In this document: one piece after another, positions 1-64,000 of the stretch
Layout: each line of letters opens with the position of its first letter
Numbering within the stretch: the first letter of the stretch is position 1
DNA from: Modestobacter italicus
GTDB taxonomy: Bacteria > Actinomycetota > Actinomycetes > Mycobacteriales > Geodermatophilaceae
Direction of reading: 5' to 3'
Assembly: GCF_000306785.1 (NCBI RefSeq)
Contig: NC_017955.1
Coordinates: 2,108,001-2,172,000, forward strand
DNA length: 64,000 bases
The notes under the pieces: generated by a model
The model's input: only the letters and a program-made list of their open reading frames with translations
Database searches by the model: none
Told to the model about the DNA's origin: nothing
Translations under genes and position numbers: made by a program

Positions 1-161
1 GCGGCCGGGTAGCGGGTCAGCTCCTCGGACGCGCCGCCGAACAGGTCGCCGTAGCGGGTGTCGTACTCGACGGCGAGGTCGGCGAACAGCGGCGCGGCCA
101 GCGGGTCGTCGAGGTGCACGCGCACCACCTGGAGGGCGTGCGGGGACAGGGACGTGGACAT
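1..161 (-). CDS. GNAT family N-acetyltransferase (C-terminus outside window)
   Basis: Only the first 53 codons are present; the gene runs off the left edge. The start is ATG at 161, with an AGGAG about ten bases upstream. The visible N-terminus (LQVVRVHLDDPLAAPLFADL, then VEYDTRYG and a ...ELTRYP segment) resembles small GNAT acetyltransferases that accompany flavin-dependent sulfur monooxygenases. It is divergent from the monooxygenase operon at 736-5622 and lies downstream of a SAM riboswitch and a Cys-type leader peptide, so it is probably sulfur regulated. In the Bacillus yxe system an N-acetyltransferase primes S-modified cysteine for an NtaA-type monooxygenase; a similar role here is inference. 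Family assignment from the N-terminus alone is moderately secure. Confidence 0.6.
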   Translation of the reverse strand, partial: MSTSLSPHALQVVRVHLDDPLAAPLFADLAVEYDTRYGDLFGGASEELTRYPA

Positions 162-231
162 GCGGGAGGAGCTCCTGTGCGGAGGCGCGCGCCGACGAGG
201 GCGCGCGGAGGTGGGACGGGAGGGCTGCGGG

Positions 232-324
232 TCAGCGACAGAGCGCGCTGTCGGTGCGCAGCAGGTCCACGGTCGGCCGGCCGACCAGGTCGGTGGCGGC
301 GGCACGGATGCCGGTCTGTCCCAC
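232..324 (-). CDS. Cys-type leader peptide of the acetyltransferase transcript
   Basis: A 30-codon reading frame with GTG start at 324 and TGA at 232-234. A GAGGAG (333-338 on the other strand) is spaced 8 bases from the start. The C-terminal half reads VDLLRTDSALCR, the hallmark of the short actinobacterial leader peptides found before sulfur-assimilation operons, with one Cys codon just before the stop. It lies between the SAM riboswitch and the acetyltransferase start. Known family behaviour: ribosome stalling at the terminal Cys codon senses cysteine and controls the downstream genes. A second, divergent leader of the same family lies at 618-713. Confidence 0.8.
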   Translation of the reverse strand: MGQTGIRAAATDLVGRPTVDLLRTDSALCR

Positions 325-391
325 GGGTGCTGCTCCTCGTTCGTCCCCTCGGGAGGGGAGGCCTCTGCTTGCCGGGCGCGGACGCGCACGG

Positions 392-474
392 CCAGGTCGT
401 CACCCGGGGCACCCCGTCGCAGGGAGGGTTGCCGGCCAGCGAGCCGGGGCTTGTCGCTGGCGCTCAGGACCTGG
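392..474 (-). ncRNA. SAM riboswitch, SAM-IV-like (actinobacterial S-box clan)
   Basis: Read on the minus strand, a 7-bp closing stem pairs CCAGGTC with GACCTGG. Inside it are the conserved pieces of the S-box clan: CTGAGCGCCAGC, AAGCCCCGGCTCGCTGGC, CCGGCAACCCTCC and GGGGTGCCCCGGGTGA. The arrangement matches actinobacterial SAM-IV elements rather than the longer Bacillus SAM-I form. It lies directly after a promoter (-10 at 480-485) and before a Cys leader peptide and the acetyltransferase, so it should switch that transcript off when S-adenosylmethionine is plentiful. A covariance search (RF00634 versus RF00162) would settle the subclass. Confidence 0.82.
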
Positions 475-479
475 CAGGG

Positions 480-509
480 ACGATAGGGGCACACCCGGCG
501 ACGCGTCAA
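480..509 (-). promoter_or_regulatory. Sigma-70-type promoter for riboswitch/acetyltransferase transcript
   Basis: On the minus strand a TTGACG -35 box (504-509) and a TATCGT -10 box (480-485) are separated by 18 bases. Transcription would begin a few bases before the riboswitch closing stem at 474, the expected spacing for a riboswitch leader. This is a sequence prediction only. Confidence 0.55.
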
Positions 510-524
510 TTACGATCGACTTGA
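506..524. promoter_or_regulatory. Candidate LysR-type operator TCAA-N11-TTGA
   Basis: An inverted repeat of TCAA and TTGA arms with an 11-base spacer fits the T-N11-A pattern of LysR-family regulators such as CysB-like proteins. It overlaps the -35 box of the leftward promoter and lies upstream of the rightward leader peptide, in an A/T-richer patch of otherwise GC-rich DNA. It could coordinate both divergent sulfur transcripts. Binding is inferred. Confidence 0.35.
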
Positions 525-617
525 TAGACATTGTGAGCCTCTGCACTCGCCGGAGGGGAACAGCCCGCCCCCCGGACGCGGTTGCGCCAGTCACCCGGAC
601 ACCGGAAGGAGACGCAC

Positions 618-713
618 GTGCCCCGCACCCCGCTGGTCTGCCGCCGGCACGTCGACCTCCTGCGCACGGCGAGCGCGCAGTGTCAGCGCACGGTCGGAAC
701 CCCGCGTCCCTGA
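618..713 (+). CDS. Cys-type leader peptide of the sulfur monooxygenase operon
   Basis: A 31-residue reading frame with GTG start at 618, preceded by GGAAGGAGA at 604-612, ending TGA at 711-713. The peptide contains LVCRRHVDLLRTASAQC, which is the conserved signature of actinobacterial sulfur-operon leader peptides. It ends 22 bases before the FAD-binding oxidoreductase start at 736. In characterised mycobacterial relatives, translation of the Cys-rich end controls expression of the downstream operon in response to cysteine. This one has two Cys codons (LVC and AQC). It is missed by ordinary gene callers because of its length. Confidence 0.85.
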   Translation: MPRTPLVCRRHVDLLRTASAQCQRTVGTPRP

Positions 714-735
714 CCCTCCGCTCCCCGGAGTCCGC

Positions 736-2616
736 ATGCCCGCCGCACCCCCGCACACCCCCGCCGGCCCGTCGATCGCCGTGGTCGGCGCCGGCCCCAC
801 CGCCATCGGCCTGCTCGAGCGGCTGGTCGCCAGCGCGCCCGAGCTGAGCGGCCCCGGCCGCCTGCAGGTGCACCTCGTCGACCCGCACCCGCCGGGCGGC
901 GGCCGGGTGTGGCGCGCGGCCCAGCCCTCGCTGCTCTGGGCCAACTCGCTGGCCGCCGACGTCACGGTGCTGCCCGACGCGTCGGTGACCGTCGACGGCC
1001 CGGTGGGCGAGGGCACCACGCTGTGGCAGTGGGTGGAGGCGGTGGGCCGGCACCTGCCCGAGGGCGACCCGGTGGGTGAGGAAGCGCGGGCGGTGACGCC
1101 GACGTCCTTCCCGTCCCGGCCGCTGGTGAACGCCTACCTGGGCTGGGTGCTGGCCGAGGTGGTCGCGGCGGCCCGCCCGTGGGCCGACGTGCACCTGCAC
1201 GAGGACACCGTGGTCGACGTCCGGGTGCGCGCCGAGGGCGTCGACGTGGAGCTCGCCGACGGTCGGGTGCTCCCCGCCGACCTGGCCGTGCTCGCCCAGG
1301 GCCACCTCGACGCGCACGCCACCGCCGCCGAGCGCGCCGTCGCCGAGCGCGCGGCCGGCGCGGGGCTCTGCTACCTCCCGACCGGCTACACCGCCGACCT
1401 CGACCTCGACCGGCTCGCGCCGGGGGAGGACGTGCTCGTCCGCGGCGCCGGGCTGGCCTTCATCGACCTCATGGTGCTGCTGACCAGCGGACGCGGCGGC
1501 CGCTTCGAGCCGGCGGGCGACGGGCTGCGCTACCTCCCCTCCGGCCAGGAGCCGGTGCTGCACGTCGGGTCCCGGCGCGGCGTGCCCTACCGGGCCAAGC
1601 TGGGCTACGTCTGGCCCGGGCCGCCGGTGCCGCTGCGGTTCTTCACCCCCGAGGCGCTGGACGCCGATCGGGAGCTCGACCTGCGCGCCGACCTGGCGCC
1701 GGTGATCGCCCGCGAGCTCGGCTGGGCGCACTACACCGAGCTGTTCCGCGCCCACCCCGAGCGCACCGCGCTGCCCTGGGCCGAGTTCGCCGACGCGTAC
1801 GTGGCCGGGGGAGACCTGACCGCCCTGGTCGCGGCCGCCGTCCCCGACCCGGCCGACCGGTTCGACCTCGCGGCCCGGGACCGGCCGCTGGCCGGGGCCC
1901 GGTTCGGTACCGCCGCCGAGCTGCAGGAGGCGGTGCGCGGGCTGGTGCGGGCCGACCTGACCCGCTCGGCGGACCCGGCGCACAGCACCGACGCCGCCGT
2001 CTTCACCGCCCTGCTGTTCTGCCACGGCACGATCGCCGGGCTGGTCGCCGCCGGGCGGCTGACGCCGCGGTCGGAGGCCGAGGACGTCGCCGGCTGGTGG
2101 ATGAACCTGTTCAGCTACCTGGCCAGCGGACCGCCGGCGCCGCGGCTGGCCGAGCTGCTCGCGCTGTCGGAGGCCGGCGTGGTCCGGTTCCTGGGCGCGG
2201 ACACCCGCTTCGACCTCGACGAGGGCACCGGGGTGTTCACCGCGCGGTCCTCCTCGGTCGACTCCGTGGTCACCGCCCGGGCGATGGTCGAGGCCCGGCT
2301 GCCCGCGCCGGCGGTCTCAGCGACCCCGGACCGGCTGGTCAGCTCGCTGGTCACCCGCGGGGTCGCCGCGGAGAAGACCGTGCCGGACGGCACCGGCACC
2401 GGCCGGCTGCACGTCGACGCCGAGCAGCGGGTGGTCAGCGCGACCGGGCTGCCGCAGGACCGGCTGTTCGCGGTCGGCTTCTGGACCTCCGGCGCCCAGG
2501 TGGCCGCCTTCGCCCGTCCCCGCACCAACGCCCCCTTCTTCCGCCAGAACGACGCCCTCGCCCGCCGGCTGTGGCAGGCCGTCACCGGCCGCGCCGCCGT
2601 CGCCGTCGCGGCCTGA
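736..2616 (+). CDS. FAD/NAD(P)-binding oxidoreductase
   Basis: A 626-residue protein of the FAD-NAD(P)-binding type (NAD_binding_9-like). The N-terminus has the dinucleotide fold motif IAVVGAGPTAIGLLERL (residues about 14-30), and a second region, VLVRGAGLAFIDLMVLL, lies near residue 235. The start ATG at 736 has GGAG five bases upstream. It is the first full gene after the Cys leader peptide and is followed after 18 bases by two flavin-dependent monooxygenases, so it probably takes part in the same sulfur-salvage pathway, either as an amine/thioether oxygenase or as a redox partner. The specific substrate cannot be read from sequence. Confidence 0.8.
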   Translation: MPAAPPHTPAGPSIAVVGAGPTAIGLLERLVASAPELSGPGRLQVHLVDPHPPGGGRVWRAAQPSLLWANSLAADVTVLPDASVTVDGPVGEGTTLWQWVEAVGRHLPEGDPVGEEARAVTPTSFPSRPLVNAYLGWVLAEVVAAARPWADVHLHEDTVVDVRVRAEGVDVELADGRVLPADLAVLAQGHLDAHATAAERAVAERAAGAGLCYLPTGYTADLDLDRLAPGEDVLVRGAGLAFIDLMVLLTSGRGGRFEPAGDGLRYLPSGQEPVLHVGSRRGVPYRAKLGYVWPGPPVPLRFFTPEALDADRELDLRADLAPVIARELGWAHYTELFRAHPERTALPWAEFADAYVAGGDLTALVAAAVPDPADRFDLAARDRPLAGARFGTAAELQEAVRGLVRADLTRSADPAHSTDAAVFTALLFCHGTIAGLVAAGRLTPRSEAEDVAGWWMNLFSYLASGPPAPRLAELLALSEAGVVRFLGADTRFDLDEGTGVFTARSSSVDSVVTARAMVEARLPAPAVSATPDRLVSSLVTRGVAAEKTVPDGTGTGRLHVDAEQRVVSATGLPQDRLFAVGFWTSGAQVAAFARPRTNAPFFRQNDALARRLWQAVTGRAAVAVAA

Positions 2617-2634
2617 TCCCCCCGGAGCCCCCCG

Positions 2635-3789
2635 ATGAGCACCCCCTTCCACCTCGCCGTCGCCCTCGACGGCGCCGGCTGGCACCCCGCCGCGTGGCGC
2701 GAGCCCGACGCCCGCCCGACCGAGCTGCTCACCCCCCGGTACTGGGTCGACCTGGTGCAGGAGGCCGAGCGCGGCCTGCTCGACCTGGTCACCATCGAGG
2801 ACGGCCTGTCCCTGCAGTCCACCGACCGCCAGGGCCCGGACGAGCGCACCGACCAGGTGCGCGGCCGGCTGGACGCCGTCCAGGTCGCCGCCCGGGTCGC
2901 GCCGCTGACGTCGGCGATCGGGCTGGTGCCGACCGCGATCGCCACCCACACCGAGCCGTTCCACCTGTCCAAGGCGATCGCCACCCTCGACTACGTGAGC
3001 ACCGGCCGCGCCGGCGTCCGGGTCAAGGTCAGCAGCAGCCCGGCCGAGGCCGCCCACATCGGCCGCCGCGCGGTCCTCGGCACCGACGACCTGTTCGCCG
3101 AGGCCGCCGACTGGGTCGAGGTGCTCCGCCGGCTCTGGGACAGCTGGGAGGACGACGCGGAGGTCCGCGACGTCGCCACCGGCCGGTTCGTCGACCGGGA
3201 GAAGCTGCACTACATCGACTTCGAGGGCCGGTTCTTCTCGGTGAAGGGCCCCTCGATCACGCCCCGGCCGCCGCAGGGCCAGCCGGTGGTGGCGGCGCTG
3301 GCGCACCAGCAGCTGCCGTACGAGTTCGTGGCCGGCAGCACCGACCTGGGGTTCGTCACCCCGACGGACGCCGCCGACGCCGGCCGCATCCTGGGCCTGG
3401 TGCGCACCGCCCAGGACGCCGCCGGCCGGGCCGCGGAGACCGTGCACGTGTTCGGCGACCTGGTCGTGTTCCTGGACGACGACGCCGCGACCGCCCGCGC
3501 CCGCCGCGACCGGCTCGACGAGCGCGCCAGGGCCGGGTACCGCAGCGATGCCGCCGTCTACGTCGGGACCCCGGCCGGGCTGGCCGACCAGCTCACCGAG
3601 TGGGCGCAGGCCGGGCTGACCGGGTTCCGGCTCCGGCCGGCGACCCTGCCGCACGACCTGCGGCAGGTCACCACCGGCCTGGTGCCCGAGCTGCAGCGCC
3701 GCGGCCTGTTCCGGACGGCCTACGAGGCGTCCACCCTGCGCGGCCTGCTCGGGCTCCCGCGCCCCGCCAACCGCTACGCCACCGCCTGA
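2635..3789 (+). CDS. LLM-class flavin-dependent monooxygenase
   Basis: A 384-residue bacterial-luciferase-like TIM-barrel oxidoreductase. Visible family segments are the N-terminal FHLAVALDG strand, ERGLLDLVTIEDGL near residue 48, and TLDYVSTGRAGVRVKVSS near residue 118, which corresponds to the usual LDxxSxGR...V motif. Such enzymes use FMNH2 and O2 to oxidise and cleave C-S bonds or related substrates. It ends 10 bases before a second, larger family member, and the operon finishes with a flavin reductase that would supply FMNH2. The upstream Cys leader peptide suggests induction under sulfur limitation. The substrate is unknown. Confidence 0.85.
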   Translation: MSTPFHLAVALDGAGWHPAAWREPDARPTELLTPRYWVDLVQEAERGLLDLVTIEDGLSLQSTDRQGPDERTDQVRGRLDAVQVAARVAPLTSAIGLVPTAIATHTEPFHLSKAIATLDYVSTGRAGVRVKVSSSPAEAAHIGRRAVLGTDDLFAEAADWVEVLRRLWDSWEDDAEVRDVATGRFVDREKLHYIDFEGRFFSVKGPSITPRPPQGQPVVAALAHQQLPYEFVAGSTDLGFVTPTDAADAGRILGLVRTAQDAAGRAAETVHVFGDLVVFLDDDAATARARRDRLDERARAGYRSDAAVYVGTPAGLADQLTEWAQAGLTGFRLRPATLPHDLRQVTTGLVPELQRRGLFRTAYEASTLRGLLGLPRPANRYATA

Positions 3790-3799
3790 GGACGCCGTC

Positions 3800-5146
3800 A
3801 TGACCAAGCAGGTCCACCTCGCCGCGCACTTCCCCGGCGTCAACAACACCACCGTGTGGAGCGACCCGGCCGCCGGCAGCCACATCGAGTTCTCCTCGTT
3901 CGTCCGCTTCGCCCAGGCCGCCGAGCGCGGGAAGTTCGACTTCCTGTTCCTCGCCGAGGGGCTGCGGCTGCGCGAGCAGAACGGCGCGATCTACGACCTG
4001 GACGTCGTCGGCCGCCCGGACACCTTCACCGTGCTCGCGGCGCTGGCCGCGGTCACCGAGCACCTCGGCCTGGCCGGCACGATCAACTCGACGTTCAACG
4101 AGCCCTACGAGGTGGCCCGCCAGTTCGCCTCGCTGGACCACCTGTCCGGCGGCCGGGCGGCCTGGAACGTCGTCACCTCCTGGGACGCGTTCACCGGGGA
4201 GAACTTCCGCCGCGGCGGCTTCCTGGCCCAGGACCAGCGCTACGAGCGGGCCCGCACCTTCCTGGCCACCGTGCAGGAGCTGCTGGACAGCTGGCGGGGG
4301 GACGAGGTCGTCGCCGACCCGGCCAGCGGGGTGTTCCTCGCCGACCCGGCCGCGGGCACCTTCGCGCACACCGACGCGCACTTCGACATCTCCGGCCGCT
4401 TCGACGTCCCGCGCAGCCCGCAGGGCCGGCCGGTCGTCTTCCAGGCCGGCGACTCCGAGGAGGGCCGCGAGTTCGCCGCCTCGGCGGCCGACGCGATCTT
4501 CAGCCGGCACGGCACCAAGGAGGCCGGCCAGGCCTTCTACGCCGACGTCAAGGGCCGGCTGGCGAAGTACGGCCGGACCCCGGCAGACCTGCTGATCCTC
4601 CCGGCCGCCACCTTCGTGATCGGTGAGACCGACGCGGAGGCCGCCGAGCTCGCCGCCGAGGTGCGCCGGCAGCAGGTGTCCGGGCAGACGGCGCTGCGCA
4701 AGCTCGAGGAGGTCTGGAACCGGGACCTCTCCGGCTACGACCCCGACGGCCCGCTGCCCGAGGTCGACCCGCTGGTCGGCGAGCACACCGTGGCCCGGGG
4801 CCGGGCCAGCGTGCGGATGAACCGCGACCCGCTGGCGGTCGCCAGGGCCTGGCGCGAGCAGGCCGACGCCAAGGGCCTGTCGATCCGCGAGCTGATGATC
4901 GAGACCAGCAGCCGGCAGTCGTTCATCGGCAGCCCGACCACCGTCGCCGAGCAGATGATCGACCTGGTGCAGTCCGACGCCAGCGACGGCTTCATCCTGG
5001 TCCCGCACATCACCCCCGGCGGCCTGGACCCGGTGGTGGACTCCGTCGTCCCGGTGCTGCAGGAACGCGGGGTCTACCGCACGGAGTACCCGGGGACGAC
5101 GCTGCGCGACAACCTCGGCCTGCCCCCGCTCGGCGGTGCCGCGTGA
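3800..5146 (+). CDS. NtaA/SnaA/DszA-family FMN-dependent monooxygenase
   Basis: A 448-residue member of the NtaA/SnaA/DszA/ScmK group of two-component flavin monooxygenases. Family features include HLAAHFPGVNNTTVW near the start, FARFAQ-like FVRFAQAAERGKFDF at about 33, EPYEVARQFASLDHLSGGR at about 97, and AAWNVVTSWD immediately after. Length is typical. Enzymes of this group oxidise sulfides, sulfonates or N-acetyl-S-succinylcysteine using reduced FMN. The last codons overlap the GTG start of the flavin reductase (GTGA), indicating translational coupling of oxygenase and reductase. A nearby acetyltransferase would fit an S-substituted cysteine salvage route, but this is inference. Confidence 0.88.
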   Translation: MTKQVHLAAHFPGVNNTTVWSDPAAGSHIEFSSFVRFAQAAERGKFDFLFLAEGLRLREQNGAIYDLDVVGRPDTFTVLAALAAVTEHLGLAGTINSTFNEPYEVARQFASLDHLSGGRAAWNVVTSWDAFTGENFRRGGFLAQDQRYERARTFLATVQELLDSWRGDEVVADPASGVFLADPAAGTFAHTDAHFDISGRFDVPRSPQGRPVVFQAGDSEEGREFAASAADAIFSRHGTKEAGQAFYADVKGRLAKYGRTPADLLILPAATFVIGETDAEAAELAAEVRRQQVSGQTALRKLEEVWNRDLSGYDPDGPLPEVDPLVGEHTVARGRASVRMNRDPLAVARAWREQADAKGLSIRELMIETSSRQSFIGSPTTVAEQMIDLVQSDASDGFILVPHITPGGLDPVVDSVVPVLQERGVYRTEYPGTTLRDNLGLPPLGGAA

Positions 5147-5622
5147 CCGCCCCGCTCGCCGAGGACTTCCGCGCCGTGATGGCCGGGGTCGCCACCCCGG
5201 TCTCGGTCGTCACCACCCTCACCGACGGGCACCCGCACGGGACGACGGTGAGCGCGTTCGCCTCGCTGTCGATGAGCCCGCCGATGGTGCTGGTCAGCCT
5301 GGACCGCGGGTCGGAGCTGCTGGCCCGGCTCGACCACGGCAGCGTCTTCGGGGTCAACGTGCTGGCCAGTGACCAGGCGGCGCTCGCGCTGGCGTTCGCC
5401 CGCAAGGGCAGCGACAAGTTCACCGGTGTCGACTGGGTGGCGGACGCCGGCGCCCCGCGGCTGACCGGCAGCCCCGGCTGGCTGGCCTGCACGGTGAGCC
5501 GGCTGGTCGAGGGCGGGGACCACGTGATCGTGCTCGGCGAGGTGCACCGGGCGGCGACCACCGAGGCGGCGCCGCTGACCTACCACGCACGCACCTTCGG
5601 CACCCACGCCCAGGTGGCCTGA
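5143..5622 (+). CDS. Flavin reductase family protein (FMN reductase component)
   Basis: A 159-residue flavin reductase-like domain protein of normal length. It contains the family pattern GVATPVSVVTTL near residue 16, GTTVSAFASLSMSPPMVLVSL (residues about 34-54) and GVNVLASDQ near 73. The GTG start overlaps the stop of the upstream monooxygenase. The protein should reduce FMN with NAD(P)H and pass it to the two monooxygenases at 2635 and 3800. Its stop codon lies inside a 14-bp palindrome shared with the convergent DUF1918 gene. Confidence 0.9.
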   Translation: MTAPLAEDFRAVMAGVATPVSVVTTLTDGHPHGTTVSAFASLSMSPPMVLVSLDRGSELLARLDHGSVFGVNVLASDQAALALAFARKGSDKFTGVDWVADAGAPRLTGSPGWLACTVSRLVEGGDHVIVLGEVHRAATTEAAPLTYHARTFGTHAQVA

Positions 5623-5632
5623 GCCGGCTCAG
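5619..5632. terminator. Palindrome spanning two convergent stop codons
   Basis: CTGAGCCGGCTCAG is a perfect 14-bp palindrome that includes the TGA of the flavin reductase gene and the TGA of the convergent DUF1918 gene. Only six bases separate the genes. It may act as a short bidirectional terminator stem; no T-run follows, so the assignment is weak. Confidence 0.35.
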
Positions 5633-5844
5633 CCGGGGACGTGCGCGTGCGGCGGCCGCTCGGCCACCACACCGGCGTCCGGCCCCGGGAAGACCACGCA
5701 GGTGTGGTCCTCGCCCAGCCAGCGGACGACGTAGGGCGGGGAGCCGTCGCCGTGCGGCACCTCGACGATCTCGCCCACCCGTTCGGGCTGGTCGGTGACC
5801 CGCCCGTGCACCACCAGCCACTCACCGGTCCGAGCCTGCACGAC
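5629..5844 (-). CDS. DUF1918 domain-containing protein
   Basis: A small protein of 71 residues with the DUF1918 pattern: GEWLVVHGRV, GEIVEV, PPYVVRWLGEDHTCVVFPGPDA. DUF1918 proteins are a very common actinobacterial family with an SH3-like fold and unknown function. A GTG at 5850 is also in frame but lies only two bases from a GGGGAG; the GTG at 5844 has the normal 8-base spacing and gives the usual VQAR start. The gene stands alone between the sulfur operon and the antiporter gene. Confidence 0.85.
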   Translation of the reverse strand, partial: VVQARTGEWLVVHGRVTDQPERVGEIVEVPHGDGSPPYVVRWLGEDHTCVVFPGPDAGVVAERPPHAHVPG

Positions 5845-5929
5845 CACCACTCCCCGGAGCGTCGACGGAGGGTCACCGATGATGCTGGGCCCCCCTGCCG
5901 GGGCTGTCCAGGGGTCCGGGCGCGGCGGC

Positions 5930-7570
5930 TCAGCGACCTCGGGAGGGCAGCAGGCCCTCCTCGTGGTCGAGCTCCCGCTCGAGGATCCGCAGCCCCTCGT
6001 CGGGCAGCCGTGCGGCGTCCCGCCAGCGCAGCAGCTCCTCGCGCTGGGCGGCGATGACCGCCCGGCGCAGCCGGAGCGCCGCCTCGTAGGTCGGTGACAG
6101 CGGGATGTCGCCGCCCTCCGCGGTCTCGAGCACGTCCAGCCGGTGCCGGTAGCGGTCCAGCCGGTGGGTCAGCTGGGCCCGCAGCGTCGCGATGGCGCGG
6201 TCGTCGACGTCGTCGTGCTCCTCGGACTGCATGGTCTCCAGCCGGGCGAGCCCGGCCTCGGCGGCGGCGATCCGGGCCTGGTTGCGCAGCCGGGCCTCGT
6301 CGGCCTGGTCGGCCCGGCAGCCCAGCGCCCGGACCAGCGGCGCGAAGGTCAGGCCCTGCCCGACCAGGGTCACCAGCACGGCGAGGAACGCGCAGAACAG
6401 CAGCAGGTCGCGGTCGGGGAAGGGCGCCCCGCTGTCGGTGACCAGCGGCAGGGTGAAGATCGCGGCCAGGCTGATCACGCCGCGGGTCCCGGCCCAGCTG
6501 AGGACGACGATCTCGCGGACGCTGAGCCGGTCGCTGAACCGCGCGCCGTCGAGGTCCTGGCCGCCCAGCCGGCTGTGCATCGACCGGGGGAGGGACTCGG
6601 TGAGCAGCATCCACAGCGGCCGGACCAGCAGCACGCAGCCCACGGTGATGCCCGCGGCGGTCAGGATGGTCGAGGTCTCGTACTGGCCCAACCCGCGGAT
6701 GACGGTCGGCAGCTGCTGGCCGATCAGCAGGAAGACGATGCCCTCGAGCAGGAAGTCGACCAGCCGCCACACGGCGTCGGTCTGCAGCCGGCTGGCACCC
6801 GACGTCCAGTACGGGGTGTTGTGCCCGATGACCAGGCCCGCGACGACGACGGCGAGCACCCCGGAGACGTGCAGCGCCTCGCCGAGCAGGTAGGCGACGA
6901 ACGGGGTGGCCAGCGAGATCGCGTTCGACGACAGCGGGTCGCGGCGCAGCCTCCGCAGCGGCCGGACGCCGAACGCGACGGCCAGCCCGGCGGCCACCCC
7001 GCCGGCGGCAGCGACCACGAACTCGCCGATCGCCGCGGGCGTGGAGAACCCCTCGCCCTGCGCCGCGGTGACCGCCACGGTGAGCAGCGTCAGCGCGGTC
7101 GCGTCGTTGAGCAGCCCCTCGCCCTGGATGAGGGTGATCAGCTTCGGGGGGAGCCCCACCTTGCGGCCGACCGACAGCGCGGCCACCGGGTCCGGCGGCG
7201 CCACCGCCGCACCGAGCGCGATGCCGGCGGCCAGCGTGGCGCCGGTGACGAACAGGTCGAAGCCGACGCCGATGAGCACGGCGGTGACCAGCACGAGCAG
7301 CACCGACAGGCTCACCACGGTGCGCAGGTTCCGGCGGATCGCGGTCAGCGAGGAGTCCAGCGCCGCGCTGTAGAGCAGCGGCGGGAGCACCAGGGTCAGC
7401 ACCAGGTGCGGGTCCAGGGTCACGTTGGGGCCGGGCAGCAGCGCGTAGCCGATGCCGGCCAGGGTGAGCAGCGCCGCGGCCGGCAGCCCGGTCCGGTCGG
7501 CGACCCACCGGACGGCCACGATCACCGCCACCGCGCCGAGGACCAGCAGCAACATCGTCTCGGCGCTCAC
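5930..7570 (-). CDS. Na+/H+ antiporter, CPA1 family
   Basis: A 546-residue membrane protein with about 12 hydrophobic segments followed by a charged cytoplasmic tail of roughly 130 residues. Typical CPA1 features are LVLPPLLYSAALDSSL after the second helix, AAVAPPDPVAALSVGRKVGLP (the substrate-site region with Asp) and IQGEGLLNDATALTLL. It exchanges protons for Na+ or K+ at the membrane. The GTG at 7570 is chosen because an earlier in-frame ATG at 7645 would run into the upstream glyoxalase-like gene, while GGGAGG lies just before 7570. The tail has coiled-coil-like Arg/Glu/Leu stretches. Confidence 0.88.
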   Translation of the reverse strand: MSAETMLLLVLGAVAVIVAVRWVADRTGLPAAALLTLAGIGYALLPGPNVTLDPHLVLTLVLPPLLYSAALDSSLTAIRRNLRTVVSLSVLLVLVTAVLIGVGFDLFVTGATLAAGIALGAAVAPPDPVAALSVGRKVGLPPKLITLIQGEGLLNDATALTLLTVAVTAAQGEGFSTPAAIGEFVVAAAGGVAAGLAVAFGVRPLRRLRRDPLSSNAISLATPFVAYLLGEALHVSGVLAVVVAGLVIGHNTPYWTSGASRLQTDAVWRLVDFLLEGIVFLLIGQQLPTVIRGLGQYETSTILTAAGITVGCVLLVRPLWMLLTESLPRSMHSRLGGQDLDGARFSDRLSVREIVVLSWAGTRGVISLAAIFTLPLVTDSGAPFPDRDLLLFCAFLAVLVTLVGQGLTFAPLVRALGCRADQADEARLRNQARIAAAEAGLARLETMQSEEHDDVDDRAIATLRAQLTHRLDRYRHRLDVLETAEGGDIPLSPTYEAALRLRRAVIAAQREELLRWRDAARLPDEGLRILERELDHEEGLLPSRGR

Positions 7571-7622
7571 CTCCCCATCCTCCCTGACCGGCCGGCAGCC
7601 CCCGGGACGTCGGGACGTGAAG

Positions 7623-8054
7623 TCAGCCGCCGACGGTCTGGCCACCCCACTCCTCGGGGTCGACGTCCCGCACCGTGCGCGTCAGCTCCCAGCGGTGCCC
7701 GGCGGGGTCCTCCAGCGTGCACTCGCGCTCGCCGTACTCCCGGTCCACCGGCTCCTGCAGCACGCGGGCTCCCCGAGCGCGGGCGCGGGCGCAGACGGCG
7801 TCCACGTCGGCCACCCGGATCTTGAGCTCGGAGGTCACCTGCCCGGCCACCGGTGGCCGCCGGTCCCCGCTCGCCTCGGCGACGATCACCGCGCCGTCGG
7901 CGCCGACGGCCAGCTGGGCGCGGTGCCCCTCGCCGATCCGCACCCGCTCGCGGAACCCGAACGCGTCGGTCAGCCAGGCGACGGCCGCCCGCACGTCCGG
8001 GTACGTCAGCACCGGGATGACGGTCGCCGAGGGCGCGGAGCGGTTGGTGGTCAT
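7623..8054 (-). CDS. VOC (glyoxalase/bleomycin resistance) family protein
   Basis: A 143-residue vicinal-oxygen-chelate fold protein. It shows the VIPVLTYPDVRAAVAWLTDAFGF opening of the PhnB-like and glyoxalase-like group, a middle VADVDAVCARARARGARVLQEP and a closing ECTLEDPAGHRWELT strand with the usual metal-site Glu/His neighbourhood. Members range from metal-dependent lyases and dioxygenases to resistance proteins, so no reaction can be assigned. It lies 52 bases upstream of the antiporter gene in the same direction and could share its transcript. Confidence 0.85.
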   Translation of the reverse strand: MTTNRSAPSATVIPVLTYPDVRAAVAWLTDAFGFRERVRIGEGHRAQLAVGADGAVIVAEASGDRRPPVAGQVTSELKIRVADVDAVCARARARGARVLQEPVDREYGERECTLEDPAGHRWELTRTVRDVDPEEWGGQTVGG

Positions 8055-8223
8055 CCCGGTGTCCTACACCCGCGACACGTCCCGAGGGGCATCGCGCACA
8101 GGAACGGCACAGCGGACGTCCGGTGCCGGGACAGCGCCGGACGGTTCCGTGGCACCTGCGCGACACCGCACGGCTCCGGCCCGGTCGTCGCCGGTCCACC
8201 TCACCGCCACCGTTGGGAAGCCG

Positions 8224-8820
8224 ATGTCACCGTTCCTCCTGCCCGCCGCCGACCTCGTCGCGATCAGCCTGCTGACGTTCGGGGTCTACTTCCCGCGCCA
8301 CCGCCGCCGCGACCTCGTCGTCGCCTACCTGGCGGTGAACGTCGGCGTGCTCGCCGTCGCCACGGTGCTGGCCGGCAGCACGGTCGGCGCGGGGCTCGGG
8401 CTGGGCCTGTTCGGGGTGCTGTCGATCATCCGGCTGCGCTCGACGGAGCTCGACCAGCACGAGGTGGCCTACTACTTCTCCGCGCTCGCGCTCGGCCTGC
8501 TCGGCGGGCTCGGCACAGGACCGGCCCTGCCGCTGGCGCTGATGGCGCTGGTCGTCGCGGTGCTCTACGTCGCCGGCCACCCGCGGCTGCTGCGCCGGTA
8601 CCGCCAGCACGGGATGCTCCTGGACCGCGCGTTCACCGACGAGACCGCGCTGACCGCCCACCTCGAGGGTGTGCTCGGCGCCCGGGTGCACCAGGTGACG
8701 GTGCAGCGGGTCGACCTGGTCAACGACACGACGCTGGTCGACGTCCGCTACCAGGCCGCGGACCGGCCGACCCCCGCCGTTCCGGCCGCTGACCCGCGCT
8801 TCGGCGCGGTGGTCCGGTGA
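8224..8820 (+). CDS. DUF4956 domain-containing membrane protein
   Basis: A 198-residue protein with three or four hydrophobic helices (LVAISLLTFGVYF, LVVAYLAVNVGVLAVATVLAG, LGLGLFGVLSIIRLR, VAYYFSALALGLLGGL), then a soluble C-terminal domain. The GVLSIIRLRSTEL segment after the third helix is typical of DUF4956. The ATG at 8224 follows a GGGAAG. The gene is coupled (GTGA) to a VTC-domain protein and then to a beta-helix lipoprotein. This three-gene set recurs widely in bacteria, often with CotH, and has been linked to surface polymer or polyphosphate biology; its exact role is unknown. Confidence 0.87.
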   Translation: MSPFLLPAADLVAISLLTFGVYFPRHRRRDLVVAYLAVNVGVLAVATVLAGSTVGAGLGLGLFGVLSIIRLRSTELDQHEVAYYFSALALGLLGGLGTGPALPLALMALVVAVLYVAGHPRLLRRYRQHGMLLDRAFTDETALTAHLEGVLGARVHQVTVQRVDLVNDTTLVDVRYQAADRPTPAVPAADPRFGAVVR

Positions 8821-9611
8821 CGGCGCTGCGCACCGCCGCGGACCTCAAGCCGATCGGGTTGGCCGAGCTGGTCGAGCGGGCGGCGCTGCAGACCCGCGTC
8901 GACCGCAAGTACCTGGTCCCGCACGGCACCGCCGAGGAGGTCCTGGCCGGCCTCGGCGGCGCGGCACGGGTGCTGGAGATCGGCGGGCAGCGGGACTCCG
9001 GCTACGGGTCGCTGTACTTCGACACCCCCGAGCTGACCAGCTACCACCTCGCCGCCCGGGGCCGGCGGCGGCGCTTCAAGGTGCGCCGCCGCAGCTACCT
9101 CGACACCGGCCAGGCCTACCTCGAGGTCAAGACCCGCGGCAGCCGCGGCAGCACGGTGAAGGAGCGGACGCCGGACGAGGACAGCGCCGCCCCCGGCCTG
9201 GACCCCGAGCGCCGCCGGTTCGTCGACGACGTCCTCGGCCGGTCCGGGATCGACGCCGTCGCCGGGCGGCTGCAGCCGGTGCTCGGCACCCGGTACCAGC
9301 GCACCACGCTCTTCCTCCCCGCCTCCGCCAGCCGGCTCACCGTCGACACCGACCTGACCTGGGTCGTGCCCGGTGGGCCGGTGCTGGACCTCGCCGGCAC
9401 GGCGGTCGTCGAGACCAAGTCCAGCTCCACCCCGTCCGCCGCCGACCGGTGGCTCTGGCGGCACGGCCACCGCCCCTCCCGGGTGTCCAAGTACGGCACC
9501 GGGCTGGCCGCCCTGCACCAGCACCTCCCGGCCAACCGGTGGCACCCGGTGCTGAGCCGGCACTTCGACCTCCACCCCACCGACACCACCCAGGAGCGCA
9601 CCGCCTCATGA
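8817..9611 (+). CDS. Polyphosphate polymerase (VTC) domain protein
   Basis: A 264-residue protein with the VTC catalytic-type tunnel fold. Visible motifs are TRVDRKYLVP (residues about 24-33), GSLYFDTPEL, RRRFKVRRRSYLDTGQAYLEVKTRG and LAGTAVVETKSS. The alternating basic residues resemble the polyphosphate/ATP-binding surface of yeast Vtc4. It starts at a GTG overlapping the DUF4956 stop, and its own stop overlaps the lipoprotein start, so the three genes form a tight operon. Polyphosphate or phosphate-polymer synthesis on the inner membrane face is a family-based suggestion. Confidence 0.87.
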   Translation: MTALRTAADLKPIGLAELVERAALQTRVDRKYLVPHGTAEEVLAGLGGAARVLEIGGQRDSGYGSLYFDTPELTSYHLAARGRRRRFKVRRRSYLDTGQAYLEVKTRGSRGSTVKERTPDEDSAAPGLDPERRRFVDDVLGRSGIDAVAGRLQPVLGTRYQRTTLFLPASASRLTVDTDLTWVVPGGPVLDLAGTAVVETKSSSTPSAADRWLWRHGHRPSRVSKYGTGLAALHQHLPANRWHPVLSRHFDLHPTDTTQERTAS

Positions 9612-11365
9612 AGCTCACCAAGCTCCGGCACGGCCTCTCTGCCGTCGCCCTCGCCGCCGTCCTCGCCGGGTGCTCGGCGTCGGGCAGCACCGGCACCAGC
9701 ACGGCCGCCGCGGACAGCTCGGCCGTCGTCTCCGACGCCGTCGCCAGCAGTGTCGGCACCACCGTCACCGACGCGCTGGCGGCGAACGCGGCCGCCACCG
9801 ACGACCCGGACGCCGCGGCCTACGACGCCGCGGACGCGGTCGCGGTCGACCTGTCCGCCGACTCCACCGACGCCGCGGGTGTCACCCTCGCCGACGGCAC
9901 GGTCACCATCGGCGCGGCCGGGAACTACGTGCTCAGCGGCACGCTGGCCGGCCAGGTCGTCGTCGACACCGACGGCGCGGTGACCCTCGTCCTGGACGGC
10001 GCCGACATCACCTCCGGCACCACCGCGGCGCTCGCGGTGATGCGCGCGGAGTCTGCGGTGGTCGTGCTGGCCGACGGGTCGAGCAACTCCCTCGCCGACG
10101 CCGCGCAGTACGCCGCCGCCGACGAGGAGCCCAACGCCGCGCTGTACAGCGCCGCCGACCTGACGATCACCGGCACCGGCGCGCTGACCGTCACCGGCAA
10201 CGCGAACGACGGCATCGCCGGCAAGGACGCCCTGGTCGTCCAGTCCGGCACGATCACCGTCGACGCGGTGGACGACGGCATCCGCGGCAAGGACCTGCTC
10301 GTCGTCCGGGACGGCACCCTCACCGTCACCGCCGGCGGCGACGGGCTCAAGGCCGACGACGCCGAGGACGCGGCGGCAGGCTACGTGTACCTGGCCGGCG
10401 GCACGGTCACCGTCACCGCCGGTGGCGACGGCGTCCAGGCGGTCACCGACGTGCTCGTCGGCGGTGGCACGCTCGACGTCACCGCGGGCGGCGGCAGCGC
10501 GCAGACCGTGGCCGACGACGCCTCCGCCAAGGGCCTGAAGGGCGACGTCAGCGTGGTGGTCGGTGGCGGCACGGTCGACGTGGACGCCGCCGACGACGCC
10601 GTGGGCAGCGACGGCGCGGTGCGCATCACCGACGGCACGCTGACCCTGGCCAGCGGCGACGACGGCGTGCACGCCGACACCGACCTCACCATCGCCGGCG
10701 GCACCCTCACCGTCACCGGCTCCTACGAGGGCCTGGAGAGCGCGGCGGTGACCGTCGCCGGTGGGGACGTCGACGTCACCGCCTCCGACGACGGCGTCAA
10801 CGTGTCCGACGGGACGACGAGCTCCGGCGCCATGCAGGGCGGCGGCGAGGGCGCGCAGGACGTGCTGCTGACCATCAGCGGCGGCACGCTGACCGTCGAC
10901 TCCGGGGGCGACGGGCTGGACTCCAACGGGTCGGCCACGATGACCGGCGGCACCGTCACGGTGAGCGGACCGACCGACGCCGGCAACGGCGCGCTCGACG
11001 TGAACGGCACCTTCGTGGTCTCCGGCGGGACGCTGCTGGCCACCGGCAGCTCCGGGATGCTCGTCTCCCCGGACAGCTCCTCGACGCAGGGCTGGGTCTC
11101 CGCCGTCCTGACCTCGACGGCTGCGGCCGGCGACACCGTGCAGCTCGTCGCCGCCGACGGCACCGTCGTCGGCTCCACCGTGGTGACCAAGGACGCGCAG
11201 GCGGTCGTGTTCTCCTCCGCCGACGTCACCGCGGGGGAGACCTACACGGTGACCGTCGACGGCGCCGACGCCGGCACCGCCACCGCGGGCGAGGCGGCGG
11301 CCGGCTCGGGCATGGGCGGCATGGGTGGCGGGCCGATGGGCGGCGGACGCCCCGGCGACAACTGA
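9608..11365 (+). CDS. Carbohydrate-binding-like beta-helix lipoprotein (DUF4353 type)
   Basis: A 585-residue exported lipoprotein. Residues 1-22 form a signal peptide ending in the lipobox LAGC. Most of the mature protein is a series of short beta-helix-like turns with recurring GGTLTVTAGGDG, DDGVH and DGLDS segments, typical of DUF4353 proteins often labelled carbohydrate-binding. A Gly/Met-rich tail (GMGGMGGGPMGG) follows. The ATG overlaps the VTC gene stop (ATGA). The Asp-rich loops could bind calcium or an anionic polymer. It is the outermost component of the DUF4956-VTC operon and is followed by a strong hairpin at 11402-11441. Confidence 0.82.
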   Translation: MKLTKLRHGLSAVALAAVLAGCSASGSTGTSTAAADSSAVVSDAVASSVGTTVTDALAANAAATDDPDAAAYDAADAVAVDLSADSTDAAGVTLADGTVTIGAAGNYVLSGTLAGQVVVDTDGAVTLVLDGADITSGTTAALAVMRAESAVVVLADGSSNSLADAAQYAAADEEPNAALYSAADLTITGTGALTVTGNANDGIAGKDALVVQSGTITVDAVDDGIRGKDLLVVRDGTLTVTAGGDGLKADDAEDAAAGYVYLAGGTVTVTAGGDGVQAVTDVLVGGGTLDVTAGGGSAQTVADDASAKGLKGDVSVVVGGGTVDVDAADDAVGSDGAVRITDGTLTLASGDDGVHADTDLTIAGGTLTVTGSYEGLESAAVTVAGGDVDVTASDDGVNVSDGTTSSGAMQGGGEGAQDVLLTISGGTLTVDSGGDGLDSNGSATMTGGTVTVSGPTDAGNGALDVNGTFVVSGGTLLATGSSGMLVSPDSSSTQGWVSAVLTSTAAAGDTVQLVAADGTVVGSTVVTKDAQAVVFSSADVTAGETYTVTVDGADAGTATAGEAAAGSGMGGMGGGPMGGGRPGDN

Positions 11366-11401
11366 GCCACCCCGCGACCGCACCGCTGGTGGTCCTCCGG
11401 T

Positions 11402-11441
11402 GGCTCGTGCTCTGCTCACCGTGGTGAGCAGAGCACGAGCC
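11402..11441. terminator. 19-bp perfect hairpin after the VTC operon
   Basis: Two perfectly complementary 19-base arms (GGCTCGTGCTCTGCTCACC and its complement) are separated by two bases. The hairpin lies 36 bases after the lipoprotein stop and 18 bases before the next start codon. It is very likely a transcription terminator of the GC-rich, U-poor actinobacterial type, though a regulatory dyad for the following gene is possible. Confidence 0.65.
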
Positions 11442-11458
11442 GCACCCGGGGAGACCGC

Positions 11459-11809
11459 ATGCGCCCGATCCGCGTCCTGACCAACCTCGGCGTCCCCGAC
11501 GTCGAGGAGGCGAAGGGCTTCTACACCGGCTTCCTCGGGCTGAGCACCGAGGAGTTCTCGCTGGGCTGGGTCGCCCGGTTCACCTCACCCGACACCGGGG
11601 CGAGCGTCCAGCTGGTCACCCGGGACGCGACGGCGCCGGAGGACTCGGCCATGTCGGTGCAGACCGACGACGTCGACGCCGCCTACGCCGAGGCCCAGCA
11701 GCTCGGGTACGAGATCGTGCACCCGCTGACGACCGAGGCGTGGGGCGTGCGGTTCTTCGTCCGCGCCCCCGACGGAACGGTGGTCAACATCGCCGGGCAC
11801 GCCGGCTGA
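11459..11809 (+). CDS. VOC family protein (glyoxalase fold)
   Basis: A 116-residue single-domain VOC protein. The sequence runs RVLTNLGVPDVEEAKGFYTGFLGL, SLGWVARFTSPDTGASVQLV, DDVDAAYAEAQQLGYEIVHPL and WGVRFFVRAPDGTVVNI, the four-strand pattern of the fold. The ATG has GGGGAG seven bases upstream. It stands alone after a strong hairpin and converges on the Gfo/Idh gene with only three bases between stops. Function beyond the fold cannot be stated. Confidence 0.87.
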   Translation: MRPIRVLTNLGVPDVEEAKGFYTGFLGLSTEEFSLGWVARFTSPDTGASVQLVTRDATAPEDSAMSVQTDDVDAAYAEAQQLGYEIVHPLTTEAWGVRFFVRAPDGTVVNIAGHAG

Positions 11810-11812
11810 GGG

Positions 11813-12883
11813 TCAGCGCTCGTCGTTGGGGTAGACGACGCCGAGCTGCGCGCGGACGCCGTCGAGCAGCCGCATGGTGGCCAGCGAGTGCTCCAGCGGC
11901 ATGACCGGGCTCTCGGTGAGCCCCTGCTGCAGGCAGCGGGTGACCTCGCGCAGCTCGTGCACGTAGCCGGAGCCGACCAGCTCGAACTCCTCGGTGCGCA
12001 CCTCGCCCTTGCTCACCTCGACGTCCAGCCGGGTCGGCCGGTAGACGGCGTCCGGCCCCTGCGCCCGGACCCAGCCCTCGCTGCCGGCGACGATCACGGT
12101 GTTCGGCGACCGGGCCAGCAGCGAGGTGGTGATCTGGGCCTGCGCGCCGGAGGCGTAGATCAAGGTCAGCGCATTCTGCGCGTCGACGCCCTCGGCGTTC
12201 AGCGTGCCCAGCGCCGTCACTGCCTCGGGCAGCCCGAGGGTGCCCCAGGCCCACAGCAGCGGGTACACGGCGAGGTCGAGCAGGGCGCCGCCACCGTCGG
12301 CCCGGCCCCACAGCCGGCTGGCCGGGTCCTGCCGGGCGCGGAAGCCGATCTCGGCGCCGACCCACTGCACGGTGCCGATCTCCCCGGACGTGGCGATCTC
12401 CAGGGCGCGCTGGAAGGAGGGCAGGAACCGGGTCCAGACCGCCTCCATCAGGAACACGTCGTGCTCGCGGGCCAGGTCGACGAGCTGCTGCGTCTCCCGG
12501 GCGTTGATGGTCAGCGGCTTCTCGCAGAGCACCGCCTTGCCGGCCCGCAGCGCCGCGGCCACCACCTCGGCGTGCTGGGCGTGCGGCGTGGCGACGTAGA
12601 CCGCCTCGACGTCGGGGTCGGCGAACAGCGCCTGGTAGCCCAGCCGCTCGTCGGTGTCGGAGTACGAGGTGGCGAAACCGAACCGCTCGGCGAACTCCGC
12701 GGCCCGGTCGGCCCGCCGGGAGCTGACCGCGTGCAGCACCGCGTCGGGCAGCAGCGCCAGGTCGGCGGTCACCGTGGCGGCGATGGCGCCGGTGGCCACC
12801 ACGCCCCACCGGACGGGCCGCCCGGTCGCGGTCAGCGGGTCGGCGTCGAGGAGCTCGGGGCGGGCGATGAACGGCGAGGTCAC
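11813..12883 (-). CDS. Gfo/Idh/MocA family oxidoreductase
   Basis: A 356-residue NAD(P)-dependent sugar or inositol dehydrogenase-like protein. The N-terminal Rossmann region reads RWGVVATGAIAATVTADL, followed by SRRADRAAEFAERFG and the family signature VLCEKPLTINARETQQLVDLA, whose EKP lysine is catalytic. YVATPHAQHAEVV precedes it. The GTG at 12883 is preferred over an upstream in-frame ATG at 12910. It is a single gene, divergent from the broken DUF4287 fragment. Substrate is unknown. Confidence 0.85.
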   Translation of the reverse strand: MTSPFIARPELLDADPLTATGRPVRWGVVATGAIAATVTADLALLPDAVLHAVSSRRADRAAEFAERFGFATSYSDTDERLGYQALFADPDVEAVYVATPHAQHAEVVAAALRAGKAVLCEKPLTINARETQQLVDLAREHDVFLMEAVWTRFLPSFQRALEIATSGEIGTVQWVGAEIGFRARQDPASRLWGRADGGGALLDLAVYPLLWAWGTLGLPEAVTALGTLNAEGVDAQNALTLIYASGAQAQITTSLLARSPNTVIVAGSEGWVRAQGPDAVYRPTRLDVEVSKGEVRTEEFELVGSGYVHELREVTRCLQQGLTESPVMPLEHSLATMRLLDGVRAQLGVVYPNDER

Positions 12884-12925
12884 GTGCCCCACGTTATGGG
12901 AGCCGGGCATGGCAGCATCCGCCGC

Positions 12926-13014
12926 GTGACCGACGCACCCAAGGGCCCGGCCAGCTACTTCCCGTCCATCGAGGCGAAGTACGGCCGCCCGATCGCCGAG
13001 TGGCAGGACCTCCC
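12926..13014 (+). pseudogene. DUF4287 gene remnant, N-terminal fragment only
   Basis: A GTG start is followed by about 30 codons, VTDAPKGPASYFPSIEAKYG and then RPIAEWQDL, which match the highly conserved beginning of actinobacterial DUF4287 proteins. The similarity then stops, and the frame continues as PPKARSRRWG with no family resemblance, running into the 3' end of the opposite-strand FAD monooxygenase gene at 13045. The missing part (usually a further 40 or more residues) is not seen in this window. The breakpoint at about 13,010-13,020 marks a rearrangement and probably the left edge of the catabolic island. Confidence 0.7.
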
Positions 13015-13044
13015 GCCAAAGGCGCGCTCTCGGCGGTGGGGCCG

Positions 13045-14673
13045 TCAGTTCGGGACGGCGGTGGCGAGGGCGGCGCCGGTGACCTGGGCGAGCAGCGCCT
13101 CGGCGTCCTCGACGTGCTCACCACGCCAGGCCACGTGCTGGTCGGGGCGGACGAGCACCAGGTCGGCGCCGCACAGCTCGCGCAGCCGGGGGTGCGCGCT
13201 GAGGTCGACGACCTGCAGCGGTACGTCGGCGCGGGCCGCGGCCTCGGCCAGCGGCCGGGGGTCGGCGTCCGGGCCGAGCTGCAGCACGGTGAACTCCTCG
13301 CCCAGCAGGTCGTAGACCGAGCGGCCGTCGGGCAGCCAGGTGTGCGGCAGCCGCGCCCCGGGGTGCGCCGAGGGGGTGTAGGTGGTCACCATCGGCTCCG
13401 GCCGCGGCCCGCCCGACGGGACGACGAGCGGCGAGTCCGGGTAGTCGTAGCCCAGCACCAGGCCGAGGCTGTGGAACTCCGGGTCCTTGACCACCAGCGC
13501 GGCGGCGACGGCGGATCGCAGCTCCACGCCGCGCCGCCCGTCGTCGTCCAGGTCCCCGGCGGCGAAGGACGGCGCGAGGAACGCCTCCTGGGCGCCGGCG
13601 GCGGCGATGGTGCGCTCGGCGACCGGCCGCCGCTCCGCCTCGTAGCTGTCCAGCAGCGCCTCGGGGGCCCAGCCCCGCAGCACGGCGGCGAGCTTCCAGC
13701 CCAGGTTGACCGCGTCGCCGACGCAGGTGTTGAACCCGTGCCCGCCCCATGGCGGGTTCAGGTGCGCGGCGTCGCCGACCAGCAGCACCCGCTGGCCGCG
13801 GTACCGGTCCACGAGCAGCATCCGGGCCGACCACGGGTCGGTGGCCAGCACGTCGACGTCGATGTCGGCACCGGCCAGGGCGCGCACCAGCGCCACCGGG
13901 TCGACGTCCCCGGCGGTGGCGTCGACGCCCTGGACGATCGCCCACCAGGTGCCGTCGAGGTCCAGCCGGCCCATCAGCCCGCCGCGCTCGGCGCCGATGA
14001 CCCAGTAGTGCACGCCGAGCGCGCACAGCTCCCGGGTCTCCAGGTCCGCGGACCGGAAGGTGACGCTCAGGTTCGGCAGGCTGCCCGAGGAACCCTCGTA
14101 GCGCGCACCGACGGCGCGCCGGCTCACCCCGGAGCTGCCGTCGGAGCCGAGCAGCCAGTCGGCCAGCACCTCGTGCCGTTCGCCGTCCGGACCCTCCAGC
14201 ACGGCCTGCGCGGCGTCCGGGCCGTCGGTGACCTGCACCGCCCGCCAGCCGACCAGGGTGGTGACCGTGGGCAACTCGGCGACGGCGTCCCGGAGCACCT
14301 GCTCGACCAGCGGCTGCGGGGCCTGCTGGCCGGCCTCGGCGTACAGCTCGCGCGGCGACGTCGTCAGCCCGAAGGCCTCCGGGAACCGGGTGATCTCGTG
14401 GCCGAACAGCCCGGTGCAGAAGACGACGTCCTGCGCGTGCGCGACCGGCAGCGGCGCCGCAGTGCGCAGCCGGTCGGCAAGCCCCCAGCGGCGCAGGTGC
14501 TCCATGGTGCGCACGCTGGTCGTCTTGGCGCGCGGGCGCAGCGGGTCGAGCGTGGTGCGCGGCTCGACGACGAGCACGTCGATGCCGCGGCGGCCGAGCT
14601 CGATCGCGGCGGCCAGGCCGCTGGGCCCACCGCCGACGATCAGCACCGGCACGGAGGCAGGCACGGCGGTCAT
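13045..14673 (-). CDS. FAD-dependent aromatic monooxygenase (PheA/TfdB-like)
   Basis: A 542-residue flavoprotein hydroxylase. It has the FAD dinucleotide motif VLIVGGGPSGLAAAIELG (residues about 10-27), the DG-like region GSDGSSGVSRRAVGA, and the ribityl-binding GDAAHLNPPWGGHGFNTCVG near residue 293, then a C-terminal thioredoxin-like domain as in phenol hydroxylases. Such enzymes use NAD(P)H and O2 to hydroxylate phenolic rings. The ATG at 14673 has AGGAG seven bases upstream. A TGCC-N7-GGCA operator lies 117 bases upstream, so it probably belongs to the IclR regulon. Oxidation of a flavonoid-derived phenol (phloroglucinol type) is inferred. Confidence 0.83.
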   Translation of the reverse strand: MTAVPASVPVLIVGGGPSGLAAAIELGRRGIDVLVVEPRTTLDPLRPRAKTTSVRTMEHLRRWGLADRLRTAAPLPVAHAQDVVFCTGLFGHEITRFPEAFGLTTSPRELYAEAGQQAPQPLVEQVLRDAVAELPTVTTLVGWRAVQVTDGPDAAQAVLEGPDGERHEVLADWLLGSDGSSGVSRRAVGARYEGSSGSLPNLSVTFRSADLETRELCALGVHYWVIGAERGGLMGRLDLDGTWWAIVQGVDATAGDVDPVALVRALAGADIDVDVLATDPWSARMLLVDRYRGQRVLLVGDAAHLNPPWGGHGFNTCVGDAVNLGWKLAAVLRGWAPEALLDSYEAERRPVAERTIAAAGAQEAFLAPSFAAGDLDDDGRRGVELRSAVAAALVVKDPEFHSLGLVLGYDYPDSPLVVPSGGPRPEPMVTTYTPSAHPGARLPHTWLPDGRSVYDLLGEEFTVLQLGPDADPRPLAEAAARADVPLQVVDLSAHPRLRELCGADLVLVRPDQHVAWRGEHVEDAEALLAQVTGAALATAVPN

Positions 14674-14789
14674 CGGGTCTCCTGTCCTGAGCTGCGGTGC
14701 CCAGTGGGCTGAGAGGGGGAGGCGTCGGGCGTCCGGGCCGGCGACGCCGGTCCAGCATCGGTGGCGGGCGTCACGTCGCCGTAGCCCGA

Positions 14790-14804
14790 TGCCATTGACC
14801 GGCA
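14790..14804 (+). promoter_or_regulatory. IclR-regulon operator copy 1
   Basis: TGCCATTGACCGGCA, an inverted repeat TGCC-N7-GGCA, lies between the DUF3500 stop and the FAD monooxygenase start. Four related copies occur at 18544, 25779, 26655 and 40889, one of them beside the IclR gene itself. The alignment consensus is CCATT(G/C)(A/G)NCGGCA. Confidence 0.6.
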
Positions 14805-14827
14805 GGGCGAGACGGGCCCGTCCGGGA

Positions 14828-16075
14828 TCAGGTCCGGCCGGCCTGCCACTGCCGGACCCAGGCCCGGCCGTAGTCGTTGCCGTGCGGGGTGCGCAGCACG
14901 GTGTGCACGTGGAAGGGCTGCGGGGTGTCGTAGTCGAGGAAGACGCCGCAGTGGTGGTCCAGCTCGGCGATGAGCACCGGGGACTGGACGCGGTAGTAGA
15001 AGACGTCGCCGGGCTGCCAGCCGCCGATCCAGCAGAACCAGGTCTCGTCCAGGTGCGCGGCGACCTCCCGAAGCCGGGCCCGGCGGGGCCCCTCGGGCAG
15101 CGGCCGCACGAAGGCCTCCGCAATGGCCAGCGCCGTTCGCTGCGCGGCCTCTGGCAGGTCGGCGACCCGGACGCCCTCCAGCGGGATGACCCGGTTGTCC
15201 TGGAATGCGCCGGCCAGGTGCCGCTCGTCGCCGGGGTGCACCCGGCCGGCGGGCATGGCCGGGTCCACCATCTGCGCGTACACGGTGGCCTCGGCGCGTT
15301 GCTCGTCGGTGAGGGCGGCCATCAGGTCGGTGCCCAGGGTGATCCGGTCGGCGAAGACGTCGCGCAGCCCGGCGCGGGGGCCGGCGTCGATCTCGTCGGG
15401 CTCGGCGCCGAGGAAGACCGGGGACACGCTCATCCGGCCCTCGACGACCAGGCAGTTGACCGCAGCGTGGTGTCCGAACAGCTGCCAGCCCCAGGGGGCG
15501 CGCTCGTCGGGGGTGCCGTAGACAGCGATGTTGTAGGACCACTCGTTGAGGACCGACTCGAGGTCGACGACCTCACCGAGGAAGCCGTTGATCTGCATCA
15601 TCGCGGTGACCAGCCGGGAGCCCTCCGGCGACAGCGACGCCCCGACCAGGGCGAGCGCCTTGTCCCGGACCTCCTGCGGCTGCAGTTCCAACCGCAGCCC
15701 GGTGTCGAACTGCATGAACTCCGGGTTGGCCCAGGTCTGCCACTCCGGCGCGTCGACCGGGAAGCAGGCGCGGGCGCGGTCCTCCGGGGTCAGCGCGGCC
15801 AGGAGGTCCTCCGCCGCCGCGACCATCTCGGCCACCGGCGCCTCCTCGCCGGGCTCGGCCGGGGTGAGCGGGTACAGGTCCTCGCGCAGCACGCCGTCGG
15901 AGGTGACCCCGCGGAACTCGGACAGGTACAGCGAAGTCCAGCCCTCGACCAGCCCGCCGGTGAAGGTGCCGGGGGTGCGGGCGTGCTCCCGGTACGCGTA
16001 GGGGTCCATGCCGCGGACCTCGGCCAGCCGGGGGTGGTCGTGCGAGAAGAGGTACTGCCGGAACTCACCGCTCAT
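14828..16075 (-). CDS. DUF3500 domain-containing protein
   Basis: A 415-residue protein matching DUF3500. Typical segments are DVRLEL-like GLRLELQPQEVRDKALALVGAS, NEWSYNIAVYGTP, GWQLFGHHAAVNCLVV, SPVFLGAEP and the C-terminal FCWIGGW...FYYRVQSPVLIAELDHH. The conserved His pairs (GHH and DHH) and the HVHTVLRTPHGNDYG end suggest a metal site, but no function is established for the family. The ATG at 16075 overlaps the upstream FAH gene by 11 bases. It probably works in the same pathway as the FAH enzyme and BD-FAE esterase. Confidence 0.82.
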   Translation of the reverse strand: MSGEFRQYLFSHDHPRLAEVRGMDPYAYREHARTPGTFTGGLVEGWTSLYLSEFRGVTSDGVLREDLYPLTPAEPGEEAPVAEMVAAAEDLLAALTPEDRARACFPVDAPEWQTWANPEFMQFDTGLRLELQPQEVRDKALALVGASLSPEGSRLVTAMMQINGFLGEVVDLESVLNEWSYNIAVYGTPDERAPWGWQLFGHHAAVNCLVVEGRMSVSPVFLGAEPDEIDAGPRAGLRDVFADRITLGTDLMAALTDEQRAEATVYAQMVDPAMPAGRVHPGDERHLAGAFQDNRVIPLEGVRVADLPEAAQRTALAIAEAFVRPLPEGPRRARLREVAAHLDETWFCWIGGWQPGDVFYYRVQSPVLIAELDHHCGVFLDYDTPQPFHVHTVLRTPHGNDYGRAWVRQWQAGRT

Positions 16076-16916
16076 GGCGCGCCTCATTGGGCACCACGGT
16101 GTTGCGGAGCACGCCGAGCCGGTCGACCTCGACCTCGACGACGTCGCCGGGCTGCAGCAGCCACGGCGGGGTGCGGGAGTAGCCGACGCCGGACGGCGTG
16201 CCGGTGGCCAGCAGGTCACCGGGGCGCAGGGTGAACGTCTGCGAGATCAGCGCGAGGGTGTCGCCGACGGTGTAGACCATCTGGTCGGTCGTGCCGTCCT
16301 GCACCGTCTCCCCGTTGACCCGGGTCCGCACCCGCAGTCCGTCGCGCAGGTCGCCGACCTCGGCGGCCGGCACGAGCGGGCCGAGGGGCCCGGAGTCGTC
16401 CCCGTTCTTGCCGAGGATCCACTGCGAGGTGAGCTTCTGCGCCCGCCGCGAGGTGAGGTCGTTGAAGGTCGAGTAGCCGACGACGGCGGCCAGCGCCTGC
16501 TCCGGAGTGGCGTCGAGGAGGGTCTGCCCGACGTAGACCATCACCTCGCCCTCCCAGTCCAGCCCGTCCTCGTTGGCCGGCACCGGCACCGGAGCGCCGT
16601 CCACGGTCAGCGACTGGGTCCACCGGGCGAACAGCGTCGGGTACGGCGGGACGCCCTCGGCGGCGTAGGAGCCCTCGGCGACGTGCTTGAGGTAGTTCAG
16701 CCCGATGCAGATCACCCGGGCGCCGGGCAGCACCGGCGGCACGAACTCCACGTCGCCGGCGGCCACGGTCTCGCCGGTCGCCTCGCCGGCCAGGTGCCCG
16801 GCGGCGTCCGCCCAGAAGTCCGCCAGCCCGGCCAGCACGGTGACCTGTCCGCCGTCCGCGGACAGCGCGGCCACCTCCACCGGGCCGCCCTCGCGGCGGA
16901 TGCCCACGATCCTCAT
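16065..16916 (-). CDS. Fumarylacetoacetate hydrolase (FAH) family protein
   Basis: A 283-residue FAH-fold enzyme. The catalytic domain contains VICIGLNYLKHVAEG, WEGEVMVYVG (metal-binding Glu residues), GYSTFNDLTSRRAQ, WILGKNGDDSGPLGP and LLATGTPSGVGY near the C-terminus. These enzymes cleave or isomerise oxo-acid products of aromatic ring fission, using Mg2+ or Mn2+. The start overlaps the esterase stop by ATGA, and the end overlaps DUF3500. Context suggests a late step in phenolic ring breakdown. Confidence 0.87.
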   Translation of the reverse strand: MRIVGIRREGGPVEVAALSADGGQVTVLAGLADFWADAAGHLAGEATGETVAAGDVEFVPPVLPGARVICIGLNYLKHVAEGSYAAEGVPPYPTLFARWTQSLTVDGAPVPVPANEDGLDWEGEVMVYVGQTLLDATPEQALAAVVGYSTFNDLTSRRAQKLTSQWILGKNGDDSGPLGPLVPAAEVGDLRDGLRVRTRVNGETVQDGTTDQMVYTVGDTLALISQTFTLRPGDLLATGTPSGVGYSRTPPWLLQPGDVVEVEVDRLGVLRNTVVPNEARHER

Positions 16917-17824
16917 GCCGGGTCCCCATCGATCAGGTGCCGCCGCATGAAGGCGACGGTGCGGGCCAGCGCGTCGGTGGCCGCGTCGGGGGCGCCGAGC
17001 CACATGTGGTCGGCGCCGTCGTAGGTGTGCAGCTCGGCGTCGGGCAACCGCTCGGCGAGCCGCTCGCTCTGCACGCACGGGACGAACCGGTCGGCCCGGC
17101 CGTGCAGCAGCAGGAAGGGGGGTGCGGCGGGGGAGGCGTGGGTGACCGGGCTGGCCTGCGCTGCCCGGTCGGGCACCTCCGCCGCGGGTGCGCCGAGCAG
17201 CTGCGCCTCCCGCGTCCCGCGGTCGGTCGGGTCGGTGCCGAGGTCGGTGGTGAAGCCGACGAGGTCGCTGGGGGCGTACCAGGCGGCGACGGCGGCCACC
17301 CGGCTCGACGGGCCGGTCACGCCGACCTCGCCCTCCAGCGCCGCGTCGTCCGGGGTGAGGCCGAGCAGCTCGGCCAGGTGCCCGCCGGCCGACTCGCCCC
17401 ACGAGGCGATCCGGTCGGCGTCCAGACCCAGCTCCGCCGCGCGGGAGCGCAGCCAGCGGACGGCGGCCTTGGCGTCGTGCAGCTGGGCGGGCCAGATCGC
17501 CTCGCCGGAGAGCCGGTAGTCCACGCTCGCCACCGCGACGCCGGCCTGCGCGACCCGCTCGAACGGGGTCGGGTCGGCGTCCCGGTAGGCGGGCCCGGCG
17601 GTGTGCCGGCTGCCCAGCCGCCAGCCGCCGCCGTGCAGGAACACCACGACCGGCGCGGGGCCTGTGTCCGCCGGGAGGTACAGGTCCAGCTCCAGCGGCC
17701 GCGCGCCGGGCAGCGCCGCGTACGGCACGCCGGTGAGCACCCGGACACCGCCGGCGCCGGTCCGGGCGGGCGGCAGCGGCGCGGCGTGGGCAGGCGGGGG
17801 CAGCGGCAGGGCGGGGGCGGGCAC
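16913..17824 (-). CDS. Alpha/beta hydrolase, BD-FAE-like esterase
   Basis: A 303-residue alpha/beta hydrolase without a signal peptide. The oxyanion-hole motif FLHGGGW is near residue 64, the nucleophile elbow GESAGG near residue 143, and a late Asp/His pair is seen in LLHGRADRFVP and DGADHMW. The family (bifunctional feruloyl and acetyl-xylan esterase-like) cleaves aromatic or acetyl esters. It is the first gene of the esterase-FAH-DUF3500 operon, and a tandem palindrome at 17842-17883 lies just upstream. In a flavonoid pathway it could split the depside released by quercetinase. Confidence 0.82.
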   Translation of the reverse strand: MPAPALPLPPPAHAAPLPPARTGAGGVRVLTGVPYAALPGARPLELDLYLPADTGPAPVVVFLHGGGWRLGSRHTAGPAYRDADPTPFERVAQAGVAVASVDYRLSGEAIWPAQLHDAKAAVRWLRSRAAELGLDADRIASWGESAGGHLAELLGLTPDDAALEGEVGVTGPSSRVAAVAAWYAPSDLVGFTTDLGTDPTDRGTREAQLLGAPAAEVPDRAAQASPVTHASPAAPPFLLLHGRADRFVPCVQSERLAERLPDAELHTYDGADHMWLGAPDAATDALARTVAFMRRHLIDGDPA

Positions 17825-17841
17825 GGTCCTCCTCAGGACAC

Positions 17842-17883
17842 GGGTTCGGCGCCGAACCCTGCACGGGGTTCGGCGCCGAACCC
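17842..17883. promoter_or_regulatory. Tandem perfect palindromes upstream of the esterase operon
   Basis: GGGTTCGGCGCCGAACCC, an 18-bp perfect palindrome, occurs twice (17842-17859 and 17866-17883), centre to centre 24 bases. They sit 18 bases upstream of the esterase start and 27 bases beyond the cupin stop. The spacing of a little over two helical turns suits cooperative binding of a dimeric repressor. Alternatively the two dyads form a strong terminator for the upstream cupin gene. Both readings are inference. Confidence 0.55.
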
Positions 17884-17909
17884 GGGGGACGGGTGGCGGG
17901 AAGCGCGGG

Positions 17910-18470
17910 TCAGGCGGTGGGCTCGGGCCACTCGAAGTCGCGCATGAACTGCATGTTGTGCTGCTGCGCGGCCGCCTGCATGCGCGGGAAGTCGGGGATG
18001 AACGGCGGCTGGTCAGGGCTCGTCGAGTCCGTGGGCGTGCCCATGTGCTGGAAGAACCGCTCGAACCCGCCGGAGAGGGTGCCCATCATCCGGGCGTCCT
18101 CCACGATCTGGTAGGCGTGCGCGAAGCCGGCCGGCACGTAGCCGAAGTCGCCGGGCGTGAGCAGCTGGGACTGCTTGGCGCCCTCGCCGTCCTCGAAGAA
18201 CAGCCGGACCTTGCCCTCGAGCACGTAGAACGTCTCGTGGGTCGCGTTGTGCGAGTGCGTCGGGATGACGTCGCCGGCGGGGGAGCTGCTGGTGATGATG
18301 CCGAACTGGTTCTCGGTCTCGTCGCCGGAGAGGAGCACGGTGAACACGTCGCCGAAGAGCTTGGCGTGCTCGCCCTCGCCGCGGCGGAGGACGTAGGGCT
18401 GCGGCTTGCCGGGCAGCACGCCCTGCCACTGCGGACCCTTCGCGGGGTCGATCAGGTACTCGAAGCTCAT
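17910..18470 (-). CDS. Monocupin quercetin 2,3-dioxygenase-like protein
   Basis: A 186-residue single-cupin protein, close in length to the Streptomyces monocupin quercetinase QueD. The metal ligands are visible as His72, His74 and Glu79 in PTHSHNATHETFYVLEG, with His118 in PAGFAHAYQ. The N-terminus (KPQPYVLRRGEGEHAKLFGD) and the SGGFERFF tail also fit this family. Such enzymes open the flavonol C ring with O2, releasing CO and a phenolic depside, using Ni, Co or another divalent metal. The gene is divergent from a DapA-family gene, and an IclR-type operator lies between them. Substrate identity is inferred from family and context. Confidence 0.8.
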   Translation of the reverse strand: MSFEYLIDPAKGPQWQGVLPGKPQPYVLRRGEGEHAKLFGDVFTVLLSGDETENQFGIITSSSPAGDVIPTHSHNATHETFYVLEGKVRLFFEDGEGAKQSQLLTPGDFGYVPAGFAHAYQIVEDARMMGTLSGGFERFFQHMGTPTDSTSPDQPPFIPDFPRMQAAAQQHNMQFMRDFEWPEPTA

Positions 18471-18513
18471 GGCTGCTCCCGGGTGAGGGTCGGCGTTGAC
18501 TGGTCCGAGCTTC

Positions 18514-18529
18514 GGTGACCGGGGTCACC
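18514..18529. promoter_or_regulatory. 16-bp dyad GGTGACCGGGGTCACC in the cupin/DapA divergent region
   Basis: GGTGACC and GGTCACC arms flank two G bases between the divergent cupin and DapA-family genes, 15 bases before an IclR-type operator. It may bind a second regulator. No matching copy was found elsewhere in the window by eye. Confidence 0.35.
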
Positions 18530-18543
18530 AGCACCCAGGGCTG

Positions 18544-18558
18544 TGCCATTCAGCGGCA
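18544..18558 (+). promoter_or_regulatory. IclR-regulon operator copy 2
   Basis: TGCCATTCAGCGGCA, TGCC-N7-GGCA, lies between the divergent cupin quercetinase (start 18470) and DapA-family gene (start 18604), positioned to control both. Confidence 0.6.
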
Positions 18559-18603
18559 ACGATCCTCGGGCGCGGAGCCGCCGGGGAGGGGCAGGATGCC
18601 TGC

Positions 18604-19365
18604 ATGCCCCTGTTCACCGGCGTCGGCGTCGCCCTGGTCACCCTCTTCCGCCCCGACGGCACCCTGGACGCGCCGGTCACCGCCGACCTCGCGGCGCGGC
18701 TGGCCGGGCTCGGCGTGCGCTGCGTCCTCGTCGCCGGGACGACGGGGGAGGCGGCCACGCTCACCCCGGACGAGCGCGACGAGCTCATCACCGCCGTCCG
18801 TGCCGGCCTGCCCGCCGACGTGCCCGTGCTCGCGGGCACCGGTGCACCGACCGGGCGGCAGGCCGCGGAGCTGACCGAGCGCGCCTTCGCCGCCGGCGCC
18901 GACGCCGTCCTCGCGCTGTCCCCGCCCGGGGTCGCCGACCCGCGGCCGTACTACGAGGCGATCGCCAAGGCGGCGACCGGTCCGCTGCTGGCCTACCACT
19001 TCCCGGGCGCGTCGCAGCCCGGCATCCCCGTCGACCTGCTGCCCGAGCTGCCGGTGAGCGGGCTGAAGGACTCCTCCGGCGACGCCGCCCGGATGCTGCA
19101 CGAGCGGGAGGTCTTCCCCGGCGACCTGTACACCGGTGCGACCAGCCTGCTCGGCCTGTGCGGGACGACCGGTGCGGCCGGGGGTCTGGTGGCGGCGGCC
19201 AACGCGGCCCCCGAGGACTGCGTCGCGGCGTTCGCCGGGAACGGTGCCGCCCAGGTGCGGGCCCAGGCAGCCGACCGGGCGGCCGCCGTCGACTTCCCCG
19301 CCGGCTACAAGCGCGCCGCCGCCGAGCGCTTCGGCACCTCCGTCGTCACCCGGGTCGGTCTCTGA
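18604..19365 (+). CDS. DapA-family aldolase (dihydrodipicolinate synthase-like)
   Basis: A 253-residue class I aldolase/lyase of the DapA family, somewhat shorter than the usual 290. The VAGTTGEAATLTPDER motif (residues about 41-56) is the pyruvate-carboxylate site, AYHF carries the catalytic Tyr, and GLKDSSGD contains the Schiff-base Lys. Family members include KDG, 2-keto-3-deoxy-sugar-acid and hydroxy-oxo-acid aldolases. With the IlvD/Edd dehydratase and the dehydrogenase next door, a role in cleaving a 2-keto-3-deoxy sugar acid is likely. The ATG at 18604 follows GGGGAGGGGCAGG. Confidence 0.83.
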   Translation: MPLFTGVGVALVTLFRPDGTLDAPVTADLAARLAGLGVRCVLVAGTTGEAATLTPDERDELITAVRAGLPADVPVLAGTGAPTGRQAAELTERAFAAGADAVLALSPPGVADPRPYYEAIAKAATGPLLAYHFPGASQPGIPVDLLPELPVSGLKDSSGDAARMLHEREVFPGDLYTGATSLLGLCGTTGAAGGLVAAANAAPEDCVAAFAGNGAAQVRAQAADRAAAVDFPAGYKRAAAERFGTSVVTRVGL

Positions 19366-19366
19366 G

Positions 19367-21085
19367 TCAGTGTGATTCGCGGCTGACCTGCGACCCGCTG
19401 GAGCCGCGGAGGAAGTCCAGGTCGGCGCCGGTGTCGGCCTGCAGCACGTGGTCGACGTAGAGCCGCTCCCAGCCCCGCGCGGGCCGGGCGAAGGCGGCGG
19501 TCGTGGCCTCGCTCGGGGTGCGGGCGGCCAGCTCGGCGTCGTCCACCTCGACGTCGATCCGGCGCGCCGCGACGTCCAGGCTGATCACGTCCCCGGTCCG
19601 GACCAGGGCGAGCGGGCCGCCGGCCGCGGCCTCCGGGGCCACGTGCAGGACGACGGTGCCGTAGGCGGTGCCGGACATCCGGCCGTCGCAGACGCGCACC
19701 ATGTCCCGCACCCCCTGCTCGAGCAGCTTCCGCGGCAGCGGCATGTTGGCCACTTCGGGCATGCCCGGGTAGCCCCTGGGCCCGCAGCCGCGCAGCACCA
19801 GCACCGAGTCGGCGTCGACGTCGAGGTCCGGGTCGTCGATGCGGGCGTGGAAGTCCTCGATCGAGTCGAAGACGACCGCCCGGCCGCGGTGCCGCATCAG
19901 GTGCGGTGACGCGGCGGCCGGCTTCACCACCGCGCCGCCCGGGGCGAGGTTGCCCCGGAGGACGGCGATGCCGCCGTGGTCGACCAGCGGCGCCCGGCGC
20001 GGCCGGATGACCTCGGGGTCCCAGACCGGGGCGTCGTCCAGGTGGTCGACGAGCGGCCGGCCGGTGACGGTCAGCGCCGAGGGGTCGAGCAGGTCGCGCA
20101 CCTCGCCGAGCACCGCGAGCAGACCGCCCGCGCGGTGCAGGTCCTCCATGAGGAACCGGCCGGCCGGCAGCAGGTCCACCAGCACCGGCACCCCGGACCC
20201 GATCCGGTCGAAGTCGTCGAGGGTGAGGTCGATGCCCAGCCGCCCGGCGATCGCCAGCAGGTGGACGACGGCGTTGGTGGAGCCGCCGATCGCGGCCAGC
20301 GCCACGATCGCGTTGGCGAACGAGGCCCGGGTCAGGAAGGTCGACGGGCGGCGGTCGGCGGCCACCATCTCGACGACGAGCCGGCCGGTGCCGTGCGCGG
20401 CCTCCAGCAACCGGCTGTCGGCGGCCGGGGTGCCGGCCAGCCCCGGGACGACGGTGCCCAGGGCCTCGGCCACCAGCGCCATCGTCGAGGCGGTGCCCAT
20501 CGTGTTGCAGTGGCCGCGGCTGCGGATCATCGCCGACTCCGAGCGGGTGAAGTCCTCCGCCGAGAGCGTGCCGGCCCGCACCTCCTCCGACAGCCGGAAC
20601 ACGTCGGTGCCGCAGCCCAGGGGCACCCCGCGGAAGGTGCCGGTCAGCATCGGGCCGCCGGGGACGACGACAGCGGGGAGGTCGACCGACGCGGCGGCCA
20701 TGAGCAGCGAGGGGATCGTCTTGTCGCAGCCGCCGAGCAGCACCAGCCCGTCGACCGGGTTGGCGCGGAACGCCTCCTCCATCTGCATCGCGGCGAGGTT
20801 GCGCCACAGCATCGCCGTCGGCCGGACCTGCGTCTCACCGAGGCCCATCACCGGCAGCTCCAGCGGCGTACCGCCGGCGGCGTGGACGCCGTCGCGCACC
20901 GCGGCGGCCACCTCGGTCAGGTGCCGGTTGCACGGCACGAGGTCCGAGGCGGTGTTCGCGATGGCGATCTGCGGCCGGTCGAACGCGTCGTCCGGTGCGC
21001 CGCGGCGCATCCACGCCCGGTGGATGTAGGCGTTGCGGACGTCGCCGGAGTACCACTGCGTGCTGCGGAGGGCCACGGCCGACAT
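19367..21085 (-). CDS. IlvD/Edd family sugar-acid dehydratase
   Basis: A 572-residue Fe-S dehydratase. Key sites are GLVLLGGCDKTIPSLLMAAA (cluster Cys), RSRGHCNTMGTASTM (second Cys), GGSTNAVVHLLAIAG, and GCGPRGYPGMPEV (third cluster Cys) with VCDGRMSGTAYG near the C-terminus. The group covers dihydroxy-acid, phosphogluconate and C5/C6 sugar-acid dehydratases. The neighbours favour a sugar acid such as rhamnonate, arabonate or xylonate. An ATG at 21085 preceded by GAGGGACAGG is chosen; an alternative ATG at 21097 overlaps the divergent dehydrogenase's alternative start. Its stop almost abuts the DapA-family stop. Confidence 0.87.
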   Translation of the reverse strand: MSAVALRSTQWYSGDVRNAYIHRAWMRRGAPDDAFDRPQIAIANTASDLVPCNRHLTEVAAAVRDGVHAAGGTPLELPVMGLGETQVRPTAMLWRNLAAMQMEEAFRANPVDGLVLLGGCDKTIPSLLMAAASVDLPAVVVPGGPMLTGTFRGVPLGCGTDVFRLSEEVRAGTLSAEDFTRSESAMIRSRGHCNTMGTASTMALVAEALGTVVPGLAGTPAADSRLLEAAHGTGRLVVEMVAADRRPSTFLTRASFANAIVALAAIGGSTNAVVHLLAIAGRLGIDLTLDDFDRIGSGVPVLVDLLPAGRFLMEDLHRAGGLLAVLGEVRDLLDPSALTVTGRPLVDHLDDAPVWDPEVIRPRRAPLVDHGGIAVLRGNLAPGGAVVKPAAASPHLMRHRGRAVVFDSIEDFHARIDDPDLDVDADSVLVLRGCGPRGYPGMPEVANMPLPRKLLEQGVRDMVRVCDGRMSGTAYGTVVLHVAPEAAAGGPLALVRTGDVISLDVAARRIDVEVDDAELAARTPSEATTAAFARPARGWERLYVDHVLQADTGADLDFLRGSSGSQVSRESH

Positions 21086-21107
21086 CCTGTCCCTCATGTC
21101 CGGGACC

Positions 21108-22106
21108 ATGCGAGCCGTCGTCCTCACCGGTCCGGGGGAGTGCTCCGTGCGCGAGGTGCCCGTCCCGGAGGCGACGCCCGGCGAGGTCGTCGTCGAGGTG
21201 GAGCGCGCCGGGGTCTGCGGCACCGACGTCGAGCTGTTCACCGGGGAGCTGTCCTACCTGCAGACCGGCCACTCCTCGTACCCGCTGCGGCCCGGGCACG
21301 AGTGGTCCGGCCGGGTCCGCGAGGTCGGCGCCGGCGTCGACCCGGCCTGGCTGGGCCGTCGGGTCACGGGCGACACGATGCTGGGCGACCGCACCTGCCG
21401 GCGCTGCCGCCGGGGGCGGCAGCACGTGTGCGAGGACCGGCAGGAGGTGGGCATCCGCGGCGGCCGGGCCGGTGCGCTCGCCGAACGGCTCGCCGTGCCC
21501 GCCTGGTCGGTGAAGGAGCTCCCGGACACCGTCGACCCGGTCCTCGGCGCGCTGGTCGAGCCGGGCGGCAACGCCTGGCGGGCGGCGCACGCCGCGGAGG
21601 TCGGGGCCGGTGACCGGGCCCTGGTCATCGGCCCCGGGACGATCGGCCTGCTGACGGCGATGTTCCTGCGCGCGGCCGGGGTCGAGGTCCACCTGCTGGG
21701 CGTCACCGACGCCTCCCTGGACTTCGCCCGCGGGCTCGGCTTCGACGCCGCCCGGACCCGGCCGGCGCTGCCCCTCGACGCCGTCGTCGACGCCTCGACC
21801 GCGCCCGGCTCACCGGCGCTGGCGGTGGACCTCGTAGAGCCGGGCGGGCGGGTGGTCTGCATCGGCATCGCCGGCACGCCGAGCACCGTCGACACCCGGA
21901 CCCTGCTGCTCAAGGACGTCACCGCCGTCGGCGTCCTGTCCGGGTCCCCGGGCCTGGACGCCACGATCGCCGCCTACGCCGGCGGCGCGGTGGACCCGCG
22001 GCCGCTCGTGGCGGCGACCGTGGGCCTCGAGCAGGTGGGTGCCGTGCTCGCCGGGGAGCGGCCCGCGGGCCGTGGCCCGAAGGTCCACGTCGACCCGCGG
22101 GCCTGA
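21108..22106 (+). CDS. Zinc-dependent alcohol/polyol dehydrogenase family protein
   Basis: A 332-residue medium-chain dehydrogenase. Zinc and structural features include AGVCGTDVELFTGE (catalytic Cys, residue about 36), RPGHEWSGRV, and a short TCRRCRRGRQHVCEDR structural-zinc region. The Rossmann segment is ALVIGPGTIGLLTAMFLRAAG. The likely substrate is an aldose or sugar alcohol, given the adjoining IlvD/Edd and DapA-family genes. The ATG at 21108 matches the usual MRAVV start; ATG 21096 is also in frame. The start is only about 22 bases from that of the divergent dehydratase. The stop codon overlaps an insertion-sequence target duplication. Confidence 0.85.
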   Translation: MRAVVLTGPGECSVREVPVPEATPGEVVVEVERAGVCGTDVELFTGELSYLQTGHSSYPLRPGHEWSGRVREVGAGVDPAWLGRRVTGDTMLGDRTCRRCRRGRQHVCEDRQEVGIRGGRAGALAERLAVPAWSVKELPDTVDPVLGALVEPGGNAWRAAHAAEVGAGDRALVIGPGTIGLLTAMFLRAAGVEVHLLGVTDASLDFARGLGFDAARTRPALPLDAVVDASTAPGSPALAVDLVEPGGRVVCIGIAGTPSTVDTRTLLLKDVTAVGVLSGSPGLDATIAAYAGGAVDPRPLVAATVGLEQVGAVLAGERPAGRGPKVHVDPRA

Positions 22107-22112
22107 CGGCTC
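22105..22112. repeat. Left target-site duplication of the insertion sequence
   Basis: GACGGCTC, identical to 23547-23554. It includes the last two bases of the dehydrogenase stop codon. Confidence 0.85.
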
Positions 22113-23546
22113 GGTAGCACGGGGCAGCGTTGAAGTTCTCGGATCTTGACTTGAGGTGATGGCTCTCGGTTCCGAGGAGTCATCACATGCCGGTCACTAC
22201 TCTCGCCCTGACCGCGGAGCTGCCTGAGCTCGGTGGGTCGCTGAGCTGGTCGCAGCTGGAGGCATGGGCGGTGGCGATGCGCGAGGAACTGCCGGCGGCA
22301 GCCCTGGCTGCGGCGTTGGAGGAGCTGCAGGACAGGCTCATCGATCGGGTGTGTGGCCGGAAGTGGCTGCCGGTGCGGGAGCTGCCGGCGCCGTTCGGCT
22401 GCCCGGGGTGTGGGGTGATGAGCGACTTCGAGCGCAAGGGCAAGCGCACCCGGCTGCGGAAGTTCAGCACCGCCGCGGGGGTGGTGGAGATCCGGCTGGC
22501 CAACGTCGGCTGCCGGTCCTGCCGGCGGGTGTTCGCCCCACTGCTCCTGCTGCTGGATCTGTCGGGCAAGAGGCGCACCGACCGGCTGATGGTGGAACTG
22601 GCCGAGCTGGCCACGCAGATGTCCTTCGCCCGGGCCGGTGCGGTCGCCGCCTCCTTCGGGCTGCCGGGCTCGGCCGGGCGGGCGCATGCCGCGGTGGCCG
22701 ATCTGGCGCCGCTGCTCGATGGCGTCGGGCGCCCGGACGTGCCCGGAGCGCCCGCCGGTGCCCAGGTGGTCATCTTCGATGGCACCGGGATGCGTGCGGG
22801 GCGGCGCCGGTTGGGCGTCAACGGCAACATCGCCCTGGGCGTGACCGGGAGGGGCGGGCCGCGCCGGCGGCGGCGGGCCACCACGACCCTGCTCGGGCTG
22901 ACCGTGGGCCAACCGTGGTCGGCGATGGCCGACCAGCTCCGCGACCTGCGCCCGCCGGCGATGGTCGTCGTCGACGGTGAACTGGCGATCACCACGCTGG
23001 CCCAGACGCTGTGGCCCGACGTGCCGATCCAGCGCTGCTGGTGGCACCTGCCCCGCGCACTGCGCTGGGCCCTCTACGCCGACAAGGCACCAGCAGCCTG
23101 GGCCAACACCAGGCGCACCGAGCTGACCGACCTTCTGCACCGGGTCGCCCGTGAACGCCTCACCCACGCCCAGGCGCTGGCCGCCTACGACGCCTTCACC
23201 GCGAGTGTCACCGCCGAGGGCCACCACGCCGCCGGTGAGCTGCTCGCCGGCGCCCGCGACCAGGTCTTCACCTGCCTGCGCCCCGAACTCCGCGCCCGCC
23301 TGGCCCACCTCGGCGGACCCGAACTCGGCTCCGGTGTCCTCGAGCGGGTCATGCGCGAACTCAACGCCCGCACCGACATCGGCGGCAGCCGCTGGTCCAT
23401 CGAAGGCCTACGCGACCTGCTGACCGTGAAGCTGGCCCAGATGACCGACCACCCGGCGTGGACCACACTGACCCAGTCCCTACGCCCACCCAACGCCATC
23501 GCCTTCAACATCAAGACGCTGAACTTCAACGCTGCTTGACGCTACC
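22113..23546 (+). mobile_element. Complete 1,434-bp insertion sequence
   Basis: The element has imperfect terminal inverted repeats of GGTAGC-N5-GCAGCGTTGAAGTTC at both ends (left 22113-22138, right 23521-23546 reversed) and carries one transposase gene. It is flanked by the perfect 8-bp direct repeat GACGGCTC. The 8-bp duplication and the Mutator-like transposase suggest the ISH6 or a related family rather than ISL3. The matching ends and intact transposase suggest a recent, potentially active insertion. Confidence 0.88.
22187..23539 (+). CDS. DDE transposase, ISH6/Mutator-like
   Basis: A 450-residue transposase. Two Cys pairs (C72-PG-C75 and C109-RS-C112) form an N-terminal zinc-finger-like unit. 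The catalytic triad is probably Asp198 (VIFDGTG), Asp263 (VVVDGEL) and Glu386 (SGVLERVMREL), with the Mutator-type CWWHLPRALR helix between the second Asp and the Glu. The last codon lies seven bases inside the right terminus of the element. The frame is intact. The ISfinder family cannot be fixed by eye; ISH6 is the best guess, with ISLre2 and IS256-type as relatives. Confidence 0.85.
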   Translation: MPVTTLALTAELPELGGSLSWSQLEAWAVAMREELPAAALAAALEELQDRLIDRVCGRKWLPVRELPAPFGCPGCGVMSDFERKGKRTRLRKFSTAAGVVEIRLANVGCRSCRRVFAPLLLLLDLSGKRRTDRLMVELAELATQMSFARAGAVAASFGLPGSAGRAHAAVADLAPLLDGVGRPDVPGAPAGAQVVIFDGTGMRAGRRRLGVNGNIALGVTGRGGPRRRRRATTTLLGLTVGQPWSAMADQLRDLRPPAMVVVDGELAITTLAQTLWPDVPIQRCWWHLPRALRWALYADKAPAAWANTRRTELTDLLHRVARERLTHAQALAAYDAFTASVTAEGHHAAGELLAGARDQVFTCLRPELRARLAHLGGPELGSGVLERVMRELNARTDIGGSRWSIEGLRDLLTVKLAQMTDHPAWTTLTQSLRPPNAIAFNIKTLNFNAA

Positions 23547-23552
23547 GACGGC

Positions 23553-23554
<2 letters not shown>
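23547..23554. repeat. Right target-site duplication of the insertion sequence
   Basis: GACGGCTC, identical to 22105-22112. It includes two bases of the complemented stop codon (23553-23555) of the convergent GH1 gene. Confidence 0.85.
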
Positions 23555-24721
<1,167 letters not shown>

Positions 24722-24725
<4 letters not shown>

Positions 24726-25702
24726 GCGGGGACCTCCAGGGTCTCGGGGATGCGCGCGGTCGCGACGACGTCGGCCATGAGGGTCAGGGCAGAGTCGACC
24801 GGCCCGATGTCCGGGCGGGTGTTGAGGAAGCCGTGCAGCATGCCGACCGCGGTGACCTGGCGGACGTCGACGCCGGCAAGCGCGAGCTGCGCGACGAACG
24901 CCTCCCCGGAGCTGCGCAGGTCGTCGTACTCGGCGTTGATCACCAGCGTCGGGCAGAGACCGTCGAGGACGGCGAGCGCGCCGAACGCGTAGCCGTCGGC
25001 CGACGACAGCGGCCCGCCCAGGTAGTTGGTGTTGAAGAAGTCGGTGTCCTTCGGCAGGAACCGCAGCAGCGCCGGGACCTCGGCCATCTTGGCGGCCAGC
25101 GAGGCCGACGCGGGGGGCAGCACCGCGTGCGCCACCGGGTAGATGGGCAGCAGCGCCGCCGGCGGCCGCCCGTCGGCGTCGCGCAGCTTGAGTGCCACGC
25201 CGATGGCGAGGTTGCCGCCGGCGCTGGCGCCGCCGATCGAGAGCCGGGCCGGGTCGATGCCGAGCGCGTCGGCGTTGTCCCGGGTCCAGCGGAACGCGGC
25301 CACGACGTCGTCGTGCGGCACCGGGTGGTGCACACCGCCGTGGCAGAGCCGGTAGTCGACGCTCACCACCACGGCCCCGGCGCGGTCGGCCATCTGCCGG
25401 GCGGTCCAGTCGGCCTCGGGCATATCCAGGTCGCCGCCGAGGAACGCGCCGCCGTGCAGCCACACCAGGCCCGGCCGGTCGGCGTCGTCGCCGTCGGGCA
25501 GGTAGACGCGCACCGGGACCGGGCCGTGCGGGCCGTCGACCGTCTCGTCCCGGGTCCGCACCTGCGGCGGTAGCGGGGCGCCGGTGATCGACATGAACTC
25601 GTCCAGCCGGGCGCGCTGGTCCGGGTCGGCCATCGCCGCCTCGAAGGAGGTCAGGCCCTCGAGCAGGTGGAAGTTCGACGCGATGGCAGGGTGGATCGGC
25701 AC
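24722..25702 (-). CDS. Alpha/beta hydrolase, HSL-like esterase
   Basis: A 326-residue intracellular esterase of the hormone-sensitive-lipase type. WLHGGAFLGGD is the oxyanion-hole motif (about residue 79) and GGASAGGNL the nucleophile elbow (about residue 153). The closing GMLHGFLN contains the catalytic His, with an upstream Asp in NAEYDDLR. It is coupled to the GH1 gene and has an IclR-type operator 77 bases before its start. Cleavage of aromatic or acyl esters on plant glycosides is likely. Confidence 0.87.
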
Positions 25703-25778
25703 GGCGCTCCTCGGTGGTCGACAGCGGTGTCAGCTCGCCGCGAGCATGCGTGACGCCGCTCACCGTGATCACCACCGC

Positions 25779-25793
25779 TGCCGCCCAATGGCA
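25779..25793 (-). promoter_or_regulatory. IclR-regulon operator copy 3
   Basis: On the minus strand TGCCATTGGGCGGCA, TGCC-N7-GGCA, lies between the IclR stop and the esterase-GH1 transcription unit, which is read leftward. Confidence 0.58.
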
Positions 25794-25803
25794 GAGGAGT
25801 CGA

Positions 25804-26607
25804 CTACACCGACCCCGGCGCCCGGCGGGCACCCAGCCCGCGGGAGATGCCCCGGGCGGCCGTGCGCACCGCCGGGCCGAGCAGCCGGGGCTCGGCGTTC
25901 TCCGCCGGGACGACGACAGACAGCGCCGCGACCACCGCGCCCTGCGCGTCGTGCACCGGCGCGGCCACCGAGACGATCGGCCCGGGGGCGCCGCGGCGGA
26001 AGGTGGCCAGGCCCTCCCGGCGGATCTCGGCCAGCGTGCGGCGCAGCGCGGCGGGGGAGACCGGGACCTTCTCCGGCTGGTGGATCAGCGGCTGGGCGAG
26101 CACCTGCTCCTGGAACGCGGAGTCGGCGAAGGCCAGCAGCACCAGCCCGACCCCGGTGGAGTGCAGCGGCATCCGGCCGCCGGGCCGGTACAGCGCGGCG
26201 ACGGCGCCGTGCGAGGACAGCCGCTCCACCAGCAGCGCCTCCTCGCCCTCGCGGACGGCGAGCAGCACGTGCTGGCGGGTGACCTCCTCCAGGTCGCCCA
26301 TGAACGGCAGCGCCACCTGGCGCAGGCCGTGCCCGCGCGGGGTCAGCGAGGCGACCTCCCACAGCCGCAGCCCGATGGAGAACCGGGCGTCGGCGCCGCG
26401 CTCCAGGGCGCCCCACTCCAGCAGCCGCCCGGCGAGGCGCAGCGCGGAGCTGGCCGGGATGCCGCTGCGCCGGCTCAGCTCGCTGAGGCTCAGGTACGGG
26501 TGGCCGGCGTCGAAGGCGCCGAGCAGCGCGAGCGCCCGGTCGACCACCGGCTCTCCCTGCGGCGGGCGGCGGCCGCGCACCCGGACAGCGGGCTCGTCCT
26601 CGGTCAC
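25804..26607 (-). CDS. IclR family transcriptional regulator
   Basis: A 267-residue regulator. The N-terminal winged helix includes VVDRALALLGAFDA, LSLSELSRRSGIPASSALRLAGRLLEWG (residues about 37-64), and a C-terminal IclR effector domain with HVLLAVREGEEALLVER, HSTGVGLVLLAFA, and IVSVAAPVHDAQGAVVAALSVVVP. The GTG at 26607 has CGGAGGA spaced seven bases. It is divergent from the ABC-transporter operon. A TGCC-N7-GGCA-like dyad lies in the divergent region and recurs near other catabolic genes, so this protein is the likely master regulator. Effector is probably an aromatic or sugar-acid intermediate. Confidence 0.88.
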   Translation of the reverse strand: MTEDEPAVRVRGRRPPQGEPVVDRALALLGAFDAGHPYLSLSELSRRSGIPASSALRLAGRLLEWGALERGADARFSIGLRLWEVASLTPRGHGLRQVALPFMGDLEEVTRQHVLLAVREGEEALLVERLSSHGAVAALYRPGGRMPLHSTGVGLVLLAFADSAFQEQVLAQPLIHQPEKVPVSPAALRRTLAEIRREGLATFRRGAPGPIVSVAAPVHDAQGAVVAALSVVVPAENAEPRLLGPAVRTAARGISRGLGARRAPGSV

Positions 26608-26654
26608 GGGCGGTCCTCCGGGTGATCGTCGATGAGGCGCACACCACAGTTGTC

Positions 26655-26669
26655 TTCCATTGATCGGCA
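26655..26669 (+). promoter_or_regulatory. IclR-regulon operator copy 4 (divergent IclR/ABC promoter region)
   Basis: TTCCATTGATCGGCA is one mismatch from the TGCC-N7-GGCA dyad and keeps CCATTGANCGGCA. It lies 48 bases before the IclR start and 120 bases before the substrate-binding protein start. Confidence 0.58.
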
Positions 26670-26789
26670 TTGTGCCTGACGTCACGGGAGGGCCGCCCGC
26701 ATGGTCGACGCCAACGCCGGGACCTCCGGCGCGGCCGAGTCCCCGGCCGATGTGACCCCTCCGTAACGAAGCGAAGGAGCCAGACCGGT

Positions 26790-28373
26790 ATGAAGCCGTT
26801 CAGGACTCGCCAGCCCCTCGTGGTGCGCCGCCCGTCGATGATGCGGACCGGTGTGGCCGTCCTCGCCGCCGGTGCGCTCACCTCCCTCGCCGCCTGCGGT
26901 GGGAGCAGCGGCGGCGCCAGCGCCAGCGAGAGCGACACCGTGACCATCGCCCTCGACGCGGACGCGGCGCCCAACGGCTACGACCCGCTGCTGTACGCGC
27001 AGGGGCAGTTCGAGTTCTTCAGCGGTCTGTACGACGCGCTGTTCGTGACCGCTCCCGACGGCACCGTGACGCCGAGCCTGGTCAGCGACTTCACCAACAA
27101 CGCCGACAACACCCAGACCACGCTGACCCTCGTCGACGGCGTCACGTTCACCGACGGGAAGCCGCTGGACTCCGCGATCGTCAAGGCCAACCTGGACCGC
27201 CGCAGCGACCCGGACCTGGAGGCCTACGGCTCGCTCGCGCCCGGCCAGGCGTCGGAGATCACCGACGTCGCGGCGCCCGACCCGAAGACCGTCGTCATCA
27301 CCTGGGCCAAGCCGCAGGCGGCACCGGAGAACAACCTGGTCGACACCGCCGGCGTCATCGTCGGCCCCGACGGCGTCGCCGACCCCACCTCGCTGGAGAC
27401 CACGCCGGACGGCTCGGGCCCGTACACGCTGGACACCGACGAGACGACGCGGGCGAGCTCGTACACCTTCGAGAAGAGCGACGACGCCCGCAACGCCGAC
27501 GACTGGGCCTACGACACGATCACCTTCAAGGTGATCGTCGACCCGCAGGCCCGGGCCAACGCGGTCGTCTCCGGTCAGGCCGACGTCGCCGGCATCCTCG
27601 ACCCGGGCACGATCGACCTGGTCGAGTCGCGGCAGAAGACGGTGAGCCAGGGCGGCACCATCGTGGGCTTCTACTTCCTCGACAAGACCGGGGCGACGAA
27701 CCCGGCCTTCGGCAACGAGAAGGCCCGGCAGGCCATCGGCTACGCGATCGACCGCGAGAAGCTGGTGAGCGACCTGCACGAGGGTTCCCGGGCCACGGCC
27801 CAGTTCTTCCCCGAGGACGCCGCCGGATTCGACCCGGCCCTCGACGAGGAGTACGGCTACGACCCGGCGAAGGCCAAGGCGCTGCTGGCCGAGGCGGGCC
27901 TCCCGGACGGCTTCGAGTTCGGCGTCACGGTGCTCGGCCAGCCGACCGAGGACCAGGTCGCCGTCCAGGCCCAGCTGGCCGAGGTCGGGATCACGATGGA
28001 CTTCGTCACCGCCACCTCCACCGACCAGCTGTTCGCCGCGGTGCAGACCGACCCGGTCCTGTTCAACCCGTTCGCCCCGGGCGCGCAGCCGGCCGGCTTC
28101 GTGGCCGGTGTCCTCTACGGCGGCTTCCTGAACACGCAGGGTGCCAAGGAGCCGGAGATCGAGGCTGCGCTCGGTGGGGCGCTCGGTGCCACCGGTGACG
28201 CCCAGGAGCAGGCGCTGACCGACCTGAACACCGCGCTCACCGCGAACGCCTGGGTCGCCCCGGCCTACGAGGACTTCACCTACTTCGGCTACAACGCCGA
28301 CGAGGTGGCCGCGCCCTCGTTCGCCGGCACGAACAACTACTTCGTGCTCTCGTCGATCAAGCCCGCCAGCTGA
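26790..28373 (+). CDS. ABC transporter substrate-binding lipoprotein (family 5)
   Basis: A 527-residue lipoprotein of the SBP_bac_5 (DppA/OppA) class. An extended signal peptide ends in the lipobox LAAC (about residues 37-40), after which a Gly/Ser linker precedes the mature domain. The YDPLLYAQGQFEFFSGLYDALF segment and DGVTFTDGKPLDSAIVKANL are classical for the family. The ATG at 26790 follows GAAGGAG. As first gene of an operon with rhamnosidases and esterases, it probably captures plant glycosides or oligosaccharides rather than peptides. Confidence 0.88.
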   Translation: MKPFRTRQPLVVRRPSMMRTGVAVLAAGALTSLAACGGSSGGASASESDTVTIALDADAAPNGYDPLLYAQGQFEFFSGLYDALFVTAPDGTVTPSLVSDFTNNADNTQTTLTLVDGVTFTDGKPLDSAIVKANLDRRSDPDLEAYGSLAPGQASEITDVAAPDPKTVVITWAKPQAAPENNLVDTAGVIVGPDGVADPTSLETTPDGSGPYTLDTDETTRASSYTFEKSDDARNADDWAYDTITFKVIVDPQARANAVVSGQADVAGILDPGTIDLVESRQKTVSQGGTIVGFYFLDKTGATNPAFGNEKARQAIGYAIDREKLVSDLHEGSRATAQFFPEDAAGFDPALDEEYGYDPAKAKALLAEAGLPDGFEFGVTVLGQPTEDQVAVQAQLAEVGITMDFVTATSTDQLFAAVQTDPVLFNPFAPGAQPAGFVAGVLYGGFLNTQGAKEPEIEAALGGALGATGDAQEQALTDLNTALTANAWVAPAYEDFTYFGYNADEVAAPSFAGTNNYFVLSSIKPAS

Positions 28374-28379
28374 CCCGTG

Positions 28380-28421
28380 CCGGCCGGTGGCCGCGGGGTG
28401 ACCCCCGCGGCCACCGGCCGG
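28380..28421. terminator. 19-bp perfect intercistronic hairpin after the binding protein
   Basis: CCGGCCGGTGGCCGCGGGG and its exact complement flank a 4-base loop. The hairpin starts seven bases after the binding-protein stop and ends 40 bases before the permease. It probably attenuates transcription or protects mRNA 3' ends, giving more binding protein than membrane components. Confidence 0.65.
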
Positions 28422-28461
28422 ACCCGGCCCCTCGAACCCCCATCAGACGAGGAACCCCGAG

Positions 28462-29403
28462 ATGCTCGCCTACGTCGCGAAGCGGCTGGCCCTGGCGGTC
28501 GGCACCGTGCTCGCCGCCGTGCTCATCACCTTCCTGCTGGTCCACGCGGGGAACGGCACCCCCGGTGCGGTCAAGGCGGGGCCAGGTGCCACCGCCGCCG
28601 AGATCGCGGCGCAGAACGAGGCGCTGGGCTGGACCCGGCCGCTCTACGTGCAGTTCTTCGACTACCTGGGCCAGCTGTTCCGGCTCGACCTGGGGACGTC
28701 GCTGATCGACGGCCGCTCGATCGGGGCCGACCTCGCCGACCGCCTCCCGGTCACCGCGTCGATCGCGCTGTTCGCCACGCTGCTGTCCGCCGTGGTCGGC
28801 GTCCTGCTCGGCGTCACCGCCGCGGTCCGCGGCGGCCGGCTGGGCAAGCTGATCACCACCGGGGCCGGCGTCGCGCTCTCGCTGCCGGCGTTCTGGGTGG
28901 GCGTCATCGTCGTCTACCTGCTGGCCATCCAGCTCCAGCTGCTGCCGGCCACCGGGTACGTGCCGTTCTCCACCGACCCGACCGCCTGGGCCACCAGCCT
29001 GGTCCTGCCGGTGCTCACCCTGGCCGTCGGCGGGGCGGCGATCATCGCCCGCACCGCGGCGGCCGGGATGCGCGAGGCGCTCGGGCAGGAGCACATCCGC
29101 ACGCTGCGGGCCATGGGGACGCCGGAGTGGCGGATCCGCTACGTGCACGCCCTGCGCTTCAGCAGCGTGCCGGTGGTCTCGGTGCTCGGCATCCAGTTCA
29201 TCGCGCTCTTCGGCGGCTCGGTGATCATCGAGAACCTGTTCGCCCTGCCCGGCCTCGGCCAGGCCGGCCAGCAGTCCGCCGCCTCCCACGACTTCCCGGC
29301 GCTGATCGGGGTCGTGATCATCGCGACCGTCGTGGTCGTCGTCGTCAACCTGCTGCTCGACCTGGTGGTCGCGGCGCTGGACCCGAAGGTGCGTACCGCA
29401 TGA
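28462..29403 (+). CDS. ABC transporter permease (DppB type)
   Basis: A 313-residue inner-membrane permease with six hydrophobic segments. The N-terminal LAYVAKRLALAVGTVLAAVLITFLL is standard for the DppB/OppB family, and the EAA loop region reads EHIRTLRAMGTPEWRIRYVHALR. LGIQFIALFGGSVIIENLFALPGLG is near the C-terminus. Its last bases overlap the start of a fused permease-ATPase (ATGA). It forms the transmembrane channel for substrate delivered by the binding protein. Confidence 0.9.
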   Translation: MLAYVAKRLALAVGTVLAAVLITFLLVHAGNGTPGAVKAGPGATAAEIAAQNEALGWTRPLYVQFFDYLGQLFRLDLGTSLIDGRSIGADLADRLPVTASIALFATLLSAVVGVLLGVTAAVRGGRLGKLITTGAGVALSLPAFWVGVIVVYLLAIQLQLLPATGYVPFSTDPTAWATSLVLPVLTLAVGGAAIIARTAAAGMREALGQEHIRTLRAMGTPEWRIRYVHALRFSSVPVVSVLGIQFIALFGGSVIIENLFALPGLGQAGQQSAASHDFPALIGVVIIATVVVVVVNLLLDLVVAALDPKVRTA

Positions 29404-31403
29404 GCGTCTTGCCACTGGACGCGGCCGACGAGGTCGCCACCGAGCCCGTCCCGCCCGCCCACCGGCGCGGTGTCCCCGGCTTCCTGCGCCGTCCCGGCGG
29501 GGTCTTCGGCGCCGCCTGGCTGGTGTTCATCGTCGTCGCCTCGCTCACCGCCCCGCTGTGGCGGCCGTACGAGGTCACCGAGCAGGACACGGCCAACCGG
29601 CTGGCCCTGCCGTCGGCCGACCACTGGTTCGGCACCGACCCGCTGGGCCGCGACCTGCTGTCCCGGATCTTCACGGCCGGCTCGCTGCCGCTGCTGTCCT
29701 CGGCGCTGATGCTGCTGGTCGCGTTCGGCATCGGCCTGCCGCTCGCGCTGCTCGCCGCCGAGCGCGGCCGGAAGGTCGAGCGGATCACCAGCCGGTCGAC
29801 CGAGGTGCTGATGGCGCTGCCCGCCACCATCCTGCTGCTCGCGGTGATCGGCGTCATCGGCAACAAGCTCTACCCGGTGATGGCGATCCTGGGTGTGCTG
29901 ATCTCCGCCGCGGTCTACCGGGTGATGCTCGGCGTCGCCCAGTCGGTGCGCCAGCGGCTGTACGTCGACGCCGCCCGGGTCAACGGGCTCGGCTCGCTGC
30001 GGGTGAACCTGCTGCACGTGCTGCCCTCGATGGCCACCGTGGTCGCCGTCCAGGCCGCGCAGCTGTTCGGCATCGGCCTGCTCATCGTCGCGGGCCTGGC
30101 GTTCCTGGGCTTCGGCCCCGGCGAGCCGGACCCCTCCTGGGGCTTCATGATCCAGGACGCCTCCGGGCACCTGTTCGACGCGCCGTGGCTGCTGGTGCCG
30201 AGCGGGCTGGTGCTGGCGCTCACCGTGGTGGCGGCCAACGAGCTGGCCGACGCGATCGCCGGCAAGGCCAAGGCAGAGAGGCCGGTCGCCCGGCGGAGGA
30301 AGCGCACCCCGGTCGCGCCCGCGGACACCGCTCCGGCCGACCCCGGCGCCGTCCTGGAGGTGCGCGACCTGTCGGTCGCCGTCGACGACGGCCCGCAGCT
30401 GGTCACCGGCGTCTCCTTCGCGCTGCGCCGCGGCAGGGTGCTCGGCCTGGTCGGTGAGTCCGGCTGCGGCAAGACGATGACCGCCCGCTCGCTGATGGGC
30501 CTGCTGCCCGACGGCGTCTCGGTCTCCGGCGGGTCGATCCGCTGGCAGGGCCGCGAGCTCGTGGGGCTGTCGGAGAAGGAGCTCACCGCCGTCCGCGGCC
30601 GGGAGATCGCGATGATCTCCCAGGAGCCGATGGTCGCGCTGGACCCGATGTTCTCCATCGCCTACCAGCTGGTCGGCCCGATCCGCCGGTTCCGCGGCGT
30701 CGGCCGCGGGGAGGCCCGCACGATCGCCGCCGAGCTGCTGCGCAACGTCGGCATCGTCGACGCCGAGCGGGTCCTGAAGAGCTACCCGCACCAGCTGTCC
30801 GGCGGCATGGCCCAGCGGGTGTGCATCGCGCTGGCGCTGACCGGCCAGCCGGAGCTGCTCATCGCCGACGAGCCGACCACCGCCCTCGACGTCACGGTGC
30901 AGGCGGAGATCCTCAGCCTGCTGCGGGCGCTGGTCCGGGACACCGGGCTGTCGGTGGTCATCGTCAGCCACGACCTGGGCGTGGTCGCCGACATCTGCGA
31001 CGACGTCGCGGTCATGTACGCCGGCGCGGTCGTCGAGTCCGGCACCGCGGCGGCCGTCCTGGACGACCCCTCGCACCCGTACACGATGGCCCTGCTGGGT
31101 GCGAACCCGCACGTGCCCGAGGGGGAGCCGGTGCCGCTGCGGCTGGCGTCGATCCCCGGCACCGTCCCGCCGCCCGGCTCGTGGCCGACCGGCTGCCGGT
31201 TCGCCAGCCGCTGCCAGTTCGCCCAGGAGAAGTGCACCGCGCCGTTCCCGGCCCTGCCCGCGCACGGCTCCGGCTCGGTGCTCTGCATCCGCGTCGACGA
31301 GCTCGCCTCCGCCCAGGCGACCTGGGACGCCGAGCCCGTCGGCGCCGGGACGCCGGCCGACGCCGCCGTCGCACCCGCCCCGACCGCTGGAGTGTCCCGA
31401 TGA
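29400..31403 (+). CDS. Fused ABC permease (DppC) and ATP-binding protein (DppD)
   Basis: A 667-residue fusion. Residues about 30-300 are a DppC-type permease ([55 protein letters not shown]). After a charged linker ([18 protein letters not shown]), residues about 318-640 form an ATPase with Walker A GESGCGKT, signature LSGGM, Walker B LLIADEP and His loop VSHD, plus the C-terminal oligopeptide-transporter segment [15 protein letters not shown]. It is a natural fusion of two usually separate subunits, with one continuous frame. Start and end overlap neighbours by ATGA. Confidence 0.9.
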
Positions 31404-32419
31404 CCGCCCCCGCCGGCGCGACCGCCGCCGCCACCCTGTCCCCGACGCCGGCGCTGCAGGTCCGCGACCTCGTCGTCCGGTACGGCTCCGGCCGCAAGGC
31501 CCGGCGCACCGCGCCCGCCATCGACGGTGTCAGCTTCGACATCGCCCCCGGCGAGACCGTCGGGCTGGTCGGCGAGTCCGGGTCGGGCAAGTCCACGATC
31601 GGCAAGGCGGTCCTCGGGCTGCAGCCGCCGACCTCGGGCACGGTCCGGGTGCACGGCCAGGACATCACCCGGATGTCGCTCAAGCAGCGCAGCCGGCAGG
31701 TGGCCGACCTGCGCGTGGTGTTCCAGGACCCGTACTCCTCGCTCAACCCGGCCCGGACGATCGGTCAGACGCTGGTCGAGCCACTCGCGCTCATGGGCAC
31801 CAAGGGCGACACCGCGTGGCAGAAGGCGCGCCGCGGCCTGGAGTCCGTCGGGCTGCCCGGCGAGGCCGTCGACCGGTACCCGTCGCAGTTCTCCGGTGGT
31901 CAGCGGCAGCGGATCGCGATCGCCCGGGCGCTGGTCTGCGACCCCAAGGTCGTCGTCCTCGACGAGCCGGTGTCGGCGCTGGACCTGTCCACCCAGGCGC
32001 AGGTGCTCAACCTGCTCGCCGACCTGCGCGACCAGCGCGGCCTGTCGTTCCTGTTCATCGCCCACGACCTCGGCGTGGTCCGGTTCCTCTCCCAGCGCAC
32101 GGTGGTGCTCTACCGCGGGCAGATCATGGAGACCGGCCCGGTGGAGGCGGTCAGCCAGGCGCCCCGGCACCCGTACACGGTGGCGCTGACCTCGGCGGCC
32201 CCGGTGCCGCGGCCGGCCGAGCAGGCCGCCCGCCGGGCGGCGCGGGAGGCGCTGGGCATGGGCACCGCCGGTGCCGCCGCGGCCTCGGCGACCGGCTGCC
32301 CGTTCGTGCCGCGCTGCCCGCTGGCCACCGACGTGTGCGCCGAGCAGCGCCCGCCGCTGCGGCTCATCGACGACAACCTCACCGCCTGCCACCACGCGGA
32401 GCGAGTGCCCGCTCTATGA
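31400..32419 (+). CDS. ABC transporter ATP-binding protein (DppF type)
   Basis: A 339-residue ATPase. Walker A is GESGSGKST, the Q-loop region [15 protein letters not shown], signature [15 protein letters not shown], Walker [12 protein letters not shown], His loop IAHDLGVV. The C-terminal [15 protein letters not shown] is the Cys motif of the dipeptide/nickel importer group. It would pair with the ATPase half of the upstream fusion. Start and stop codons overlap the neighbouring genes by four bases, so importer and rhamnosidase are translationally coupled. Confidence 0.92.
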
Positions 32420-35061
32420 GCAGCGCACCGTCCGGCCTTCGGGTCGAGCACCTGGACGCCGCGATCGGCATCCGGACGACCGCGCCGCGGCTGTCCTGGC
32501 GGCTGCCCGAGGGGGCCCGCGCCCAGCAGGCATACCGGCTGACCGCGGACAACGGCTGGGACACCGGCTGGGTGGCGGGCGACCGGAGCCTGCTGGTGCC
32601 CTACGCCGGCCCGCCGCTGGCGTCGGGTCAGCGGGTGGAGTGGCAGGTCCGGGTCCGCACCGACCTGGGCGAGAGCCCGCCGTCCCAGCCGGGCTGGTTC
32701 GAGACGGGCCTGCTGTGGGCCGAGGACTGGCAGGCAGCCTGGATCGAGCCGGGCGTCATGCCGGCGGGCGCGCCGGGGGAGCGGCCGGCCGCGCTGCTGC
32801 GGTACGAGTTCGACGTCGACCGGCCGGTCGTCGCCGCCCGGCTGCACGCCACCGCGCAGGGGCTGTACGAGGCGGCCGTCAACGGCGAGCAGGCCGGGGA
32901 CGCCGAGCTCACGCCCGGGTTCACCCAGTACGACGTCCGGCTGCAGGTGCAGACCCACGACGTGACCGGGTCCCTCCGGCCCGGCCGCAACACCGTGTCC
33001 GTCGTGCTGTCCGACGGGTGGTTCCGCGGCCAGATCGGCATCGTCCGGGCCGCCGACCAGTGGGGCGACCGGCTGGCCTTCCTCGGCCAGCTCCAGCTGA
33101 CCCACGACGACGGCTCGGTCACGACCGTCGGCACCGGCCCGGACTGGCGCAGCACCGAGGGCCACGTCGTGGCCGCCGACCTGATCGCCGGCCAGCGGGT
33201 CGACCTGCGCCGGCTGCCCCGCGGCTGGGACACCGCCGGCTTCGACGACGGCTCCTGGGCCCCGGTGACGGTGGTGCACCACGGCTACGCCGGCCTGGTC
33301 GACTCGCCCGCGCCGCCGGTGCGCCGGGTCGAGGAGATCGTGCCGGTCTCGGTCACCCGGCTGGCCGGCGGCGCGCAGCTGGTCGACCTGGGGCAGAACG
33401 TCAACGGCTGGGTGCGGCTGACCGACCTGGGCCCGGCGAACACCGCGCTGACCCTCACCCACGGCGAGTGGCTCGGCCCGGACGGCGACGTCACCACCGA
33501 CCACCTCCGCCCGGCCGTGCCGTTCCTGCCCGAGCCGCTGCCCGCCGGGCAGGTCGACCGGGTGGTGTCCGCGGGCGTGCCCGGCGACGTCTTCGAGCCG
33601 CGGCACACCACGCACGGCTTCCGGTACGTGCGGATCGAGGGCCACCCGGGCCGGCTCACCCCGGACGACGTCCGCGGCGTGGTGGTGCACACCGACCTGA
33701 CCCGCACCGGCTGGTTCTCCTGCAGCGACGAGCGGCTCGACCGGCTGCACGAGGCCGCGGTGTGGAGCCTGCGGGACAACGCCTGCGACGTCCCGACCGA
33801 CTGCCCGCACCGCGAGCGGGCGGGCTGGACCGGCGACTGGCAGCTGTTCGTGCCCACCGCTGCGTTCCTGTACGACGTCGCCGGGTTCTCCACCAAGTGG
33901 CTGCGCGACGTCGCCGCCGACCAGTGGCCGGACGGGACGATCGCCAACATCAGCCCGAGCGCCCGCTCGGAGGGCCGGGAGGGCCCGGTCGCCTTCCTCA
34001 ACGGCTCGGCCGGCTGGGGCGACGCGGTGGTGATCGTGCCGTGGGAGCTGTACCGGGCCTACGGCGACAGCGACGTCCTCGCCGAGCTGTGGCCGGCCAT
34101 GGTCGGCTGGCTGGACCGGGCCGAGTGGACCGCCCGCGACCAGCGGCACCCGAGCCGGGCCGCGGCCCGTCCCGAGCCGGCGGCGCACGAGCAGTTCCTG
34201 TGGGACACCGGCTTCCACTGGGGCGAGTGGCTGGAGCCGGGCGTCGACATCGGCGACTTCGGCGCGTTCGTCGCCGCCGACAAGGGCGACGTGGCCACGG
34301 CGTACCTGGCGCACAGCGCCGGGCTGATGGCCCGGATCGCGGCGGTCCTCGGCCGGGACGACGACGCGACGCGGTACGCCGAGCTGAGCGCGCACGCCCG
34401 CGCCGCGTGGCAGGCCGAGTACCTGGCCGCCGACGGCGGCCTCACCCCGGACACCCAGGCCGCCCACGTCCGGGCGCTCGCCTTCGACCTGGTGCCGGAC
34501 GAGCTGCGGCCGGCCGTCGCCGAGCGGCTGGTCGAGCTGGTCCGCAAGGCCGACACCCACCTGGGCACCGGCTTCCTGGCCACCCCCCACCTGCTGCCGG
34601 TGCTCGCCGACACCGGGCACCTCGACGTGGCCTACGAGCTGCTGCTGCAGGACTCCGAGCCGTCGTGGCTGACCATGGTCGACCGCGGCGCCACCACGGT
34701 GTGGGAACGCTGGGACGGCGTCTCGGCCGAGGGCGTGCCGCACGAGTCGCTCAACCACTACTCCAAGGGCGCCGTCATCTCCTTCCTGCACCGGTACACG
34801 GCGGGGATCGAGCTCGTCGACCCGGCGTACCGGCGGTTCCGCGTGCAGCCGCGTCCCGGCGGCGGGCTGACCTCCGCGGCGGCCGCGCACGAGTCGCCGT
34901 ACGGCCGGATCGAGTCCTCCTGGCGGCTGGACGGCGACCGGTTCGAGCTCGACGTCCGCGTCCCCGCCGGGACCGAGGCGACCGTCGTCCTGCCCGACGG
35001 CACCACCACCACCGCCGGCCCCGGCCGGCACACCCTCACGACGACGGAGAGCGCCCGATGA
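32416..35061 (+). CDS. GH78 alpha-L-rhamnosidase
   Basis: An 881-residue GH78 enzyme. An N-terminal immunoglobulin-like domain (LRVEHLDAAIGIRTTAPRLSWRL), a jelly-roll domain (YEFDVDRPVVAARLHATAQGLYE), the concanavalin-like domain and the (alpha/alpha)6 catalytic barrel are in order. The catalytic region DCPHRERAGWTGDW (about residues 461-474) holds the acidic residues of the family, and MVDRGATTVWERWDG is the conserved later stretch. No signal peptide is present, so it acts on imported rhamnosides. It lies inside the ABC-importer operon and would release L-rhamnose from flavonoid or saponin glycosides. Confidence 0.9.
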   Translation: MSSAPSGLRVEHLDAAIGIRTTAPRLSWRLPEGARAQQAYRLTADNGWDTGWVAGDRSLLVPYAGPPLASGQRVEWQVRVRTDLGESPPSQPGWFETGLLWAEDWQAAWIEPGVMPAGAPGERPAALLRYEFDVDRPVVAARLHATAQGLYEAAVNGEQAGDAELTPGFTQYDVRLQVQTHDVTGSLRPGRNTVSVVLSDGWFRGQIGIVRAADQWGDRLAFLGQLQLTHDDGSVTTVGTGPDWRSTEGHVVAADLIAGQRVDLRRLPRGWDTAGFDDGSWAPVTVVHHGYAGLVDSPAPPVRRVEEIVPVSVTRLAGGAQLVDLGQNVNGWVRLTDLGPANTALTLTHGEWLGPDGDVTTDHLRPAVPFLPEPLPAGQVDRVVSAGVPGDVFEPRHTTHGFRYVRIEGHPGRLTPDDVRGVVVHTDLTRTGWFSCSDERLDRLHEAAVWSLRDNACDVPTDCPHRERAGWTGDWQLFVPTAAFLYDVAGFSTKWLRDVAADQWPDGTIANISPSARSEGREGPVAFLNGSAGWGDAVVIVPWELYRAYGDSDVLAELWPAMVGWLDRAEWTARDQRHPSRAAARPEPAAHEQFLWDTGFHWGEWLEPGVDIGDFGAFVAADKGDVATAYLAHSAGLMARIAAVLGRDDDATRYAELSAHARAAWQAEYLAADGGLTPDTQAAHVRALAFDLVPDELRPAVAERLVELVRKADTHLGTGFLATPHLLPVLADTGHLDVAYELLLQDSEPSWLTMVDRGATTVWERWDGVSAEGVPHESLNHYSKGAVISFLHRYTAGIELVDPAYRRFRVQPRPGGGLTSAAAAHESPYGRIESSWRLDGDRFELDVRVPAGTEATVVLPDGTTTTAGPGRHTLTTTESAR

Positions 35062-35969
35062 GCACCGAAGCCCCCGAGTGGGCCGGCCCCGCCCGCTTCC
35101 TCGCCCCCACCGAGCCGATCCTGCGCGACGACGGGGTCCGGCACTTCTCGGGCATCACCTACGCCGTCGCGGTCGGGTACCGGCCGCTGCAGCTGGACCT
35201 GTGGGTGCCCGACAGCGCCACCCCGCCGCCGCTGGTCGTGTGGGTGCACGGCGGCGGGTTCATGTTCGGTGACCGCCGGTACCTGCCCGAGACGCTGAAG
35301 CCGAACCAGGTGTTCGACGCGCTGCTCGAGGCCGGGCTCGCCGTCGCCACCATCGACTACCGGCACGCCCTCGAGGCACCGTTCCCCGCCCAGCTGCACG
35401 ACGCGAAGGCCGCCGTCCGCTACCTGCGGGCCCACGCCGGCGAGCTCGGCATCTCCACCGGGCGGATCGGCGTCGCCGGCGAGAGCGCCGGGGCGCACAT
35501 CGCCGCGCTGGTCGGGCTGACCGCGCACCGGCCGGACCTGGAGGGCACCCACGGCGTGCTCGGCGAGTTCAGCACGGTCGACGTCGTCGTCGACTGGTAC
35601 GGCCCGGCCGACCTGGAGACCATGCCGCGGGTGGCGCTGCCGCCGTCCATCGCCGCCAAGCTGCCCCCGGAGATGGCCACGCCGCCCGAGGACCACCTGA
35701 CCCGCGGGCTGGAGGGCGCCGCGCGCGCCGACGCCAGCCCGGTCACCCACGTGACCCCGGACGCGCCGCCGTTCCTGCTGGTGCACGGCACCGCCGACTG
35801 GCTGGTCCCGTACGCGCAGAGCGAGCAGCTGCACGCCGCGCTGACCGCCGCCGGTGTGTCCTCGACGCTCGTGCCGGTGGAGGGGGCTGAGCACATCTTC
35901 GACGGTCACGACGACGTCGACGGGCTCGTCCGGCTCACCGTCGAGTACCTGACCCGGGCGCTGGCATGA
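35058..35969 (+). CDS. Alpha/beta hydrolase, BD-FAE-like esterase
   Basis: A 303-residue esterase. VWVHGGGFMFGD is the oxyanion hole, GESAGAHIAALVG the nucleophile elbow, and LVHGTADWLVP with EGAEHIFDG the Asp/His region. PFPAQLHDAKAAVRYLRAHAGELG and the overall layout are like the esterase at 16913-17824, suggesting related origins. It lies between two rhamnosidase genes with ATGA overlaps on both sides. It may deacylate rhamnosides (acetylated or feruloylated) before sugar removal. Confidence 0.87.
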   Translation: MSTEAPEWAGPARFLAPTEPILRDDGVRHFSGITYAVAVGYRPLQLDLWVPDSATPPPLVVWVHGGGFMFGDRRYLPETLKPNQVFDALLEAGLAVATIDYRHALEAPFPAQLHDAKAAVRYLRAHAGELGISTGRIGVAGESAGAHIAALVGLTAHRPDLEGTHGVLGEFSTVDVVVDWYGPADLETMPRVALPPSIAAKLPPEMATPPEDHLTRGLEGAARADASPVTHVTPDAPPFLLVHGTADWLVPYAQSEQLHAALTAAGVSSTLVPVEGAEHIFDGHDDVDGLVRLTVEYLTRALA

Positions 35970-38581
35970 GCGACGTGACGGTCGCGCCGGTCACCGTCGA
36001 GCACCACCGCGAGCCGCTGGGCATCGGCGACATCCGGCCCCGGCTGTCCTGGGTCACGAGCACCGAGCTGCCCGACTGGCACCAGACGGCCTACGAGCTG
36101 GAGGTCGACGACTGGTCGTCCGGCCGCGTCGCGAGCGACGAGTCGGTGCTGGTGCCGTGGGGTGCACCGCCGCTGACCAGCCGGGAGCGGCGCAGCGTCC
36201 GGGTCCGGGTCTGGGGCACCGGGGCGGCCGAGCCCTCCGCCTGGAGCGAGGACGTCGTCGTCGAGGCCGGGCTGCTGGAGCCGGCCGACTGGACGGCGAC
36301 CCTGGTCCGGCCGGTTCCCGTCGGCGAGGGTGAGCCGGCCGCGCTGCTGCGCCGGGAGTTCGTGCTCGACCGGCCCGTCGTCCGGGCCCGGCTGTACGCC
36401 ACCGCGCAGGGCGTCTACGAGGCCGAGCTGAACGGCGCCGTCGTCGGCGACCAGGTGCTGGCACCCGGCTGGACCAGCTACCGGCACCGGCTGCGGTACC
36501 AGACCCACGACGTCACCGGCCTGCTGCGCGAGGGCGCCAACGCGATCGGCGTGCACCTCGCCGACGGGTGGTTCACCGGCTTCCTCGGGTTCACCGGCAA
36601 GCGCGACTGGTACGGCGACCGCACCGGCGCGTTCGTGCAGCTCGAGGTCGAGCACCCCGACGGCAGCCGCACCGTCGTCACGACCGACGGGTCCTGGCGG
36701 TCGGCGCCGAGCCCGCTGACCCGGGCCGGGCTCTACAACGGCGAGACGTTCGACTCCCGCCGCGAGCTGCCCGGCTGGTCGGCACCCGCCTTCGACGACG
36801 GCGACTGGGCGCCGGTCGAGACCGGGTCGCTGGACGTCGGGACGCTCGTCGCGCCGACCGGTCCGCCGGTGCGCCGGACCGGGACCGTGCCCGTCCGGGA
36901 GATCAGCACCTCGCCGTCGGGCGCGACGCTGGTCGACTTCGGGCAGAACCTGGTCGGCCGGATCCGGTTCGCGCTGCCCGACGCCCCGGCCGGCACCGAG
37001 ATCACCGTCCGGCACGCCGAGGTCCTGGAGCACGGCGAGCTGGGCACCCGGCCGCTGAAGGCGGCGCGGGCGACCGACGTCGTCGTCCTGGACGGGAACG
37101 GGCCGCGGACCTGGGAGCCGCGGTTCACCTCCCACGGCTTCCGGTACGCGGAGGTCAGCGGCTGGCCCGGCGAGCTCACCGCCGACGCGCTCGAGGCCGT
37201 CGTGCTGCACACCGACCTGCGCCGCACCGGCACGTTCAGCTGCTCGGACCCCGACGTCGAGCGGCTGCACGAGAACGTCGTCTGGGGCATGCGCGGCAAC
37301 TTCCTCGACCTGCCCACCGACTGCCCGCAGCGCGACGAGCGGCTGGGCTGGACCGGTGACCTGCAGGTCTTCGCGCCCACCGCCTCGTTCCTCTACGACA
37401 CCACCGGCATGCTGCGGTCCTGGCTGGCCGACCTCGCCGTCGAGCAGCTGGAGGACCACGACGGCATCGTGCCGATGTACGTGCCGTTCCTGCCGCTGCT
37501 GCCCTTCCCGCTGCAGGCCGACGTCGGGTGGGGCGACGCGGCCGTCGTCGTCCCGTGGGTGCTGTACCAGCGGACCGGGGACGCCGGGTTGCTCGCCGAC
37601 CAGTGGGCGTCGATGACCGCCTGGATCGACGTCTTCGCCGCCCGCGCCGGGGCCGACCTGGACTTCCCGGAGGGCGGGTTCTCCTTCGGCGACTGGCTGG
37701 ACACCGCCGCCCCGCCGGACAACCCGGCAGCGGCGCGCACGCCCTGGCAGTGCGTCGCGACCGCCTACCTGGCCCGCTCGGCGCGCACGGTGGCGGAGGC
37801 CGCGGAGGTCCTCGGCCGGGACGGCACCCGCTTCGCCGACCTGGCCGAGCGGGCGGCGCAGCGGTTCCGCGCCGAGTACGTGACGCCCACCGGCCGGGTC
37901 ACCTTCCCCTCGCAGACGGCGTACGCGCTGGCGCTCGAGTTCGACCTGCTGACCCCGGAGCAGCGGGAGCACGCCGGCGCGCTGCTGGCCGAACAGGTCC
38001 TCAAGGACGGGTTCCACATCGCCACGGGCTTCCTCGGCACGCCGCTGGTGACCGACGCGCTGACCTCCGCCGGTGAGCTGCCCACCGCCTACGAGCTGCT
38101 GCTGCAGCGGGAGAACCCGTCGTGGCTCTACCCGGTGACCATGGGCGCGACCACCATCTGGGAGCGCTGGGACTCCATGCTCCCCGACGGGACCATCAAC
38201 CCCGGCGAGATGACGTCGTTCAACCACTACGCGCTGGGTGCGGTGGCCGACTGGCTGCACCGCACCGTCGCCGGGCTGGCGCCGGCCGCGCCGGGCTACC
38301 GGCGGCTGCGGGTCGCCCCGCGTCCCGGGCCGGGGATCACCGCGGCGGCGGCGACGCACGACACGCCGTACGGTCCCGCGTCGGTGTCCTGGACCGTCGA
38401 CGGGTCGGACTTCGCCCTGGACGTCGTGGTCCCGCCGAGCACCACGGCGGAGGTCGTGCTGCCCGACGGCGGCGCGCCGGTCGAGGTCGGCTCGGGCCGG
38501 CACTCGTTCACCCGCGAGATCACCGTCCCTGCGCCGGTGGAGAAGCCGGCGCTGTTCTTCGACCCGGACGCGCACTCGTGA
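35966..38581 (+). CDS. GH78 alpha-L-rhamnosidase (second copy)
   Basis: An 871-residue enzyme with the same domain order as the product of 32416-35061 but divergent sequence, so it is likely to differ in linkage or aglycone preference. The catalytic motif is the full DCPQRDERLGWTGD (about residues 452-465), and TMGATTIWERWDSM appears near the C-terminus. Cytoplasmic (no signal peptide). The ATG overlaps the esterase stop, and the end overlaps the GH43 GTG start. Confidence 0.9.
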   Translation: MSDVTVAPVTVEHHREPLGIGDIRPRLSWVTSTELPDWHQTAYELEVDDWSSGRVASDESVLVPWGAPPLTSRERRSVRVRVWGTGAAEPSAWSEDVVVEAGLLEPADWTATLVRPVPVGEGEPAALLRREFVLDRPVVRARLYATAQGVYEAELNGAVVGDQVLAPGWTSYRHRLRYQTHDVTGLLREGANAIGVHLADGWFTGFLGFTGKRDWYGDRTGAFVQLEVEHPDGSRTVVTTDGSWRSAPSPLTRAGLYNGETFDSRRELPGWSAPAFDDGDWAPVETGSLDVGTLVAPTGPPVRRTGTVPVREISTSPSGATLVDFGQNLVGRIRFALPDAPAGTEITVRHAEVLEHGELGTRPLKAARATDVVVLDGNGPRTWEPRFTSHGFRYAEVSGWPGELTADALEAVVLHTDLRRTGTFSCSDPDVERLHENVVWGMRGNFLDLPTDCPQRDERLGWTGDLQVFAPTASFLYDTTGMLRSWLADLAVEQLEDHDGIVPMYVPFLPLLPFPLQADVGWGDAAVVVPWVLYQRTGDAGLLADQWASMTAWIDVFAARAGADLDFPEGGFSFGDWLDTAAPPDNPAAARTPWQCVATAYLARSARTVAEAAEVLGRDGTRFADLAERAAQRFRAEYVTPTGRVTFPSQTAYALALEFDLLTPEQREHAGALLAEQVLKDGFHIATGFLGTPLVTDALTSAGELPTAYELLLQRENPSWLYPVTMGATTIWERWDSMLPDGTINPGEMTSFNHYALGAVADWLHRTVAGLAPAAPGYRRLRVAPRPGPGITAAAATHDTPYGPASVSWTVDGSDFALDVVVPPSTTAEVVLPDGGAPVEVGSGRHSFTREITVPAPVEKPALFFDPDAHS

Positions 38582-40050
38582 CGCCGACGCCCGTCGTCCC
38601 CGGGTTCCACCCGGACCCCAGCGTCTGCCGGGTCGGCGACACCTACTGGATGGTCGTCTCGAGCTTCGAGTACGCCCCCGGCGTGCCGCTGTTCCGGTCG
38701 ACCGACCTGCGCTCCTGGGAGCAGGTCGGGCACGTGCTGGCCCGGCCCGCGCAGCTGGACGTGTCGGCGGCGCCCGGCTCGGGCGGCATCACCGCGCCGA
38801 CGCTGCGCCACCACGACGGCCGGTTCTGGATGGTCACCACCAACCTCGCCGACGGCGGCTGGCAGACCCTGGCCACCGCCGAGGACCCGCTGGGCGAGTG
38901 GTCCGAGCCGGTGCGGATGCCCGAGGTCCGCGGCATCGACCCGGACCTGGCCTGGGACGACGACGGCACGCTGCTGGTCACCTACGCCGGCTTCGGCGCG
39001 GGCGGTCCGGCCGGCCTCGTCCAGCAGGCCGTCGACCCGGCGACCGGCCGGGCGCTCACCGAGCGGCAGCACGTCTGGCAGGGCACCGGCGGCCGCTTCC
39101 CGGAGGGTCCGCACCTCTACCGCATCGGCGGCTGGTGGTACCTGCTCATCGCCGAGGGCGGCACCGAGCGCGGGCACGCCGTGACGATCGCGCGCAGCCG
39201 CTCGCCGCAGGGCCCGTTCGAGCCGTGCCCGCACAACCCGCTGCTCACCCACCGGGGCGTCGAGTCGCCGGTGCAGAACACCGGCCACGCCGACCTGGTG
39301 CAGCGGCCCGACGGCAGCTGGGCGATCGTCTTCCACGGCGTCCGGCCGCGCGGCGCCAGCCCGCAGTTCCACGTGCTGGGCCGGGAGACCTTCGCCGCCG
39401 AGGTGATCTGGGAGGACGGCTGGCCGCGGATCGGCGACTGGCTGACCCCGCCCGGCGGCGCGGTGTCCCTGGACGAGCTGGCCGGCGATGAGCTGCCGGT
39501 GTCCTGGGTGTCGCCGCGCCGCTTCCCCGGCGAGGTGCTGGAGCGGGAGGAGCGCGGCTGGCGTCTCACGGCCGTGGACGGCGACCCGGCGAGCGACGAC
39601 CTGGCGTTCGCCGGACGGCGCCAGGAGCACCTGCACTGCCGGGTGCAGGCGGTCGTCGACGCGGGCGCGGGGGTCGGCGGGCTGTCGGTGCGGATGGACG
39701 CCCGGCACCACCTGGACCTGGAGGTCGCCGACGGCGTCGTCCGGGCGGTGGCCCAGGTCGGCCCGCTGCGGTCGGTGCTCGGTCAGCTCGAGGTCCCGGC
39801 CGGGGAGGTCGCGCTGGAGCTGCGGGCGGTGCCGGACCAGGGGCACTTCTCCTCCACGGCGCTCGGCCCCGACCAGCTGGTCGCCGGCGTGGTCCGGGAC
39901 GGCGCCTTCACCGAGCTCGGCCGGCTCGACGGCCGGTACGTGTCCACCGAGGTGGCCGGCGGGATGACCGGACGCCTCGCCGGTGTGTGGTGCTCGACCG
40001 GCGCGCTCGTCGTCCGGTCGTTCCGCTACTCCGGCGGGGACGCCGCGTGA
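38578..40050 (+). CDS. GH43 family glycosidase (xylosidase/arabinofuranosidase type)
   Basis: A 490-residue family 43 enzyme. The five-bladed propeller opens with VVPGFHPDPSVCRVGDTYWMV, which carries the general-base Asp. VRGIDPDLAWDDDG holds the pKa-modulating Asp, and GRFPEGPHLYRIGGWWY the acid Glu. The C-terminal half is a beta-sandwich domain as in GH43 xylosidases. It has no signal peptide. It probably removes xylose or arabinose from imported plant glycosides. GTG start and TGA stop overlap both neighbours. Confidence 0.9.
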   Translation: MTPTPVVPGFHPDPSVCRVGDTYWMVVSSFEYAPGVPLFRSTDLRSWEQVGHVLARPAQLDVSAAPGSGGITAPTLRHHDGRFWMVTTNLADGGWQTLATAEDPLGEWSEPVRMPEVRGIDPDLAWDDDGTLLVTYAGFGAGGPAGLVQQAVDPATGRALTERQHVWQGTGGRFPEGPHLYRIGGWWYLLIAEGGTERGHAVTIARSRSPQGPFEPCPHNPLLTHRGVESPVQNTGHADLVQRPDGSWAIVFHGVRPRGASPQFHVLGRETFAAEVIWEDGWPRIGDWLTPPGGAVSLDELAGDELPVSWVSPRRFPGEVLEREERGWRLTAVDGDPASDDLAFAGRRQEHLHCRVQAVVDAGAGVGGLSVRMDARHHLDLEVADGVVRAVAQVGPLRSVLGQLEVPAGEVALELRAVPDQGHFSSTALGPDQLVAGVVRDGAFTELGRLDGRYVSTEVAGGMTGRLAGVWCSTGALVVRSFRYSGGDAA

Positions 40051-40883
40051 CCCTGCGGATCGCCGAGCGCTGCCGGGTGGTGGTCGACAACGACTGGGCC
40101 GGCGACCCGGACGGGCTCGTCGCGCTCGCGCACCACCTGCTCAGCCGGGCCAACCGCGTGGTCGCGGTGACCGGGTCGGCGAACAGCCCGGTGTTCGGAC
40201 CGCCGGCGGGCACCGCGGCCGCCGGGGCCCGGCTCGCCCAGGAGCTGGTCGACCTGGTCGACGGGCCGCACCGGCCGCTGGTGGCCGCCGGCTGCGACGT
40301 CCCGGTCGGCGGGGGTGACACCGCGTCCGCGGCGGCGGACGCCGTCGTCGCCGAGGCGCGGCGGGACGACCCGCTGCCGCTGTTCCTGGTCTGCGCCGGA
40401 CCGCTGACCAACGTGGCCCAGGCCCTCCGGCAGGCGCCGGACGTCGCGGCCCGGCTCACCCTGGTCTGGGTCGCCGTGAAGGGGGACCCGGACGCGCCCG
40501 AGTACAACCGGGACACCGACCCGCAGGCCGCCGCGGAGGTGCTGGGCCGGGCGGAGCTCGCGGTGCGGCAGTTCCCGCTGGAGACCTACCGCCGCTGCGC
40601 GGCCTCCGTCGCGGAGCTGGAGCACGACCTGGGCGGCGCCGGCCGGGTCGGCGCCTGGCTGTGGCAGCGGTTCACCTCGCTGCCGCTGCCGGACTTCGTC
40701 GAGCTCGGCGAGGTGTGGCCGCTGGGCGACAGCCCGCCCGTGCTGGTCACCGCGCTCGACGACGCGTCCAGCACCTGGACCGGGCCCGCGACCCGCCGCG
40801 TCTGCACCGACGTCGACGGCCGGCTGCTGGTCGCCGACCTGCTCGCCCGCCTCCGGCTGCACGAGCGCCGGACGGCCGGCTGA
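40047..40883 (+). CDS. Nucleoside hydrolase-like protein
   Basis: A 278-residue inosine-uridine nucleoside N-ribohydrolase-like protein. The N-terminal Ca2+-site motif is VVVDNDWAGDPDGLVALAH, a variant of the usual DxDxGxDDAxA. LVCAGPLTNVAQALRQAPDV is well conserved. The altered Asp cluster and the sugar-catabolic setting suggest it may cleave a different N- or O-glycoside than a nucleoside. It is the last gene of the operon that starts at 26790, coupled by GTGA to the GH43 gene. Confidence 0.82.
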   Translation: MTLRIAERCRVVVDNDWAGDPDGLVALAHHLLSRANRVVAVTGSANSPVFGPPAGTAAAGARLAQELVDLVDGPHRPLVAAGCDVPVGGGDTASAAADAVVAEARRDDPLPLFLVCAGPLTNVAQALRQAPDVAARLTLVWVAVKGDPDAPEYNRDTDPQAAAEVLGRAELAVRQFPLETYRRCAASVAELEHDLGGAGRVGAWLWQRFTSLPLPDFVELGEVWPLGDSPPVLVTALDDASSTWTGPATRRVCTDVDGRLLVADLLARLRLHERRTAG

Positions 40884-40888
40884 CCGGC

Positions 40889-40903
40889 TGCCGGTCAATG
40901 GGA
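40889..40903 (-). promoter_or_regulatory. IclR-regulon operator copy 5
   Basis: On the minus strand TCCCATTGACCGGCA, one mismatch from TGCC-N7-GGCA, identical over 13 bases to copy 1. It lies just after the nucleoside hydrolase stop and 172 bases upstream of the GH2 gene. Confidence 0.57.
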
Positions 40904-41074
40904 GGCCCGTTGCCCCGGTGACGCCGGTTCCCCAGCATCGACAGCACGCGGGAGCGGCGGTGGTCGAGCAGACGGCCGACCACCCTGAGGCCGGTCCCGC
41001 GGAGGCATGGGGCGCTCCAGCCAGGACGCCGTCCGTCGCGTGCTGCCCCTCATGACCCCGATGACAGGACAGCC

Positions 41075-43465
41075 ATGCGCCGCACCCCGTTCACCGCCGG
41101 CTGGCAGACCCGCCGGCACGCCAACTCCTTCGCCGAGATGGTCGGCGCCGCGGCACCGTGGCAGGACGTCACACTGCCGCACGACGCCACGCTCGCCGAG
41201 CCCCGGGACGCCGCGCACGGCGCCGGCCCGGGGTACTTCCCCGGCGGCGTGTACGAGTACCGGAAGGCCTTCGCCGTCCCGGCCGACGCCGCCGACCAGC
41301 GCTGGGTGCTGGAGTTCGAGGCCGTCTACCGGCGGGCGATGGTCTACGTGAACGGCAGCCTCGCAGCGCACTGGGCGTCGGGCTACACCGGCTTCGCCGT
41401 GCCGCTGGACGACCACCTGCGGTACGGCGAGGAGAACGAGGTGCGGGTCGTGTGCCGCGCCGGTCAGGACTCCCGCTGGTACGCCGGCAGCGGCATCACC
41501 CGGCCGGTGCACCTGGTCGTCGGCCCGCTGCTGCACATCGCCCCGGACGGCGTCCGGGTGACCACCGTGGACGCCGACCGGGACCTCGCCGTCGTGGAGG
41601 TGCTCACCACGGTCGTCAACGACCGGCCGCGGCTGGCCACCGCCGAGGCGGTCACCGAGCTGCGCGGGCCGGACGGCGCCGTGGTCGCCGCCGACCGGAC
41701 ACCGGTGACCGTGCGACCGGGGGAGCCGGCGGTGGTGCGCCAGCGGCTCGTCGTCCGCGACCCGGCGCTGTGGGGACCGGGGGCACCCGCGCTGCACACG
41801 GCGACGGTGACGCTGGCCGACGGCGACGCCGAGACGGTGACCTTCGGGATCCGCACCCTCGCCGTCGACCCGGTGCGCGGCCTGCGCGTCAACGGCGAGC
41901 CGGTGCTGCTGCGCGGCGCGTGCCTGCACTCCGACAACGGCGTCCTGGGTGCGGCGACGATCGACCGCGCCGACGAGCGCCGGGTGGAGCTGCTGCAGGC
42001 GGCCGGGATCAACGCGCTGCGCAGCGCGCACAACCCGATGAGCCGGGCGCTGCTCGAGGCCTGCGACCGGCTCGGCGTCCTGGTGATGGACGAGCTCACC
42101 GACATGTGGACCGAGAGCAAGTCCGACCTCGACGCCGCGCTCGACTTCCCGGAGTGGTGGCAGTGCGACGTGGCGGCCATGGTCGCCAAGGACGTCAACC
42201 ACCCCAGCGTGGTGATGTACTCGATCGGCAACGAGATCCCCGAGGTGGCGACCCCGCACGGCGCGCTGTGGTCGCGGCGGCTGGCCGAGGAGGTGCGCCG
42301 GCTCGACCCGTCCCGGCTGGTCACCAACGGGGTGAACGGCATGCTGGCGGTCATCGGCGAGGCCGCGGCCCAGGCCGAGGGCGGCATCAACACGATGCTC
42401 GCGGACATGGGCGGGTTCATGCGCGAGCTGGCCGCCTCCGAGCTGGTCGGCCGGCGGACCGCGGAGTCCTTCGCCGTCCTGGACGTCGCCGGGCTCAACT
42501 ACATGGACGCCCGCTACGAGGCCGACCGGGAGACGTTCCCGAACCGCGTCGTGGTGGGCAGCGAGACCTTCGCGAACGAGATCGACCGGCTGTGGCGGCT
42601 CGTGCAGGACCACCCGCACGTTATCGGCGACTTCACCTGGACCGGCTGGGACTACCTGGGTGAGGCCGGGATCGGCCGGACCGCGGACGCCGAGGACCCG
42701 TCGGCCGGCGCGTTCGGGGCCCCCTACCCGTGGCTGCTCGCCTGGTGCGGGGACATCGACGTCACCGGGCACCGCCGGCCCGCCTCCTTCTACCGGGAGG
42801 TCGTCTTCGGCCTGCGCAGCGACCCGTACCTCGCCGTCGTCCGGCCGGAGCGGTCCGGGCGGGAGACGGTCGCGACGCCGTGGGCGTGGAGCGACTCGGT
42901 GGGCAGCTGGGCGTTCGCCGGCGCCGAGGGCACGCCGGTGACCGTCGAGGTCTACAGCGACGCCGACGAGGTCGAGCTGCTGCTCGACGGGCGCTCGCTC
43001 GGCACCGCGAAGGCGGGTGAGGCGCACCGGTTCCGGGCGGAGTTCACGGTGCCCTGGGCACCCGGCGAGCTGACCGCGGTCGCCCGCAGCGGCGGCGCGG
43101 AGACCGGCCGGTGCTCGCTCCGGTCCGCCGACGGGCCGGTGCGGCTGACGGCGGCCGTCGACCGGGACGCCGTGCGGGCCGACGACACCGACCTGGCGTA
43201 CGTCGACCTCGCGCTCACCGACGCCGCCGGCACCGTGGCGCTGGGCGTCGACCGCGAGGTCACCGTGACCGTCGCCGGGCCCGGCGTGCTCGCCGGGTTC
43301 GGTTCGGCGGCGCCGGCGACCGAGGAGTCCTACCTCGACGACGTGCACACCACCTTCGACGGCCGTGCGCTCGCCGTCGTCCGGCCGACCGGTGCGGGCA
43401 CGATCACCGTCACGGCGTCCGCGCCCGGCTGCGCCGACGTCACGCTGACCGTGGTCGCCCGCTGA
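41075..43465 (+). CDS. GH2 family glycosidase (beta-galactosidase-like)
   Basis: A 796-residue GH2 enzyme. The sugar-binding jelly roll includes VYEYRKAFAVP and GSLAAHWASGYTGFAVPL. In the TIM barrel GACLHSDNGVLGAA and LRSAHNPMSRALLEACDRLGV lead to the acid/base Glu in SIGNEIPE, and the nucleophile Glu is likely in VVVGSETFA. A DUF4982-type domain (ATPWAWSDSVGSWAFAGAEG) and a final Ig domain follow. No signal peptide. The ATG at 41075 follows AGGACAG; an in-frame ATG lies 12 bases earlier. The upstream 190 bases hold an IclR-type operator. It overlaps the convergent reductase gene by 26 bases. Confidence 0.88.
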   Translation: MRRTPFTAGWQTRRHANSFAEMVGAAAPWQDVTLPHDATLAEPRDAAHGAGPGYFPGGVYEYRKAFAVPADAADQRWVLEFEAVYRRAMVYVNGSLAAHWASGYTGFAVPLDDHLRYGEENEVRVVCRAGQDSRWYAGSGITRPVHLVVGPLLHIAPDGVRVTTVDADRDLAVVEVLTTVVNDRPRLATAEAVTELRGPDGAVVAADRTPVTVRPGEPAVVRQRLVVRDPALWGPGAPALHTATVTLADGDAETVTFGIRTLAVDPVRGLRVNGEPVLLRGACLHSDNGVLGAATIDRADERRVELLQAAGINALRSAHNPMSRALLEACDRLGVLVMDELTDMWTESKSDLDAALDFPEWWQCDVAAMVAKDVNHPSVVMYSIGNEIPEVATPHGALWSRRLAEEVRRLDPSRLVTNGVNGMLAVIGEAAAQAEGGINTMLADMGGFMRELAASELVGRRTAESFAVLDVAGLNYMDARYEADRETFPNRVVVGSETFANEIDRLWRLVQDHPHVIGDFTWTGWDYLGEAGIGRTADAEDPSAGAFGAPYPWLLAWCGDIDVTGHRRPASFYREVVFGLRSDPYLAVVRPERSGRETVATPWAWSDSVGSWAFAGAEGTPVTVEVYSDADEVELLLDGRSLGTAKAGEAHRFRAEFTVPWAPGELTAVARSGGAETGRCSLRSADGPVRLTAAVDRDAVRADDTDLAYVDLALTDAAGTVALGVDREVTVTVAGPGVLAGFGSAAPATEESYLDDVHTTFDGRALAVVRPTGAGTITVTASAPGCADVTLTVVAR

Positions 43466-44718
43466 GCTCGGCGACGCAGTCAGCGACCGCGGCGGCCAGG
43501 TCGCGGTCGTCGGCGAGGGCCGGGTCCAGCGCCGCGAGCACGCGCGGGACCGAGCCGGCGAGCGGTCGCAGCTCGTCGGCCCGCACGTCCCGCACCGGGG
43601 TGCTGCCTCCAAACACGAGGTGCACCAGCCAGGCCGCGAGGAGCCGGACGGCGGGCAGCGGCAGCCGGCCGCTCGCCCGCATCCCGGCGGAGCACCGGGA
43701 GCAGGCGCACCGGGAGCTTCTGCGAGCCGTCCGCGGCGATCTGCGCCAGGGAGTGCCGGATGCGCGGGTCGGCGAACCGCGCCAGCAGCGCTGCCCGGTA
43801 GCGGGCGACGTCGTCCACGGGCAGGTCCAGGTGCGGCGCGCAGGTGTCCCACCACTCCTGCACCCAGCCGGCGCAGACCGGGTCGGTCACCGCCTCGGCG
43901 ACGGTCGTCCACCCGCGCAGCGGGCCGGCGTAGGCCAGCAGCGAGTGGGCGCCGTTCAGCAGCCACAGCTTGCGGTCCTCGAACGGCGTCACGTCCGCCG
44001 TCAGGACGGCGCCGGCGGTCTCCCACGCGGGCCGGCCACCGGGGAACGCGCCGGCCAGCACCCACTCGCTGAACGGCTCGGTGGCGACCGGGCAGCGGTC
44101 GTCGACGCCGGTGCCGGCCAGCACGGCCCGCCGGTCGTCGTCGGTGGGCGCGGGGGTGATGCGGTCGACCACCGTCGTCGCGACAGACACCTGCTCCCGG
44201 AGCCAGTCCGCCATCGCGGGGTCGGTCTCCGCCATCAGGTGCTGCAGCGCGGCGCCGAGCACTGCGCCGTTGCCCGGCAGGTTGTCGCACGGCACGAGGG
44301 TGACCGGGCCGGCGTCGGCGGCCCGCCGGGCGCGCAGCCCGGCCAGCAGCCGCGCCGGGGCGCCGTCCGCCGCCGTGCCGTAGCCGGCCTCGGTGACCGT
44401 CACGGTGACCACCCGGACGTCGGGGGAGCCCAGGTACCGCAGCCAGGCGTCCTGCTCGTCGGCCGCGTGCGCCCGGACCAGCGACCGGACGACGGAGAAC
44501 TCGTCGCCGCCGGCGCCCCGGGTGACCAGCGTGTACAGCCCGTCCTGCGCAGCGAGCGCCCGGGCGAGGTCGGGTCGGCGGCCGGTGAACGCGGCGATGC
44601 CCCAGTCGTCACCGGCCCGGTCGGTGTACCAGGCCTGGTGCGCGCGGGAGAAGCTGCCCAGGCCGAGGTGGACCATGCGCACCGGCGGAGCGGCCGTGCC
44701 GCGGCGCAGGGAGCTCAC
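43440..44718 (-). pseudogene. uxuB: Fructuronate reductase (mannitol dehydrogenase family), frameshifted
   Basis: The GTG start at 44718 opens SSLRRGTAAPPVRMVHLGLGSFSRAHQAWYTD, the NAD-binding start of mannonate/altronate oxidoreductases. PCDNLPGNGAVL, RITPAP, the catalytic-type PFEDRKLWLLNGAHSLLAYAG and ADGSQKLPVRLLPVLR follow in frame. The next residues of the family (SGRLPLPAVRLLAAWLVH) are in another frame, reached if one base is removed from the CCC at 43683-43685. As read, the frame shifts and ends at 43480; the true C-terminus would end at 43440. Either a one-base insertion has inactivated the gene or it is an assembly error. It converts D-fructuronate to D-mannonate with NADH. Confidence 0.8.
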
Positions 44719-46127
44719 AGCCGGAACACCTCGCGGGGGCGGACGGCGACGAGGTCGACGAGCGTCTCCACCGCCTCGTCCTCGTCCAGCACGTGCTCGG
44801 CCACCAGCCCGGCGAGGTACCCGGCGTCCAGCCGGCGGGACATGTCGTGCCGGGCCGGGATCGAGCAGAACGCCCGGGTGTCGTCGACGAAGCCCGAGGT
44901 GCGGCGGAAGCCGGCCGTCTCGGTCACCGCGCCGCGGAACCGCCGGACCGCGGCCGGCGCGTCGAGGAACCACCAGGGCGCGCCGACGAACACCGACGGG
45001 TAGAAGCCGGCCAGCGGGGCGATCTCCCGGGAGAACACGCTCTCGTCGAGCGTGAACAGCACCAGGTGCAGTCCGGGGTGGGTGCCGTACCGCTCCAGCA
45101 GCGGCCGGAGCGGGTCGGTGAAGTCCCCGCGCAGCGGGATGTCGTGCCCGGTGTCCGGGCCGGAGGCGTGCAGCGTGGGCCGGTGGTGGTTGCGGCGCAC
45201 CCCGGGGTGCAGGGTCATGACCAGGCCGTCCTCGACCGACATCCGCGCCATCTCCAGCAACATGTGCCGGCGCAGGGCGGTGCACTCGGCGGCCGAGGCG
45301 GTACCGGCCAGCGCCCGGGCGTAGCTGCGCTCGACGACGCCCGGCTCCAGCGGCTCGGTGCCGACGTCGGCGTGGCTGTGGTCGGCCGAGGTGGCGCCGT
45401 GCGCCCGGAAGTGCGCCCGGCGCTGCTCCATGGCGGCGACCCAGCCCCGGTAGCTGCCGGTGTCGCAGCCGGACACCTCCCCGAGCCGGGCGACCAGCGC
45501 CGGCCAGTCCGGGCTGCCCGCCTCCAGGTACCGGTCGGGGCGGAAGGTGGGCAGCACCCTGCCGGGGAACGTGGGGTCCGCGGCCAGGGCAGCGTGCGGC
45601 GCGAGGTCGTCGCACGGGTCGTCGGTGGTGGCGAGCACCTCGATGCCGAAGCGCTCGAACAGTGCCCGTGGCCGGTAGGCGTCCTCGGCGAGTCGGGCGG
45701 CGATCGTGTCGTACACCGCGTCGGCCGTCCGGGCGGACGGGCGCAGCCGGACGTCGAAGACCTCACTGAGTTCGGCCTCCAGCCAGGACCGCGAGGCCGT
45801 GCCGCGGAACGCCGGCCAGTGCTCGCAGAGCAGCCGCCACGCGGCGCGGGACTCCGCTTCGGTCAGGCCGGCGCGCCCCACCCCCAGGTCGGCCAGCGGC
45901 ACCCCGGACGCGTGCAGCAGCCGGGTGAGGTAGTGGTCGGGGGTGATCAGCAGCGCCGTCGGGTCCGGGAACGGCGCGTCGTCGAGGAGGACCCGCGGGT
46001 CGACGTGGCCGTGCGGGGAGAGGACCGGCAGCGCTCGGACGGCGTCGTAGAGCCGACGAGTGACCGCCCGGACCCCCGGGTCGGGCGGCAGCAGCCGGTC
46101 GGGGTGCAGGACGAGCGCTTCTGCCAT
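44715..46127 (-). CDS. uxaC: Glucuronate isomerase
   Basis: A 470-residue uronate isomerase. LSPHGHVDPRVLLDD at about residue 38 has the metal-binding His pair, and RPRALFERFGIEVLATTDDPCDDL, VGTEPLEPG... and HPGVRRNHH are characteristic, as is DETRAFCSIPARHDMSRRLDAGYLAGLV (with Asp). It isomerises D-glucuronate to D-fructuronate. The stop overlaps the reductase GTG (GTGA). A LacI-type operator lies 31 bases before its start. Confidence 0.93.
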   Translation of the reverse strand: MAEALVLHPDRLLPPDPGVRAVTRRLYDAVRALPVLSPHGHVDPRVLLDDAPFPDPTALLITPDHYLTRLLHASGVPLADLGVGRAGLTEAESRAAWRLLCEHWPAFRGTASRSWLEAELSEVFDVRLRPSARTADAVYDTIAARLAEDAYRPRALFERFGIEVLATTDDPCDDLAPHAALAADPTFPGRVLPTFRPDRYLEAGSPDWPALVARLGEVSGCDTGSYRGWVAAMEQRRAHFRAHGATSADHSHADVGTEPLEPGVVERSYARALAGTASAAECTALRRHMLLEMARMSVEDGLVMTLHPGVRRNHHRPTLHASGPDTGHDIPLRGDFTDPLRPLLERYGTHPGLHLVLFTLDESVFSREIAPLAGFYPSVFVGAPWWFLDAPAAVRRFRGAVTETAGFRRTSGFVDDTRAFCSIPARHDMSRRLDAGYLAGLVAEHVLDEDEAVETLVDLVAVRPREVFRL

Positions 46128-46157
46128 GGCCGGATGCTCGATGCGCTGACCCCGGCC

Positions 46158-46173
46158 TGGCAATCGGTTGCCA
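46158..46173. promoter_or_regulatory. LacI-type operator upstream of glucuronate isomerase and LarA homologue
   Basis: TGGCAATCGGTTGCCA is a near-perfect 16-bp palindrome in the divergent region between uxaC (start 46127) and the LarA-like gene (start 46226). A matching site lies before the LacI and beta-glucuronidase genes. Confidence 0.72.
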
Positions 46174-46225
46174 CGAGTTGCCCGGGCCGCTTGTGGGCAC
46201 GCCGACCGCGGTCGAGGGTGGCCGC

Positions 46226-47491
46226 ATGAGCGTGCCCGGGACCGTGGACCACGTCGCCTTCCTCGGCGGACCGGCGGAGCTGCTCGCCGACGACGAGGTC
46301 GCCGCCTTCGTGCGAGACCAGCTCGCGGCGCGGCCGCTGGACGGCCGGAGCGTCTGCCTGGTGATCCCCGACGCCACCCGCAGCTGCCCGCTGCCGCTGC
46401 TGCTCGACGCGGTGCACGGCGCGCTGGCCGGCCGGGTGAGCCGGCTGACCGCGCTCGTCGCCCTGGGCACCCACGCGCCGATGACCGACTCACAGCTGGC
46501 CCGGCACCTGGGCGGCGACCCGGCGGTCCGCTATCCGGGCATGGCCGTGCGGAACCACGAGTGGGCCGACCCGGGCACGTTCGTCTCCCTCGGCGTCCTC
46601 CCGGCCGAGCGGGTGGCCGAGCTGTCCGAGGGCCGGCTCGCGGAGGCCGTCGACGTCCGGCTCAACCGCGCCGTCGTCGAGCACGACGTCGCGCTCGTCG
46701 TGGGCCCGGTCTTCCCGCACGAGGTCGTGGGCTTCTCGGGCGGCAACAAGTACTTCTTCCCCGGGGTCGCCGGCCAGGAGATCATCGACCTCTCGCACTG
46801 GCTGGGGGCGCTCATCACCAGCGCCGGCATCATCGGCACCCGCGGCACCACCCCGGTGCGGGCGCTGATCGACGAGGCGGCCGCGCTGATCCCCGCGGAG
46901 ACCCTCGCGCTGTGCGTCGTGGTGCGCTCGGGCAGCGGGCAGCTGCACGCGGCCGCCCTCGGGGAGCCGCGCGCGGCCTGGGACGCGGCCGCCGCGGTGT
47001 CGGCCGAGGTGCACGTCCGGTACCTGGACGCGCCGGTGCGCCGGGTGCTGGCGGTCATCCCGGCGAAGTACGACGACATGTGGACCGCGGCCAAGGGCTT
47101 CTACAAGCTCGAACCGGTGGTCGCCGACGGCGGCGAGGTGGTGCTCTACGCCCCGCACATCACCCGGATCTCGGCGATGCACCCCGAGATCGAGCAGATC
47201 GGCTACCACTGCCGCGACTGGTTCGTCTCCCGGTGGGAGGACTATCGCCACCTGCACTGGGGCGTGCTCGCGCACTCCACCCACCTGCGCGGCGCGGGCA
47301 CCTACGACCCGGTCCACGGCGAGCGCTGCCGGGTGCGGGTCACCCTGGCCACCAGCATCCCCGAGGACGTCGTCCGCGGTGCGGCGCTGGACTACCTGGA
47401 CCCGGCGTCGGTCGACGTCGAGGCCTGGGCCGCGGACGCGGAGACCGTCGTCGTCCGGGACGCCGGCGAGGTGCTCTTCCGGCTCCGCTGA
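46226..47491 (+). CDS. LarA-family nickel-dependent racemase/epimerase homologue
   Basis: A 421-residue LarA family protein. VIPDATRSCP near residue 50, ALGTHAPMTD near 80, His165 (FPHEVVGF), Lys175 in SGGNKYFFPG (the lysine that binds the nickel-pincer cofactor in LarA) and His191 (IDLSHWLG) are conserved, with spacings from Lys to the two His residues equal to those in lactate racemase (10 and 16). Family members invert the C2 carbon of 2-hydroxy acids. It is divergent from uxaC/uxuB across a LacI operator, so a hexonate such as mannonate is a good candidate substrate. The last 100 bases overlap the convergent LacI gene. Confidence 0.83.
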   Translation: MSVPGTVDHVAFLGGPAELLADDEVAAFVRDQLAARPLDGRSVCLVIPDATRSCPLPLLLDAVHGALAGRVSRLTALVALGTHAPMTDSQLARHLGGDPAVRYPGMAVRNHEWADPGTFVSLGVLPAERVAELSEGRLAEAVDVRLNRAVVEHDVALVVGPVFPHEVVGFSGGNKYFFPGVAGQEIIDLSHWLGALITSAGIIGTRGTTPVRALIDEAAALIPAETLALCVVVRSGSGQLHAAALGEPRAAWDAAAAVSAEVHVRYLDAPVRRVLAVIPAKYDDMWTAAKGFYKLEPVVADGGEVVLYAPHITRISAMHPEIEQIGYHCRDWFVSRWEDYRHLHWGVLAHSTHLRGAGTYDPVHGERCRVRVTLATSIPEDVVRGAALDYLDPASVDVEAWAADAETVVVRDAGEVLFRLR

Positions 47492-48480
47492 GCCGTCGAG
47501 CCGCGCACCACCAGCCGGACCGGCAGCACCACCGGCGCGCCGGTCGACCCCGGCGCCCCCTGCACCATGGCCAGCAGTGCCCGGGTCGCCGCAGCGCCGC
47601 CGGCCTGCAGCGGCGCGGCCACCGTGGTGAGCCCCGGCGTGACCAGCTCGGCGGCCCCGACGTTGTCGAAGCCGACCACGCTGACGTCGGCCGGCACCCG
47701 GACCCCGCGGCCGCGCAGCCCGCGGACGACGCCGATGGCCAGCTGGTCGTTGTAGGCCACGACGGCCGACGTCGGCTGCGCCAGGAGCTCCGCGGCCGCG
47801 CGGACCCCACCGGCGACGTCGGGGGAGGAGGGGCCCGTCCGGCGCAGCCGCAGCTGCAGCTCCTCGGCCGCCTCCAGCAGCGCACGCCAGCGCACGCCGT
47901 CGGCCCAGGACGCCGCCGGGCCGGCGACGTAGGTGAGCGCGGAGTGGCCGAGACCGGCGAGGTGCGCGGCGACCTCGCGGGCACCGCGGGCGTTGTCCGG
48001 GACGACGCTGGGCACGTCGACCACCGCCCGGCCCAGCACCACCACCGGCTTCTGCTTGGCGATCACCCGGATCGCGGCGTCGGACATCCGTGAGCCGGCC
48101 AGCACGATGCCGTCGACAGAGGGCAGCGCCCGCTCCAGTGCCGCCCGCTCCGTCCGGTCGGACTCCTGCGAGTCGGCGAGCAGCACCGTGTACCCGGCCT
48201 GGGTCGCCACCGACTGGACGCCGCGGACCATCTCGCCGTAGACCGGGTTGCCGATGTCGGACACCAGCACCGCGAGCATGTGCGTGCGGGCGGTCGACAG
48301 CGCGCGGGCCAGCGGGTTGGTGCGGTAGCCCAGGGTGTCGGCGACCTGGCGCACCCGCTCGGCGGTGGCCGCGTTCACCCGGCCGGGCCGGGAGAACGTA
48401 CGGGACACCGTCGACGCCGCCACCCCGGCCGCCCGCGCGACGTCGTAGATGGTGACGTCGCGTGCCCGTTCGCCGTCCAC
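47392..48480 (-). CDS. LacI family transcriptional regulator
   Basis: A 362-residue repressor. The helix-turn-helix VTIYDVARAAGVAASTVSRTFS and hinge NPLARALSTART are standard, with effector domain LAVLVSDIGNPVYGEMVRG, VVAYNDQLAIGVVRGL and VSVVGFDNV. A GTG at 48480 is used; a TTG at 48507 is also in frame. The conserved domain ends at LVVRGSTA; the frame continues for about 32 Ser/Thr-rich residues encoded opposite the LarA gene, longer than usual. It probably binds the TGGCAA-NCGG-TTGCC operators at 46158 and 48512 and responds to a uronate or hexonate. Confidence 0.85.
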   Translation of the reverse strand: MDGERARDVTIYDVARAAGVAASTVSRTFSRPGRVNAATAERVRQVADTLGYRTNPLARALSTARTHMLAVLVSDIGNPVYGEMVRGVQSVATQAGYTVLLADSQESDRTERAALERALPSVDGIVLAGSRMSDAAIRVIAKQKPVVVLGRAVVDVPSVVPDNARGAREVAAHLAGLGHSALTYVAGPAASWADGVRWRALLEAAEELQLRLRRTGPSSPDVAGGVRAAAELLAQPTSAVVAYNDQLAIGVVRGLRGRGVRVPADVSVVGFDNVGAAELVTPGLTTVAAPLQAGGAAATRALLAMVQGAPGSTGAPVVLPVRLVVRGSTAQRSRKSTSPASRTTTVSASAAQASTSTDAGSR

Positions 48481-48511
48481 GGCCGCAGTGTGCCCGCCCC
48501 GCGGCAAGTGA

Positions 48512-48527
48512 TGGCAACCGGTTGTCC
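48512..48527. promoter_or_regulatory. LacI-type operator upstream of LacI and beta-glucuronidase
   Basis: TGGCAACCGGTTGTCC matches the site at 46158-46173 at 13 of 16 positions, with a central CNGGTTG core. It lies 31 bases from the LacI start and 30 bases before the beta-glucuronidase ATG. Confidence 0.72.
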
Positions 48528-48557
48528 CGCCCGCCCCGCCTGTGCCCTACTGCCTGC

Positions 48558-50351
48558 ATGCTGCGCCCCCAGGACGGTCCGACCCGTGAGACCAAGCGCC
48601 TCGACGGGCTGTGGGCCTTCCGGCTCGACGCCGCCGGGGAGGGCCGGGGTGCCGGCTGGTGGCGGAGCCGCCTCGCCGACGCCCGCGAGGTGCCGGTGCC
48701 GGCCAGCTACGACGACGTGTTCGCCGACGCCGAGGCGCGCGACCACGTGGGCGACGCCTGGTACCAGACCACCGTGCGGGTGCCCCGCGGCTGGGCCGGG
48801 CAGCGCGTCGTCCTCCGCTTCGACGCGGCGACGCACCGGGCGGTCGTCTGGGTGGGCGACGTGGAGGTCGCCCGGCACGAGGGCGGCTACACCCCCTTCG
48901 AGGCCGACGTCACCGCGCACGCCCGGCCGGGGGAGGCCGTCCGGGTGACCGTGGTGGTCGACAACCGGCTGAGCTGGGACTCCGTGCCGCCGGGCGTCGT
49001 CGAGGACGGGAAGCAGGTGTACTTCCACGACTTCTACAACTACGCCGGCCTGCACCGCTCGGTCTGGCTGTCCAGCACCCCGCACGCCCACCTGGACGAC
49101 GTCACGGTGGTCACCGGCCTGACCGGGACGACCGGCACCGTCGAGTACCGGACCGGCGCGGGAGGCGCCGAGGGGCTGGGCACCCGCGCGGTGCTGCGCG
49201 ACGACGACGGCACCGAGGTGGCCCGTGCCGAGGGCGCGACGGGCGTGCTCACCGTCGCCGACGTGCACCCCTGGCGGCCGGGCGAGGGGCACCTGTACGA
49301 GCTGGAGCTGGCGCTCACCGACGGCCCGGACGTCGTCGACAGCTACCGGCTGCCGGTCGGGGTGCGCACCGTGGAGGTGCGGGGCACGCAGTTCCTGATC
49401 AACGGCGAGCCGTTCTCCTTCACCGGGTTCGGCAAGCACGAGGACCTGCCGGTCCGCGGGAAGGGCCACGACGACGTCTTCCTGGTGCACGACGCCGCGC
49501 TGATGGCGTGGACCGGGGCCAACTCCTTCCGCACCGCGCACTACCCCCACGCCGAGGAGGTGCTCGACCACGCCGACCGGCACGGCATCGTGGTGATCAG
49601 CGAGACCGCGGCGGTCGGGCAGAACCTGGGGCTGGCCGCGGTCGCGCTCGGCCGGCCGGCGCAGCCCACGTTCTCCGCCGCCACGATCGGGGAGGCCGGT
49701 CAGGCGACCCACGCCCGGGCCCTCCGCGAGCTGGTCGAGCGGGACCGCAACCACCCCAGCGTCGTGCTGTGGAGCATCGCCAACGAGCCGGAGTCCGACA
49801 CCGACGAGGCCTGCGCCCACTTCGAGCCGCTGTTCGCCCTCGCCCGGGAGCTGGACCCCAGCCGGCCGGTCGGGTTCGCCAACATGATGTTCTCGCCGCA
49901 CGGCAGGGACCGGCTGCACGCCTACGCCGACGTGGTCATGCTCAACCGCTACTACGGCTGGTACCGGCACACCGGTGACCTGGCCGCCGCCGAGGCCGCG
50001 CTGCAGGCCGAGCTGGAGGCCTGGGCGACCGAGGGCAAGCCGATCATCGTGACCGAGTACGGCGCCGACGCGGTCGCCGGCCTGCACCAGGTGGTGCCGA
50101 TGCCGTGGAGCGAGGAGTACCAGGTCGAGCTGCTGGAGATGGCCCACCGGGTCTTCGACCGCATCGACGCGGTCGTGGGTGAGCACGTGTGGGCCTTCGC
50201 CGACTTCGCCACCGGTCCGGGGACCGGGCGGGTCGACGGCAACCGCAAGGGGGTCTTCACCCGCGACCGGCGACCCAAGGCGGCGGCGCAGCTGCTCCGC
50301 CGCCGGTGGCGCGGCGAGGACCCACCCGGGCGGCCTACGGTGCCGGGATGA
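48558..50351 (+). CDS. uidA: Beta-glucuronidase (GH2)
   Basis: A 597-residue GH2 enzyme with the beta-glucuronidase pattern throughout: FDAATHRAVVWVG, GFGKHEDLPVRGKG (about 290-303), FRTAHYPHAEE, acid/base Glu410 in SIANEPES, nucleophile Glu500 in VTEYGAD, and the N-R-K motif (Asn562, Lys564) in GNRKGVFTRDRRPK that contacts the glucuronate carboxylate. No signal peptide, so it acts on imported glucuronides. It feeds UxaC with glucuronate and is under the same LacI-type operator. ATG 48558 is the natural start; the stop overlaps DUF1349 by ATGA. Confidence 0.92.
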   Translation: MLRPQDGPTRETKRLDGLWAFRLDAAGEGRGAGWWRSRLADAREVPVPASYDDVFADAEARDHVGDAWYQTTVRVPRGWAGQRVVLRFDAATHRAVVWVGDVEVARHEGGYTPFEADVTAHARPGEAVRVTVVVDNRLSWDSVPPGVVEDGKQVYFHDFYNYAGLHRSVWLSSTPHAHLDDVTVVTGLTGTTGTVEYRTGAGGAEGLGTRAVLRDDDGTEVARAEGATGVLTVADVHPWRPGEGHLYELELALTDGPDVVDSYRLPVGVRTVEVRGTQFLINGEPFSFTGFGKHEDLPVRGKGHDDVFLVHDAALMAWTGANSFRTAHYPHAEEVLDHADRHGIVVISETAAVGQNLGLAAVALGRPAQPTFSAATIGEAGQATHARALRELVERDRNHPSVVLWSIANEPESDTDEACAHFEPLFALARELDPSRPVGFANMMFSPHGRDRLHAYADVVMLNRYYGWYRHTGDLAAAEAALQAELEAWATEGKPIIVTEYGADAVAGLHQVVPMPWSEEYQVELLEMAHRVFDRIDAVVGEHVWAFADFATGPGTGRVDGNRKGVFTRDRRPKAAAQLLRRRWRGEDPPGRPTVPG

Positions 50352-50929
50352 CCGACACGGTGGTGCAGCCCTGGTCCGCCGGCAGCTGGACGACGCCGCC
50401 GGCGGAGGCCGTCGAGGACGGGCCCGACCTGCTGGTCACCGCCGTCGAGGGCAGCGACGCCTGGCGGCACACCAGCTACGGCTTCGTGCACGACGACGCG
50501 CACGCGCTGCTCGCCCCGCTCGACGCCGCGGTCGAGGTCACCTTCGACGCGGGCTTCGACCAGCAGTTCGACCAGGCCGGGCTGATGCTGCGGGTCGACG
50601 CGGAGACCTGGCTGAAGTGCGGCGTCGAGTTCTCCGACGGGATCCCGCAGCTGGGCGCCGTGGTCACCCTGGGCCGGTCGGACTGGTCGGTGGCACCGGT
50701 GCCGGACTGGGCCGGCCGGCGGGTCACCGTGCGGGCCAGCCGGGACGGCGACGCGGTCACCGTGCGGGCCCGGGTCGACGACGAGCCGTCCCGCCTGGTC
50801 CGGCTCGCGCCGTTCCCGCCGGGGGCGACCGTGCTCGCCGGGCCGTACTGCGCCGCGCCCACCCGGTCCGGTCTCACCGTCCGGTTCACCCGCTGGGCGA
50901 CCGGCCCGGCGGACACCGCACTGCACTGA
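50348..50929 (+). CDS. DUF1349 domain-containing protein
   Basis: A 193-residue protein with a single concanavalin-like DUF1349 domain. Key segments are SDAWRHTSYGFVHDDAHALL, FDQQFDQAGLMLRVDAETWLKCGVEFSDG, and the C-terminal GPYCAAPTRSGLTVRF strand. The family is found beside sugar-degrading enzymes and probably binds carbohydrate, but no activity is established. The ATG overlaps the beta-glucuronidase stop, so it is likely co-expressed. Confidence 0.88.
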   Translation: MTDTVVQPWSAGSWTTPPAEAVEDGPDLLVTAVEGSDAWRHTSYGFVHDDAHALLAPLDAAVEVTFDAGFDQQFDQAGLMLRVDAETWLKCGVEFSDGIPQLGAVVTLGRSDWSVAPVPDWAGRRVTVRASRDGDAVTVRARVDDEPSRLVRLAPFPPGATVLAGPYCAAPTRSGLTVRFTRWATGPADTALH

Positions 50930-50996
50930 CCGGTCCGCCTCCCGCTGGATGGCAGGCCCCCGGACGGCGCCGGAGGCCGGTCGGCAGGATCGGGGG

Positions 50997-53225
50997 GTGA
51001 CCGCGACCACCCCGTCCGACCCGACCGCGCTGCCCCTCGAGCAGAAGGTGCGGCTGCTCTCCGGCCAGGACTTCTGGTCGACCCCCGCGGTGGCCGAGGC
51101 CGGGCTGTCGTCGGTCGTGCTCACCGACGGGCCGCACGGCGTCCGCCGCCAGCAGGGCGAGTTCGACCAGATCGGGCTGCTGGAGAGCGTCCCGGCCACC
51201 TGCTTCCCGCCCGCGGTCGCCGTCGGCTCCAGCTGGGACCCCGAGGTGGCCGAGCGGATCGGCGCCGCGGTCGGCGTCGAGGCCCGGGCGATCGGCGTCC
51301 CCGTCGTCCTGGGCCCCGGGGTGAACATCAAGCGGTCGCCGCTGTGCGGCCGGAACTTCGAGTACTACTCCGAGGACCCGCTGCTGGCCGGGGTGCTCGG
51401 CGCCGCCCACGTGCGCGGCCAGCAGGGCGAGGGCGTCGGCGCGTCGGTGAAGCACTTCGCGGCCAACAACCAGGAGACCCAGCGCATGCAGGTCAGCGCG
51501 GACGTCGACGAGCGGACGCTGCGGGAGGTCTACCTGCCCGCCTTCGAACGGGTGGTCACCGAGTCGCGGCCGGCCACGGTCATGTGCGCCTACAACAAGG
51601 TCAACGGCGTCTACGCCTCGCAGCACCGGTGGCTGCTGACCGAGGTGCTCCGCGAGGAGTGGGGCTTCCGCGGCGCGGTCGTCTCCGACTGGGGCGCGGT
51701 CGACGACCGGGTGGCCGCGCTCGAGGCGGGGCTGGACCTGCAGATGCCCGGTGACTCCGGCGCCGGCAACGCCCTGGTCGTCGAGGCGGTCCGGGCCGGG
51801 GTGCTCGACGAGGCGGTCGTCGACCGCAGCGTCCGCCGGGTGGCCGCCCTCGCCGGGCTCGTCGCCGAGCCGACCGCGGGCTTCGACGTCGAGGCCCACC
51901 ACGCGCTGGCGCGGGAGCTCGCCGCCGGCTGCGCCGTGCTGCTCAAGAACGACGGCGGCACCCTGCCGCTGACCGCCGGCACCCGGATCACGGTGGTGGG
52001 CGAGTTCGCTCGCACCCCGCGCTTCCAGGGCGGCGGCAGCTCGCACGTCAACGCCACCCGGGTCGACGACGCGCTCACCGCCCTGCAGGGCGCCGTGGAG
52101 GTGACCTTCGCGCCGGGCTTCACCCTCGACGGCTCCGGGGACGCGGCGGCGCTGCGCGAGGAGGCGGTCGCCGCCGCCCGCGGTGCCGAGGTCACCGTGG
52201 TGTTCGCCGGGCTGGCCGAGGCCGACGAGTCCGAGGGCTTCGACCGCACGACGCTGGACCTGCCCGCCGGCCAGGTCGACCTCATCCGCGCGGTGGCCGC
52301 GGTCAGCCTGCGCACCGTCGTCGTCCTCTCCTCCGGCAGCGTCGTCTCGCTGGAGGGCTGGCACGACGACGTCGACGCCGTGCTGGCCGGCTTCCTGCTC
52401 GGCCAGGCCGGCGGCGGCGCGCTCGCCGACCTGCTCACCGGCGCGGTCGACCCGTCGGGCCGGCTGGCCGAGACCATCCCGCTCCGGCTGCAGGACACCC
52501 CCAGCTACCTGACCTTCCCCGGCGAGCAGGGGCACGCCCGCTACGGCGAGGGCGTGATGGTGGGCTACCGGCACTACGAGACCGCCGAGCAGCCGGTGCG
52601 GTACCCGTTCGGGCACGGGCTGAGCTACACCTCGTTCGCGACCACCGACCTGCAGGTCCGCACCCGCGGCGCCGACGGCGCGACGGCCACCGTGACGGTG
52701 ACCAACACCGGGGAGCGCGCCGGCCGGCACGTCGTCCAGGTCTACGTCGCCACCGCCGCCGGCCCGGTCCGCCGCCCGGCCCGGGAGCTGCGGGCGTTCA
52801 CCAAGGTGTCGCTGGCGGCCGGGGAGTCGGCCACGGTGGCGTTCGAGCTGGACCGGCGGGCCTTCGCCTACTGGGACGTCCGCGAGCACGACTGGGTCGT
52901 CGCGCCGGGGGAGTACTCGGTGCAGATCGGTGCCAGCGCCGCCGACGTCCTGGACCAGCGCACGGTGACGCTGGCCGGTGACGACCTCGTGCCGGAGCTG
53001 ACCCTGCAGTCCTCGGTCGCCGAGTGGTTCGCGCACCCGGTGGCCGGCCCGCAGCTGCTGGCGGGCTTCGTGGCGGCCATGCCCGACGGGGCCGCCGAGA
53101 TGCACGAGGGCATGCTGCAGATGATCGGGTCGATGCCGATGCGCCGGTTCGCCGCCGACTTCGGGTCGGCTGTCCCCGCCGCCGAGCTCGACCGGCTGAT
53201 GGCGGCGGCGCGGGCCGCCCGGTGA
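50997..53225 (+). CDS. GH3 family beta-glucosidase
   Basis: A 742-residue GH3 enzyme. The (beta/alpha)8 domain holds LTDGPHGVR, KRSPLCGRNFEYYSEDP and KHFAANNQE, with the nucleophile Asp231 in VVSDWGAVDD. The alpha/beta sandwich includes the GGGSSHVN loop, and YPFGHGLSYT precedes a fibronectin III-like C-terminal domain. No signal peptide. The GTG at 50997 follows a G-run; it is coupled to a GDSL esterase at the 3' end. It removes beta-linked glucose from imported glycosides. Confidence 0.9.
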   Translation: MTATTPSDPTALPLEQKVRLLSGQDFWSTPAVAEAGLSSVVLTDGPHGVRRQQGEFDQIGLLESVPATCFPPAVAVGSSWDPEVAERIGAAVGVEARAIGVPVVLGPGVNIKRSPLCGRNFEYYSEDPLLAGVLGAAHVRGQQGEGVGASVKHFAANNQETQRMQVSADVDERTLREVYLPAFERVVTESRPATVMCAYNKVNGVYASQHRWLLTEVLREEWGFRGAVVSDWGAVDDRVAALEAGLDLQMPGDSGAGNALVVEAVRAGVLDEAVVDRSVRRVAALAGLVAEPTAGFDVEAHHALARELAAGCAVLLKNDGGTLPLTAGTRITVVGEFARTPRFQGGGSSHVNATRVDDALTALQGAVEVTFAPGFTLDGSGDAAALREEAVAAARGAEVTVVFAGLAEADESEGFDRTTLDLPAGQVDLIRAVAAVSLRTVVVLSSGSVVSLEGWHDDVDAVLAGFLLGQAGGGALADLLTGAVDPSGRLAETIPLRLQDTPSYLTFPGEQGHARYGEGVMVGYRHYETAEQPVRYPFGHGLSYTSFATTDLQVRTRGADGATATVTVTNTGERAGRHVVQVYVATAAGPVRRPARELRAFTKVSLAAGESATVAFELDRRAFAYWDVREHDWVVAPGEYSVQIGASAADVLDQRTVTLAGDDLVPELTLQSSVAEWFAHPVAGPQLLAGFVAAMPDGAAEMHEGMLQMIGSMPMRRFAADFGSAVPAAELDRLMAAARAAR

Positions 53226-53998
53226 CCCGCTACGTCGCCCTGGGCAGCTCGTTCGCTGCCGGCCCCGGGGTCGAGCCGATCGTGCACGCCGGCTGCGGCC
53301 GGTCGGGTCGGAACTACCCGGCCCTCGTCGCCGAGCGGCTGGGGTACGACCTGGTCGACGTCACCTCCGGGGGCGCGGCCGTCGCCGACGTGCTGGACCG
53401 GCCGCAGGCGCTGCTGACCGGCCGGACCGTGCCGCCCCAGCTGCAGGCGCTCGGGCCGGACGCCGACCTGGTCACGCTGACCGTCGGCGGCAACGACGTC
53501 GAGTACCTGCTCACCCTGCTGCGCTGCTCCTACCGCGCCGACCCGGCCGGTGCGCCGGAGGCGGCCGGGGCGTTCTTCGCGACACCGATCGACCCGTCGG
53601 CCGTCGACGCGGCGCTGGCCGCGCTGCCCGCCCGGCTGGCCGGGCTGGTGGACGCCGTCCGGCAGCGGGCCCCGCAGGCCCGGGTCGTGCTGGTCGACTA
53701 CCTGACCGTGGTGCCCGGGCAGGCCACCCCGGCGTTCCCGATGAGCGAGGAGCACCGGGTGCTCTGCGCCGGGATCGGCCGGCGGCTGGAGGAGGCGACC
53801 GCGGCCGCGGCCCGGGACACCGGGGCCGAGCTGGTGGCCGCCTCCGCGCTCTCCCGGGACCACGCCGTCGGCTCCGCCGACCCGTGGGCCACCGGCTGGG
53901 AGTTCGGCGACCTGCTGGCCGGCGGCGTGGCGCCGTACCACCCCAACGCCGCCGGCATGCGCGCCGTCGCCGACGCCCTCGTCGCCCACCTCGGCTGA
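53222..53998 (+). CDS. SGNH/GDSL hydrolase family esterase
   Basis: A 258-residue GDSL-like esterase. Block I is ALGSSFAAGPG with the nucleophile Ser, block III TVGGNDVEY with the oxyanion Gly/Asn, and block V PYHPNAAGMRAVADALVAH with the catalytic His. No signal peptide is visible. The GTG overlaps the GH3 stop by GTGA. It is likely to cleave acyl esters on imported substrates; it is the last gene of the catabolic island before a convergent exporter gene. Confidence 0.87.
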   Translation: MTRYVALGSSFAAGPGVEPIVHAGCGRSGRNYPALVAERLGYDLVDVTSGGAAVADVLDRPQALLTGRTVPPQLQALGPDADLVTLTVGGNDVEYLLTLLRCSYRADPAGAPEAAGAFFATPIDPSAVDAALAALPARLAGLVDAVRQRAPQARVVLVDYLTVVPGQATPAFPMSEEHRVLCAGIGRRLEEATAAAARDTGAELVAASALSRDHAVGSADPWATGWEFGDLLAGGVAPYHPNAAGMRAVADALVAHLG

Positions 53999-54000
53999 GG

Positions 54001-55686
<1,686 letters not shown>

Positions 55687-55718
55687 TCAGTCGTACGACG
55701 GCGCCGCGGGTGCGCGGA

Positions 55719-55748
55719 GCCGGGGGTGCGTCAGCCGGGGGTGCGTCA
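55719..55748. repeat. Short tandem repeat of 15 bp
   Basis: GCCGGGGGTGCGTCA occurs twice in tandem and continues with a third partial GCCGGG. It covers the 3' end of the TetR gene, whose stop is at 55746-55748. Probably replication slippage. Confidence 0.6.
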
Positions 55749-56336
55749 GCCGGGCAGGCCGGCGGCGACCGCGTCCCAGGCCTCGTCGACGAGGCCTGGG
55801 AGGGAGGCGGTGAAGTCGCTGGCCGACCAGCGGTGCAGCGAGGTGCGCATCGCCGCGCCCGCCACGCCGGCCAGCAGCATCGGGAGGGCGTCGGCGTCCA
55901 CCCGGGTGCCGGTGCGCTCGGCGATGGCGGTCGCCAGCGCCCGGTCGGACTCGCTGAACGCCGCGGCGAGCTTGGCCACCAGCGTCGGGTTGGTCTCGAC
56001 GACCTGCAGGCGCAGCGGCCACAGCTGCGGGTCCTCGGCCATCCGGGTGGCCGCCGCCCGCGCGATCGCCCGCATCGCCTCGACCGGGGACTCCTCCGCC
56101 GGACGCGCGGTGAACGCAGCCGCCTGTTCCGCCGGGAAGGCCGGGTCCAGGCCGACGACCGCGTCGTCCTTGGAGGCGAAGTAGTTGAAGAACGTGCGCG
56201 GTGAGACGTCGGCCCGGGCGGCGATGTCGTCGACCGACACCCGGTCCAGCCCGCGCTCGGCCACCAGCCGCAGCGCCGCCTCGTGCAGCGCCAGCCGGGT
56301 GGCGGTCTTCTTGCGCTCGCGCAGCCCGGACGTCAT
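55746..56336 (-). CDS. TetR family transcriptional regulator
   Basis: A 196-residue TetR protein. The HTH is RLALHEAALRLVAERGLDRVSVDDIAARADVSPRTFFNYFASKDD, typical in order and length, with a helical C-terminal domain of the actinobacterial AcrR-type (AADVETNPTL region). The ATG at 56336 matches the usual MTSGLRERKK start; an upstream ATG at 56375 adds 13 residues. A 13-bp dyad lies just upstream. It probably controls the exporter gene directly downstream. Confidence 0.88.
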   Translation of the reverse strand: MTSGLRERKKTATRLALHEAALRLVAERGLDRVSVDDIAARADVSPRTFFNYFASKDDAVVGLDPAFPAEQAAAFTARPAEESPVEAMRAIARAAATRMAEDPQLWPLRLQVVETNPTLVAKLAAAFSESDRALATAIAERTGTRVDADALPMLLAGVAGAAMRTSLHRWSASDFTASLPGLVDEAWDAVAAGLPG

Positions 56337-56357
56337 GCGCTCATCGTCGGCCAAACG

Positions 56358-56370
56358 TGCAGGAACTGCA
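56358..56370. promoter_or_regulatory. Candidate TetR operator TGCAG-GAA-CTGCA
   Basis: A 13-bp perfect inverted repeat lies 22 bases before the TetR start in the promoter zone. Autoregulation is likely; binding is inferred. Confidence 0.45.
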
Positions 56371-56399
56371 AACATGCGCGCGCTGCACGGCGCGTCGGG

Positions 56400-56945
56400 T
56401 CAGCCGGTCGGTCTGTCGAGGGCATCGGCGACCCCGACCGCGGTCATCCTCGACCAGGTGTCGCCGACGTGGTGGGCCAGCACCATGAGGTCGCGCAGCT
56501 CGCCGTCCCGGCCGCGGATCTGGTCGCGCAGCAGGGCCTCGCCGGTGAAGCCCAGCCCGGTGAACAGCGCGAGCGCCGGTCCCTGGTCGGGCACCACCTC
56601 GACGACCAGCTTCCGCAGCCCCGCCCCGACCGCCTGCACCAGCGCGTGCCGGGCCAGGTCGCGGCCCAGGCCGGTGCCTCGCGCCGCCGGCGCCACCACC
56701 AGGCGCACCTCGCCGACGTGGTCCGACCAGCCGGTCAGCGGCAGCACCGCGACGTAGCCGCGCACCGCGCCGTCGTCCGCGACGGCCACCCAGCGCCAGC
56801 CGCCGGACGGCTCGGTGGCCCAGCCGCGCACGGTGGCCGGGTCGCCGAGGTCCTCCTTGATGAACGTGCGGTCGCCCTCGGGCAGGTCGCGGGCGAAGGC
56901 CACCAGGGCGTCGCCGTGCTCGGGCGAGAGCGGGACGACGGTCAC
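56400..56945 (-). CDS. GNAT family N-acetyltransferase
   Basis: A 181-residue acetyltransferase. VRLVVAPAARGTGLGRDLARHALVQAVGAGLRKL is the acetyl-CoA binding motif A region, followed by LFTGLGFTGEALLRD. GTG at 56945 overlaps the stop of the PHA synthase gene (GTGA), so the two are probably co-translated. Substrate is unknown. Confidence 0.87.
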   Translation of the reverse strand: MTVVPLSPEHGDALVAFARDLPEGDRTFIKEDLGDPATVRGWATEPSGGWRWVAVADDGAVRGYVAVLPLTGWSDHVGEVRLVVAPAARGTGLGRDLARHALVQAVGAGLRKLVVEVVPDQGPALALFTGLGFTGEALLRDQIRGRDGELRDLMVLAHHVGDTWSRMTAVGVADALDRPTG

Positions 56946-58036
56946 CGCTGCGCCCGGCCGACGTCGTCGCTGCGCCGGCGCAGGAAGTCGATGATCGTGG
57001 GCACGGTGGTGCGGGCCGCCGTCCGGCCGACGACCAGCCCCATGTGCCCGGCGTCCAGCGCCAGCTCGTGCTTGTCCGCCGAGCCGACCAGGTCGATGAG
57101 CGGGGCCGTCGCGGCGGTGGGCACGATGTGGTCGCGGGTGGCCCGGACGGTGAGGAAGGGCAGTGTCACGTCCCGCAGGTGCACGGTGTCCCCGCCCACG
57201 ACGAGCCGGTCGGTGAGCATCCCGTTGTCCCGCAGCAGCATCTGCACCGCCTGCCGGGCCGCGGCGCCGGGGAGGGGCACGTGGTCGTCCGACCAACCGG
57301 TCATCGCCTGGTAGGCGGCCACGTACTCGTCGTTCCAGAGCCGCTCCCACAGCGTCACGTACCGGGTCACCTCGGCGGTGGGGGTCAGCGCCTTGAAACC
57401 CTGCCGGACCACCTGCGGGGGCACGTTGCCCGCGCTGTCGACCACGTCGTCGACCTCCAGCCCACCGGAGGCGAAGACGTCGGCGAGTGGGCCGAGGTGC
57501 CGGAAGTCGACCGGGGTGGCCAGGACGGTGAGACTGCGCACCGGGGCGTCGGGGTGGTGCGCGGCGTACAGCAGCGCGAGGTCCCCGCCGAAGCAGTAGC
57601 CGACCACGGTGAGCTCGTCGGTCCCGGAGCGCTCGAGCAGCCGGGCGACGGCGGCCGGGAGGTAGTCGTCGACGTAGTCCTCGAGCTGGTTGTGCGCGTC
57701 CCGCTCGTCGGGCTCGCCCCAGTCGAGCAGGTACACGTCGAACCCCGCCGCCAGCAGCTGCTCCACGAAGCTGTTGCCCGGGGTCAGGTCCAGGATGTAG
57801 CTGCGGCTGATCAGGCTGAACACGATCAGCAGCGGCGGGAAGTGCCGGACGTCGTCGTTGCGGTAGTGCCACAGCTGCGTGCGGCCCCGCTGCCAGACGA
57901 CGTCCTTCGGGGTCAGCCCGACGCCCGGGCGGTCCCCGGCGACCAGCCGGATGCCGTTGCGCGCCCGCAGGGCGTTGCGCTCGACGTCGCGCCGGACGCG
58001 GTCCAGCACCGCCTGGGGGTCAGGCACGCTCGGCAC
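56942..58036 (-). CDS. phaC: Polyhydroxyalkanoate synthase, class III-like (PhaC)
   Basis: A 364-residue alpha/beta hydrolase-fold protein. The lipase-like box has Cys148 in VVGYCFGGDL, matching the catalytic Cys of class III PhaC. LLIVFSLISRSYILDLTPGNSFVEQLLAAGFDVYLLDWG is diagnostic, and DAGHMGLVVG holds the catalytic His. It polymerises 3-hydroxyacyl-CoA into storage polyester. It overlaps by 17 bases a small PhaE-like partner upstream, with an acyl-CoA ligase before that, consistent with supply of substrate. Confidence 0.85.
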   Translation of the reverse strand: MPSVPDPQAVLDRVRRDVERNALRARNGIRLVAGDRPGVGLTPKDVVWQRGRTQLWHYRNDDVRHFPPLLIVFSLISRSYILDLTPGNSFVEQLLAAGFDVYLLDWGEPDERDAHNQLEDYVDDYLPAAVARLLERSGTDELTVVGYCFGGDLALLYAAHHPDAPVRSLTVLATPVDFRHLGPLADVFASGGLEVDDVVDSAGNVPPQVVRQGFKALTPTAEVTRYVTLWERLWNDEYVAAYQAMTGWSDDHVPLPGAAARQAVQMLLRDNGMLTDRLVVGGDTVHLRDVTLPFLTVRATRDHIVPTAATAPLIDLVGSADKHELALDAGHMGLVVGRTAARTTVPTIIDFLRRRSDDVGRAQR

Positions 58037-58370
58037 GGGGCTCCTCGGCGTCCGGACCAGGGGCAGCGGGGGAGGGCGGTGCGGGCCGGCGCCGTTCGAG
58101 CTCCAGCTGCACGGTCAGCCGGCGGACCTCCCGGTCCAGCGCGCCGATCTGGGTCCGCAGCCGGCTCACGTCGCTGCCGGCGGGCAGGTTCAGCAGGTGC
58201 CAGGCGCGGGCGGTGACGCCCTCGGCCGAGCTGCGCGCCAGCGCCTGGGCCCGCCGGAGCACGGCGGCGCCGACGGCGAAGGACGGCGTGCGGACCAGCC
58301 GGTCGGCGTGCGGGGTGACCCGGCGCTCGGCGGCGTCGTAGGCCTGCCGCCACAGCGGCGGGTCCGTCAC
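58020..58370 (-). CDS. Small PhaE-like/granule-associated protein
   Basis: A 116-residue protein with an N-terminal helical region and a coiled-coil-like [22 protein letters not shown] near the C-terminus. Class III PHA synthases need a PhaE subunit, and similar short proteins precede phaC in actinobacteria; the overlap with phaC supports pairing. No clear PhaE domain can be read, so the functional label is tentative. GTG start overlaps the ligase stop (GTGA). Confidence 0.55.
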
Positions 58371-59872
58371 CGGGCGCCCACCCCGGCGGGCACCTCCACC
58401 GCGCGGCGCAGGATCTTGCCGGTCGGGCCCTTGGGCAGCGCGTCGACCAGCCAGACGTGCCGCGGGTACTTGTAGGCCGCCACCCGCGCCTTGACGAACT
58501 CGCGCAGCTCGTCGGGGTCGGCGCTGGCGCCCGGCTTCAGGGCGACCGCCACGGCGACCTCCTCGCCGAGGTCGGGGTGGGCGATGCCGATGCAGGCGAC
58601 CTCGGCCACCGCGGGGTGCTCGTAGAGCGCCTCCTCGATCTCCCGCGGGTAGACGTTGTAGCCGCCGCGGATGATCATCTCCTTCTTGCGGTCGACGATG
58701 GCGTAGTAGCCGTCCTCGTCGACCCGGGCCAGGTCACCGGAGCGGAACCAGCCGTCGGGGATGGCCTGCGCGGTGTCCTCGGGGCGCTGCCAGTAGCCCT
58801 TCATCACGTTCTCGCCGCGGATCGCGATCTCGCCGACCTCCCCGGGGGCGACGTCCCTGCCCTCGTCGTCGACCAGGCGCAGCTCCACACCGCGGATCGG
58901 CGTGCCGATGGTGCCCGGCTTGCGCTCGGCGTGCGGGTGGTTGAACGAGGCCACCGGCGAGGTCTCGGAGAGCCCGTAGCCCTCCAGCACGATGCAGCCG
59001 AAGGTCTCCTCGAACGACCGCATCACCTCCACCGGCATGGCCGACCCGCCGGACACGCACAGCCGCAGGCTCGACACGTCGTGGTCGTCCCGGTCGGGCG
59101 CGTGCAGCATCGCGGAGAACATCGTCGGCACGCCCTCGAACACGGTCACCCGGTCGCGCTGGACCACCGACAGCGCCTTGCTGCCGTCGAAGCGGGGGAT
59201 GAGCGTCAGGCAGGAGCCCGCCATCACCCCGGCGTTGAGCGAGCAGGTCAACCCGAAGACGTGGAACAGCGGCAGGCAGCCCATGATGACGTCGTCCGGG
59301 CCGGCCTCGAGCAGGGTCTCCTCGGTGGTGCGGGCGTTGCTGGTCAGCCCGGCGTGGGTCAGCTCCGCGCCCTTGGGCTTCCCGGTGGTGCCGGAGGTGT
59401 ACAGGATCACCGCGGTGTCGCCGTCGGCCCGCTCGACCGGGGCGGTGACCTCGCCGGCCGGGCCCATCAGCTCCTCGGGCAGCGCGGCGCCGACGGTCAC
59501 CGCCTCGATGCCGACGGTGCCGGCCGCCTCGGCCGCCGGCTGCGCCGAGGGCTCGACGGCCACCACCAGCCGGGCGCCGGAGTCGGTCAGGTAGTACTCG
59601 ATCTCCCGGGCCTTGAGCAGCGGGTTCATCGGCACCACCACCGCCCCGGCCAGCAGCGCCCCGTAGAACACCACCGGGAACGACAGCACGTTGGGCAGGA
59701 CCATGCCCACCCGGTCGCCGGGCTCGACGCCGCGGGCCTGCAGCCCCGCGGCCACCCGGGAGGCGGCGTCGCGGAACTCGGCGTAGGTCAGGGACGCGTC
59801 GTCCATCCGCAGCGCGGGGTGGTCCCCGTGCCGCTCCGCTGTGTCGAGCAGGTGCTGTGCCAGGTTGCTCAT
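58367..59872 (-). CDS. Long-chain fatty acid-CoA ligase (AMP-binding)
   Basis: A 501-residue adenylate-forming ligase. The P-loop-like motif is [18 protein letters not shown], with [17 protein letters not shown], the ATP-contacting [25 protein letters not shown] and C-terminal [11 protein letters not shown] with the catalytic Lys. It activates carboxylic acids, probably fatty acids, to CoA esters, feeding PhaC. ATG 59872 has GGGAGGG upstream. It is divergent from an SDR gene. Confidence 0.9.
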
Positions 59873-60002
59873 CGTCGAGCCCTCCCGTCGTGGACCAGCC
59901 CCCCGCCTACCCGGCTCGGGCAGTGATCTACCGCACAGGCCGGATACGGTGCGCAGGTGCCGTCCGGCAGCGGGCCGGACGCGTCGGCGGAGGAGCTGGC
60001 CC

Positions 60003-60773
60003 GTGGCCGAACGCAGGATCCTGGACATGTTCTCCCTCGACGGGCGCGTGGCGATCGTGACCGGGGCGTCCTCGGGGCTGGGGGCGGTGTTCGCCCGCAC
60101 CCTGGCCGAGGCCGGGGCCGACGTCGTGCTCGCCGCCCGGCGCGAGGACCGGCTGGCCGGCACCCGGGAGGCCGTCGAACGGGCCGGCCGCCGCGCGGTC
60201 ACCGTCCGCACGGACGTGTCCCGGCCCGAGGACTGCCAGGCGCTGGTGGACACGGCCATGGCGGAGTTCGGCAAGGTCGACGTGCTGGTGAACAACGCCG
60301 GTGTCGGCACCGCCGTCCCGGCCACCCGGGAGACGCCCGAGCAGTTCCGCTCGGTGATCGACGTCAACCTCAACGGCTGCTACTGGATGGCCCAGGCCTG
60401 CGGCCGGGTGATGCAGCCGGGCAGCTCCATCGTCAACATCTCCAGCATCCTGGGGCTGACCACGGCCGGGCTGCCGCAGGCCGCCTACGCCGCCAGCAAG
60501 GCCGGGCTGATCGGCCTGACCCGCGACCTGGCCCAGCAGTGGACCGGCCGCAAGGGCATCCGGGTCAACGCCCTCGCCCCCGGGTTCTTCGCCTCGGAGA
60601 TGACCGACTCCTACGCGGAGGGCTACCTCGAGTCGCAGATGGGCCGGGTGCTGATGAACCGGCCCGGCGATCCCGAGGAGCTGGCCGCGGCGCTGGTCTT
60701 CCTGGTCAGCGACGCCGGCGGCTACGTCACCGGCACCACCCTGCCGGTCGAGGGCGGCCTGCTCACCAGCTGA
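60003..60773 (+). CDS. SDR family oxidoreductase
   Basis: A 256-residue short-chain dehydrogenase. [12 protein letters not shown] binds cofactor, VLVNNAGVG follows, and the catalytic triad is in IVNISSILG (Ser) and YAASKAG (Tyr, Lys). The GTG at 60003 has GGAGGAG about nine bases upstream; ATG 60027 is another option. Divergent from the acyl-CoA ligase. It may supply 3-hydroxyacyl-CoA, but similar enzymes are generic. Confidence 0.88.
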
Positions 60774-60837
60774 GCGGCCGCCGCAGACTGGGCGCGCGAG
60801 CCCACCGGTCGGCGGGGGCGGCGGAGGGAGCTGGACG

Positions 60838-61743
60838 ATGACGGGACCGGTCGGGAGCAGCCGGACGGTGGACCTGGATGGGCCGGTGCACGTCGTCGAC
60901 CACGGCGGTGCCGCCGACGGGCCGACCGTCGTCCTGGTGCACGGGCTCGGCGGCTCGCACCTGAACTGGGACCTGTTCGCCCCGCTGCTCACCCCGCACG
61001 CCCGGGTGCTGGCGCTGGACCTGCCCGGCTTCGGCCGCACCGAGCCCGGCACCCGGCGGGCCACCGTCGAGGCCAACGTGGCGGTGCTGGACCGCTTCCT
61101 GCGCGAGGTCGCCGGGACCCCGGTGGTCCTGGTGGGCAACTCGATGGGCGGGATGATCTCGGTCCTGACCGCGGCCGCCGCGCCGCACCTGGTCCGCGCC
61201 CTGGTGCTGCTCGACCCCGCCGTCCCCGGCCCGCTCCGGCGGCCCGACCCGCTGGTCGGGCTGACCTTCGCCACGTACGCGGTGCCCGGGCTGGGGGAGT
61301 ACGCCCTGCGGGCGCGGCGGACGCGGGCCGGGGCGCGCACCCAGGTGCTCGACCTGCTCCGGCTCTGCGGCGTCGACCCGGCCACCGTCCCCGCGCCGCT
61401 GGTCGACCGCTCGGTCGCCCTGCTGGAGGAGCGGCGCGACGTCCTCGGCATGGACCGGGCGTTCCTGGCCGCGGCCCGCTCGCTGCTGCGGGTGCTCGCC
61501 GACCCGCGCCGCTACCGGCAGGCGATGGCCGCCGTCGGCGTGCCGGTGCTGCTGGTGCACGGCGACCGGGACCGGCTGGTGCCGGTGGCCAACGCCCGGG
61601 ACGTCGCCGCCCGCAACCCCCGCTGGCGCTACGTCGAGCTGCCCGGCGTCGGGCACACCCCGCAGCTGCAGGTGCCCGACGAGCTGGCCGGCGTCGTGCT
61701 CGGCTGGCTCGCCGACCTGCCGCCGGTGCCCGCGGCCGGCTGA
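60838..61743 (+). CDS. Alpha/beta fold hydrolase
   Basis: A 301-residue hydrolase. VLVHGLGGSHLNWDLF is the oxyanion-hole region, VVLVGNSMGGMIS the nucleophile elbow, LLVHGDRDRLVP carries the Asp and VGHTPQLQVPDE the His. The family covers lipases, epoxide hydrolases and PHA-related enzymes. ATG 60838 has GGAGGGAG upstream. It lies downstream of the SDR in the same direction and may be co-transcribed. Confidence 0.87.
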   Translation: MTGPVGSSRTVDLDGPVHVVDHGGAADGPTVVLVHGLGGSHLNWDLFAPLLTPHARVLALDLPGFGRTEPGTRRATVEANVAVLDRFLREVAGTPVVLVGNSMGGMISVLTAAAAPHLVRALVLLDPAVPGPLRRPDPLVGLTFATYAVPGLGEYALRARRTRAGARTQVLDLLRLCGVDPATVPAPLVDRSVALLEERRDVLGMDRAFLAAARSLLRVLADPRRYRQAMAAVGVPVLLVHGDRDRLVPVANARDVAARNPRWRYVELPGVGHTPQLQVPDELAGVVLGWLADLPPVPAAG

Positions 61744-61748
61744 CGACC

Positions 61749-62765
61749 TCAGCCGCGGGCGGCGTCCAGCTCGGCGCGGGTGGGCGGGTCGGCCCCGACC
61801 CGGGTGCAGGCCAGCGCGGCGACCAGCGCGGCGTCGGCCACGATCGGGTCGAGCGCGTCGTCGGTGAGCTGCTCCAGCGCCGCGCGGTCGGTGACGCCGG
61901 AGCGGAGCAGGCCGGAGAGGAAGCCGGCGGCCAGCGAGTCGCCGGCGCCCACGGTGTCCACGACCTGCACGGTCGGCGGGGTCACGTTCCACACCTGGCC
62001 GCCGGACGGTACCACCCGCAGCGGCGCGCCGCCGTCGGTGAGCAGCACCACGGCCGGCCCCCGCTCGGCCCAGCGGCGGGCCGCGTCGTCGAGGTCGGTG
62101 GTCCCCGGCTCCAGCCAGGCGAGGTCCTCGGAGCTGACCTTCACCACGTCGGCGGCGGCGACCAGCCGGTCGAGCCGAGCGCGGACGTCGGCGGCGGTGT
62201 TGCCGAACCCCTCGGCCAGCATCGGCCGGATGTTGGGGTCGACGCTGACCAGCGCGTCGCCGCCGGCCCTCAGCCGCTCGACCAGCGCCGCGATCGGCTC
62301 GCAGCCCGGCGCCGTCCAGCTGGAGATCGACCCGACGTGCACCGCCCGGGAGTCCGGTGACCAGCCGGCCGCGAGCTCGGCGTCGGTCCACTGCCAGTCG
62401 GCCGCGCCGAGGACGTGGAACCCGTAGTCGGCGGAGCCGTCCGCGGCCAGCCCGACGACGGCCAGGCTGACCGGGTCGCCGGAGTCCACCGCGCCGGAGA
62501 GGTCGACCCCGGACAGCTCGGCGTGCCGGCGCAGGTTGCCCGCCAGCGGCCCGCGACCGAACCGCGCCATCAGCCGCACCGGCTGACCGAGCCGGCCGGC
62601 CGCCACCGCGACGTTGAGCGCGTTGCCGCCGGGCCGGGCGACGTACCGCGGGGCGGTGCCCTCCGGCCCCGCGTCGGCCGACCGGTCGGGGATGAGGTCG
62701 ACGACCAGCTCGCCCAGCACGGTGAGGACGGCGGGAGCGCTGCGGTGCGACGTCGGGGAGACCAC
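61749..62765 (-). CDS. PfkB family carbohydrate kinase
   Basis: A 338-residue ribokinase/fructokinase-like kinase. TVLGELVVDLIPD opens the fold, ARPGGNALNVAVAAGRLG is signature 1, VVKVSSEDLAWL follows, and VVDTVGAGDSLAAGFLSGLL is signature 2 with the catalytic Asp. It would phosphorylate a sugar or sugar acid such as fructose, ribose or 2-keto-3-deoxygluconate. GTG 62765 is the first plausible start. It is divergent from an NmrA-type gene and convergent with the hydrolase. Confidence 0.88.
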   Translation of the reverse strand: MVSPTSHRSAPAVLTVLGELVVDLIPDRSADAGPEGTAPRYVARPGGNALNVAVAAGRLGQPVRLMARFGRGPLAGNLRRHAELSGVDLSGAVDSGDPVSLAVVGLAADGSADYGFHVLGAADWQWTDAELAAGWSPDSRAVHVGSISSWTAPGCEPIAALVERLRAGGDALVSVDPNIRPMLAEGFGNTAADVRARLDRLVAAADVVKVSSEDLAWLEPGTTDLDDAARRWAERGPAVVLLTDGGAPLRVVPSGGQVWNVTPPTVQVVDTVGAGDSLAAGFLSGLLRSGVTDRAALEQLTDDALDPIVADAALVAALACTRVGADPPTRAELDAARG

Positions 62766-62822
62766 ACCGGGAGCCTGCCAGGAACACAACCGGCGCGACG
62801 CGCCATGGGCGAGGATCGGTGC

Positions 62823-63677
62823 ATGACCTCCGCGCCCCCTGCCCTCGCCGTCACCGGGTCGACCGGGCGGCTCGGGGGCCGGATCGCCCGTCGGCTCGCC
62901 GCGGCCGGTGTCCCGCAGCGCCTCGTCGTCCGCGATCCGGCCCGGGCGCCGCAGCTGCCCGGCTGCAGCGTCGCGACGGCGTCCTACGACGACGGGCCGG
63001 CGGTGCGGGCGGCGCTCACCGGGCTGTCGACCGTGCTGATGGTGTCGGCGGCCGAGCACCCCGACCGGCTCGCCCAGCACCGCACCTTCGTCGACGCGGC
63101 AGCCGACGCCGGGGTCGAGCACCTGGTCTACGTCTCCTTCGTCGGCGCCGCGCCGGACGCGACCTTCACGCTGGCCCGCGACCACTGGGCCACCGAGGAG
63201 CACATCCGCAGCCGCGGGCTGCCGGCGACCTTCCTGCGGGACTCGCTCTACGCCGACTTCTTCCCCTTCCTCACCGGCGAGGACGGCGTGATCCGCGGAC
63301 CGGCCGGGGACGGCCGGGTCGCCGCGGTGGCCCAGGACGACGTCGCCGACGTCGCCGTGGCGGTGCTCCGCGACCCGGCCGCGCACGCCGGGGCGACCTA
63401 CGACCTCACCGGCCCGGCGGCGCTCACCCTGGCCGAGGTCGCCGAGACGATCACCGCGGTCAGCGGGCGGCCGGTGAGCTACACCGCGGAGACCCTCGAG
63501 GAGGCCTACGCCTCCCGCGCGGGGTACGGGGAGCCGCGCTGGCAGGTGGACGCCTGGGTCTCCACGTACACCGCCATCGCCGCGGGCGAGATGGCGACGG
63601 TGAGCACCGCCGTCGCCGACCTCACCGGTCACCCCGCCCAGACCCTCGCGGAGGTGCTGAGGACCCCGCCCCGGTGA
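62823..63677 (+). CDS. NmrA-type NAD(P)-binding SDR (atypical)
   Basis: A 284-residue atypical SDR. LAVTGSTGRLGGRIARRL is the dinucleotide-binding start, and LVYVSFVGAAPDATFTLARDHWATEEHIRSRGL is characteristic of QOR2-like and NmrA-type reductases, lacking the normal SDR Tyr-Lys pair. It probably reduces quinone or senses redox. ATG 62823; the next gene begins 19 bases after the stop. Confidence 0.87.
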   Translation: MTSAPPALAVTGSTGRLGGRIARRLAAAGVPQRLVVRDPARAPQLPGCSVATASYDDGPAVRAALTGLSTVLMVSAAEHPDRLAQHRTFVDAAADAGVEHLVYVSFVGAAPDATFTLARDHWATEEHIRSRGLPATFLRDSLYADFFPFLTGEDGVIRGPAGDGRVAAVAQDDVADVAVAVLRDPAAHAGATYDLTGPAALTLAEVAETITAVSGRPVSYTAETLEEAYASRAGYGEPRWQVDAWVSTYTAIAAGEMATVSTAVADLTGHPAQTLAEVLRTPPR

Positions 63678-63696
63678 GCACGGCAGGATGGGCGGC

Positions 63697-64000
63697 GTGA
63701 CCCGCGCGCCGCACCTGGCCAGCCGCCTGCAGGGCTTCGGGACGACGGTCTTCGCCGAGATGAGCGCGCTGGCGGTGGCCACCGGTTCGATCAACCTGGG
63801 CCAGGGCTTCCCCGACCAACCCGGTCCGCCCGAGGTGCTCGACGTCGCCCGCGCGGCGATCGGGACCGCGCACGACCAGTACCCGCCGGGCCCCGGCCAG
63901 CTCGACCTGCGCACCGCCGTCGCCGAGCACCAGCAGCGCTTCCGCGGGCTGACCTACGACCCGGCCGACGAGGTGCTGGTCACCGCCGGGGCGACCGAGG
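63697..64000 (+). CDS. PLP-dependent class I/II aminotransferase (C-terminus outside window)
   Basis: The first 101 codons are present. SRLQGFGTTVFAEMSALAVATGSINLGQGFPD is typical of succinyldiaminopimelate and kynurenine aminotransferase-like enzymes. QYPPGPGQLDLRTAVAEHQ and VLVTAGATE continue. The PLP-lysine is outside the window. GTG 63697 is chosen; an in-frame ATG lies 9 bases earlier. Function by family only: transfers amino groups between an amino acid and a keto acid. Confidence 0.85.
   Translation, partial: MTRAPHLASRLQGFGTTVFAEMSALAVATGSINLGQGFPDQPGPPEVLDVARAAIGTAHDQYPPGPGQLDLRTAVAEHQQRFRGLTYDPADEVLVTAGATE

Follow-up and report, generated by a model that had tools for sequence, protein, structure and literature searches.

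A SAM-IV riboswitch placed ahead of a cysteine leader peptide in a divergent sulfur region of Modestobacter italicus and its relatives

A divergent intergenic region of the soil actinobacterium Modestobacter italicus (contig NC_017955.1) raises the question whether one transcript can respond to the supply of both S-adenosylmethionine (SAM) and cysteine. The window, i.e., the whole stretch of DNA that was analysed, has a length of 64,000 nucleotides; the gap within it (positions 162-735, 574 bases) is flanked by a leftward gene with its ATG at 161 and a rightward gene starting at 736. The initial annotation had described a divergent gap with a separate short leader peptide in each arm and the ending DLLRTxSAxC in both peptides, which was confirmed by ORF coordinates and translations. 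Conservation and gene context speak for its reading of two Cys leaders and one SAM riboswitch as sulfur control. The riboswitch is, as had been claimed, confined to the left arm; the rightward arm has a leader ORF without a riboswitch. The features of the region are listed in Table 1.

Table 1. Features of the divergent region and of the flanking genes (positions in the window)
Feature	Position	Strand	Evidence or remarks
GNAT acetyltransferase gene, first of the left operon	1..161 (start only; rest outside the window)	-	gene context
C-rich tract from leader stop to gene start, candidate Rho-loading (rut) region	162..231	-	skew; without intrinsic terminator
Frozen block ACCGACAGCGCGCTCTGTCGCTGACC, last 8 codons + 2 nt	230..255	-	near-invariant, including synonymous sites
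Left Cys leader ORF, MGQTGIRAAATDLVGRPTVDLLRTDSALCR and stop	232..324	-	30 codons, GTG start, AGGAG Shine-Dalgarno
Aptamer-to-leader linker, CCCC-GGGG hairpin and leader Shine-Dalgarno AGGAG	325..359	-	sequence; alignment of 24 relatives
SAM-IV riboswitch aptamer (RF00634)	360..471	-	92 bits vs gathering score 38
Leftward sigma-70-type promoter TTGACG-18-TATCGT	480..509	-	1 found, 0.0 expected in shuffles
Promoter-proximal DNA element CTATCAAGTCGATCGTAATTGAC, family consensus CTACCAARTCGATCGGATTTGACG	505..527	-	conserved; possible regulator site
Right Cys leader ORF, MPRTPLVCRRHVDLLRTASAQCQRTVGTPRP and stop	618..713	+	31 codons; NF042934 29.6 bits, cut-off 27
FAD-NAD(P)-binding protein gene, first of the right operon	736..2616	+	PF13454, E 3.6e-38
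Two NtaA/DmoA-type flavin-dependent monooxygenase genes	2635-3789, 3800-5146	+	TIGR03860, PF00296

The left operon encodes, in this order, a GNAT acetyltransferase, an ABC permease, an ATPase and two family-3 binding proteins; the best NCBIfam match of the ATPase was the cystine transporter ATPase TcyN, with a score below the cut-off. Regarding the two monooxygenases of the right operon, the second scored above the TIGR03860 cut-off and the first 0.2 bits under it. The first gene of the right operon showed an identity of 94% to Modestobacter altitudinis and Geodermatophilaceae bacterium URHA0031, and its named relatives belonged to Modestobacter, Geodermatophilus and Blastococcus; no SAM-IV was found near relatives of this FAD gene in Lentzea, Amycolatopsis and Actinopolymorpha. 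The Bacillus subtilis ytmI-tcyJKLMN-ytmO-ytnJ operon serves the uptake and breakdown of S-alkyl-cysteines. We take the left and right arms together to resemble this operon in gene content. A cysteine-making salvage route would sensibly be shut if either cysteine or SAM were ample. In one relative (L015) most of the GNAT gene is lost, and the leader now stands ahead of a monooxygenase-type gene.

The claim of a leftward promoter directly ahead of the riboswitch also held: on the minus strand, TTGACG (509-504) and TATCGT (485-480) are separated by an 18-nt spacer, and TTGAC and -10 boxes are equally placed ahead of the aptamers in nearly all of the 24 relatives. The aptamer starts approximately 9 nt past the -10 box, and this, together with a leader start in the slot normally taken by the enzyme start codon, strongly supports the proposed location of the riboswitch and the left leader on one transcript. 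The covariance search yielded a full-length match to RF00634 (model positions 1-116, E 1.2e-16), which confirmed the suspected class, whereas the extent had been guessed as 380-480 and was corrected to 360-471; no match to RF00162 was listed in this search of the locus. The aptamer presumably binds SAM. The CUGC of its P3 loop could pair with GCAG in the 3' tail to form a pseudoknot (from the alignment, inspected by eye).

This aptamer is one of three SAM-IV in the 5.58 Mb genome. Across the genus, 28 SAM-IV were found, of three main kinds according to what comes next: those before a class V aminotransferase (cysteine desulfurase-like), those before a leader of the left type, and those before what we take, from reading the protein sequence, to be an O-acetylhomoserine sulfhydrylase-like gene.

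The CTACCAARTCGATCGGATTTGACG element overlaps and precedes the -35 box at both leader-type and class V-type SAM-IV promoters, family-wide (L001, L013, L016 and others). The exact pattern has a single match in the genome of M. italicus, at 505-527, and the element may be the operator of some sulfur regulator.

Compared with NF042934, a family of actinobacterial cis-regulatory attenuators annotated as 'putative leader peptide', the left leader scored 18.4 bits, under the cut-off of 27; all 19 distinct left-type sequences matched the family model at E <= 1 (best E 2.1e-7). It shares with the family the ending xVDLLRxxSAxC, a late Cys codon and a position upstream of sulfur/cysteine genes, and differs in carrying LVGRP instead of RRH and in the riboswitch ahead of its start. 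The left leader is, by its sequence, related to NF042934, yet it is not filed as a member.

Single-base differences in the eleven codons ahead of the last eight were counted among 20 distinct left-leader sequences, which gave 548 synonymous vs 162 non-synonymous differences in frame (pair counts, which are not independent events) and 39/627 and 41/627 in the other two frames. Changes in N-terminal length stay in frame in 23 of 24 loci. The contrast between the frames is large, and the core of the left leader is, to judge by these counts, evolving as a protein. Both observations tell against a reading in which the ORFs are untranslated and conserved solely as an RNA element or a DNA site, which we consider very improbable; it could draw on the last eight codons, which are frozen at the nucleotide level, and on a leader frameshift in one relative (L034, possibly an assembly error).

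The order of SAM-IV followed by an LVGRPxxDLLRTDSALCR leader was found at 24 loci in seven genera of Geodermatophilaceae; since the unit recurs at so many loci and with protein-like evolution, it lies far beyond chance. A second type of SAM-IV-leader pair within the same family (L121, L133, L138) consists of a variant aptamer with a GGCATCGAGTGTC start and a RRHIDLQLVTSALC leader. The downstream gene of this second type looks like a lipoprotein binding protein.

When 395 actinomycete genomes were searched by pattern, SAM-IV-leader pairs were found in four genomes from four other families. From N-terminal reading, the genes that follow are presumably cysD (L141), an FMN reductase-like gene (L142), a luciferase-like monooxygenase (L143) and an ABC binding protein (L145). 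In a class-wide sample, one of the 110 top-scoring SAM-IV was followed by a true leader, and the pairing is thus a minority arrangement outside the Geodermatophilaceae, uncommon yet recurrent. Another pattern, which misses the window's own locus, gave no matches in a phylum sample composed mostly of other classes. Among the seven class-level pattern matches, one (L146) was rejected as metK-like and due to chance. Another of the seven (L147, 1501-1636) was rejected or is doubtful, with Tyr where Cys is expected; it comprises a SAM-IV-like stretch and then a leader ending in HIDLLRVSSAY.

The left leader begins 35 nt past the aptamer end in M. italicus, and across the tandem SAM-IV-leader loci this distance is 14-36 nt. 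Where SAM-IV is tied directly to metY-type or class V enzymes, the distance from the aptamer to the start codon is mostly about 30-45 nt. The leader start therefore occupies the usual target slot of SAM-IV, which argues that the output of the riboswitch acts on translation of the leader and not on the enzyme gene. We infer control by SAM of the leader rather than of the gene mainly from this position, an argument that is positional and not functional. The predicted accessibility of the leader Shine-Dalgarno was the same with and without the aptamer tail, in a crude test in which the metY riboswitch controls also stayed the same and the class V start was mis-picked; RNAalifold yielded no consensus structure for the platform region.

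The main rival of a series arrangement is a pair of independent valves, in which SAM-IV would set transcription or RNA stability and a stall of the leader ribosome at Cys would separately free the ribosome-binding site of the gene (translation attenuation, reportedly the mode of mycobacterial poly-Cys leaders), the leader not being gated by SAM and the logic being the same or graded. The right arm and further operons of this genome have a Cys leader but no SAM-IV ahead of them, and elsewhere SAM-IV stands without a leader; each sensor thus works without the other. The placement of the leader start in the usual SAM-IV slot would, however, be needless if the sensors were independent, and no conserved structure sequestering the GNAT Shine-Dalgarno is visible, because the sequence past the left-leader stop is not conserved among the relatives. 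We regard independent valves as possible, if on the unlikely side; their logic is shared with the series gate, i.e., ON only at low SAM and low cysteine.

The 3' end of the left leader is under a different constraint from its core. Over the last eight codons (ACC GAC AGC GCG CTC TGT CGC TGA) the third-position entropies sum to 0.29 bits vs 9.21 bits over the preceding eleven, and the freezing of synonymous sites implies a further constraint on the leader end, as RNA or via codon choice. The UGU Cys codon lies at 240-238. The Cys of the motif is encoded by TGT in 23 of 23 left leaders, in 9 of 10 right-arm leaders (the M. italicus copy included) and, with few exceptions, in 32 further leaders of the family; the preference was noted across L260-L299 and in both leaders of the window. 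Among the high-GC3 ORFs of the window, TGC accounts for 138 and UGU for 9 of 147 Cys codons, approximately 15 to 1 for UGC. RNAalifold placed an almost invariant hairpin (CGACAG-CGCGCU-CUGUCG) at the leader end, which on account of its invariance lacks support from covariation and whose stability was not above that of shuffles.

An arrest peptide would also halt the ribosome here, with the residues LVGRPxxDLLRTDSALCR, and not the Cys codon, responding to a sulfur metabolite; the 13 columns that are invariant across the 19 distinct left-type peptides exceed the needs of a codon sensor. The strictest constraint, however, bears on the last eight codons as RNA, synonymous sites included, and a similar SAxC end with a nearly fixed UGU occurs in other leader contexts, and we consider an arrest peptide unlikely.

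Regarding the region past the leader stop, the C-over-G skew over 60 nt had a mean of 0.35 for 22 left leaders and of 0.38 +/- 0.07 for 32 other leaders, compared with 0.10 +/- 0.15 for 71 upstream intergenic stretches (2.8% of which reach 0.35) and 0.03 +/- 0.16 for the sequence that follows ordinary stops. A C-rich, G-poor tract thus lies directly past the stop, as in Rho-dependent leader attenuators of the tna type. The terminator scan found no intrinsic, U-tract terminator at the locus, and the terminator and antiterminator hairpins of a classical amino-acid attenuator were not found there, the folds being no better than those of shuffles. The C-rich tract and the missing intrinsic terminator provide a circumstantial fit to Rho-dependent attenuation. 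A role of Rho at actinobacterial cys leaders was suggested by a comparative study in 2005, which termed it a weak prediction (PMC1262725).

The reading that we prefer, and to which we attach about an even chance, is that the left arm has two sensors in series within one leader, which is ON only if SAM and cysteine are both low. The promoter would drive an RNA with the SAM-IV riboswitch at its 5' end, and at low SAM the left leader would be translated. If Cys-tRNA were short, the ribosome would stall at UGU, with one final Arg codon left before the stop; it would then shield the C-rich tract that starts right past the stop, and polymerase would enter the operon of the GNAT protein and the TcyN-like transporter. 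With plentiful cysteine the ribosome would leave, and at high SAM no ribosome would load on the leader; either way the C-rich tract would be exposed to Rho and the transcript would end. The right arm, with the monooxygenases, would be governed by a Cys leader alone. The AND/OR gating put forward in the initial annotation is plausible and can be narrowed, as most mechanisms that fit the order of riboswitch, leader and gene would give expression only with SAM and cysteine both low.

Precedents for the gating of an upstream ORF (uORF) by a riboswitch exist in Mycobacterium tuberculosis, one of them with Rho (PMC11260477; PMC12810186). The mycobacterial Mbox riboswitch controls a uORF together with Rho termination, and such a platform thus exists in actinobacteria (PMC12810186). 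The B12 and Mbox riboswitches of M. tuberculosis share with the present locus the order of riboswitch and uORF, and Mbox combines a translational platform with Rho termination; they differ in that their uORF is not known to sense an amino acid and that a single signal is read, whereas two sulfur signals would be read here (PMC11260477, PMC12810186). Tandem riboswitch gates likewise place two sensors in one 5' UTR with a Boolean output, but the second sensor here is a translated peptide and not an aptamer (PMC5912903, PMC9481103).

As with other SAM-IV (RF00634), the transcript opens with a full-length aptamer, ahead of sulfur genes; unlike with those, the first ORF is a Cys leader peptide and not an enzyme. 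Mycobacterial leaderless short ORFs with poly-Cys runs upstream of sulfur operons are said to act by translational attenuation (reportedly Canestrari et al. 2020). They have in common with the left leader that a short ORF with Cys codons, upstream of sulfur operons, would sense the cysteine supply. The left leader does not combine a Cys run with a leaderless start: it has one Cys codon, a Shine-Dalgarno and more than 140 nt of RNA upstream, including the riboswitch. Most left leaders contain one Cys codon only, which is weaker than the mycobacterial poly-Cys leaders.

SAM-IV, the leader family, riboswitch-controlled uORFs and tandem-riboswitch gates are thus already known. A full-text search of open-licence papers found no report of a riboswitch ahead of a cysteine leader, a leader-peptide case is absent from the tandem-riboswitch review, and the combination of a SAM riboswitch with a Cys leader appears to be unreported in the open-licence literature searched. 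The new element would be that SAM and cysteine, as linked end products, are read in series, and the pairing probably restricts the sulfur-scavenging operon to times when both are scarce. We judge the chances to be even that this is a natural gate with two inputs, where a metabolite riboswitch would license the translation of an amino-acid-sensing leader and a single 5' UTR would integrate SAM and cysteine; the pairing recurs across several actinomycete families and may have arisen repeatedly. The short leader, the single Cys codon and the sister operons with each sensor alone, which serve as natural controls, make a testable set; the frozen UGU and the C-rich tract offer a handle on actinobacterial cysteine leaders that work without intrinsic terminators.

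Further arrangements of SAM-IV were seen among the relatives. The class V enzyme under SAM-IV (L001, L013, L014, L016, L017) begins with MSxAxLC, with UGU/UGC at about codon 7; this start, absent from some relatives, recalls the SALC ending of the leader. Flavin-dependent monooxygenase genes with their own SAM-IV directly upstream occur in one genus of Geodermatophilaceae (L096, L099, L105, L113, L115, L123), and in two cases (L084/L113 and L085/L115) paired SAM-IV lie back to back with approximately 95 nt between them.
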